DNA of 37,111 bases, from NCBI GenBank assembly GCA_012961955.1, contig DTYH01000090.1:1-37111 (forward strand), given 5' to 3'. This document shows positions 1-37,111 of the stretch, piece after piece; position 1 is the stretch's first letter, and every line of letters begins with the position of its first letter. Made by a program: the position numbers and the translations under genes. The notes beneath the pieces are model-generated. The model was not told the origin of the DNA, did not search any database, and worked only from the letters and a program-made list of their open reading frames with translations. This DNA comes from Desulfobacterales bacterium (GTDB taxonomy: Bacteria > Desulfobacterota > Desulfobacteria > Desulfobacterales > DTYH01).

Positions 1-302
1 ATTCGTTGATTTCAAAAGATTTGATTGAGACCAGTTACATTTTGTCACCTCAAGCAGAGACTAAGAGTAACGAAAAGGTTGTATGTATAGATGTGGCGCC
101 ATAAATATTGGTTGACAATCTTGGTGGATATAGAGAAAATACATCGAGAATCTTCTCGGCCTCCAGGTGATTTCTCACGATAAGAGGAATCTACCTTGCG
201 TCATTCAGACAGAATCCTCTGAGGAACATTTTCCGGACAGAAACGAGAGAGGAAGTACTGTGTTGAGAGATCACGACAAAAGAGCGAGGTTTCCCGCATG
301 CT

Positions 303-720
303 GTGAAAAATTTTCTATCTGTAATGGCGTTAACAGCCGTCATTTCCTGTGCTCATGCTATTTCCCAAAAAGTAAGAGATGGGGTGGATCGGAAACTCAC
401 CCCCAGAGATTCTCTTTAGAGATCCTGATCCTTATAATGGGCACGACCATTATTCTCTGAGGTGTTGACGTGAGGTCAACAAACACGGATGAGGGGACAT
501 ATATCGAGGCGATTCAGACCCCTCGAGATTCTCGTGGGAGGCCTGAAATTACAGACGTCTCATACGGCAGATTTCTCATTCTCTACCAGGGGTGTCTTAA
601 TGCAGCCATCTATTCCAAGGGCAGAAAAGTGACGCTTCCTTGTGACCTTTAGGGAAGAGGATGAGACTCCTTGGAGAGGTTCAGTATCGTTGTCTTCTCG
701 GGAGGAGTAAAGGACTTCGC
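303..720 (+). pseudogene. Decayed Slp-family outer-membrane lipoprotein, upstream paralogue of the next gene
   Basis: Three frames carry successive pieces of one Slp-type protein. From a GTG at 303 a lipoprotein signal ending in VISC-AHAISQKVRDGVD runs to a TAG at 417-419. The middle part (GTYIEAIQTP, then GRFLILYQG and AAIYSKGRKVT) lies in the frame of the 470..652 ORF. The tail (GKRMRLLGEVQY) lies in a third frame from about 655. The same blocks occur in order in the intact gene at 857..1399 (GTMIEVLQKP, GRFLILDPR, VAIYTRGRKIT, RPLGEVEY). This supports an ancient tandem duplication whose first copy decayed by at least two frameshifts and a stop. The ORF-track entry 167..460 is a shadow in the wrong frame. 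The limits are approximate, and homology fades after about 720. Confidence 0.72.
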
Positions 721-856
721 ATTCTTAAGATGCGAAAAGGTAATCCGGATGTATCTTCAATAGGCATATGGAAGGCATTCTGAAAAAGTCCGGACTAGAG
801 CCGTTCGAACAGGATCACTAGAGGCGATCATTCGAGGTAAGAAGGGAGATCCCACG

Positions 857-1399
857 GTGAAAACCAATATCTTGCATTCAGTTTTTCTATTTACGCTCGC
901 AGGTTACATTTTTTTCTGCCTCTCGGGCTGTGCATCAATAATCTCCAAGGAGATTAGACGCCAGGTCGTAGAGGAGCTGACCTTGAGTGTGGTGGCAAAA
1001 GCCCCTGAATCTTACAAGGGCAAGACCGTGCTATGGAGTGGAGTGATCATAAATAGTATCAACCTTAAAGAAGGCACAATGATCGAGGTCCTTCAAAAGC
1101 CTCCTGACTTCCGGGGAGAACCAAAGGATGTCGACTACTCAGAGGGAAGGTTTCTGATCTTGGACCCACGTTACTTAGATGTGGCTATCTATACACGGGG
1201 CCGGAAGATAACCGTAGCCGGTGTAGTCCGAGGAAAGAAGGTTCGGCCTCTGGGTGAAGTCGAGTACACGTATCCATTGATTTCTGCCAAGGAAATTTAT
1301 CTCTGGCCAGTGGAGAGAGAAGAGAGATACTACCCTTTTTGTCCTTACTGGTATCCTCCTTGGCGGTATTACCCTTACGGTCATCCGAGATGGTGGTGA
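857..1399 (+). CDS. Slp-family outer membrane lipoprotein
   Basis: The 180-residue product begins with a lipoprotein signal peptide: MKTN, a hydrophobic stretch, then lipobox LSGC with Cys25 as the predicted lipidated residue. The body matches the Slp family pattern of E. coli-type starvation lipoproteins: YKGKTVLWSGVI, GTMIEVLQKPPDFRGEP, EGRFLILDP and RGRKITVAG, usually an outer-membrane-anchored small beta-rich domain. The C-terminus is a Tyr/Pro/Trp-rich tail (YYPFCPYWYPPWRYYPYG), a common low-complexity ending in deltaproteobacterial members. The exact function of the family is not settled. A decayed paralogue lies directly upstream. The ATG at 857 gives a normal signal peptide length. 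The preceding GAAGGGAGATCC supplies a GGGAG ribosome site about 8 bases away. Confidence 0.85.
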   Translation: MKTNILHSVFLFTLAGYIFFCLSGCASIISKEIRRQVVEELTLSVVAKAPESYKGKTVLWSGVIINSINLKEGTMIEVLQKPPDFRGEPKDVDYSEGRFLILDPRYLDVAIYTRGRKITVAGVVRGKKVRPLGEVEYTYPLISAKEIYLWPVEREERYYPFCPYWYPPWRYYPYGHPRWW

Positions 1400-1808
1400 C
1401 ATAAACTGAGACCCCTTTATTTAATCGATCTTCCATCTCTAGGCATTGCTTCCCTGGTTCTACTATTCGACTCGGAACAGGGCTGCCGTGAACGCACCCT
1501 TCAGCATAAAGTATCTTCCTATTCATTACCCCAGGACATAGTATGATAGAAGGAGCTTCGGCTCAAGTGGATTGTTGGAATCATGGAATACCGGTATAAT
1601 GGGTTAAAGCGATTCAGATCCAGGATGCGAGATAGAGAGCGCGCGACTCATTTATACGTTCCATTCATCTTCACATGTATCCTGTATCCTACATCATTCC
1701 TTAATCTTTCCATCATAAAAGAGGTCTTTACGAAGCAAGGATTTGAGTGAGGACCGCAGGGCAGGGGCGGTTTTGTCCTGGGTTAGAAGGATTGCTCCCT
1801 TTTTTATT
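1400..1808. other. Non-coding gap between the lipoprotein gene and the kinase pseudogene
   Basis: No supported gene is seen here. The minus-strand ORFs ending at 1175 and 1185 are shadows of the lipoprotein gene. A weak hairpin with ACCGC/GCGGT arms followed by TTTT at about 1753-1774 could end plus-strand transcription, but the arms are short and this is not called as a terminator. Confidence 0.5.
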
Positions 1809-4401
1809 TCATCTATTTTGTTTTAAAGCGTCTCAAATCCCTTGAAGCAAACCGGATAAAGAGTAAGGCTTCTGTAAAGATCGAAATCCTCTTTGGCGTA
1901 TGAAGGACAATTGCGATTTGTCATCCACATACCCGCTGGTCATCAGGACCTGGAGTTCGGGTTTGCGAAATAGAAGCTTATGAACCAAGTAAAGACCGGT
2001 TTCGTCGGGGAGAACCGCGTCACAGAAGACCAGGTCGAGCCTCCCGTCTTGTCTCTCAAAGATATCCATAGCCTCTTTGGCATCCGCGGCCTCGAATACG
2101 ACATAACCATTTTCACGAAGAGCACTCATGACAAATTCACGGATTCTTTCTTCATCCTCCACGAGGGGAATCCGTTCGCCACCCCCCTGAAGCTTCTGGA
2201 ACGACATCGTCTCTTCAGTCTCTTCTTCCACCTTTGCTGACAAAGCCGGCGGGTAGACCTTGAAGGTGGAGCCTTGCCCAGGGCCACTATAAACATTTAT
2301 CCACCCTTTATGCTGCTTTACGATGCCGTACACGACGGAGAGACCTAGCCCGGTACCCCTTCCCGGCTCCTTGGTCGTGAAAAATGGTTCGAACATGTGC
2401 TGAATGGTTTCTTTATCCATGCCGACTCCCGTGTCCTCAACCGATAAACAAACAGACGTGCCGGGTCTCGCTTCGCTGATAAACTTGCTGTGCTCCTCGC
2501 TCAAGGTGATGTTTTCAGTCTTGATAGTGATGTTCCCACCCTTGGGCATGGCATCTCTGGCGTTGACCACCAGATTCATAATCACCTGCTCGATATTTAC
2601 TCGATCGGCCCGGACCGCCCATAGGTCAGGTTCCAGGTAGGTGTTGATAGCAATATCTTCACCGATAAGACGGTTGAGCATCCGTAGCAAACCATCAATT
2701 GTTTTGTTGATGTTGAGTGGGACAAACTCCATTGGCTGCTTGCGAGTGAAAAGGAGCAACTGCCGGACAAGCTCGGCCGCACGTCCAGCTGCAAGGCGTA
2801 TTTGGTCAAGATCGTTATACAAAGGATGAGCCTCATTGAGTTTCATCATCGCGAGTTCGGTATACCCGTAAATGGTGGTCAGCAGGTTGTTGAAATCATG
2901 CGCTATACCTCCAGCCAACAGCCCAATTGCTTCCATCATCTGTGCCTGGACGAGCTAGGCTTGGATCTTCTCTTTCTCCTCCTCGGCCCGTTTCCGTTCG
3001 GTGATGTCTATCCCTGAAATAAGAATGCCTGTGGGTTGATTTTCTTCATACAATATAACCCTTCCAGACGAAAATAATACGGTACGAATCGATCCATCCT
3101 TTGCATAGACATCAATAACAATTTCAGACGCATGTTCCGCTTTAAAGTACCTCTCTAATTGTGCAGCTCCCCTTTCCCTTTGTCTAGGAACAACAAACTC
3201 TAGCGCATGCTTACCGATAACCTCATCTTTTGTGTAACCCAATTTCATGAGGAATGACTTATTGACATCCTTTATTATCCCGTCCGTGTCAATTATAATG
3301 TTGATAGCAGGGACCTCTTCATAGAGAAACCTGTACCTCTCTTCTCTCTCCCGCAGTGTTTCCTCTCCCTGCGTCCTCTCGACGGCCATGCCCAGCTGCA
3401 TCCCTAGCTCTTCAAGCAGCTCCACTACCTCAAGAGGGACCATGTTCTCCTGAGGATCTGCAACGTGGATCAAGCCGAGGACGCGATCTCCCAGGCGGAT
3501 CGGAACCGTTGCTATAGACTCGTACCCGAACTGGCTGCACACATCGCAGGTCCGCCCCCTGTCCTCTTCCGAGAGCGTGGCCAGGAAGCGTGTGGTCCCA
3601 TTCGCGTAGGACGAGCCGCCTTTTGTGTAGAAGGGGAGGCTCGGATCGACCTCTCCCTTGATTACTTTGATACACATGCATTGGTCTGACTTGACAGAAA
3701 GAGGGCTTTCCGATTCGTAGAATCTCCGGCTGAAGCCCTCATACGCCTGGTACGGGATGTGGCCTTCCTCATCAAACATGCGGATCCCCACAGCCGCACA
3801 CCTTGTGAAGTTTCGAGCCTCCGCAACGAACTCGTTTAGCAGAGGGGGTCATCTTAGTGTGCCGGTTCAGGAGTTTGAGAAAGTGGTGAGAGACCTGAAG
3901 TTGCTCGTCTGCCCGCTTGCGCTCGGTGATGTTCGTCGCAGAGGGAACCAGGTAGATAATCCTGTCTGTCTCGTCTCTCCGGGGTTGCAAGCAGAAATCG
4001 ATTGTAACGAAACGGTTCTCGCCAGTGCGCACGACTACGTCGTAGCAAGAAGTTTCTCCTTTTGCTGCCCGTTTGATTGCCTCCCGCAACTGCTCCTTGA
4101 TTGATTCCGAGTAGGACCACCAGTATGTCTCCTCAAACGGCTTTCCCAGTACGTCTTAGGGCTTCAATCCTGCTACATCAAGAAACGCCTTGTTTGCTGC
4201 TATGAATATCCCATGGGTTATCAAGAGAGGAACAAAGATAAGGAGGCTATCAAGGACAACTCGAAAATATTACGCACTCCTTGTCAATGTTGTCTCAGGT
4301 TGCTGGTGTAATGTCTGTGATCCTTCCAATTCAGTGATTCGTCGACGCAATTTTACCATTTCGTCTATAAGCTGATCCTTTGTCTTATCTTCGTCCATCA
4401 T
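1809..4401 (-). pseudogene. Hybrid sensor histidine kinase (PAS-GAF-PAS-HisKA-HATPase-REC), inactivated
   Basis: Joining three frames gives an 864-codon protein starting MMDEDKTKDQLIDEM at 4401, with a GGGAG site just upstream. In order it has an N-terminal PAS, a GAF domain (GTTRFLATLSEEDRG, GDRVLGLIHVADP), a second PAS, the H-box EAIGLLAGGIAHDFNN, an HATPase_c domain (NLVVNARDAM, EDTGVGMD, GTGLGLSVVYGIVKQHKG) and a receiver domain (LVEDEE, VFCDAVLPDETGL, KPYS). Lesions: TAA at 4270-4272, TAA at 4156-4158 (where GLKP-DVLGKPF is otherwise continuous), a one-base shift at about 3840-3853, TAG at 2955-2957 (IQA-LVQAQMMEAIG) and TGA at 1833-1835 (GI-DALKQNR), with the natural TGA at 1809-1811. 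The N-terminal and middle parts sense signals and the kinase would phosphorylate its own receiver. No partner gene is adjacent. The ORFs 1833..2939, 2955..3791 and 3772..4089 are its fragments. Confidence 0.93.
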
Positions 4402-4823
4402 CCTGACTCCCTGATAAAATTAGGTCGCAATTTCATCTAACGTTTTACGTATACCTGAATTGGTCAGGATGATTTGGCTGTATAGTATATCCCGAAACAG
4501 GTACATACTCCTAGAGGATGTTGAGAACAAGGATCTATATCAGAATCTACTGTTCACTTTTTTTCCATGCATTTGTCGTTTCAGGAATTGCGCCTGAGGT
4601 ACTCGTCAACTATTTCTAATTCACGAAAAAACTAGAGGTTTCCGCCAACCCGTTTCAAGAAAGGCCCGCTCCCCGACCAGTTACCATCAATCATTTCTTC
4701 AGGTACACGATGTAAAGGACAGAAAAGTCAGCACAGTTAGAGCAGGTGTATCTTCTTAATCTCCACATTCACGTTATGCTGCCCAATAAAATCAAAAAAA
4801 GTTAAAGGAAATTGGTCGGGGAT
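4402..4823. other. Non-coding region upstream of the kinase pseudogene
   Basis: AT-rich sequence with stops in all frames. I see no gene, repeat or clear promoter that I can support here. Confidence 0.5.
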
Positions 4824-5217
4824 TAGCCTTTTGAAACAAACCCGGCTGCATCAAAAGACGACCCGAATACTGAGTATTCGATACAGGCTGGAGGATGCAA
4901 GATCCAAGATTATATGGTATCAGGCGGAAGTCGTTACTTATAATTATGGGCTACGTGTAAAACCCGATATAGAGCAAACAGCCATAACCTTCGTGACTTG
5001 ACAATATTTGTACGGTGGTTTTACACCCACAGCAATTCCGGTGACATATATATAAAATACCCGCCCAGGTTCGGTTTTGCTTAGAAAAGGGTTCCCTGGA
5101 AACTAGGTTTACCTGGGATGTGTCCCCGCCCAGTGGATCATGTATCCTGCCTCCTGTATCGTAACTTCAGCTTGAGTCCGATGCAAGCGACTGTCTTAAA
5201 ATACTAAGGTCTTATGG
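4824..5217 (+). repeat. Degenerate dispersed repeat, copy A
   Basis: The start (TAGCCTTTTGAAACAAACCC) and the end (TATCGTAACTTCAGCTTGAG) match the start (TAGCCTCATGAAACGAACCC) and end (TATCGTAAGTTCAGCTTAAG) of copy B at 30113-30616, in the same orientation. The centre is bounded by a perfect 10-bp inverted repeat, GTGTAAAACC at 4955-4964 and GGTTTTACAC at 5017-5026, and is in the opposite orientation in copy B. No open frame is conserved between the copies, so this is not an obvious transposase remnant. The origin is unknown. Confidence 0.65.
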
Positions 5218-6058
5218 AGAATCAAAGATGGAAAAGGACAATCGCCAAGCATGATAACACATAACACCGATTATAAGCTGGATTTTTCCTGACTCGCTCA
5301 TTACCTTGGGAAATTGGCTGCCAAGCATACATGTAGTGCTTTCAATAAGTTAAAAGCTCTATCTCGTAAATCTCGTCCAACACATATCAGAAGATTCATC
5401 CCATTAGGACCTTTCTATACCTTTCTCGGGCGGTTTATGAAAAAACTATTTTGGACAATGGGAAAATGGATTTTTGTATGGGAAAGAGTCTGCATCATTA
5501 TTTTTAGGTGTTATTTAAATTATTGGATCGACAAAAAGGGTATCGGTCCGATTGTTGTTCTTCTAGTCGAACAGGATATATGGACATTTTCTTGCTCCTC
5601 CTAGATACCAAAATCAAGATTCAAAAAAAATTGACAAAGATTTCGTTTTATGTATTACTTAAAAAGCGTTTTAGAGGCATGTATCTATTCAGCTGATCCG
5701 AGAGACTTGTAACTTATACTATTCAAGTTACGTACACATGAATTCTGGTTGCGGAGGTGAGAAAGAGTCCTTTTTCATGTTTTTGATATAGTAATGGGCG
5801 CCGTTTTTGGGCATGTCACCTTACCGGTATCACAATAGAGAATACCAAAAGGAGTCTTTCAAAATCGGATACTACGAATTGCAAAAAAATCCAATGGAAA
5901 AATCGAGGAATATCTAGGGAGGGACAAAGACATTTTCGAATTGCAGATGGGCTGAGCCTTGTTTCAAAAAAGAAAATCAGGTCTCAAGAAGGATTCCTGT
6001 ACAGGTCTCCTTCTCACAAGGGGTTGTGGGAAATCACCGGGTTCTGACGAAGAAGGTG
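5218..6058. other. Non-coding, AT-rich region
   Basis: The ORFs at 5314..5604 and 5508..5696 overlap in different frames, have no ribosome binding site and give low-complexity Phe/Ile/Trp-rich translations without recognisable motifs. I regard them as chance ORFs. Nothing else is supported. Confidence 0.45.
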
Positions 6059-6355
6059 TCACCGCATTGGTAAAGGGGATATTATGAGCCAGACGATGAT
6101 CCGGTTAAGTGCAAGAAGAAAAATAAATAATCTAAACAGGCTGCCTTTCTTTCCACCAAAATCAAAAATTGTACCAAGGGTTGGGCCATAGAGGTATGCT
6201 TCAGAGAGTGCAACCCGTTCCTCGGGTTTGGTAAAGACGAAAGGAGCGATTTTAATGGTCAGGCGGTCTCCACAACCGCGAGTTTCCTTCGATACAACCT
6301 TCTGAATTTTTTCAACCAAAACGGAAAGTATCCTAGCATCGACTATTTCTTTCAA
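6059..6355 (-). CDS. Hypothetical protein, doubtful
   Basis: This 98-residue ORF starts at a TTG directly after an in-frame TAG. Its composition is fairly protein-like (charged N-terminal half with KIQKVVSKETRG and FTKPEERVALSEAY) followed by a hydrophobic C-terminal segment (LFRLFIFLLALNRIIVWLII) that could be one membrane helix. I do not recognise a family. There is no clear ribosome binding site and both sides are non-coding, so it may be the remnant of a longer gene or a chance ORF. Confidence 0.25.
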   Translation of the reverse strand: MKEIVDARILSVLVEKIQKVVSKETRGCGDRLTIKIAPFVFTKPEERVALSEAYLYGPTLGTIFDFGGKKGSLFRLFIFLLALNRIIVWLIISPLPMR

Positions 6356-6752
6356 GATCTAGCCCATGAATCAACAACATTTACCTATGCCCCCAAGGCT
6401 TTGGAACTTTTTCCCTGGTCTATTTCAAGTAGCAATCTCCAAAATATTTGACCTATTCAAAATTGAGGAAGGATACTCCTGCTATATCAACGCGTTTACC
6501 CAAGCTCTATCTGCCTCCAGACCATTTTAGGGGTTCGAACTTGAGCTATTTTATTAAACTTACGACTATACATTCATCATCCCTAATATTCCGTTATTTG
6601 AATTATAGAGCCACCTATTAGGTGACGTCCTTTACGAAGGGGGGTGAGATATAAGTTTACTTTGATGAGGGTTCTGTAATTCTGTATTGCTATTGGTCGG
6701 GAAATCTCATTTTTGTCGTAGTATTTTTAGGTTAGAAAGAGAGGAGGTAAAG
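6356..6752. other. Non-coding region upstream of the racemase-family gene
   Basis: No gene is seen on either strand. The last part carries the ribosome binding site for the gene at 6753. No convincing -35/-10 pair could be assigned. Confidence 0.45.
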
Positions 6753-7598
6753 ATGAAAATAGGGATACAACATGTTTTGGCAGCTGAAGAGAATACGCCT
6801 GGCGGAGAATTGGTGAAGGCATGGAATAAGCTTTTGAGAAAAAACATCGATTTGGTAAAGGCAAAGGATACCCAGGTCACTTTTCACACACCCAAGTGGG
6901 GGCTTACAGGTCTTGACCCGTTCTTCTATACGTATCTTCACCGGTTGAACGACAGCGAAACCCTGCACGGACTAATTCGGATTGAAAAAAATGGCTACGA
7001 TGTGGCCTGGCCTATGTGCTGGTTCGATCCAGTCCTAAGAGAGGCGAGGCAGGCTCTTGATATTCCAGTTGTTGGACCAGCTGAATCTTCGATGCTTCTT
7101 GCTATGGCAATGGGGGCAAAATTCGGTATTGTGACTATATCGCCTGAAGCAGCCTATGATATGGAGGAAGAGGTTTTAAGGTATGGTTTCAAGGAGAGGT
7201 CTGTGAGGATTAGACCTATTCCAGCCACTGCAGAAGAGCAACTCGTAGGTCTAACTGACGCACAACATGAGATCGAATGTTTTAAAGAGGTGGCGAAAGA
7301 GCTGATAGCAGATGGCGCCGAGATACTCATCCCCGGTTGCACACTTATGGCCCCTGTACTTAGACTTGCACCCGGTGCGGAAGATAAGTATCCGAATGGG
7401 CTTACAGAGGTCGACGGAGTCCCTGTCATGGACGTTATAGGAGCCACAGTGAAAATGGCGGAAGTCCTTTACGAATTTAAGAAGGCAGGTTCTACATGGA
7501 TAAGCAGAAAAGGGTTTTATGCTCGTCCATCTTCTCAGGCGCTTGACATGGCAGAAATGGTCTTAAAGTATGATAGGGGTGGTTGTTGGACTGATTGA
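6753..7598 (+). CDS. Asp/Glu/hydantoin racemase superfamily protein
   Basis: The start at ATG 6753 is chosen because AGAGGAGG lies 6-7 bases upstream, so the longer ORF from 6687 is rejected. The 281-residue product fits the Asp/Glu/hydantoin racemase superfamily (PF01177), cytoplasmic enzymes that use two cysteines as acid and base on amino-acid or hydantoin-like substrates, or as a maleate/arylmalonate-type lyase or isomerase. Both candidate cysteines are present: Cys89 in WPMCWFDP, in the place of the usual CN-type motif, and Cys196 in LIPGCTLMAP. VVGPAESSMLLAMAMG and FGIVTISPEA match the typical second domain. The substrate cannot be told from sequence. It stands alone, converging on the MBL-fold gene with half a kilobase of non-coding DNA between. 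Confidence 0.78.
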   Translation: MKIGIQHVLAAEENTPGGELVKAWNKLLRKNIDLVKAKDTQVTFHTPKWGLTGLDPFFYTYLHRLNDSETLHGLIRIEKNGYDVAWPMCWFDPVLREARQALDIPVVGPAESSMLLAMAMGAKFGIVTISPEAAYDMEEEVLRYGFKERSVRIRPIPATAEEQLVGLTDAQHEIECFKEVAKELIADGAEILIPGCTLMAPVLRLAPGAEDKYPNGLTEVDGVPVMDVIGATVKMAEVLYEFKKAGSTWISRKGFYARPSSQALDMAEMVLKYDRGGCWTD

Positions 7599-7794
7599 TA
7601 GACAAAAAAACATATTCCCCACCTGCCTGCAAGCCATCTGGTCTGACCTTCTGCCCAGCTTCTCAATGAGGCACAAATTTGCGAGGTCCTGGGGACGAAG
7701 TTGGGCCAGGGCGCAGACCCTACGGGTTCCGGCTCGTAGAGGCAGGAGGCTGGCCTACATGCCTGTGCCGGTTCCGATTCCTCGAGGAATCTTT
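7599..7794. other. Intergenic DNA with a nested hairpin
   Basis: More GC-rich than its neighbours. A nested palindrome spans 7729-7771 (CCGGC with GCCGG outside, AGGCA with TGCCT inside). ORFs on both strands here are mutually shadowing and not supported. Confidence 0.35.
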
Positions 7795-7917
7795 GTAAAT
7801 ATTCGGTTATCCCATAAAGGTTGTACATTACCCCGTGAAAGGGAGGCGCCAATATATCTTCTTGCATGTTTTTTCCATGGTCGTCTGAGAAACCGACCGG
7901 GATAACCGAATATTCAC
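7795..7917 (+). repeat. MITE-like element, family 1, copy 1
   Basis: The 123-bp element has 19-bp terminal inverted repeats, GTAAATATTCGGTTATCCC at 7795-7813 and GGGATAACCGAATATTCAC at 7899-7917, matching at 18 of 19 positions. The left 70 bases (TCCCATAAAGGTTGTACATT, then AATATATCTTCTTGCATG) recur at 19592-19680. It has no coding capacity. The ends and dispersed occurrence suggest a small non-autonomous element. Confidence 0.75.
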
Positions 7918-8110
7918 GGGTTTATAGTTCCCTCCTTCATAAAAAAATATACCCATGCCTGGCCAAAGGTTGCCAAGACTAGATATTTGGCAGTTTGATT
8001 TCTTTCAAAGAGGTAAGGTGTCACTGAAAAACAAAGGTTCGAAAGATCGGAGTAGAGAGAAACGCTTTCCCTGTGAATGCTTATACGTTGTTATGGTAAC
8101 TAACAGCGCA

Positions 8111-8950
8111 TTAAAAGCTAACGCTGATACCAGCCTGGGCAAAGAAGAAACGTTCATTCAATCTCTGGGCCAGATAGGTGGCTGCATGCATACCGGTACA
8201 GTGAGAACTCCCCACACGCTGGATATTGTATTTTTCGAAAAGGATGAGTGCCTTTTCCCATTCCTCAGGCCCGGCCACACCTAAATGGGTGCCCCCCAAG
8301 ACAGCATAGAACTGATCCCAGCCCCCCTTTTCCTGCAGATGTTTTAGAATAAACTCGAGCCCCGCGTGTGCGCACCCTAGGAGCACGACAGGGCCGCTGT
8401 CTGTTTCAACCACCATACTAAAATCATCCAAAAACGGATCGGGCTGCCAGCCATCCTCCGTAGGGACCACAAGTCGTTCATCCCAGCTCTTCCAGTCATC
8501 AGGTCTTTCCACTACTCCTGAAACATAGATTCCAGGACTAATCTCGGTTAGGGTTTCCACTTCATGGATCACAGCTCCTGCCGATTCTATCTGGGATCTC
8601 TCAAAAGGTATACCAATAGAAATCTTTTTCTCCTTTGCAGAGGGCAATTGGGCGTATCGAGGACTGAATGCGTCGGGATGTGCATACAGGGGTACTTTAT
8701 CGACCCTGCCTAAGACTGCCATCAACCCTCCGGTATGGTCAAAATGCCCGTGGCTAAGAACAATCGCCTTTAATCTGGAAATATCCTTTTTCAAGGTATC
8801 AAGGTTGTTCGAAATGGCCATCCCCTGTCCGGTATCCATCAGGACAGCCTCTTCTCCTCTTTCAATAAGAATGGAAAGACCGTGCTCTCCCATAATCTTG
8901 AAGGATACGGCTGCTGTATTCTCACAAAGTATGGTAAAGGTAGTTTTCAT
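8111..8950 (-). CDS. MBL-fold metallohydrolase, RFAP-synthase / MJ0301-like group
   Basis: The 279-residue product has the metallo-beta-lactamase signature SHGHFDHTGG (His67, His69, Asp71, His72), plus LLGCAHAG, GGTHLG and SSHCTGMHA, which supply the remaining metal-ligand histidines. This set is characteristic of the cytoplasmic MBL subgroup annotated as 7,8-dihydropterin-6-methyl-4-(beta-D-ribofuranosyl)-aminobenzene-5'-phosphate synthase-like, found in many anaerobes that do not make methanopterin, so the true substrate is uncertain. The start at 8950 follows GGGGTGA about 10 bases upstream on the minus strand. A strong hairpin lies 35-82 bases upstream. It is a single gene, transcribed toward the racemase-family gene. 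Confidence 0.85.
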   Translation of the reverse strand: MKTTFTILCENTAAVSFKIMGEHGLSILIERGEEAVLMDTGQGMAISNNLDTLKKDISRLKAIVLSHGHFDHTGGLMAVLGRVDKVPLYAHPDAFSPRYAQLPSAKEKKISIGIPFERSQIESAGAVIHEVETLTEISPGIYVSGVVERPDDWKSWDERLVVPTEDGWQPDPFLDDFSMVVETDSGPVVLLGCAHAGLEFILKHLQEKGGWDQFYAVLGGTHLGVAGPEEWEKALILFEKYNIQRVGSSHCTGMHAATYLAQRLNERFFFAQAGISVSF

Positions 8951-8984
8951 AGATTGTCACCCCACCCTTGAGTATATTTCAGAT

Positions 8985-9032
8985 GTATCTGTTCACGGGG
9001 CGAAAAGAAAATCTCCCCCCGCGAACAGATAC
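8985..9032. other. Strong hairpin upstream of the MBL gene
   Basis: GTATCTGTTCACGGGG (8985-9000) pairs with CCCCGCGAACAGATAC (9017-9032), 16 base pairs with one mismatch and a 16-base loop. It lies between the divergent MBL and SpoIID genes and could be a 5' leader structure of the former. The 3' arm shares GCGAACAGA with the leader structure at 25059-25147. Confidence 0.6.
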
Positions 9033-9148
9033 GAAAGATTCAACCCCATAAACGATCATTCGAAGCCTATACCGCACGTGACGACTAGGATCTCAAGTAT
9101 CTAATTACCTGAAGGCGTATGAAGATGTCAATACCGCTTATTTGAATG

Positions 9149-9177
9149 TTGACAAAAGGGGGCTGCAACAATATGCT
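9149..9177 (+). promoter_or_regulatory. Candidate sigma-70 promoter of the SpoIID-domain gene
   Basis: TTGACA at 9149-9154, a 17-base spacer, then TATGCT at 9172-9177. The predicted start of transcription is about 85 bases before the ORF at 9272. Confidence 0.55.
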
Positions 9178-9271
9178 CTGATATGGTAAGAATATTTCTA
9201 ACATATTTAAGGTCTAAAAAGAGGATATCATTCCATCATGGGATATTGTCTCAAGATATATTTCTATCCTT

Positions 9272-10816
9272 TTGGTATGCTTTTTGGTTTTAGTCCGCGT
9301 TTCGATATGCGTTGGTGCATACGATGATGCACTCGGGTTTCGAGTGGCAACTGAGTTACTAAACAAAGGGAGCTATCTGGAGGCGTTAGCCGCCTATCAA
9401 GAGGTTGTAACCTATTCAGATAGCTACGATTCCAAGGCTAAAGAGCTATTTTATATGGGCACAATATACAGCCTATACCTCGATCAATACGACATGGCAC
9501 TAAAACTGTACCGCAAGACCATGCAGGAATATCCTGAGAGCCGGTTTGCAGCAGATGCCTTGTTCAATACTGGGATGGTTTTGTATGAAAAAAGAGAATT
9601 CAGGGAGGCCTACAACTGTTTTCGAAGTTATCTGGACAAGTATCCGAATGGAAGTCACCGGGAGTCGGCAGAGGTATGGGCCGACAGCGCCAAGGCAGAA
9701 ATAGACACAAAGAGTCCTAGGGTCCCTAGGGCCCCATACAGATTGAAAATTGACGATACAACACTACGCGTATTGATCAATGACAGGGTTTCAAGGCTCA
9801 CCTTTGATACAGAAGGGAAGATAATTATTGCTGACCCGTTTCCACGAAAGACAACGTATATGGACGTCGGCCCCTTGAACGTGACAGCACAGGACAATCA
9901 GGTCGTGGTTAATGGCACGAGGCTTGGGCTTCCAGAATTCATGGTCTCAGCAAACGAAGGTATACTTGGACTGGACGGAAGACGCTACAGAGGATCTTTC
10001 AAAGTTTTGGCACAAGATGGCAACAGACTCCAACCGATTAATTATATAAGCCTTGAACATTATCTCTATGGCGTGGTTCCCCGGGAGATGCCTCACAAAT
10101 GGCCCCTAGACGCACTGAAGGCCCTAGCAGTCGCTGCTCGCACGTATGCCCTCTATATAAAAAGAAAAGAGCAGGAATAAGGCGTACGATCTCGTTGCGA
10201 CCACGTCATCTAGGCATATGGTGGCTACGATGCTGAAACGCCCGCGTGCAATAGAGCTGTGGATGATACAAGAGGCGAGGTTATGACGTATAATGGGAGG
10301 TTAGTCATCGCGTACTTTCATGCCAACAGCGGAGGCTTCACGGAGGATGCCAGGAATGTATGGGTGGCTGATTTACCCTACCTGCGAGGAGTGCGAGACC
10401 CATTCAGCCAAAATATACCCAAAGGGGAGTGGAAGATTTATCTTCCTTACAGGACCGTACAGGATAGACTCAACCGATATGGATTGAATGTCGGAAACAT
10501 ATCCGGTATCCTTGTTTGTGACGTCACTGATTCAGGACGTCCCCAAAGGATTGTCGTGATATCAAGTCTTGGAAAGACAGAGCTTAAAAGCAACGATTTC
10601 CGCATTAAGATTGGACCTACAAGATTAAAGAGTAAACTGTTCCACCTTTATGAGGAGAAAGATGGCCTTCTAATCAATGGAAAGGGGTTTGGCAACGGGG
10701 TTGGTATGAGCCAGTCGGGTCCCTATCAGATGGCAAAGGCGGGGCATAATTACAGGGAGATCCTTAGTTACTACTATAAGGGCATTCATCTCTCAAACTT
10801 GATATCCTCAAGGTGA
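9272..10816 (+). pseudogene. TPR-SpoIID/LytB-domain protein with a compensating frameshift pair
   Basis: The two ORFs 9272..10180 and 10259..10816 are in the same frame and together make one protein of about 515 residues. It has an N-terminal signal or anchor (ILLVCFLVLVRVSICVGA), tetratricopeptide-like repeats (residues about 20-150; FYMGTIYSLYLDQYDMALKLY, ADALFNTGMVLYEKREF), then a SpoIID domain (YGVVPREMPHKWPLDALKALAVAARTYA; GKGFGNGVGMSQSGPYQMA). Such proteins act in the cell envelope on peptidoglycan, as lytic transglycosylases or amidase enhancers. Between the halves the expected NKAYDLVATTSS is readable only in another frame (10176-10214), while the main frame has TAA at 10178 and TAG at about 10214. 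That means two opposite indels 38 bases apart. The start is uncertain: TTG 9272 is the track start, but the signal peptide reads further upstream. Either it is inactivated or the assembly has two base errors here. Confidence 0.8.
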
Positions 10817-10997
10817 GATGCCTGTGTTGTCAGCTGTGATTATTGGCCGATCATATGTTCCATGACTGAATCACTTGCGTCCAAAATGGTCATTTAGTGC
10901 ACAAAAATTAACCGATTATAATTTTATAAGTCAATTTTTTCAAAACGCTGAATTGTCACCAATGGGCTTTTTTACGAGATCACCATTATTCAATGTC

Positions 10998-12476
10998 ATG
11001 AAACGGAGATCAAGAAGCCTGGTAAATGCTTTTGGGCTGGCGATAATCGCTGTCTGGATCATCCTTATCCTTCTTCTGGTGAAGAAGGTCTGCTGGGAGG
11101 AGGGCACGGGTATTAGGATTGCCTCCTTGAAAAAACTCGATTTAGAACTTACTCCCCATGAATCCTGGTTCGCCATTTATCATGGTCGGAAGAAGATAGG
11201 ATATACCTACAGCATACTCAGGCAAGGAAAGAACCGATACGAAATAGAAGAACACCTTTTTATGCGTCTTCGAACAATGGGGCTTGTACAGACAGTGGCG
11301 GCAAGAACTGAGGCATTCCTTAACCCTGATAGTTCTCTTGATTCTTTTAGGTTCGGGCTGAAGTCGGGGACGATTGAATTTGAGGCAAGGGGTCATGTAA
11401 AGGATAATAGGTTAATCCTTTATACAGGCTCAGGTCCAAACTTACAAAAAACAGTTATTTTGCTTGCTGAAAAGCCGTTTTTACCGACGGGTGTGTGGTC
11501 ATACCTTAGCCGGAGTACCCTTAGGGTGGGAGCTCATTATCGGTTCGTCATTTTCGATCCAATGGTTTTGAGCGAAAGGCCTTTTGATCTGTATGTGGAG
11601 GCTTTTGAGACCATTCCTATCGACGGAAAAACTTACGAGGCGTTCAAGGTGCGAACTGAGTGTATGGGTCTCAATCTATATACTTGGATAGGAACAGACG
11701 GTGAACGGCTAAAGGAAGAAGGTATTATGGGTCTCAGCATAGTGAAGACGTCGAAGGAACTAGCCACTTCTGGCATAGTGAAAGATGCTGGTGTAGATCT
11801 GGTTGAGGCGGTCTCCATCCCATCAAATGTGACTCTTGAACCAAATAAGATCGTCTATTTGAAAGTTCGAGTGAGCGGGATTGATCTTGAAGGTCTGGAT
11901 CTTGATACCGGACGTCAGCACATTGAAGGGGCTGATCTTACAATACGCAAGGAAGCTCTCCCTTTATCATATACAGAAGAAGGCTTACATGTCGGGAAAG
12001 ACTTAAGCGAGTATCTGAAACCCAGTCTGTTGGTTCAAAGTAATCATCCGGAGATAAGAAGCATGGCAAGCAAAATTGTAGGCCAGACAAAAGGTGTGGC
12101 TGCATCTCGTAAGATCCTGGAATGGGTCCACAAGAACCTGATCAAACGTCCAACCCTTTCTATTCCCACCGCACTAGACACCCTTGAACGCCGAACAGGT
12201 GATTGTAACGAGCATGCAGTGCTCTTAGCCGCCCTTTTACGTGCCATAGGGATTCCTGCAAAGGTGTGTACCGGTCTTGTTTATAGCAAAGGCCGTTTCT
12301 ACTATCATGCCTGGAACGAACTCTATCTAGGTGACTGGATTACCGCAGACCCCCTGATGGGGCAGATGCCTGCTGACGTAACGCATATCAAGTTTGTGGA
12401 GGGGGAAGCAGCAAGGCAGGCCGATATAGCGCGAATAATTGGACGTATAAAGCTAACAGTCCTGGAGTCAGGTTAG
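10998..12476 (+). CDS. Membrane-anchored transglutaminase-like (cysteine protease fold) protein
   Basis: From ATG 10998 (MKRRSRSLVN) the product has 492 residues. One N-terminal membrane anchor (LAIIAVWIILILLLV) precedes a long extracytoplasmic beta-rich region, then a transglutaminase-core domain with the full triad: Cys403 in GDCNEHAVLLAALLRAIGIP, His437 in YYHAWNE and Asp451 in TADPLMGQ. Bacterial members are mostly uncharacterised envelope peptidase-like or protein cross-linking enzymes. The track start at TTG 10875 would add 41 residues that do not look like a signal. No start has a good ribosome site, so 10998 is chosen from the anchor position. The gene follows the SpoIID gene by about 180 bases and precedes an ABC ATPase, a neighbourhood suggesting an envelope-related operon. 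Confidence 0.8.
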   Translation: MKRRSRSLVNAFGLAIIAVWIILILLLVKKVCWEEGTGIRIASLKKLDLELTPHESWFAIYHGRKKIGYTYSILRQGKNRYEIEEHLFMRLRTMGLVQTVAARTEAFLNPDSSLDSFRFGLKSGTIEFEARGHVKDNRLILYTGSGPNLQKTVILLAEKPFLPTGVWSYLSRSTLRVGAHYRFVIFDPMVLSERPFDLYVEAFETIPIDGKTYEAFKVRTECMGLNLYTWIGTDGERLKEEGIMGLSIVKTSKELATSGIVKDAGVDLVEAVSIPSNVTLEPNKIVYLKVRVSGIDLEGLDLDTGRQHIEGADLTIRKEALPLSYTEEGLHVGKDLSEYLKPSLLVQSNHPEIRSMASKIVGQTKGVAASRKILEWVHKNLIKRPTLSIPTALDTLERRTGDCNEHAVLLAALLRAIGIPAKVCTGLVYSKGRFYYHAWNELYLGDWITADPLMGQMPADVTHIKFVEGEAARQADIARIIGRIKLTVLESG

Positions 12477-12479
12477 TTT

Positions 12480-12497
12480 TTCTCCATATATGGAGAA
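12480..12497. other. Perfect 18-bp palindrome after the transglutaminase gene
   Basis: TTCTCCATATATGGAGAA directly follows the stop codon and is preceded, not followed, by a T run. It could be a weak terminator read on the minus strand or a protein-binding palindrome. Its role is unknown. Confidence 0.4.
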
Positions 12498-12500
12498 CTG

Positions 12501-12540
12501 GTGGTTTCGTAAAAAGTCCGATCTTGCTCTCTCACGGGGC
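12501..12540 (+). repeat. Dispersed repeat family 3 (solo end), copy 1
   Basis: TTTCGTAAAAAGTCCGATCT followed by TGCTCTCTCACGGGGC matches segments at 22557-22598 and 32612-32652 (consensus GGTCTCGTAAAAAGTC, ATTTTGCTCT). The copy at 22557 shows this sequence to be the left end of a larger element. Confidence 0.65.
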
Positions 12541-12587
12541 AAGATGTCCTTCTAAAACGACTTTATTATTAAGAATCTGTATTATGC

Positions 12588-13343
12588 ATGATAGTATTGG
12601 ACCGTTTAACTAAGAGATACGGAAAGTTACTGGCAGTGAACGACGTAAGCCTGGAGGTCCGGCCAGGAGAGATATTTGGGTTTTTGGGACCAAACGGGGC
12701 AGGAAAGACCACGACTATCAAGATGATGGCAGGTCTTTTGAGGCCGACGTCCGGAAGGATTATAATAGATAAGAAAGATATGGCCAAGGATCCCGTTGGC
12801 GCGAAGCAGGTTATCGGGTTTATACCGGATCGTCCTTTCCTCTACGAAAAGCTGACGGGTACGGAATTTCTTTATTTTATTGCCACCATGTACGGAGTAG
12901 ACACAAACCTCCACCAGCAAAAGATAAGACAGCTTTTGTCTCTATTTGAATTGGAGGAGTGGGGCGGGGAGCTGATTGAAAGCTATTCTCATGGAATGAA
13001 GCAACGTCTGGTCATGTGCGGAGCATTAATACACGATCCCAAAGTGATTATTGTGGATGAGCCAATGGTTGGTCTGGATCCTAAAGGGGCCAAACTGGTC
13101 AAGATGCTTTTCCGGTCTCTCGCCCGTAAAGGGGTAAGTATATTTATGTCCACACATACCCTCGCCATTGCTGAAGAGATGTGTCATCGAATAGGGATCA
13201 TTCACGAGGGACGACTGATCGCCCTTGGAACCCCTTCTGATCTGAGAGCTAGGGCAGGGATATTCGATTCAAACTTTGATGAAGTCTTCTTAAGGCTAAC
13301 AGAGGAGGCGCCCCTTGTGGAAGAAATCTTTGGCGAGCTGTGA
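12588..13343 (+). CDS. ABC transporter ATP-binding protein (ABC-2 type)
   Basis: A single nucleotide-binding domain of 251 residues with Walker A GPNGAGKTTT (34-43), signature YSHGMKQRL (about 134-142), Walker B VIIVDEPMVGLDP and a switch histidine in MSTHT. The sequence is of the DRA/CcmA-like class that works with an ABC-2 membrane subunit exporting a drug, lipid or peptide. No permease gene follows; the next gene, 85 bases on, encodes an unrelated HAD-like protein. So the partner is missing from the operon or lies elsewhere. The start at 12588 fits the family (MIVLDRLTKRYG) but has no clear ribosome site. An overlapping ATG at 12584 is in another frame. Confidence 0.9.
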   Translation: MIVLDRLTKRYGKLLAVNDVSLEVRPGEIFGFLGPNGAGKTTTIKMMAGLLRPTSGRIIIDKKDMAKDPVGAKQVIGFIPDRPFLYEKLTGTEFLYFIATMYGVDTNLHQQKIRQLLSLFELEEWGGELIESYSHGMKQRLVMCGALIHDPKVIIVDEPMVGLDPKGAKLVKMLFRSLARKGVSIFMSTHTLAIAEEMCHRIGIIHEGRLIALGTPSDLRARAGIFDSNFDEVFLRLTEEAPLVEEIFGEL

Positions 13344-13428
13344 TCGGTTATGTCACTTTCGAGAGTGTTACTGGTTTAAAGTAACAGGGGAGGAGCACCA
13401 AATACTGGGATCGGGGGATAAATGGTAG

Positions 13429-14253
13429 ATGGGTAGAATAAGATTGGTTTCCTCTGACCTTAATGGCACCCTCGTCCATCAGCACACCATGAAGGACATG
13501 ATAAGACTATACTTTCCCGATGAGCCGGAAAGATATGAAAAGGCAAACAGTGCATTTAAGAAACAGACAGAAGGCCACTTAAGCATGAAGGAGGTATTTG
13601 CCATTGCAGGGCCTTTGACCAGAGGGATTACGTTGAGGCAGGCTATCATGTATGCCATTAACGAGATGAGGTACGTAAATGGCTTCAAAACCTTAATAGA
13701 CACGTTAGCCAAGGCCAATATCTTTTTTGTTATAAATTCAACCGGGTATACCATCACCATTGAGGTTATAAGAGCTGTATACGGGTCAGACAAGATCTAT
13801 GGTGCTATTTGTAACAATCTTATATTTGGCCGGTATGGAAGACCCGAATGGCGTATTTCAGATTTTGAGCTTACCTTGCTTATAAATGAGTATATTTGGA
13901 ATCCGGAAAAGAGAAGGGAGAAAATATACGACCTGGTAAGGGCTACCGGAGAAATTGAGTTAGGTATTGCAGACGAACACGCAAAGGCAGAATTGATTTT
14001 TGCCAAGGCAAAAAAGTTGGGCATTGAACCCGACCAGGTGGCGCATATCGGTGATACTATGGGAGATAGTATGGGCTTATATGGAGTAGCAAAAAAAGGG
14101 GGGTTGGGCGTGGCATTCAATTATAATGATGCTCTTGAGGAATTCTTAATAAAGAGATTAGAAGATGAATACATACCCGGCAGGATTATCTTTATTGATA
14201 AAAAGGGCGAAGACTCCAACCTCGAAAAGGTCCTACCCTATCTGCTTGCCTGA
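13429..14253 (+). CDS. HAD-superfamily protein with an unusual DxN motif
   Basis: The 274-residue product has the HAD layout: motif I SSDLNGTLV (Asp10 as nucleophile), motif II INSTG, a late lysine region, and motif IV AHIGDTMGDSMG. The second acid of the usual DxDGT motif, the general acid/base in phosphatases, is Asn12 here. That suggests altered or reduced phosphatase activity or a different phosphotransfer reaction. The middle insertion (about residues 20-100) is the cap region. It sits 85 bases after the ABC ATPase and only 11 bases before plsY, so it is probably co-transcribed with plsY. GGGGGAT lies about 13 bases before the start. The substrate is unknown. Confidence 0.75.
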   Translation: MGRIRLVSSDLNGTLVHQHTMKDMIRLYFPDEPERYEKANSAFKKQTEGHLSMKEVFAIAGPLTRGITLRQAIMYAINEMRYVNGFKTLIDTLAKANIFFVINSTGYTITIEVIRAVYGSDKIYGAICNNLIFGRYGRPEWRISDFELTLLINEYIWNPEKRREKIYDLVRATGEIELGIADEHAKAELIFAKAKKLGIEPDQVAHIGDTMGDSMGLYGVAKKGGLGVAFNYNDALEEFLIKRLEDEYIPGRIIFIDKKGEDSNLEKVLPYLLA

Positions 14254-14264
14254 GGTAAAATTCT

Positions 14265-14882
14265 ATGATTTACAAGATTCTGGTTTTACCGATTGGAACT
14301 TATCTGATATGTTCTATACCCTTTGGTCTATTGTTGACCCGAGTATTCAGTGATGTAAATATATTAGAGGCAGGAAGCAAAAATATTGGTGCGACCAATG
14401 TCTTGCGGCTTACCGGAAAATGGCTTGCACTATTTACGTTCACAGGAGATATGTTAAAAGGGGCGGTTCCAGTTTATCTGGCCGTACGTTGGATGGGCCT
14501 GAGCAGCTGGCAGGGAGAATTGTATGTATCTTTGGTAGTTATTTCGGCATTATGTGGTCATACCTTTTCCGTCTTCTTGGGTTTTAAGGGCGGAAAAGGG
14601 GTAGCCACTACGGTTGGGTGCTTTGTGGTCATTTCACCTCTTACTATTCTTTCCTCTCTTTTAGTCTTTATTCTTGTGGTCTATATTTGGGGCTATGTCT
14701 CCGCAGGCTCTCTTTCTCTGGCCCTTACCCTGCCAGTTGCCATATGGTTTCAGACCCATTCCATAACGCTGAGCATTTGCGCCGTCTTAGTGTGTGCATT
14801 CATATTCTGTCGCCATAAGGACAACATAAAGCGTATTATAGCAGGTACAGAGGATAAATTCTTAATGAAATTCGAAAAATGA
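14265..14882 (+). CDS. plsY: Glycerol-3-phosphate acyltransferase PlsY
   Basis: A 205-residue, multi-helix membrane protein with the three PlsY signature loops: GSKNIGATNVLR (near residue 38), GHTFSVFLGFKGGKGVAT (near 105) and RHKDNIKRIIAGTE near the C-terminus. PlsY transfers the acyl group of acyl-phosphate to the sn-1 position of glycerol-3-phosphate in the first membrane step of phospholipid synthesis. Its substrate is made by GpsA, encoded 3 kb downstream at 17818. It begins 11 bases after the HAD gene, with TGAGGTAAAATTCT before ATG giving a GAGG site. The length is normal for the family. Confidence 0.96.
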   Translation: MIYKILVLPIGTYLICSIPFGLLLTRVFSDVNILEAGSKNIGATNVLRLTGKWLALFTFTGDMLKGAVPVYLAVRWMGLSSWQGELYVSLVVISALCGHTFSVFLGFKGGKGVATTVGCFVVISPLTILSSLLVFILVVYIWGYVSAGSLSLALTLPVAIWFQTHSITLSICAVLVCAFIFCRHKDNIKRIIAGTEDKFLMKFEK

Positions 14883-14934
14883 TAAGCATATCCCATTACG
14901 GCTTAGTTGAGAGGTGATGTCTAGAGATTTTTTC

Positions 14935-14963
14935 TTGACTGACCCATGGTATTCTTTTATTAT
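14935..14963 (+). promoter_or_regulatory. Candidate sigma-70 promoter for gyrA
   Basis: TTGACT at 14935-14940, a spacer of exactly 17 bases, then TATTAT at 14958-14963. It is the best promoter match in the plsY-gyrA gap and would give a leader of about 400 bases that includes the inverted-repeat element at 15025-15255. Confidence 0.55.
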
Positions 14964-15024
14964 TAAAAATTTATGCTATCTATCCACAAACGATCTCTTA
15001 AAGGATAGGAGACTAGATAACTTA

Positions 15025-15255
15025 GCAACTCAAGTTTCGCGCGGCTAATTTAAAAAAACTCGGGCTTCACCCTCAGACAGGTTGAAATTTTTAACGGCAT
15101 GAGAATCTTGGATCTTTTTCCAAGATTGCTCAGAGTCGTTTGCAAGATGGCCTTTTTTTAAAGCCATCAAGGTCTCAAATGAGCCATGTTTTTTCCACAA
15201 AAGCGTTTGTGTTAAAGGGGTTTGTTGTATGTTAAGGCGCGAAACTTGAGTTAGC
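15025..15255 (+). repeat. Element with 17-bp inverted ends in the gyrA leader (contains family 2 core)
   Basis: Left end GCAACTCAAGTTTCGCGC (15025-15042) and right end GCGCGAAACTTGAGTTAGC (15237-15255) are inverted repeats identical over the GCGCGAAACTTGAGTT part. The interior begins AAAAAAACTCGGGCTTCACC and is related to 22629-22742. The minus-strand ORF 15045..15332 crosses it and is not supported as a gene. The remaining bases up to gyrA show nothing else. Confidence 0.7.
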
Positions 15256-15371
15256 AATTCATAAGTGAGTGATTTGTGATTTATTGGAGAAAAAACCCCG
15301 TTTATGCACGGAGCCCGGATAGAATTTCTCACACGAATGCCTGATCAGATAATATACTCTTGAGGATAACT

Positions 15372-17801
15372 ATGCTTCTAGCTGAAAAGAAAATAGAAGT
15401 CAATATCGAAGACGAGATGAAGCGCTCATATCTTGACTATGCCATGAGCGTGATCATTGGGCGTGCCCTCCCGGACGTGCGTGATGGCCTTAAACCGGTA
15501 CACCGTCGAATCCTTTTTGCCATGCACCAGCTAAAAAACGACTGGAATAAACCGTTTAAGAAGTCAGCACGCATTGTGGGTGATGTTATTGGTAAGTTCC
15601 ATCCTCATGGAGATGCCGCAGTCTATGATACCATAATCCGTATGACTCAGGACTTCTCCCTCCGATATCCCCTGATCGATGGTCAGGGCAACTTTGGATC
15701 GGTCGATGGCGATCCAGCCGCAGCGATGAGGTACACAGAGATCCGGATGGCTCGGCTGGCCCATGAAATGCTAGAAGACATCGATAAAGAGACGGTCGAT
15801 TTTGTTCCCAACTATGATGAATCCCTTACCGAACCTGCTATTTTGCCGGCCAAGCTACCCAATCTCCTCATAAACGGCTCTTCTGGGATTGCCGTGGGTA
15901 TGGCTACCAATATCCCGCCTCACAATATATGTGAGGTGATCGACGCTATAGTGGCCTATATAGACAATCCTGATATTTCCACAAGAGAGCTGATGAACTT
16001 TGTTCACGGGCCGGATTTTCCTACCTCAGGGATTATTTACGGAACCGAGGGTATTCGTAATGCTTATGAGACAGGCCGGGGCATCATAAAAATCCGGGCT
16101 CGAGCAATTATAGAAAAGGATAGAAGGACGGGCAGAGAGAGTATAGTGGTGACAGAGATTCCGTATCAGGTGAACAAGGCCCGGTTGATAGAAAAGATTT
16201 CCCAGTTAATGAAAGACAAGCGCATCGAGGGCATCCAGTTTGTACGGGATGAGTCGGACAGGGAAGGGATGCGGATCGTAATAAATTTAAAAAAGGGTGA
16301 GATCGCTGGAGCGGTAGCTAACCAGCTGTATAAATTCACCCAGATGGAGACCACCTTCGGGATTATACTCCTCGCCATCGTTAACGGACAGCCCAAACTT
16401 CTTAGCTTAAGGGAGATGATCTTCCACTTTGTGGAACACCGTAAAGGGATTGTTATCCGTCGTACACGGTACGAGTTGAACAAGGCCGAAGCCCGTGCAC
16501 ATCTTTTGGAAGGCCTTAAAATCGCTCTGGATAATCTGGATGAGGTGGTGACCATTATCCGTTCATCCAAGACCCCCAGCGAGGCAAACGATCGTCTCAT
16601 AACCCGCTTTAAGCTTACGGATAAGCAGGCACAGGCAATATTGGATATGCGACTTCAGAGGCTAACCGGCCTGGAACGGGACAAGATCTTAGACGAGTAC
16701 GAAGAAACATTGAAATCGATCGCAAGGTATCGTGAGATACTGGCAAGCGAACAGCTGGTATTGAACATAGTTAAAGATGAGTTGCAGGATTTGAAGGACA
16801 AATATGGCGATGAACGTCGTACAGAGATTGTTGAGGCAACAGAAGCGATAAAGCTGGAAGATCTGATTGTGGAAGAAGACATGGTGGTTACCATTACTCA
16901 CACAGGGTATATCAAAAGGAATCCGATTACCCTCTACAATAGTCAGAGGCGCGGAGGAAAAGGAAGGTTTGGTGTTACTGTAAGTGGTGAAGATTTTGTC
17001 GAGTTTCTATACGTAGCGTCTACCCATTCCACATTCCTCTTCTTTACTAACAAAGGACGCGTATACTGGCGTAAAGTTCACGAGCTCCCCCTGGGAGGAC
17101 GTTTGACACGGGGTAAGGCGATTGTTAACCTTCTGGCCCTTGGAACCAATGAAAAGATAGCCACTGTGCTTCCAGTCCGGACCTTTGAACCGGGAAGGAT
17201 GGTTATCATGGCCAGTCGTTATGGCTTGGTCAAAAAGACTTCTCTTGTAATGTACAGCCGTCCCAGAGTAGGGGGAATAATTGCCCTCAATATGGTGCCT
17301 GGGGATGAGCTGATAGCTGCACGAATAAGTGATGGCACCCAGGATATCTTTTTGGGATCAAGGTCTGGAAAGTCGATCCGGTTTCACGAGTCACAAGTGC
17401 GAGAAACAGGGCGCGTATCAAGAGGGGTGATCGGAATGAGACTTGCTGGAGATGACTGTCTCGTGGGTATGGAGGTCTTAAGTGGCGGCCAGACCTTGTT
17501 GACAGTAACAGAGCACGGTTACGGTAAAAGAACGGCTGTGGAGGAATACCCTCTACAGGGTCGAGGAGGTAAGGGGGTAATTACTATAAAGACCACAGAA
17601 AGGAACGGACGTGTGGTAGCTATTCTTCTGCTGACAGATAAAGATGACCTAATACTGATGACTGATCGTGGTAAGATCATAAGGATGCCGGTAAAGGATA
17701 TCTCAGTCATCGGCCGAAACACTCAGGGGGTGCGTTTGATAGAAATGGAGCCAGGAGAGCGGGTGATCGGAGCGGCCAGACTGGCCGAAAAGGATGTCTA
17801 G
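15372..17801 (+). CDS. gyrA: DNA gyrase subunit A
   Basis: ATG 15372 is chosen over the track start at 15360 because GAGG lies 6 bases upstream of it. The product has 809 residues, normal for GyrA, the breakage-reunion subunit of the A2B2 enzyme that introduces negative supercoils. Visible landmarks: the quinolone-binding region [18 protein letters not shown], catalytic Tyr121 in AAMRYTE, and the GyrA box QRRGGKG (about 525-531), which separates gyrase from ParC/topoisomerase IV, followed by beta-pinwheel repeats ([39 protein letters not shown]). The position equal to E. coli Ser83 is Ala82, and the Asp87 equivalent is kept. The gene ends in TAG. gyrB is not in the window. Confidence 0.98.
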
Positions 17802-17817
17802 GGAGAATAAGTATGTT

Positions 17818-18825
17818 ATGCGTATAGGAGTAGTAGGCGCTGGTAGCTGGGGAACGACACTTGCTAATCTGCTTGCAGAAAAAGGGTTCAGGATAGACCT
17901 GTGGGTGTATGAACCTGAGGTCTATGAAGATATTTTACAACATCGAGAAAACAGTCTCTACCTCTCTGGGGTTAAACTTTCTGAAAATATCGATCCACAC
18001 ATAGAGCTTGCCGATGTTGTTCAGGATAAAGATGTGGTTCTGATGGTAGTACCGTCACACGTTTTTCGGGGTGTGGCAAAGAGCATAGTAGGCTGTCTTT
18101 CACATGAAACCATCCTGGTCAGTGCTTCAAAGGGGATTGAGAACGAAACTCTTTTGACGATGTCCGGGATACTAAAAGAGATCTTACCATCATCCTTTCA
18201 TAATCGCCTGGCTGTACTTTCGGGTCCAAGTTTTGCTCGTGAGGTCTGCAGAAAGATACCAACCGCCGTGACCGTCTCTGCCGCCGACTTAAGGGTAGCA
18301 CAAAGACTCCAAAAGATCTTTGCTACCCCTTACTTCCGTGTTTACACGAGTACAGATGTAATTGGTGTAGAACTGGGAGGGGCATTGAAAAACGTGATTG
18401 CTATTGCTGCGGGTGTCTCTGATGGCTTGGGTTTGGGGGACAATACTAGGGCAGCACTGATCACAAGGGGTCTTGCTGAAATAAGAAGGCTTGGCCTGAA
18501 GCTGGGAGCCGATCCCATGACCTTTAGCGGCCTAGCCGGTTTAGGAGACCTGGTCCTTACATGTACAGGAGATTTAAGCCGTAATCGTACTGTAGGGAAG
18601 AAGCTGGGGGAAGGGATGAAGCTGGAGTCGATCGTGTCCGAGATGCGAATGGTTGCAGAAGGGATAAAGACCGCGAAATCAGTATACAATCTGGCACAGA
18701 GAGAAGGTGTTGATATGCCCATCGTGGAACAGGTATACTTGATGCTTTATAAGGGTTTAAAACCTGTCGAGGCGCTCCATACCCTGATGAGTCGTGAATT
18801 AAAGTATGAATTGTATGATATCTAG
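17818..18825 (+). CDS. gpsA: Glycerol-3-phosphate dehydrogenase [NAD(P)+]
   Basis: GpsA reduces dihydroxyacetone phosphate to sn-glycerol-3-phosphate in the cytoplasm for phospholipid synthesis. The N-terminal Rossmann motif GAGSWGTTLA follows MRIGVV, so ATG 17818 gives the family-standard 335 residues. The track start at 17794 would overlap gyrA by 8 bases and add an unusual MSRENKYV leader. AGGGAG lies about 13 bases before 17818. Other signatures: SASKGIE, SGPSFAREV, and the catalytic Lys segment GGALKNVIAIAAGVSDGLGLG with NTRAALITRGLAEI. The 16-base gap after gyrA suggests co-transcription. It supplies the substrate of PlsY. Confidence 0.97.
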   Translation: MRIGVVGAGSWGTTLANLLAEKGFRIDLWVYEPEVYEDILQHRENSLYLSGVKLSENIDPHIELADVVQDKDVVLMVVPSHVFRGVAKSIVGCLSHETILVSASKGIENETLLTMSGILKEILPSSFHNRLAVLSGPSFAREVCRKIPTAVTVSAADLRVAQRLQKIFATPYFRVYTSTDVIGVELGGALKNVIAIAAGVSDGLGLGDNTRAALITRGLAEIRRLGLKLGADPMTFSGLAGLGDLVLTCTGDLSRNRTVGKKLGEGMKLESIVSEMRMVAEGIKTAKSVYNLAQREGVDMPIVEQVYLMLYKGLKPVEALHTLMSRELKYELYDI

Positions 18826-18833
18826 ACTGTAAG

Positions 18834-19568
18834 ATGGGTGAAAGAATTGTCCATACCGGAGAGGGGCATCGCCGCCGTCTACGTGAGAAATTCCTTAAAT
18901 CAGGATTGGGAGGCTTTCATGATTATGAAGTGATTGAGCTTCTCCTTACCCTTGGCACTCCAAGGAAGGACTGCAAACAGCAGGCAAAAGAGGCTTTGAA
19001 GCGTTTTAAGACATTTCAAGGGGTTATTGAGGCTCCGGTTGAGGAGCTCCAGAAGATCAAGGGTATTGGACCACATAACGTGTTTGGAATAAAGTTCGTG
19101 CAGGCGGTTGCTGAGCGATATCTTCAGAAAAAGCTGATAAATAGAGAGGTTATTAGCTCTTCCAAAGACCTTTTCAATTATCTATATTTTTCAATGCGGG
19201 ATAAAGATAGAGAACGTTTTATGGTCATATTCCTGAACGCTCAGAATAGGATAATCGCAGTGGAAACCCTATTTGAGGGGACGCTTACGGCAAGTAGTGT
19301 GTATCCCCGGGAGGTAGTTAAGGTAGTACTTAGGCATAATGCCGCTGCTGTTGTGCTGGTACACAACCATCCTTCTGGAGAGCCAAGACCATCTAATGAT
19401 GATAAGGTTATCACTAGGGAATTGGTACACGCCTGTCGCACGATAGGGGTACTTGTTCATGACCATCTGATCATAGGCGACAATACCTACTTCAGTTTTG
19501 CAGATCATGGTTACATTGCTGAGATGAACCGTGAGTATGAAGCTCGGATACACAGGGCGAATTTATAG
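18834..19568 (+). CDS. radC: RadC-family JAB-domain protein (UPF0758)
   Basis: The 244-residue product has an N-terminal helix-hairpin-helix region (residues about 45-80, VEELQKIKGIGPHNVFGIK) and a C-terminal MPN/JAB metalloprotease-like domain with the metal site VHNHPSGEPRPSNDD and a preceding glutamate segment. RadC was named for DNA repair, but its biochemical role is not settled. The gene starts 8 bases after the gpsA stop with only a weak ribosome site (TGTAAG), consistent with translational coupling in a gyrA-gpsA-radC operon. A second, broken RadC paralogue lies at 31883..32571. Confidence 0.95.
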   Translation: MGERIVHTGEGHRRRLREKFLKSGLGGFHDYEVIELLLTLGTPRKDCKQQAKEALKRFKTFQGVIEAPVEELQKIKGIGPHNVFGIKFVQAVAERYLQKKLINREVISSSKDLFNYLYFSMRDKDRERFMVIFLNAQNRIIAVETLFEGTLTASSVYPREVVKVVLRHNAAAVVLVHNHPSGEPRPSNDDKVITRELVHACRTIGVLVHDHLIIGDNTYFSFADHGYIAEMNREYEARIHRANL

Positions 19569-19591
19569 GTGTTTCTATCACCCCTAAAGGT

Positions 19592-19680
19592 GTGAATATT
19601 CGGTTGCCCCATAAAGCTTGTACATTACCCCTGTGAAAGGCAGGGGTCAATATATCTTTTTGCATGAGGGCAACTCCGAA
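19592..19680 (+). repeat. MITE-like element, family 1, copy 2
   Basis: GTGAATATTCGGTTGCCCCA, then TAAAGCTTGTACATTACCCC and AATATATCTTTTTGCATG align almost base for base with the left part of 7795-7917. The right end GGGCAACTCCGAA mirrors the left TTCGGTTGCCC with one extra base. A further hairpin (ACCCCTG with CAGGGGT) is inside. It sits between radC and polA. Confidence 0.75.
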
Positions 19681-19855
19681 AGGAGTGAAGAGTGAAAAGT
19701 TAACAGTGAAGAGTTTTTCTTTTGACATTTTTGCTGGTTCCGGGATAGCGGTGCGTAGTTCATACTGGCTATACTAAATTTGTCGGACCTATCACCTCTT
19801 TCCTCGCCCATTTTCATGTCTCGTTGTGACGATCGGGTCATAGGGGTTCCATGAT

Positions 19856-22537
19856 ATGAGTTCAGATAAGACCATTTATTTAATTGACGGGAGCGCCTAT
19901 ATATATCGCGCCTATCATGCCATCCCACACCTGTCCACTTCAACAGGCTTGTCAACAAACGCCACCCTTGGATTTACAAAGATTCTTATCAAGCTCTTAA
20001 ACGAAAAGAACCCTCAGTTTATCGCTGTTGTATTTGATTCCAGAGGTCCCACTTTTCGTCACCACATATATGAGGAATACAAGGCCAATCGCCCTCCCAT
20101 GCCTGATGATCTGGCCGAACAGATACCGTATATCAAGGAGATAGTTCAGGCACTGAATATCTCTACTTTTGAGGAGGCCGGTTACGAAGGTGATGACATT
20201 ATTGGAACCATGGTGCAACGAGCAGAAAAGAGCGGATTTAGAACGGTGATGGTAACCGGAGATAAAGATTTTCGGCAGCTTATAACAACTAAGTCGATAA
20301 TCTGGGATCCAATGAAGGATCAAATTACGGATTATCTAAAAATCAAACACGACTACGGTCTGGAGCCCTCGCAATGGATAGACGTTCTGGCCCTAACCGG
20401 TGATATCTCTGATAACATCCCCGGTGTTCCTGGAATTGGGGAAAAGACAGCACTTGCGCTGATCAAAAGATTCGGCAGTCTTGAGGTATTATACGAAAAC
20501 CTAGATCAGATTACCAAAAAGAAACAACGAGAAAACCTGCGCGCCTTTCGAGAACAGACGTTCTTGAACCGTAGGCTGGTCACGATAGAGACGAATGTGC
20601 CGATAGATATTGATTTTGAGTCTCTTAAGCTCTCCTCTCCTGATAATGAGAGGCTTGGGGATATCTTTAAGAGGCTTGAATTTCGTCAGCTTCAGAAGGT
20701 GTTTCCTTTGAATAGTACCGAAGCCGGAACTGTAAACTATCAGGCCGTTCATGATAAGGATGCCCTTCTTAAGTTGATCGATCGGCTAAAGAAGGCGGAA
20801 GTCCTTGCTTTAGACTTGGAAACCACGTCGACCGATCCTATGCGAGCCAGGATTGTAGGCCTTTCCTTTGCCTTCAGTCCACATGAAGCCTATTATATAC
20901 CCTGCCGACACAACTATAAAGGGGTAGAGGCACAGCTGGACCTACAAGAGACACTGGACGCCCTCAAGCCTGTACTGGAAGACCCTCGAATTGTCAAGGG
21001 TGGACAAAACATAAAATATGACTGGATAGTCCTTGCACGGGAGGGGATAAATCTTAAGGGTGTTAGGTTCGATACCATGATCGCATCCTATCTTTTGAAC
21101 CCCTCCCTTAAGGCCCACAATCTGGAAAACATTGCTTTAGACTATCTCGGGCACAAGATGATCTCGTACAAGGAGGTTGTTGGACAGGGGAAAAATGCCT
21201 TAGGCTTTGAGCAGGTGCCAATAGAAGAAGCCGTCCCATATGCGTGCGAGGATGCGGACATAAGCCTCAGGGCCTGGAAGGTGCTTGAGCCTAGGTTGAA
21301 ACAGGAGGGATTTGAGGACCTCTTTTATAAGGTGGAGATGCCGCTTGTACAGGTATTGGTCGAGATGGAGATGACAGGGATCAGGGTGGATAAGGACCAT
21401 CTAATTTTGCTATCCAAAAAGTTTGAACGCGAGATAGAGCAGATCGAGGACCAGATCTATTCCCTTGCAGGTGAATCGTTTAATATCAATTCGCACCAGC
21501 AGCTGGGTCGAATCCTGTTTGAGAAGCTGAAACTACCTATCCAAAAGAAGACGAAAAAGAAGACAGGGTACTCTACTGATGTGGAGGTTCTTACCGCCCT
21601 TTCCCTTGTGCACGAACTTCCGGCCCTGGTGTTGCGCTATCGAACACTTAACAAGCTAAAGACTACGTATGCCGATGCCCTTATAGAACTTATCAATCCG
21701 GATACGGAACGTATCCACACTTCTTACAACCAGACCATTACTGCCACAGGACGTCTGAGCAGCAGCGATCCAAACCTGCAAAACATCCCAGTGCGCACTG
21801 AAGAGGGTAGAGAAATCCGGGCAGCCTTTGTCCCACGTACGGGCTGGCTGATCCTATCGGCTGACTATTCCCAGATTGAGCTACGTGTTTTAGCCCATTA
21901 TTCTAAGGATCCCATTCTAGTTAAGGCATTTCAGAAGGACGAAGATATACATCTTAGGACCGCTGCACAGGTCTTTCAGCTATCCCCTCCCTTTGTCACG
22001 TCTGAGATGCGAAGACAGGCCAAGGTGATAAATTTTGGCATCATCTACGGAATGAGCCCATTTAGGCTGGCAAAGGAGCTCGGGATAGGAAACAGGACGG
22101 CAAAGAGGTACATCGATAACTACTTTAAAGAATACCAGGGAGTTCATGAATTTATAAAATATGTCGTTGACGAAGCAAGAAAGAACGGTAAGGTTACGAC
22201 CCTGCTTGGCCGTCACCGCTATATTCCAGAGATCAGGAGTAAGAACCGAAAGACCCGGGAGCTGGCTGAACGATTGGCTATAAACACGCCCATCCAGGGA
22301 ACAGCCGCGGATTTGATCAAGCTGGCCATGATCCGAACCCGAGAGGCAATATATAGATGCGGATTGGAGACGAAGATGTTACTTCAGGTCCATGACGAAC
22401 TGGTCTTTGAGGTGCCTGAAGACGAACTAGAAAAAGCGGAAGAGGTAATCAGAAAGGAGATGGAAGGTGTCTATCAGTTAGACGTTCCTTTAAAGGTGGA
22501 TACGAAGTGGGGAAACAACTGGGCAGAGGCGCACTAA
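19856..22537 (+). CDS. polA: DNA polymerase I
   Basis: The 893-residue product has all three PolA domains: an N-terminal 5'-3' exonuclease/flap domain (residues about 1-290; GDKDFRQL, GVPGIGEKTA), a 3'-5' exonuclease domain (about 300-480; DLETTSTD near 320, NIKYDWIVL, FDTMIASYLLNP, YACEDAD) and the polymerase domain with motif A DYSQIELR (about 670), motif B RRQAKVINFGIIYGMS (about 719) and motif C VHDELVFE (about 846). The proofreading acids are all present, unlike several thermophile and Firmicutes PolA enzymes. AGGGG lies 9 bases before ATG 19856. It functions in Okazaki fragment maturation and excision repair. It is transcribed toward rarA. Confidence 0.98.
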   Translation: MSSDKTIYLIDGSAYIYRAYHAIPHLSTSTGLSTNATLGFTKILIKLLNEKNPQFIAVVFDSRGPTFRHHIYEEYKANRPPMPDDLAEQIPYIKEIVQALNISTFEEAGYEGDDIIGTMVQRAEKSGFRTVMVTGDKDFRQLITTKSIIWDPMKDQITDYLKIKHDYGLEPSQWIDVLALTGDISDNIPGVPGIGEKTALALIKRFGSLEVLYENLDQITKKKQRENLRAFREQTFLNRRLVTIETNVPIDIDFESLKLSSPDNERLGDIFKRLEFRQLQKVFPLNSTEAGTVNYQAVHDKDALLKLIDRLKKAEVLALDLETTSTDPMRARIVGLSFAFSPHEAYYIPCRHNYKGVEAQLDLQETLDALKPVLEDPRIVKGGQNIKYDWIVLAREGINLKGVRFDTMIASYLLNPSLKAHNLENIALDYLGHKMISYKEVVGQGKNALGFEQVPIEEAVPYACEDADISLRAWKVLEPRLKQEGFEDLFYKVEMPLVQVLVEMEMTGIRVDKDHLILLSKKFEREIEQIEDQIYSLAGESFNINSHQQLGRILFEKLKLPIQKKTKKKTGYSTDVEVLTALSLVHELPALVLRYRTLNKLKTTYADALIELINPDTERIHTSYNQTITATGRLSSSDPNLQNIPVRTEEGREIRAAFVPRTGWLILSADYSQIELRVLAHYSKDPILVKAFQKDEDIHLRTAAQVFQLSPPFVTSEMRRQAKVINFGIIYGMSPFRLAKELGIGNRTAKRYIDNYFKEYQGVHEFIKYVVDEARKNGKVTTLLGRHRYIPEIRSKNRKTRELAERLAINTPIQGTAADLIKLAMIRTREAIYRCGLETKMLLQVHDELVFEVPEDELEKAEEVIRKEMEGVYQLDVPLKVDTKWGNNWAEAH

Positions 22538-22556
22538 ACAGGGTTTGCTGTCTTTT

Positions 22557-22742
22557 GACGGTCTTGTAAAAAAGTCTAATTTTGTTCTCTACGTGAGCAA
22601 TCTTTGGATTCAGAATTCGGCTGCCTAGATTTCAAAAACTCGGGCTTGCACCCTCCAACAGTTGGAACTAGACCCATTCTCTGAATCTTCTTTAAAAATT
22701 GCTCAATGTCGTCCGGAAAACGACTCTTTACGAGTGAGTCAT
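22557..22742 (+). repeat. Composite MITE-like element (family 3 ends, family 2 core)
   Basis: The left end GACGGTCTTGTAAAAAAGTC and right end GACTCTTTACGAGTGAGTC are imperfect inverted repeats. Between them lies a family 2 core beginning AAAAACTCGGGCTTGCACCC, related to 15049-15165. The element fills almost the whole polA-rarA gap, and its right edge overlaps the rarA stop codon (22739-22741). Confidence 0.7.
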
Positions 22743-24064
22743 CTTTTCATACTCCGCCATTTCTTGAGGCGCTTATTTATAATCTTCTCATAACCGCGAT
22801 CATTAGGAACAAAGAATATCTGACCCTGTAGCGTTTCGGGCAGGTAGTCCTGAGCGGTATAGGCATCCTTGAAATCATGGGCGTACTTATACCCCTTCCC
22901 GTATCCTAAATCCTTCATTAAGCTCGTAGGTGCATTTCGGATATGGAGCGGGACAGGCAGGGTACCGGTTTTTCTAATCGTCTCCTTTACCTTTGTAGAG
23001 GCTGCATAGAGGGAATTGCTCTTGGGAGCACATGCGAGGTAGACTGCTGCCTGTGCCAGCGCTAAGTCCCCCTCGGGAAGACCGAGAAAGCGAAAGGCTT
23101 CCATAGCCGAAACGGTTATTGACAATGCCTGCGGATCTGCGTTCCCTATATCTTCAGACGCGAACCGCACCATCCTTCTCGCAATATAAAGGGGATCCTC
23201 CCCTGCTTCAAGCATCCTTTCCAGCCAGTAGAGGGCAGCATCAGGATCGCTTCCTCTCAAGCTTTTGTGGAACGCAGATATCAGATTATGGTGTTCCTCA
23301 CCGCTCTTGTCGTATATTAGTGCCTTTCTCTGAATAGCCTTCTCCACATCGGAGAGTGTAATATGGCGCACCCCATCTCTACCAGGTTTTGAAAGGGAAG
23401 TGGCTATTTCTAAGCTGTTCAGGGCAGTCCTTGCGTCCCCGTCTGCTGCTTTGACAATATACCTAAGACCGTCCTCATCTATGTCAGGTTTCAGGTGCCC
23501 CAGTCCATTCTTTGTGTCAGAAATAGCTCTCCTTAGAATAAGGAATAGCTCATCATCGGAGAAGGGATAAAGGACAATCACACGCATCCTCGAAAGGAGG
23601 GGTGGAATCACCTCAAAGGATGGGTTCAAAGTAGTGGCTCCAATCAGGGTGATCAGCCCAGTTTCCACGTGGGGAAGGAAGGCGTCCTGCTGGGCCTTGT
23701 TGAAGCGGTGAATCTCGTCCACAAATAGGATTGTTTTCCTCTGATGATAGCGCCGTTCCTTTTTTGCCTCTTCGATGACAGTCCTGATCTCCTTTACCCC
23801 GGACAACACCGCAGAAAAGGTACTAAAATGGGAGCCGGTTTCCTGGGCTATCAGGCGTGCCAGCGTGGTCTTTCCACAACCAGGAGGTCCCCAGAGGATT
23901 AATGAAAAGATTCTATCCTCTTCGATTGCTCGACGTAGGAGACCGTCTTTACCGAGAACATGGGCCTGACCCACGAATTCCTCCAGTCTCTTTGGGCGCA
24001 TCCTTTCCGCAAGCGGACGAGATGCCTTTTCAAACATCTTCTCCTGACGCTCAAAAAGATTCAT
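22739..24064 (-). CDS. rarA: Replication-associated recombination protein A (AAA+ ATPase)
   Basis: The 441-residue product is of normal RarA/MgsA/Mgs1 length. N-terminal region [17 protein letters not shown], Walker [10 protein letters not shown] (59-67), Walker [11 protein letters not shown] (112-121), sensor 1 [11 protein letters not shown] and arginine finger region [10 protein letters not shown] are followed by the C-terminal tetramerisation domain ([32 protein letters not shown]). RarA works at stalled replication forks with single-strand binding protein. AAGGAGCC lies 6 bases before the ATG at 24064 on the minus strand. It is a single gene, convergent with polA. Confidence 0.97.
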
Positions 24065-25058
24065 GATTAAGGCTCCTTAAAAGGACGAACTCGGTATTTC
24101 AGCTAACTATTACACATATCTTAGAAAATCCTACCAGTATTTCACGCATAAATCAACCATACAAAAAAAGGGGCTTCCTTCATCCATGCTCCCAGAAAAC
24201 TAAACCCAGGTTCCCCTTGAAAAAAAGCTTGACAAAGACAACCAGTTGTAAGTATATATAAAAAAGTGGTTTTTTTTGGACACATACGAATACAAACTAT
24301 TCGTAACTATTTACTCTTTACACTTACATGGCGGCCGTGGATATACTTCTTTAGGCAGCACGTCAAAGTACTATGCCGTACCCTCTAGCTTCGAGTGCCC
24401 TGCCGTACGAGCAACTCATGAATTCCCGGTGCCCTCGTCACGTTGTAACATCTGACAAGGTCCTCAGGCTTAAGCTGGTCTCTGAACTCTGGCCCTTGAT
24501 TCCTTATTCCCGGGTATCTTTGTGGCGTCCTGTATAAAACGCGCCATGATTGTGCGCCGATAGCACAGGGCCAAAATGCGACACCTTTGCACAGCCCCCC
24601 TTTCTGCTCGTTCCCATGATCGTTTTGACCCGTCCATGGGCTCGCTCATCAAGGTGCCAGTTCACAACGTATTTCAGTTGTTCCATGATACGCGGGACAT
24701 TCCTGTCCCGCCCTTAATATTCGGCTCGTCCTTTCAAACACCTCATATTTTTCTGTCTGCCGTGGGCCGTTCACCCCGTTAAATTTCCCAGCGAGGAACC
24801 CTACTTAAGCCCGGGTGAACTTCGCCCGGATGGGTATCCTCAGGAAGGTTATAATGGTCTCTCAAATCGGTTATACAAAGGTCTCAATAGTACGAGGATC
24901 CATTAATGGCTTGGAATCAGATTTTTTAGAGGTAGGGCCGCTCTTCCTTTCCCGGGTAGGCTTTGTTTGCTATTATCTCTTTCCAAATGATGACGATACC
25001 CAAGGCGAAACATACGAGCGGTACCCTAAGAGCTGGCGATTTTCGTGCCAGTACGAGG
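24065..25058. other. Long non-coding or decayed region between rarA and the corrinoid gene
   Basis: No intact gene is supported. At 24215-24260 a promoter-like TTGACA (24229) with AT-rich TATATA downstream shares the context TTGAAAAAAAGCTTGACAAA with 30885-30910. On the minus strand, fragments such as YVVNWHLDERAHG and GPEFRDQLKPEDLVRCYNV (in different frames, about 24390-24690) look like remnants of a real protein, but I cannot name it. A small hairpin (CTGGC with GCCAG) lies at 25033-25051. Confidence 0.4.
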
Positions 25059-25147
25059 GGTCTGTTCGCCAAACAAAAGTTCGTTTGAGGAGTCATTAAG
25101 ACGTTTTTAGACAGAGTAAAAACGGATGTTGGCTTGGCGAACAGACC
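25059..25147 (+). promoter_or_regulatory. Structured leader (candidate cis-acting RNA) of the corrinoid methyltransferase genes
   Basis: A perfect 14-bp outer stem joins GGTCTGTTCGCCAA (25059-25072) and TTGGCGAACAGACC (25134-25147). Inside is an 8-bp hairpin, CGTTTTTA (25102-25109) with TAAAAACG (25117-25124) and a 7-base loop. A third pairing, CAAAC with GTTTG (25070-25087), overlaps the outer stem by three bases and so may compete with it. The structure ends 3 bases before the ribosome site region GGGAGGAGG of the gene at 25169. It could be a regulatory leader RNA or a small mobile palindromic element. It lacks the conserved B12-box of cobalamin riboswitches. Confidence 0.5.
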
Positions 25148-25168
25148 ACTGGGAGGAGGCAGGATCAA

Positions 25169-25810
25169 ATGGATTACCTGGAAAAGATAGCATCCCATGT
25201 TGAGGAAGGACGAAACTCCGATATTGGTAATTGTGTGGATTTGGCTCTAAGAGAAGGGATTCCAGTTAGGGATGTCGTAGAGAAGGGTATTGTGGCAGGC
25301 ATAGAGCGCCTGGGAGAGAAGTGGAAGGAGGGTAAAGCGTACCTGCCAGAGGTTCTTATAGCTGTAAGGGCGGCCCAGGCTGGCTTTAAGTTTCTGGAGC
25401 CTGCATTGGCAAAGAGCACTCCGGTGACCAAGGCGAAGGTAATTATCGGCACCATTGAGGGGGATATGCATAGTATTGGGAAGGATCTGGTAAAGCTGGT
25501 ATTACAGGCCAGCGGCTTCACTGTGATAGACCTCGGGGTGGACGTAACACCTGGCAGGTTCCAGCAGGTAGTAGCTGATGAAAAGCCTGACATTTTAGGG
25601 ATTTCCGCTCTTCTCACCACGACGATGACCTCCATCCCTCGGGTTGTAGAGGCCTTGACCGAAAGCGGCCTAAGGCCGGGTGTCAAAGTAATCCTAGGTG
25701 GCGCACCACTGGATGAGGAATTTGCCCGAAAGGCTGGTGCTGATGCATACGCCAAGGATTGTTTCCAAGCAGCAGAGCTAGCCACAACGTTTGTGCAGTT
25801 GAGTAGATAG
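25169..25810 (+). CDS. Corrinoid (B12-binding) methyltransferase protein, MtaC/MtbC/MttC-type
   Basis: The 213-residue product has an N-terminal helical cap domain (residues about 1-85, GIERLGEKWKEGKAYLPEVL) and a C-terminal Rossmann B12-binding domain with the DxHxxG motif EGDMHSIGKD, in which His101 ligates cobalt. GISALLTTTM and ILGGAPL contact the nucleotide tail. Such proteins carry the methyl group as methyl-Co(III) between a substrate methyltransferase and a tetrahydrofolate (or coenzyme M) methyltransferase. GGAGGAGG about 10 bases upstream gives a strong start. The next gene, 100 bases on, is a UroD/MtaA-family methyltransferase, and the other two parts of the system lie opposite at 26978-30014. 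The methylated substrate is unknown. Confidence 0.93.
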   Translation: MDYLEKIASHVEEGRNSDIGNCVDLALREGIPVRDVVEKGIVAGIERLGEKWKEGKAYLPEVLIAVRAAQAGFKFLEPALAKSTPVTKAKVIIGTIEGDMHSIGKDLVKLVLQASGFTVIDLGVDVTPGRFQQVVADEKPDILGISALLTTTMTSIPRVVEALTESGLRPGVKVILGGAPLDEEFARKAGADAYAKDCFQAAELATTFVQLSR

Positions 25811-25911
25811 AAGTAGCCAGGCTCTTGCCTAAACAAAGCCGAAAAGGTTCTTTGCTTGGCAACGGGCCGCAGATGGATAATATCTCATATCTGGTGGGCA
25901 AGGAGGAAATC

Positions 25912-27051
25912 ATGACATCCCGGGAACGATTTCTAAAGATTGCTCGTTTCCAGTTGCCCAATGCCATCTATTTATCACCATATACACAGGGCGTTTGGCA
26001 CAAGACCCTGGAGCGATGGGTCGCAGAGGGCGCTCCCCAGGAGATTCTAACCGATAATGTAGCCCGATATAGATACTTCGAGCTGGACCGAATCGGCATG
26101 GTACGTGTTGAGGCTAGCCTCATCGCTTTAGGGCCGAAAGGTGGCGCACCTTTCATCCCTCCTGTCAGACCCCGGTTTGAATCCAGGGTACTGGAAGAGG
26201 ACGAGAGATCCAGGGTTCGCATCAATGAGGCTGGCGTCACCATACGGGAATTTAAGGATGATCCAGAGAGGATGCCCCTATGGCTGGATTACCCGGTAAA
26301 AAATAGAAAGGACTGGGATGAATACAAAAAGAGGCTGGATCCTCATCACCCGGAGAGATGGCTGGTAAAGGATTGGGACTCTTACGCCGATCGTCTCAGC
26401 AAACGCGATTATCCCTTAGGCCTGGACGTAGGGAGCTTTTTCGGCTTGCTACGCGAAGTTGTAGGAGCAGAGAAGCTCCTGCTCCTGTTTTATGATGACC
26501 CCCAGTTCGTCGAAGATATGATGGTCCATATGGAATACTTCTCAATCCAGATTGTGGAGCGTGTCCTCAAAGATATTCAGGTAGACTTTGCGTTCTTCTG
26601 GGAGGATATGGCCTGGAAGGGAGGCTCTATGATCTCCCCCGAGATGTTCCGAGAGTTCATGATGCCTCATTATAAGAGGGTAACCAGCCTCCTTCGCAGT
26701 CAGGGTGTGGACATCATCATGGTAGATTCCGATGGCGATATCAACGAGCTTATCCCTTTATGGATAGAGAGCGGTGTTAACGGAATGTGGCCCCTGGAGG
26801 TCCAGGCGGGAGTAGATGCCGTCGAGATCAGGAAGAAGTTTGGCAAAGAGTGCATCCTGTGGGGAAATATAGATAAGAAAGCCCTTGCCCAAGGCAAGGA
26901 GGCCATCAAGGAGGAAATCGATAAAAAGGTACCCTTCCTGATCTCCGAAGGGGGTTATTTCCCAGGCCCTGACCACTTTATACCTGAGGACGTCTCCCTT
27001 GAGAATTTCCAGTTCTATCTTGAATATCTTCGCAGCCTTGATCAAAGCTGA
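25912..27051 (+). CDS. Uroporphyrinogen decarboxylase / MtaA-family methyltransferase
   Basis: ATG 25912 (MTSRERFLKIARFQ) is chosen because AGGAGG lies 5 bases upstream, so the track start at 25825 is too early. The 379-residue TIM-barrel protein matches the URO-D superfamily branch found with corrinoid proteins (GLDVGSFFGLLREVVG, WEDMAWKGGSMISPEMF, MVDSDGDINELIPLWIESG, WPLEVQAGVDAVEIRKKFG). It is probably the substrate-side methyltransferase (MT I) that loads the corrinoid protein. The HxC zinc motif of MtaA is absent and only one cysteine is present (GKECILWGN), so metal binding, if any, must differ. True HemE function is unlikely in this context. The 3' end overlaps the opposing methyltransferase gene by 74 bases. 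Confidence 0.85.
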   Translation: MTSRERFLKIARFQLPNAIYLSPYTQGVWHKTLERWVAEGAPQEILTDNVARYRYFELDRIGMVRVEASLIALGPKGGAPFIPPVRPRFESRVLEEDERSRVRINEAGVTIREFKDDPERMPLWLDYPVKNRKDWDEYKKRLDPHHPERWLVKDWDSYADRLSKRDYPLGLDVGSFFGLLREVVGAEKLLLLFYDDPQFVEDMMVHMEYFSIQIVERVLKDIQVDFAFFWEDMAWKGGSMISPEMFREFMMPHYKRVTSLLRSQGVDIIMVDSDGDINELIPLWIESGVNGMWPLEVQAGVDAVEIRKKFGKECILWGNIDKKALAQGKEAIKEEIDKKVPFLISEGGYFPGPDHFIPEDVSLENFQFYLEYLRSLDQS

Positions 27052-27931
27052 AGGAGTCAGGCGCCTGTTTGGCCTTCTCCCTTTTACGATATGCACTGAT
27101 CCAATTCGAAGCGTATTCGTCACGTCCCATACATAGATCTGCCGCCAAAACAGCCATAACTATTTGCTCATTAAGGGGGTTGGTGATGGGACAGGTAATC
27201 CCGCACCGTATAGCCATGGCTATGAAAGTTGCGTTAATGGCCGAACGTTCAGGAATCCCAAACGAGATATTACTGCAGCCCATGGTTATGTTAACACCGA
27301 ATTTCTTCACAAGAGTCTCAACGGAGTCAAGGGCTATCCTGCCTGCCTTGTGGTCTGTTCCTATAGACAGGGCTAAAGGATCAATAATAATGTCTTCAAG
27401 GGGAATACCAATTTTTGTTGCCCGTCCTATAATTTTTCCTGCTATTGAAAGGCGACTTTCCAGATCTGTCGGGATACCTTTATCATCAATGGTCAATCCA
27501 ATTAGGGCTGCCCCATATTCTTTGGCCAGGGGTAAAATGGCTTCCAGCTTGCTTTCCTTCCCGTTAACCGAATTAATCAGGGCCTTCCCTTCATAGATTT
27601 TTAACGCGGCTTCCAATGCCTTGAGATTCGTAGTGTCGATACAAAATGGGGCGTCTGTTACTTCGCGCACTGCTTTCATGATTTCAACGAGCAGGACGGG
27701 CTCGTCCATTTGAGGGACGCCAGCGTTGATGTCAAGGATTGCAGCGCCTGCTTTCACCTGTGCAACAGCATCCTTGCGAACAATATCGAACTTGCCTCGT
27801 CTTAATTCTTCCTGTAACTTCTTGCGACCTGTCGGGTTTATGCGCTCTCCTATTATGACTGTCGGAAGGTTACGATTGATGGAGACTTCCTTACTCCCAG
27901 ATCTAACGGTTGTAGTAAGGCTCTCTACCAC
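26978..27931 (-). CDS. Methyltetrahydrofolate:corrinoid methyltransferase (AcsE/MtrH/MtgA-like)
   Basis: A 317-residue pterin-binding-domain protein: GERINPTGRKKLQEEL (about 29-44), ILDINAGVPQMDE, CIDTTNLKALEAAL, INSVNGKESKLEAILP, IIIDPLALSIGTD and GCSNISFGIPER are those of AcsE/MtrH-type methyltransferases. It probably passes the methyl group of the methyl-corrinoid protein to tetrahydrofolate (MT II), or the reverse. A GTG start at 27931 has GGGAGG about 10 bases upstream. The conserved part ends near ADLCMGRDEY-WISAYRKRE. The last 30 or so residues are antisense to the end of the UroD-family gene and look like a non-conserved extension. It lies 40 bases after the activator gene, so the two form an operon. 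Confidence 0.92.
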   Translation of the reverse strand: MVESLTTTVRSGSKEVSINRNLPTVIIGERINPTGRKKLQEELRRGKFDIVRKDAVAQVKAGAAILDINAGVPQMDEPVLLVEIMKAVREVTDAPFCIDTTNLKALEAALKIYEGKALINSVNGKESKLEAILPLAKEYGAALIGLTIDDKGIPTDLESRLSIAGKIIGRATKIGIPLEDIIIDPLALSIGTDHKAGRIALDSVETLVKKFGVNITMGCSNISFGIPERSAINATFIAMAIRCGITCPITNPLNEQIVMAVLAADLCMGRDEYASNWISAYRKREKAKQAPDSFSFDQGCEDIQDRTGNSQGRRPQV

Positions 27932-27971
27932 TTATCTTTTTCCTCCCTTATTCTCCTTTTTTCATCCGCAG

Positions 27972-30014
27972 CTATTGTTGATAAAGGATTTCTGGCAACA
28001 ATATCGACTCCAGATGTGGGAACGGGTCTTTCATGTGGGGAATATACATGGCGTCAATGAATTCCTCTTGGAAATCGTTGTCTCTAGCTAGGTCGATGTA
28101 TTCGACATTCCGTGCCACCCAGTTGGCTTCAGCCCTCTTGTCCCGGTTTAATAAGGCAGCGAGAGCACCAGCACCGGCTGAGTTCCCCACAGCAACGATC
28201 TTCCTTGGATCGCAGTCAGGGATCATTCCCATGATCAGGACCTTGATTGGATCTGTGTGAATTCCAAAGCCACCGGCAATCTTGATTACATCGACCTGTT
28301 TCACTCCCCATCTTCGCATGAGCAACTTACAACCCGAATAGATAGCGGCTTTGGCCAGTTGGATCTGCCTGATATCCTTTTGCGTTATAGTTATGTCCCT
28401 GCCGATCGCCGTCTCTCTGGCCCAGGCAATAACGAATTCTGGTTGCCTTATGTCAGGGTTGATACGATATCGAGGGGATTTCTGTTCCCGCCGGAAGACC
28501 CCAGTTCTTGTTATGATGCCTGCCCGGTAAAGTTCTGCCAATATTTCCAGGATTCCCGAACCGCAGATGCCGCGCGTCTTTAATTCACCAGGGCTTGCAT
28601 AGTTGGACCAGACATCGCTTGCGACTACTTTATAGATGACCTCATGGGACTCGGGATCAATCCTGATGTGCTCAATTGCCCCGGGTGCAGCACGCATACC
28701 GAATGTGATGTGAGACCCCTCAAAAACCGGGCCAGTAGCGCAAGAAGTGGACATCAATCGTTTCCTGTTCCCGATGACCAATTCTCCATTGGTCCCAATG
28801 TCTATAATCAGATGAACCTGGTCAGACTCGTAGGGGGTTTCTGCGATGAGGACACCCACATTGTCAGCCCCTACAAAACCTGCTTCATTTGGCAGGATAT
28901 GTACATAGGCCGAGGGGCATACGTGGATACCCAGGGTTCTGGCCTTGATGTACAGGCCTTTGCGAACCGCAGGTGGAAACGGGGAAAGACCCACATATTT
29001 GGGATCTATTTGCAAGAGAATATGATGCATTACAGTATTGCCAACGATTGTGACATCCTCTATGTCTTCAGGATGTAGGCACGGGAATTCTGCAGGCGAC
29101 TTTTTCGGTCCGTTTTCTCCAAAATCTCGGTCGATTTCAGACACAACCTTCTGATCCGGCCAGGTAGCCCGCAACATTGATTGGATCAGATCGTTGAGCG
29201 CGTCAATGATATCCGCGCTCATCTTTTGCAGGCCTCCCTTGTGCTGGCCGTGATAATTGATCCGGGAGATTACATCTTCACCATACTTGATCTGGGGATT
29301 CATAATGGCCCGGGTATCCTGTATCTTCATAGAGTTTAGGTGGACAAGAGATGCAGCTACAGTGGTTGTTCCGATATCCACAGCAATACCGTAATTGTCC
29401 AAGGCCCTTCCCGGTCGGACACGGACGATCTCTTTGTCCATCCAGATGCTCACCGTAACCTCCCAATTCTTCTTCCGGAGACGACCGGGAAGCTTCCTTA
29501 TCGCATCGATGTCGCAATCTATATCCTTTAGGCCGTACTGGTTCTTGAGCGAAGCCAAAACACGTTCTAGATCTGCCTCGGGATCCTTGTCCGAAGGTTC
29601 CGACAGTTTCAGATAATACTTTTTTACAGCTGGGTTGCGGTCTACAGGGATGAGACGTGGGTGCTTACTGACGACCTGCCTGAAGACCCTGGATTCTTCC
29701 GGAATAAAGACTGAAAGATCATCTTGAATCGTAGTACAGCAGGCCAGACGAAATCCTTCCTGTTGGCCATCGTTATTGACGAAAAGGGCCTCAGGTTCCT
29801 GTTCGGGAGAAAGGAGTCTTCGCTCAGACACAATACCGTGCCTTGAGTTGTGGCCGTCTGAAACCACTACCTTGCATTTTCCGCAAATCCCTTTTCCACC
29901 ACACAGAGACTCAATACTTTCCCCAATTTCCTGAACTGCCTCTAGAATAGTACTCCCTTTGGAGACCTCTCCTCTGCGGCCCGATGGTTGAAAAACTACA
30001 GTAACCCTGTCCAT
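27972..30014 (-). CDS. Reductive activator of corrinoid proteins (2Fe-2S / ASKHA-domain, RACo-type)
   Basis: The 680-residue protein has an N-terminal plant-type ferredoxin domain with cluster cysteines 38, 44 and 47 (CGGKGICGKC) and Cys92 or 93 (RLACCTT), a linker, and a large C-terminal ASKHA ATPase domain of the DUF4445/RACo type (AVDIGTTTVAASLVHL, NPQIKYGEDVISRI, GNTVMHHIL, DIGTNGELVIGN, GSGILEILAEL, GGFG). RACo-like proteins use ATP to reduce accidentally oxidised Co(II) corrinoid back to active Co(I). With the neighbouring MT II and the opposing corrinoid protein and MT I, this completes a four-component methyl-transfer system. The start ATG 30014 has only a weak upstream site (GGATAA). 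Confidence 0.93.
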   Translation of the reverse strand: MDRVTVVFQPSGRRGEVSKGSTILEAVQEIGESIESLCGGKGICGKCKVVVSDGHNSRHGIVSERRLLSPEQEPEALFVNNDGQQEGFRLACCTTIQDDLSVFIPEESRVFRQVVSKHPRLIPVDRNPAVKKYYLKLSEPSDKDPEADLERVLASLKNQYGLKDIDCDIDAIRKLPGRLRKKNWEVTVSIWMDKEIVRVRPGRALDNYGIAVDIGTTTVAASLVHLNSMKIQDTRAIMNPQIKYGEDVISRINYHGQHKGGLQKMSADIIDALNDLIQSMLRATWPDQKVVSEIDRDFGENGPKKSPAEFPCLHPEDIEDVTIVGNTVMHHILLQIDPKYVGLSPFPPAVRKGLYIKARTLGIHVCPSAYVHILPNEAGFVGADNVGVLIAETPYESDQVHLIIDIGTNGELVIGNRKRLMSTSCATGPVFEGSHITFGMRAAPGAIEHIRIDPESHEVIYKVVASDVWSNYASPGELKTRGICGSGILEILAELYRAGIITRTGVFRREQKSPRYRINPDIRQPEFVIAWARETAIGRDITITQKDIRQIQLAKAAIYSGCKLLMRRWGVKQVDVIKIAGGFGIHTDPIKVLIMGMIPDCDPRKIVAVGNSAGAGALAALLNRDKRAEANWVARNVEYIDLARDNDFQEEFIDAMYIPHMKDPFPHLESILLPEILYQQ

Positions 30015-30112
30015 AAAAGATTATCCATATTGCCATATTTGTAGATGCCTTTGAAACTTTGTAGGCTCGAAACGCCTCGCATTATTTTACGAATAAAATA
30101 AGGCTGACACTT

Positions 30113-30616
30113 TAGCCTCATGAAACGAACCCGGCCGCACGAAAAGAGAAGCCGGACACCGAATATGCTCGTACAGGATACCCTCGGCGGGAACATGTTG
30201 CACAGAAGTATAGCCTTACGCAAACCTTGTACTGATGTTTTTTCGAATTGTAACGTGCGGTTTTTATAGTTATCCGTGTAACCTTTTGTAGGCACAAACC
30301 TAGGACAGCCTTTTATATGCCACCAAAATTGCGCTGGATGTAAAATCCCACCCCGCGGAATACTGTCAACTCACAAAGGTTATGGCCGTTCGCTTTACAT
30401 TGGGTTTTAAACGTAGTCATAATTGGAACGATTCTTGCCCTGATAGTATACACCCGCAGTTACATACGGCGGCATGTAAAATACCGCCCTTCAACCATAC
30501 GGAATTATGCGGAGAACTGTGTTCGTGTATGTTGCCTTCTGTGTCCTCTACCTTTATCGTAAGTTCAGCTTAAGTCCCATTCAAGCTGCTTGTTTCAGAA
30601 TGCTAAAGTGTTACGG
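30113..30616 (+). repeat. Degenerate dispersed repeat, copy B (inverted centre)
   Basis: Both outer parts match copy A (4824-5217) in direct orientation, but 30364-30412 (TGTCAACTCACAAAGGTTAT onward) matches the reverse complement of 4955-5003 region at 41 of 49 positions by hand alignment. The core is bounded by TGTAAAATCC (30339-30348) and GGGTTTTAAACG (30402-30413), decayed versions of the inverted repeats seen in copy A. The rest of the stretch between 30015 and 30953 is non-coding apart from the transposase remnant described next. The ORF 30382..30573 is not supported. Confidence 0.65.
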
Positions 30617-30664
30617 ACAAAGTATACCATTTATAAATAGGCATGTAAAGATCGATCCTACTCT

Positions 30665-30828
30665 TTAACGCATTGTCTTTGGCCCGCATAATATTTCCGT
30701 AAATCCTTTCAACGCATTGCTTGCGCTTGAGTAATCAGCGGATAGGTAACCTGAAATCTTATCAGCCATTGAAGTGACGTGATAAACTGCACGTGGAAAC
30801 TCTATCCTTAGGGGTTTAGTCCCGCAAA
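30665..30828 (-). pseudogene. Remnant of a REP-associated tyrosine transposase (RAYT, Y1_Tnp family)
   Basis: The minus strand reads KPLRIEFPRAVYHVTSMADK, which is the characteristic N-terminus of RAYT/IS200-like Y1 transposases (consensus PRIEFPGAVYHVTSRG). About 35 less recognisable codons follow to a TAA at 30665-30667. Only this start is left; the HUH motif and catalytic tyrosine are missing. RAYT enzymes are linked to the spread of small palindromic repeats of the kind seen through this window. Confidence 0.5.
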
Positions 30829-30953
30829 ATGAATATCACGGAATAATTCAAAAAGGCCTCGCCCTCACTGTGCGTAAGTTCCGTTTGAAAAAAAAGGTTG
30901 ACAAGGACAACTTATCATAAGCATGTTGGACTGAAAAGGTCCGTAATGGCCGC

Positions 30954-31334
30954 TCAGACTGGTCGTGCATAGGCATCTTCTTTGTCCAGGATCGCTCTTA
31001 CCATGTCTTGAAGTTCAAGAAGATTGAATGGCTTATTTATACAGGCCGTGGCTCCAGTTTTCAGGAGATGACATACAGGCCCGTCGCTGGTTACTACGAG
31101 AATAGGGGTGAAAGGGTGCTTTGACTTTATCCTTCTAGTCAGCTCAAGACCATCCATTTTAGGCATCTTGTAATCCGTAATGACTAAATGATAGGATTTC
31201 TTTTCAATTTGGTTTAGCGCCTCAATTCCATTTTCCACGACGTCTATTTCATAGTCGTAGATCTTCAGGGACTCCAATAGTAAAGTCCTTACATATTCTT
31301 CGTCATCTACAATAAGGATTCGCTTCTTTTGCAT
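30954..31334 (-). CDS. Stand-alone response-regulator receiver protein (CheY-like)
   Basis: The 126-residue product is a single REC domain: acidic pocket LIVDDEE near the N-terminus, phospho-acceptor Asp in VITDYKMPKMDG, Thr in LVVTSDG and the conserved Lys in CINKPFNLLE. There is no output domain, so it acts through protein partners or as a phosphorelay intermediate. AGGAGGG lies 6 bases before the ATG on the minus strand. It is divergent from the XRE regulator gene (134-base gap). TTGTAA, 17 bases, TATCCT upstream is a possible promoter. No kinase gene adjoins it. Confidence 0.92.
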   Translation of the reverse strand: MQKKRILIVDDEEYVRTLLLESLKIYDYEIDVVENGIEALNQIEKKSYHLVITDYKMPKMDGLELTRRIKSKHPFTPILVVTSDGPVCHLLKTGATACINKPFNLLELQDMVRAILDKEDAYARPV

Positions 31335-31468
31335 TTTTCCCTCCTTTCATATTAGATACCACTCGCAGGATATAATAATCGAGAAGAATTTACAACTATT
31401 GGTTGTTAGACTTTGATTCAGTTTTTTGTGATAATTAAATATTTAAAAGACATTTAAGGAAACAGCGA

Positions 31469-31864
31469 TTGATCGATAAAAAGATTGGATCAAAGATCAA
31501 GCAGATAAGAAAGACCCTGGGATTCTCCCAGATTGAACTAGCCGAGAGAATAGGTATCTCTTTTCAGCAGATTCAAAAATATGAGAAAGGCTCAACAAGG
31601 CTCTCTGTCACGCGTTTGCAACAGATATCTGAGGCCCTTGGAGTCAATATTGCCGTTTTCTTTGAGGAAGCAGAAAAGACTACTAAAGTTTCAGACTTTG
31701 CCGTAAGATATACCACTGCTGGAGATCCACTTGACCCACTTTCACCCCTCAACAAAGAAGAAATTACTCTGTTGAAGCTCTTTCGCAGGACGAAAAATAC
31801 AAAGGTAAGGCAAGGCATAATAATGCAGCTGAAGGGGGTTATTGAACTTGAAAACAAAAAATAA
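31469..31864 (+). CDS. XRE-family HTH transcriptional regulator
   Basis: The 131-residue product has an N-terminal Cro/CI helix-turn-helix (IKQIRKTLGFSQIELAERIGISFQQIQKYEKGSTRLS, residues about 8-45). The C-terminal tail ends in a charged helix (LFRRTKNTKVRQGIIMQLKGVIEL), typical of many proteobacterial stand-alone regulators. It starts at TTG 31469 after AAGGAAA. Targets are unknown. The AT-rich intergenic region shared with the receiver gene (GATAAT at about 31429) is a plausible promoter and operator. A broken radC copy follows after 18 bases. Confidence 0.88.
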   Translation: MIDKKIGSKIKQIRKTLGFSQIELAERIGISFQQIQKYEKGSTRLSVTRLQQISEALGVNIAVFFEEAEKTTKVSDFAVRYTTAGDPLDPLSPLNKEEITLLKLFRRTKNTKVRQGIIMQLKGVIELENKK

Positions 31865-31882
31865 GAAGATAACACGTCTACC

Positions 31883-32571
31883 GTGAGCCAAGGCAATAAA
31901 GTTGGAAGTAGAGTTGAAGCATTATTAAAGATATTCCGGATTTTGACAAACCAAGGGAGAAGCTGGCTGCCAGAGGGCCAGAAGCCTTTTTGGATACTGA
32001 ATTATTTGCAATACTCTTCCGAAGTGGAGTAAAGGGAAAAGATGTGTTTCAGGTAGCCAATGTCGTCTAAGAAAGCTTGACAGAGACAAGGAAACGATAG
32101 ATGTAAGATCCCTTGTTTGGATGAAGGGTTGGTTTTGCCAGAGCATGCCAGATTGTAGCCTCTTTTGAACTTGCAAGGCGTAGAGTTTTAAAGACAAGTA
32201 TCCTTGTTCAAAAGGCAGAAGATGTGACCCCCCTTATTTCACCTATCGCCAACAAAAAACAGGAATATTTACTATGTATATCTTTGGATGGCGCGAACGA
32301 GGTGATCAGGAACAGGGTAGTGACTGTCGGGCTCCTTAATACAAATCAGATCCATCGTCGCGAGGTGTTTGCTGATCCGATTTCCGACCGGGCTGCCTCC
32401 ATAATCCTTGGTCACAATCATCCTTCAGGTGTGGTGAAATCTGGCCCTGATGATTTAGCTACAACAGGGCAGCTAATTGATGCCGGTAAAATTCTGCGAA
32501 TACGTCTGTTGGATCACATTATTATCACAAAGAAAGACCGTCTCTCATTCAGGGAAACAGGATTGATGTGA
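31883..32571 (+). pseudogene. Second radC copy, broken by stops and frameshifts
   Basis: The full RadC layout is readable across frames: IKDIPDFDKPREKLAARGPE and LFRSGVKGKDVFQVANVV up to TAA 32068-32070, KLDRDKETIDVRSLVWMKG in another frame, then GFARACQIVASFELARRRVL running into the track ORF 32224..32571 (LISPIANKKQEY, GLLNTNQIHRREVF, HNHPSGVVKSGPDD, LLDHIIITKKDRLSFRETG). The JAB metal site HNHPSG-x(6)-D is still present. The N-terminal helix-hairpin-helix half has at least three frameshifts (near 31921, 32070 and 32135). The GTG of ORF 32224 is not a real start. It is distinct from the intact radC at 18834, so this is a paralogue from another lineage rather than a recent duplicate. Confidence 0.85.
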
Positions 32572-33067
32572 TTCTTCCTGCCTGTTCGCAAACTTGGCGT
32601 TTCCAAATCACGATGGTCTCGTAAAAAGTCTAATTTTGCTCTTTCCGTAAGCCCCGTTAGAATTTTACACGGTTGTGTGGAGTTCGATTTGGGTCACCTT
32701 TTAATGGAAATTACACCTTGATCAGGCATCCAGTATAAAAATAAAATTTTTCTTACAGGGTTTACTTTGACTAAAACCTTTCATCGCAATCATTTAAGCC
32801 AAGCAGGGTTGAAAAGTTTCTTACATATCTCTTATAAATGAGGTGTAAAACCTTGTCCTGTCAGTGCTGCGAAAGCGAAAATCCAGCGATTTAGCCGTCG
32901 AATTCCGGTTTGTGCAGGAATGACGATTGTGGAATAGTTGAATTGAGGTAACTAGCCAGACGGTGTCAGTGTCAGTCAGTTAGCCGACACCGATCACGTA
33001 TGGCGGCCTTTCTTGTCTCCTGCCGTGCTATTGATGGTCATCCTATGCGAAGCGAACCATCGATGGG
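32572..33067. other. Non-coding region with decayed repeats
   Basis: It holds a family 3 repeat (32612-32652), a decayed palindrome of the common deltaproteobacterial type at about 32853-32930 (GCTGCGAAAGCGAAAATCC on one side, a diverged GTGCAGGAATGACG on the other), and a small hairpin CGGTGTC with GACACCG at about 32962-32993. No gene is seen. Confidence 0.5.
32612..32652 (+). repeat. Dispersed repeat family 3 (solo end), copy 3
   Basis: GGTCTCGTAAAAAGTCTAAT followed by TTTGCTCTTTCCGTAAGC matches 22557-22598 closely and 12501-12540 less closely. No matching right end is seen downstream. Confidence 0.65.
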
Positions 33068-33465
33068 ATGGAGAGAGATGATGCTTATAGAAGTTTAAAG
33101 GGATTGGCTAATCAGATTGTTAGGAAGATGAGATTAGGAGACAAGATAATCAGGTTTGAGGACTATTACTAGGGTTGCCCTTTTATACCCGAGGCCGCAT
33201 TACTGTGTTTGAAGGCTGCGGTGAGTTAGAATTTGGACGCTCCATGGATCCTAATCCCGAGTATTTTATTAACGGAAAGGACTCCTTTGAGCGATTACTT
33301 CGTGGGGATAGAAGGGTATTTGTGGTCGGTGAGATAGGAAAGATGAAAGAGATCAGGTGTGGTCCTGACCTGAATATCTATTTCTTGGCAAGGTATGGCG
33401 ACAAAATCCTATTCAGTAACAAACAGGCAGTTGCCAAAACAGAGAATCCTCTGAGCGCTGATTAA
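33068..33465 (+). pseudogene. C-terminal remnant of a GT39-type (dolichyl-phosphate-mannose-like) glycosyltransferase
   Basis: The translated pieces DAYRSLKGLANQIVRKMRLG-FEDYY and PFYTRGRITVFEGCGELEFG-PEYFINGKDSFERLLRGDRRVFVVGE resemble the C-terminal soluble domain of ArnT/PMT-like lipid-linked glycosyltransferases. The frame breaks at 33170-33174, where YY-Q-G-LPFYT would be expected: a TAG (CAG to TAG) plus loss of one G. The whole membrane part, some 400 residues, is missing upstream. Assignment to GT39 is from memory of this C-terminal motif set and is moderately sure. That it is a fragment is clear. Confidence 0.6.
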
Positions 33466-33684
33466 GAGATCTTTCAGCTTATGCCAGATGCGCTGGGGCT
33501 GATCCGTCATATATTGTTGATTCGTTTCAAACCTCGAGTAAAAAAGTATAGCTGTGCCCCCCCTTTCCTCCATTCGGTAAGGCCAAGTATTCGTGCTCTA
33601 ATCGTTTCAAGGAGCTAATGTCTTAGAAGGTCTTGGCAGGTCGTTCCAAGGAAGACTTTCGCTTGTGAATAGTTACAAAAAATC

Positions 33685-33712
33685 TTGACAGGATAGGCTG
33701 TCATGATATGAG
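33685..33712 (+). promoter_or_regulatory. Candidate sigma-70 promoter of the wHTH regulator
   Basis: TTGACA at 33685-33690, a 16-base spacer, TATGAG at 33707-33712. The expected transcription start near 33719 excludes the track start codon at 33712 and supports the TTG at 33742. Confidence 0.5.
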
Positions 33713-33741
33713 TGAGATATCTACTCAACAAGGAGAAGAGA

Positions 33742-34299
33742 TTGGAGAATCTATTCGCAGGCCTAATATCATCAAAGACGAGGATAAAGCTCCTTGTCCG
33801 TTTTTTCTTTAACCCGAACACCCGGTCTTATCTTAGAGAACTCGCGAATGAGTTCAATCTTTCGACAAACTCCGTACGGGAGGAACTAAACCAGCTTACA
33901 AGAACCAAGCTGCTAAAGTCTAAAAAAGACGGCCGCTGTGTTACTTACATGGCAAACACGGAACATCCCCTCTTTCCAGAACTCAAGTCTATGGTAAGTA
34001 AAGTTATAGGAATTGACCAGGTCATAGACGGTATCGTCAATAGACTGGGAGATCTGGAGATAGCGTATCTGATCGATGATTACGCTGAAGGCAAGGATAC
34101 GGGCATTATTGACCTTGTATTGGTGGGAAATGTCAACCAGTACCATCTCAACGATTTGAGTAGAAAAACTGAACGATATATTAAGCGCAAGATCCGTACA
34201 TTGGTCCTTAGCCGAAAAGAGCATGAAGAGTTACTTCCTAAGCTGAAGAAACGGCCACTCTTTTTGATCTGGGAAGCGAAAGGAATAGGGAAGACTTGA
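33742..34299 (+). CDS. Winged-helix regulator with degenerate nucleotidyltransferase-like domain
   Basis: TTG 33742 (read as MENLFAGLISSKTRIKLL) is preferred to the track start because AAGGAG lies 7 bases upstream and a promoter overlaps 33712. The 185-residue product has an ArsR-like winged helix (SYLRELANEFNLSTNSVREELNQLTRTKLLKSKKDG, residues about 30-65) followed by a domain resembling a MNT-type nucleotidyltransferase (LGDLEIAYLIDDYAEGKDTGIIDLVLVG) in which the catalytic GSxxxGxxxxxSDxDL pattern is changed, so it is probably not catalytic. This protein type often accompanies polysaccharide export genes in Desulfobacterota, as here (Wzm at 35202). It may regulate that cluster or the adjacent decayed MNT-HEPN pair. 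Confidence 0.82.
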   Translation: MENLFAGLISSKTRIKLLVRFFFNPNTRSYLRELANEFNLSTNSVREELNQLTRTKLLKSKKDGRCVTYMANTEHPLFPELKSMVSKVIGIDQVIDGIVNRLGDLEIAYLIDDYAEGKDTGIIDLVLVGNVNQYHLNDLSRKTERYIKRKIRTLVLSRKEHEELLPKLKKRPLFLIWEAKGIGKT

Positions 34300-34360
34300 G
34301 ATTCAGACTTAAGTTTAAATCATCAAAGACGATCAGTGGGTTTACAGAAAAAAAGACAGA

Positions 34361-34784
34361 TTGAATCAAATAGCTGAAAAGTTCGGATGGGATATTGTTT
34401 ATGCCTTTGGCAGTAAATCCAAAGGGCTTGTTGAATGGCTAGATAGAATAAGGTTCGGTCCTTCTATTTCACCGTTGTCTGATGTAGATATAGGAGTGAT
34501 GCCCTGCCCAGTAATGCCACTTTCCATTAAAGAAAAGGTACATTTGGGTATGGCCCTGGAGGACCTTTTCAGTACGCAGGGCCGACTTGGTAGCTATTCC
34601 GGAAGTGGTTTTCTCGCTGCGGATACTCTCCGAGGAGAGAGAGTATGTTACAGGGTTGAACATCGGGCAGATGAATACGAGCTCGAGGGGAGGAGATCTG
34701 GCTCCGCCGGTGCAGGAAAGGATTTCTCTCATATGGAGAATGATTAATGAGCCCGGGAAAGATTTCAGGAAGGGTGGGTCCTGA
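34361..34784 (+). pseudogene. MNT-domain nucleotidyltransferase (antitoxin-type), frameshifted
   Basis: The N-terminal half is intact: VYAFGSKSKG followed by PLSDVDIGV is the GS-x(n)-DxD active site of minimal nucleotidyltransferases. The C-terminal half is spread over two frames: RADLVAIPEV (frame of ORF 34587..34784), then FLAADTLRGERV-EHRADEYEL (frame of 34361..34747), then GGDLAPPVQERISLIW (first frame again). This indicates at least three small indels near 34578, 34605 and 34690. MNT proteins of this kind are antitoxins that modify HEPN toxins, and a HEPN remnant follows directly. The start codon TTG 34361 has no good ribosome site. Confidence 0.75.
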
Positions 34785-35101
34785 TGGTGTAGGCCGGATC
34801 AAGAAAAGTATAATGGAGATTGAATCAGTCCCCCTGGGAGATTGCGAGGCTTTTGCAAGCGACAAGAGAAACGTATGGTCTGCAGAATCCTGCTAGAGGA
34901 GAGCCTTGGAGGCTCTTATGAACTTAGAAGGATATGTAATCGCCGAGGTTTTTGGCCGCCGTGTAAGCGAATATATAGAAATCGCATCTGTTAGAGGATA
35001 ACGAAATATGCCCGTCCCTGCTTTCAGACATCGCTCATGTTGCTGAGGCTATTGAAAGGTGGATCAATAATCACGCGGAATTAATCGGTTTTACTCTTTA
35101 G
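34774..35101 (+). pseudogene. HEPN-domain (DUF86) toxin-type protein, with stops and internal deletion
   Basis: From GTG 34774 the frame reads VGRIKKSIMEIESVPLGDCE, then a TAG at 34894-34896, RRALEALMNLEGYVIAEVFG and a TAA at 34999-35001. In the next frame LLEDNEICPSLLSDIA runs directly into HVAEAIERWINNH and the natural TAG at 35099-35101. In intact DUF86 proteins about 35-40 residues containing the catalytic R-x(4-6)-H motif lie between those two pieces, and here they are gone. The protein was the RNase partner of the preceding MNT gene. None of it is in the ORF track. Confidence 0.72.
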
Positions 35102-35201
35102 TCGACATTTGGGGGATTCGCCTACAGGTCTGACAAGTCATTGCTAGGAGGTTATACCTGAACCTTTTGTCCTGTCACATTTTTTGTTAGCTTTTCAGCT
35201 T

Positions 35202-36023
35202 ATGTCAAATCAAGTTGTTATCGAACCACAAAAAGGCTGGTTTAGAGTAAATTTCAAAGAGCTTTTCGAATATCGGGAGTTGATTCTATTTCTTGCATGG
35301 CGAGATATTATGGTCCAATACAAACAGGCCGTATTCGGTGTAGCATGGGCCTTGATAAAACCGGTATTCTCTGTGTTGGTTTTTACGCTTGTATTTAACA
35401 AGGTGGCCAAACTCTCCTCAGGAGGCATCCCTTATCCACTCTTTACGCTATGTGGCGTAGTTGCCTGGAGTTTTTTTGCAGAATCCTTGACCCAATCGAC
35501 AGTCAGTCTTTTGAATAACACTAATCTTGTGACTAAGGTCTATCTTCCCAGACTCGTCATACCTATTGCAAGTCTCGGCCTACCAACGGTAAATTTTGTT
35601 GTTTCGTTTATCTTACTTGTAATTTTGATGGGAATATATCGGTATACTCCATTAAAAACGATTATCTTTTTCCCTGTCTCTCTTACAATGGGATTGAGTA
35701 TTATCCTTGGTATGGGGTTCTTCTTGTCTGCCCTTTGCACAAAATATCACGACATTAAACACGCGGTTCCATTCATTATCCAGATGTGGTTTTGGATAAC
35801 TCCGGTAGCATATGGCATGGAAAATATCCCTGAAAGATTAAAAATCATTTTTTTTCTCAACCCTATGACTTGGGTTATCCAGAGCTTTCGCTGGTCCCTT
35901 CTTGGCGTTGGAGAGATGGATTGGCAAAGGTGTCTGATTACAGGTCTATGCTCTATGGTTGTACTTTTAGGTGGTCTTTTCTATTTTCGAAGAATGGAAG
36001 GTGATTTTGCGGACGTCATTTGA
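35202..36023 (+). CDS. Polysaccharide ABC exporter, permease (Wzm/TagG-like)
   Basis: The 273-residue integral membrane protein has six predicted helices and the ABC-2 polysaccharide export signatures RELILFLAWRDIMVQYKQAVFGVAWALIKP near the N-terminus and WFWITPVAYGMENIP, FFLNPMTWVIQSFRWSLLG near the C-terminus. It forms the channel with the ATPase encoded next (18-base gap) to move lipid-linked O-antigen or capsule polysaccharide across the inner membrane. ATG 35202 (MSNQVVIEPQ) is chosen over TTG 35184. Neither has a strong ribosome site. The polysaccharide biosynthesis genes presumably follow beyond the window. Confidence 0.93.
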   Translation: MSNQVVIEPQKGWFRVNFKELFEYRELILFLAWRDIMVQYKQAVFGVAWALIKPVFSVLVFTLVFNKVAKLSSGGIPYPLFTLCGVVAWSFFAESLTQSTVSLLNNTNLVTKVYLPRLVIPIASLGLPTVNFVVSFILLVILMGIYRYTPLKTIIFFPVSLTMGLSIILGMGFFLSALCTKYHDIKHAVPFIIQMWFWITPVAYGMENIPERLKIIFFLNPMTWVIQSFRWSLLGVGEMDWQRCLITGLCSMVVLLGGLFYFRRMEGDFADVI

Positions 36024-36041
36024 TTGGGAATTAATTAAGCT

Positions 36042-37111
36042 ATGCCTGAGACTGTTATAAAAGTGAAGAACTTAAGCAAATGTTACAATTTGGGCGAACT
36101 CCATAAACAAACTGATTCGTTCCGCGAAAGAGTAACCCATACTTTTAAACGTCTTGCGCTGTACGCCACGCGGTATGGTTTTTACCGTAGACCTGGGGTA
36201 GAGAGGTCGTCCGGGGAAGGCTTCATATGGGCATTAAGGGATATTTCATTTGAAGTGAAAGAGGGTGAAGTTCTTGGTATTATCGGACGTAATGGCGCAG
36301 GAAAAAGCACGCTACTAAAGATTCTCTCACGGATCACCAAACCTACCAAGGGAAAAGCGTGGATTAATGGTCGGGTAGGCAGCCTGCTTGAGGTTGGAAC
36401 TGGCTTTCATCCAGAACTGACCGGTCGAGAAAACATTTACCTTAACGGCGCCATCCTGGGGATGAGGAGAGCAGAGATTAATAAGAAATTTGATGAGATT
36501 GTTGCATTTGCCGAGATTGATAGATTCATAGACACTCCGGTTAAGCGTTATTCAAGCGGTATGTACGTGCGTTTGGCCTTTGCGATAGCTGCTCATTTAC
36601 AACAAGATATTCTGTTGGTGGATGAAGTGCTCGCGGTCGGGGATTTAGCGTTTCAAAAGAAGTGTCTTGGGAAGATTGGGGATGTTGCAAAACAAGGTCG
36701 GACAATTCTTTTCGTGAGTCATCAGCTGTTTGCAATTCGGACCTTGTGCACCGAGACCGTTTGGCTGGATAGTGGACAAATAGTCAAAAAGGGGGCGACC
36801 CTTGAAGTCGTTAAGGACTATGAAGAAAAGGTGTTGAAGTCTTCTGGCAGATCTTTCCCTGTCGTGGAAAGGAGTGCTAGAGACACAGAGGGCCTTAGTT
36901 TTTATATCCAGCGCATTGAAATGTTTAATGCAAAAGGCGAACATAGTGCCGTATTTTCCTATAACAGCTCATTCATCCTGATTATCCACCTCGCTGGCCA
37001 ATGCAGGACAAAAGATTTTGGCATAGAGTTCCGAATTTATAAAGACTCTGGAGAGTATGCTTGCACAGGGGTTTCGAGCCTTTTCCATGATATCTATTTC
37101 GACAAGGGAAC
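36042..37111 (+). CDS. Polysaccharide ABC exporter, ATP-binding protein (Wzt-like), partial
   Basis: Open to the window end (356 codons visible), so it is missing from the ORF track. The ATPase domain has Walker A GRNGAGKST (about 81-89), VGTGFHPELTGRENIYLNG, signature YSSGMYVRLAFAIAA and Walker B ILLVDEVLAVGD, all typical of Wzt/TagH/RfbE ATPases. After about residue 280 comes a different, beta-rich segment (LSFYIQRIEMFNAKGEHSAVF, FILIIHLAG, FGIEFRIYKDSGEYACTG), which fits the carbohydrate-binding Wzt_C domain that recognises the polymer's capped end. That suggests a capped-chain O-antigen type system. The start ATG 36042 fits the family (MPETVIKVKNLSKCY). Confidence 0.94.
   Translation, partial: MPETVIKVKNLSKCYNLGELHKQTDSFRERVTHTFKRLALYATRYGFYRRPGVERSSGEGFIWALRDISFEVKEGEVLGIIGRNGAGKSTLLKILSRITKPTKGKAWINGRVGSLLEVGTGFHPELTGRENIYLNGAILGMRRAEINKKFDEIVAFAEIDRFIDTPVKRYSSGMYVRLAFAIAAHLQQDILLVDEVLAVGDLAFQKKCLGKIGDVAKQGRTILFVSHQLFAIRTLCTETVWLDSGQIVKKGATLEVVKDYEEKVLKSSGRSFPVVERSARDTEGLSFYIQRIEMFNAKGEHSAVFSYNSSFILIIHLAGQCRTKDFGIEFRIYKDSGEYACTGVSSLFHDIYFDKG

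Follow-up and report, generated by a model that had tools for sequence, protein, structure and literature searches.

We propose that four neighbouring genes in the window, by which we mean the whole 37,111-nucleotide stretch of DNA analysed here, probably encode a corrinoid-dependent demethylation system. The window corresponds to contig C90 in the assembly of a Desulfobacterales bacterium, which totals 3.03 Mb and is 98% complete. In our model, a RACo-type activator would bring a corrinoid protein (CP) to the reduced Co(I) state at the expense of ATP, drawing on an electron donor of low potential. A methyltransferase with the uroporphyrinogen decarboxylase (UroD) fold, acting as methyl donor:corrinoid protein methyltransferase (MT I), would bind a methylated substrate (an O-methyl, or methoxy, compound being the likeliest) and transfer its methyl group to Co(I), and a PRK07535-type methyl-corrinoid:tetrahydrofolate methyltransferase (MT II) would then pass the methyl group from methyl-Co(III) to tetrahydrofolate. 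Finally, methyl-H4folate would enter the Wood-Ljungdahl pathway through CODH/ACS, whose subunits are encoded together with AcsE on another contig, C156, so that it has a destination. We infer the catalytic roles, the direction of methyl flow and the partnership of the gene pairs described below.

The genes lie in two convergent pairs. On the forward strand, the CP gene (25169 to 25810; 213 aa; PF02607, B12-binding_2, and PF02310, B12-binding) encodes the methyl carrier and is followed after 101 nt by the gene for the proposed MT I, a UroD-superfamily protein of 379 aa (25912 to 27051; PF01208); the two form an operon-like pair. The likely start of the latter is the ATG at 25912, which has AAGGAGG upstream, and not the TTG at 25825. 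On the reverse strand are the genes for MT II (26978 to 27931; 317 aa; GTG start; PRK07535 and PF00809) and for a RACo-type ATP-dependent corrinoid activator of 680 aa with an N-terminal 2Fe-2S domain (27972 to 30014; Fer2 and RACo domains), and the 40-nt gap between them implies a RACo-MT II operon. All four reading frames are open and, in a Pfam scan, carry the expected domains above the cut-offs, with the expected motifs; thus, the complete set of MT I candidate, CP, MT II and activator described in an earlier note on this DNA is indeed present. So is its tail-to-tail arrangement, in which the UroD stop (27051) and the MT II stop (26978) give a 74-bp overlap at the 3' ends. Given this convergent layout, the two pairs are not expected to be co-transcribed. 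The same note contrasted the split with a single operon; the layout holds, but it is not unique, as in a locus of the same phylum (L151) UroD and CP genes are paired and MT II is divergent from them. The cassette is adjoined by neither a transporter gene nor a regulator gene nor any gene for substrate processing.

Position 25059, previously taken as the start of the feature, is the start of an inverted repeat and not of a gene. Just upstream of the CP gene, perfect 14-bp arms (25059 to 25072 and 25134 to 25147), which match only each other within the window, form a stem-loop on the forward strand within the CP-UroD operon's leader (25059 to 25147; -51.8 kcal/mol, z = -5.6), with its 3' end about 20 nt ahead of the CP start. 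An Rfam search of this stem-loop found no family at gathering score, and a sub-threshold microRNA match merely reflects the hairpin.

The UroD-superfamily protein is most likely the MT I for some methylated compound. It scores 61.7 bits on PF01208 (URO-D) against a cut-off of 23.9, placing it within the fold, but stays far below the cut-offs of the HemE and MtaA/CmuA models. Membership of true HemE, a test set beforehand, was not borne out (23.7 bits on hemE against a cut-off of 302.95), and assignment to MtaA, MtbA or CmuA fails likewise (28.4 bits on mtaA_cmuA against 235.4), the protein having one Cys and no HxC. An AlphaFold model built from a three-sequence input was poor (pLDDT 58, pTM 0.61); a fold search with it returned UROD and Methanosarcina mazei MtaA first (TM 0.43-0.50), matches which, given the quality of the model, we read solely as indicating the UroD fold. 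A tblastn search against plasmids gave three weak matches, none usefully annotated at the UroD gene. A motif scan of the protein found neither E-X14-E-X20-H nor D-X27-C-X39-C, the zinc-site patterns of OdmB and VdmB, a difference from both enzymes. The missing patterns are compatible with an MT I, since CdmB is reported to be zinc-free and zinc was not found in the Moorella O-demethylase (PMC13222342). The earlier note took the absence of a known MT I as a sign of novelty. However, MtvB, OdmB, VdmB, MtoB and CdmB are all MT I enzymes of the UroD superfamily, and their partners are a small corrinoid protein, an activating enzyme and an MT II (PMC13222342, PMC8630106); as the methyl-donor enzymes of characterised O-demethylases and of a chloromethane dehalogenase have the UroD fold, that absence alone is no sign of novelty.

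The CP has both B12-binding domains and carries the cobalt-ligand motif DxHxxG as DMHSIG at residue 99; its best solved relative is 1y80, a predicted cobalamin-binding protein of Moorella. In the CP tree, which still holds two badly framed artefact rows that we disregarded (L152, L154), it is the sister of a CP from a Chloroflexota locus, L105 (46% identity, support 93/85). There the CP and UroD genes are paired in the same order as in the window, the UroD proteins being 42% identical. Given that the order is the same and that the CPs are sisters, chance is an unlikely explanation of the pairing, and the fact that these two clades meet again in a distant lineage is the best evidence that the UroD protein may use a corrinoid partner.

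MT II scores 311.1 bits on PRK07535 (cut-off 259) and 101 bits on Pterin_bind (PF00809), a pterin-binding TIM barrel, and its relatives in the PDB are AcsE and 4o0q. Of the earlier description as AcsE/MtrH-like, the first half therefore stands; the second does not, as PF02007 gave no match and the Pfam scan returned PF00809 and CdhD only. MT II is not the AcsE of CODH/ACS either: it reaches 140.8 bits on CODH_ACS_meth against a cut-off of 370, and the AcsE-like protein of the genome groups elsewhere. That protein, encoded beside CODH/ACS on C156, itself scores just 215.7, so position and tree outweigh the score here. In the MT II tree, drawn without two badly framed rows (L152_8256, L140), the window protein falls among stand-alone MT IIs and is separate both from the AcsE of its own genome and from MetH-fused domains. 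Its closest relatives are stand-alone proteins of its own phylum, up to 55% identical, and the grouping includes the MT II of the genome whose L151 locus has an adjoining UroD-CP pair. The activator has Fer2, RACo linker, middle and C-terminal (300 bits) domains, keeps the cysteines of the ferredoxin part (38/44/47/92-93), matches 3zyy at E=2.7e-102 and is on these grounds a full RACo/RACE protein. Two further RACo genes in the genome reach higher AcsV scores than the window's and are placed away from it by grouping.

The nearest relatives of the CP-UroD pair and those of the MT II-RACo pair point to different lineages, which lends no support to one conserved four-gene system; the pairs are best read as two modules, MT I with CP and MT II with activator, placed tail to tail. 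Gene content makes it likely that each module serves the other, because the genome has one other intact CP and its AcsE is the sole other MT II-type protein.

The earlier note made co-occurrence of the four genes in relatives a test of its reading, and the outcome is divided: the set recurs in the phylum with other UroD clades, but in the window's own clade only the CP-UroD pair recurs, once, in L105. Three loci of the phylum (L149, L150, L153) hold UroD, MT II, CP and RACo, and a fourth (L156) has a CP-UroD-RACo-MT II set after TRAP-transporter-like genes; these share the four component types of the window but form single operons with a UroD from a different part of the tree. Two more (L155, L157) have CP-UroD-MT II sets, and genomes of the same order carry further UroD genes beside RACo, MT II or CP (L014, L015, L016, L022, L023, L024). 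The kind of set is thus already known, and what may be new is the substrate and a putative link of this UroD clade to corrinoid chemistry.

Several characterised systems resemble the window. The Moorella vanillate O-demethylase MtvABC and the Odm and Vdm systems of Acetobacterium dehalogenans likewise combine a UroD-type MT I, a small CP, an MT II acting on H4folate and a RACo-like activator (PMC13222342, PMC8630106); compared by description only, they are established aromatic O-demethylases, whereas the window has two convergent pairs. The MtoABCD system for methoxydotrophy in Methermicoccus similarly has a UroD-type MtoB, a corrinoid protein MtoC, an activator MtoD and a pterin-dependent MtoA, but MtoA belongs to the MtrH family PF02007 (PMC8630106) and our MT II to Pterin_bind/PRK07535. 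In bacteria, the gene for the H4folate methyltransferase is usually clustered with those for the other components (PMC10418091). Type 1 mlp gene clusters also share UroD-superfamily proteins, a corrinoid protein and a RACE activator with the window (PMC10418091); in contrast to it, they lack an H4folate methyltransferase and have two or three Mlps that are close relatives of CoM methyltransferases, whereas the window has a single UroD protein far from MtaA and an MT II.

A quick tree of 66 UroD rows, some on long branches, places the window protein in a clade of 34 rows (SH-aLRT 92). Within 4 kb, a distance over which the short flanks of some loci affect the counts, 31 of the 34 have no CP, MT II or RACo, so the clade may well have a function that requires no corrinoid. 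Exceptions are three, namely the window and the loci L105 and L116, the two loci coming from one Chloroflexota MAG (JdFR-54, G446). Outside the clade 16 of 30 UroD rows have a corrinoid partner; as nine of these outside rows were picked because an MT II came along, the contrast is no fair test. The nearest orthologue of the window protein (L034/L116) is 79% identical, while 395 genomes of the window's phylum gave no match above 36% identity. The GC content of the four genes (0.47-0.52) and their GC3 are close to those of their neighbours, so composition makes no case for horizontal transfer and the Chloroflexota match is the sole hint of it. The L116 gene is directly followed by a gene for a BHMT/MetH-type homocysteine methyltransferase and has no CP, MT II or RACo adjacent. 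Several other members of the clade lie near genes for alpha-L-fucosidase, alpha-L-arabinofuranosidase, GH4, xylose-isomerase-like and GFO/IDH/MocA proteins; such glycoside hydrolases, sugar isomerases and oxidoreductases might hint at sugar-related compounds, with methylated sugars or polyols as one possibility.

These neighbourhoods also feed a different reading, which we consider doubtful, namely that the genes are a loose neighbourhood. MT II and RACo, possibly with the CP, would then act on other methyl donors, and the UroD protein would have a non-corrinoid role, as most of its clade perhaps does. The mostly solitary clade and its sugar-related neighbours would fit that case, as would the separate transcription of the convergent pairs, and partners for other donors could be seen in the remaining intact CP of the genome, encoded on C64, where proline racemase and proline dehydrogenase fragments adjoin it, and in a UroD C-terminus with a CP fragment on C192. 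However, the same-clade pairing with sister CPs in L105, the closeness of the window's CP and UroD genes on one strand, and the few other MT I candidates visible in the genome all speak for the demethylation system. A special case of that system would be a dehalogenase of chloromethane-like haloalkanes in place of an O-demethylase. Its model, CdmBCA of A. dehalogenans, also combines a UroD-superfamily MT I with a CP and an MT II, and CdmB is zinc-free and closest to the O-demethylase MtoB (PMC13222342); our protein, too, lacks the zinc-site patterns that were checked. Nevertheless, we judge this improbable, since the likeness to CdmB is one of description and not of sequence, and the missing patterns fit the zinc-lacking Moorella O-demethylase equally well (PMC13222342).

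The 98%-complete genome yielded no known methionine synthase, a point separate from the role of the cassette: in a profile search of the genome, S-methyl_trans (PF02574) gave no match, nor did Meth_synt_2 (PF01717), even with the threshold relaxed to E<=10. It nevertheless raises the idea that methyl flow is reversed: MT II would charge the CP with the methyl group of methyl-H4folate, and the UroD-fold protein, as a distant relative of MetE, would methylate homocysteine, which would make the cassette an unrecognised split methionine synthase. To this idea, which we find very improbable, can be added that MT II shares 48-50% identity with the folate domains found in MetH-like proteins of about 880 aa whose genes are followed by a RACo gene, that the closest sampled match of the window RACo is a MetH-linked RACo, and that the 79% identical UroD orthologue adjoins a homocysteine methyltransferase. 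However, MT II groups with stand-alone MT IIs and not with MetH, and a split MetH or MetE-like enzyme finds no zinc-thiolate homocysteine domain here. Given that the UroD protein, with its one Cys, lacks the thiolate ligands of the HxC...C site of thiol-activating relatives, and that the Chloroflexota orthologue coexists with a real homocysteine methyltransferase and so does not replace it, a methionine synthase role appears unlikely from the sequences. The missing synthase could also reflect an assembly gap, auxotrophy, direct methylthiolation or a MesB that has diverged too far to match PF01717; many sulfate-reducing bacteria with the Wood-Ljungdahl pathway have MesB as their only methionine synthase (PMC7857596).

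We return to corrinoid-dependent demethylation as the probable function of the cassette. Many UroD-family proteins of anaerobes are annotated just as "uroporphyrinogen decarboxylase", and a CP-UroD operon accompanied by MT II and RACo gives an otherwise solitary UroD clade a biochemical role that can be tested, together with a matched set of four proteins for doing so. Speculatively, and with considerable reserve, this clade could be a large undescribed group of corrinoid methyltransferases for a new class of substrates, with the window and L105 as rare cases in which the partners have been retained. If the substrate is a methoxylated or otherwise methylated compound, the cassette would provide such bacteria with an added route from this material into the acetyl-CoA pathway.

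The four-gene cassette of corrinoid protein, UroD-family protein, MT II and RACo has on either side a copy of a 36-nt direct repeat (AAAAAAAGSTTGACAARGACAAC..., 24220-24255 and 30889-30924; copies 78% identical), the 20-nt core of which gave no matches in 100 shuffles of the window. A third, weaker copy lies at 32071-32090, and position 31469 is the start of a gene for an XRE-type HTH protein. Immediately 5' of the corrinoid gene is a strong stem-loop (25059-25147; 14-bp perfect arms, -51.8 kcal/mol, z -5.6). Rfam gives no family for this element, and its 10-nt core was absent from the three loci searched, L034 and L116, which hold the 79%-identical UroD orthologue, and L105, a corrinoid protein-UroD pair.

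Elsewhere in the same genome, a second corrinoid protein (L044, contig C64) adjoins a proline racemase and fragments of proline dehydrogenase/aldehyde dehydrogenase, neighbours that suggest a locus for demethylation of the proline-betaine type; the contig ends shortly past the corrinoid gene. At L049 (contig C192), a UroD C-terminus at the contig edge is followed by a corrinoid-binding fragment and then by 2-oxoacid dehydrogenase and lipoylation genes, all of them broken, with numerous frame breaks that are perhaps assembly errors.

Across this 98%-complete genome, neither PF02574, the MetH/BHMT homocysteine domain, nor PF01717 (MetE/core MetE), even at E<=10, found a match. That no known methionine synthase was found has several possible explanations: the gene may fall in a gap of the assembly, a MesB may be present but divergent, the organism may be auxotrophic, or an enzyme of an unknown kind may do the work.

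The Chloroflexota MAG JdFR-54 encodes, in one genome, a corrinoid protein-MT II pair (L099), a corrinoid protein-UroD pair (L105) and a UroD-homocysteine methyltransferase pair (L116). Taken together, the three pairs have the look of a methionine synthase that is split into parts and intertwined with UroD methyltransferases. G576, a 4.2-Mb genome of the same phylum, gave 75 first-look candidate UroD-family matches, a candidate expansion that is unusually large when counted in this way.

At two loci from the phylum of the window (L159 and L160), a RACo gene lies directly 3' of a gene for a MetH-like protein of ~876 aa, and this gene order suggests a role for RACo proteins of that phylum in the reactivation of short methionine synthases.
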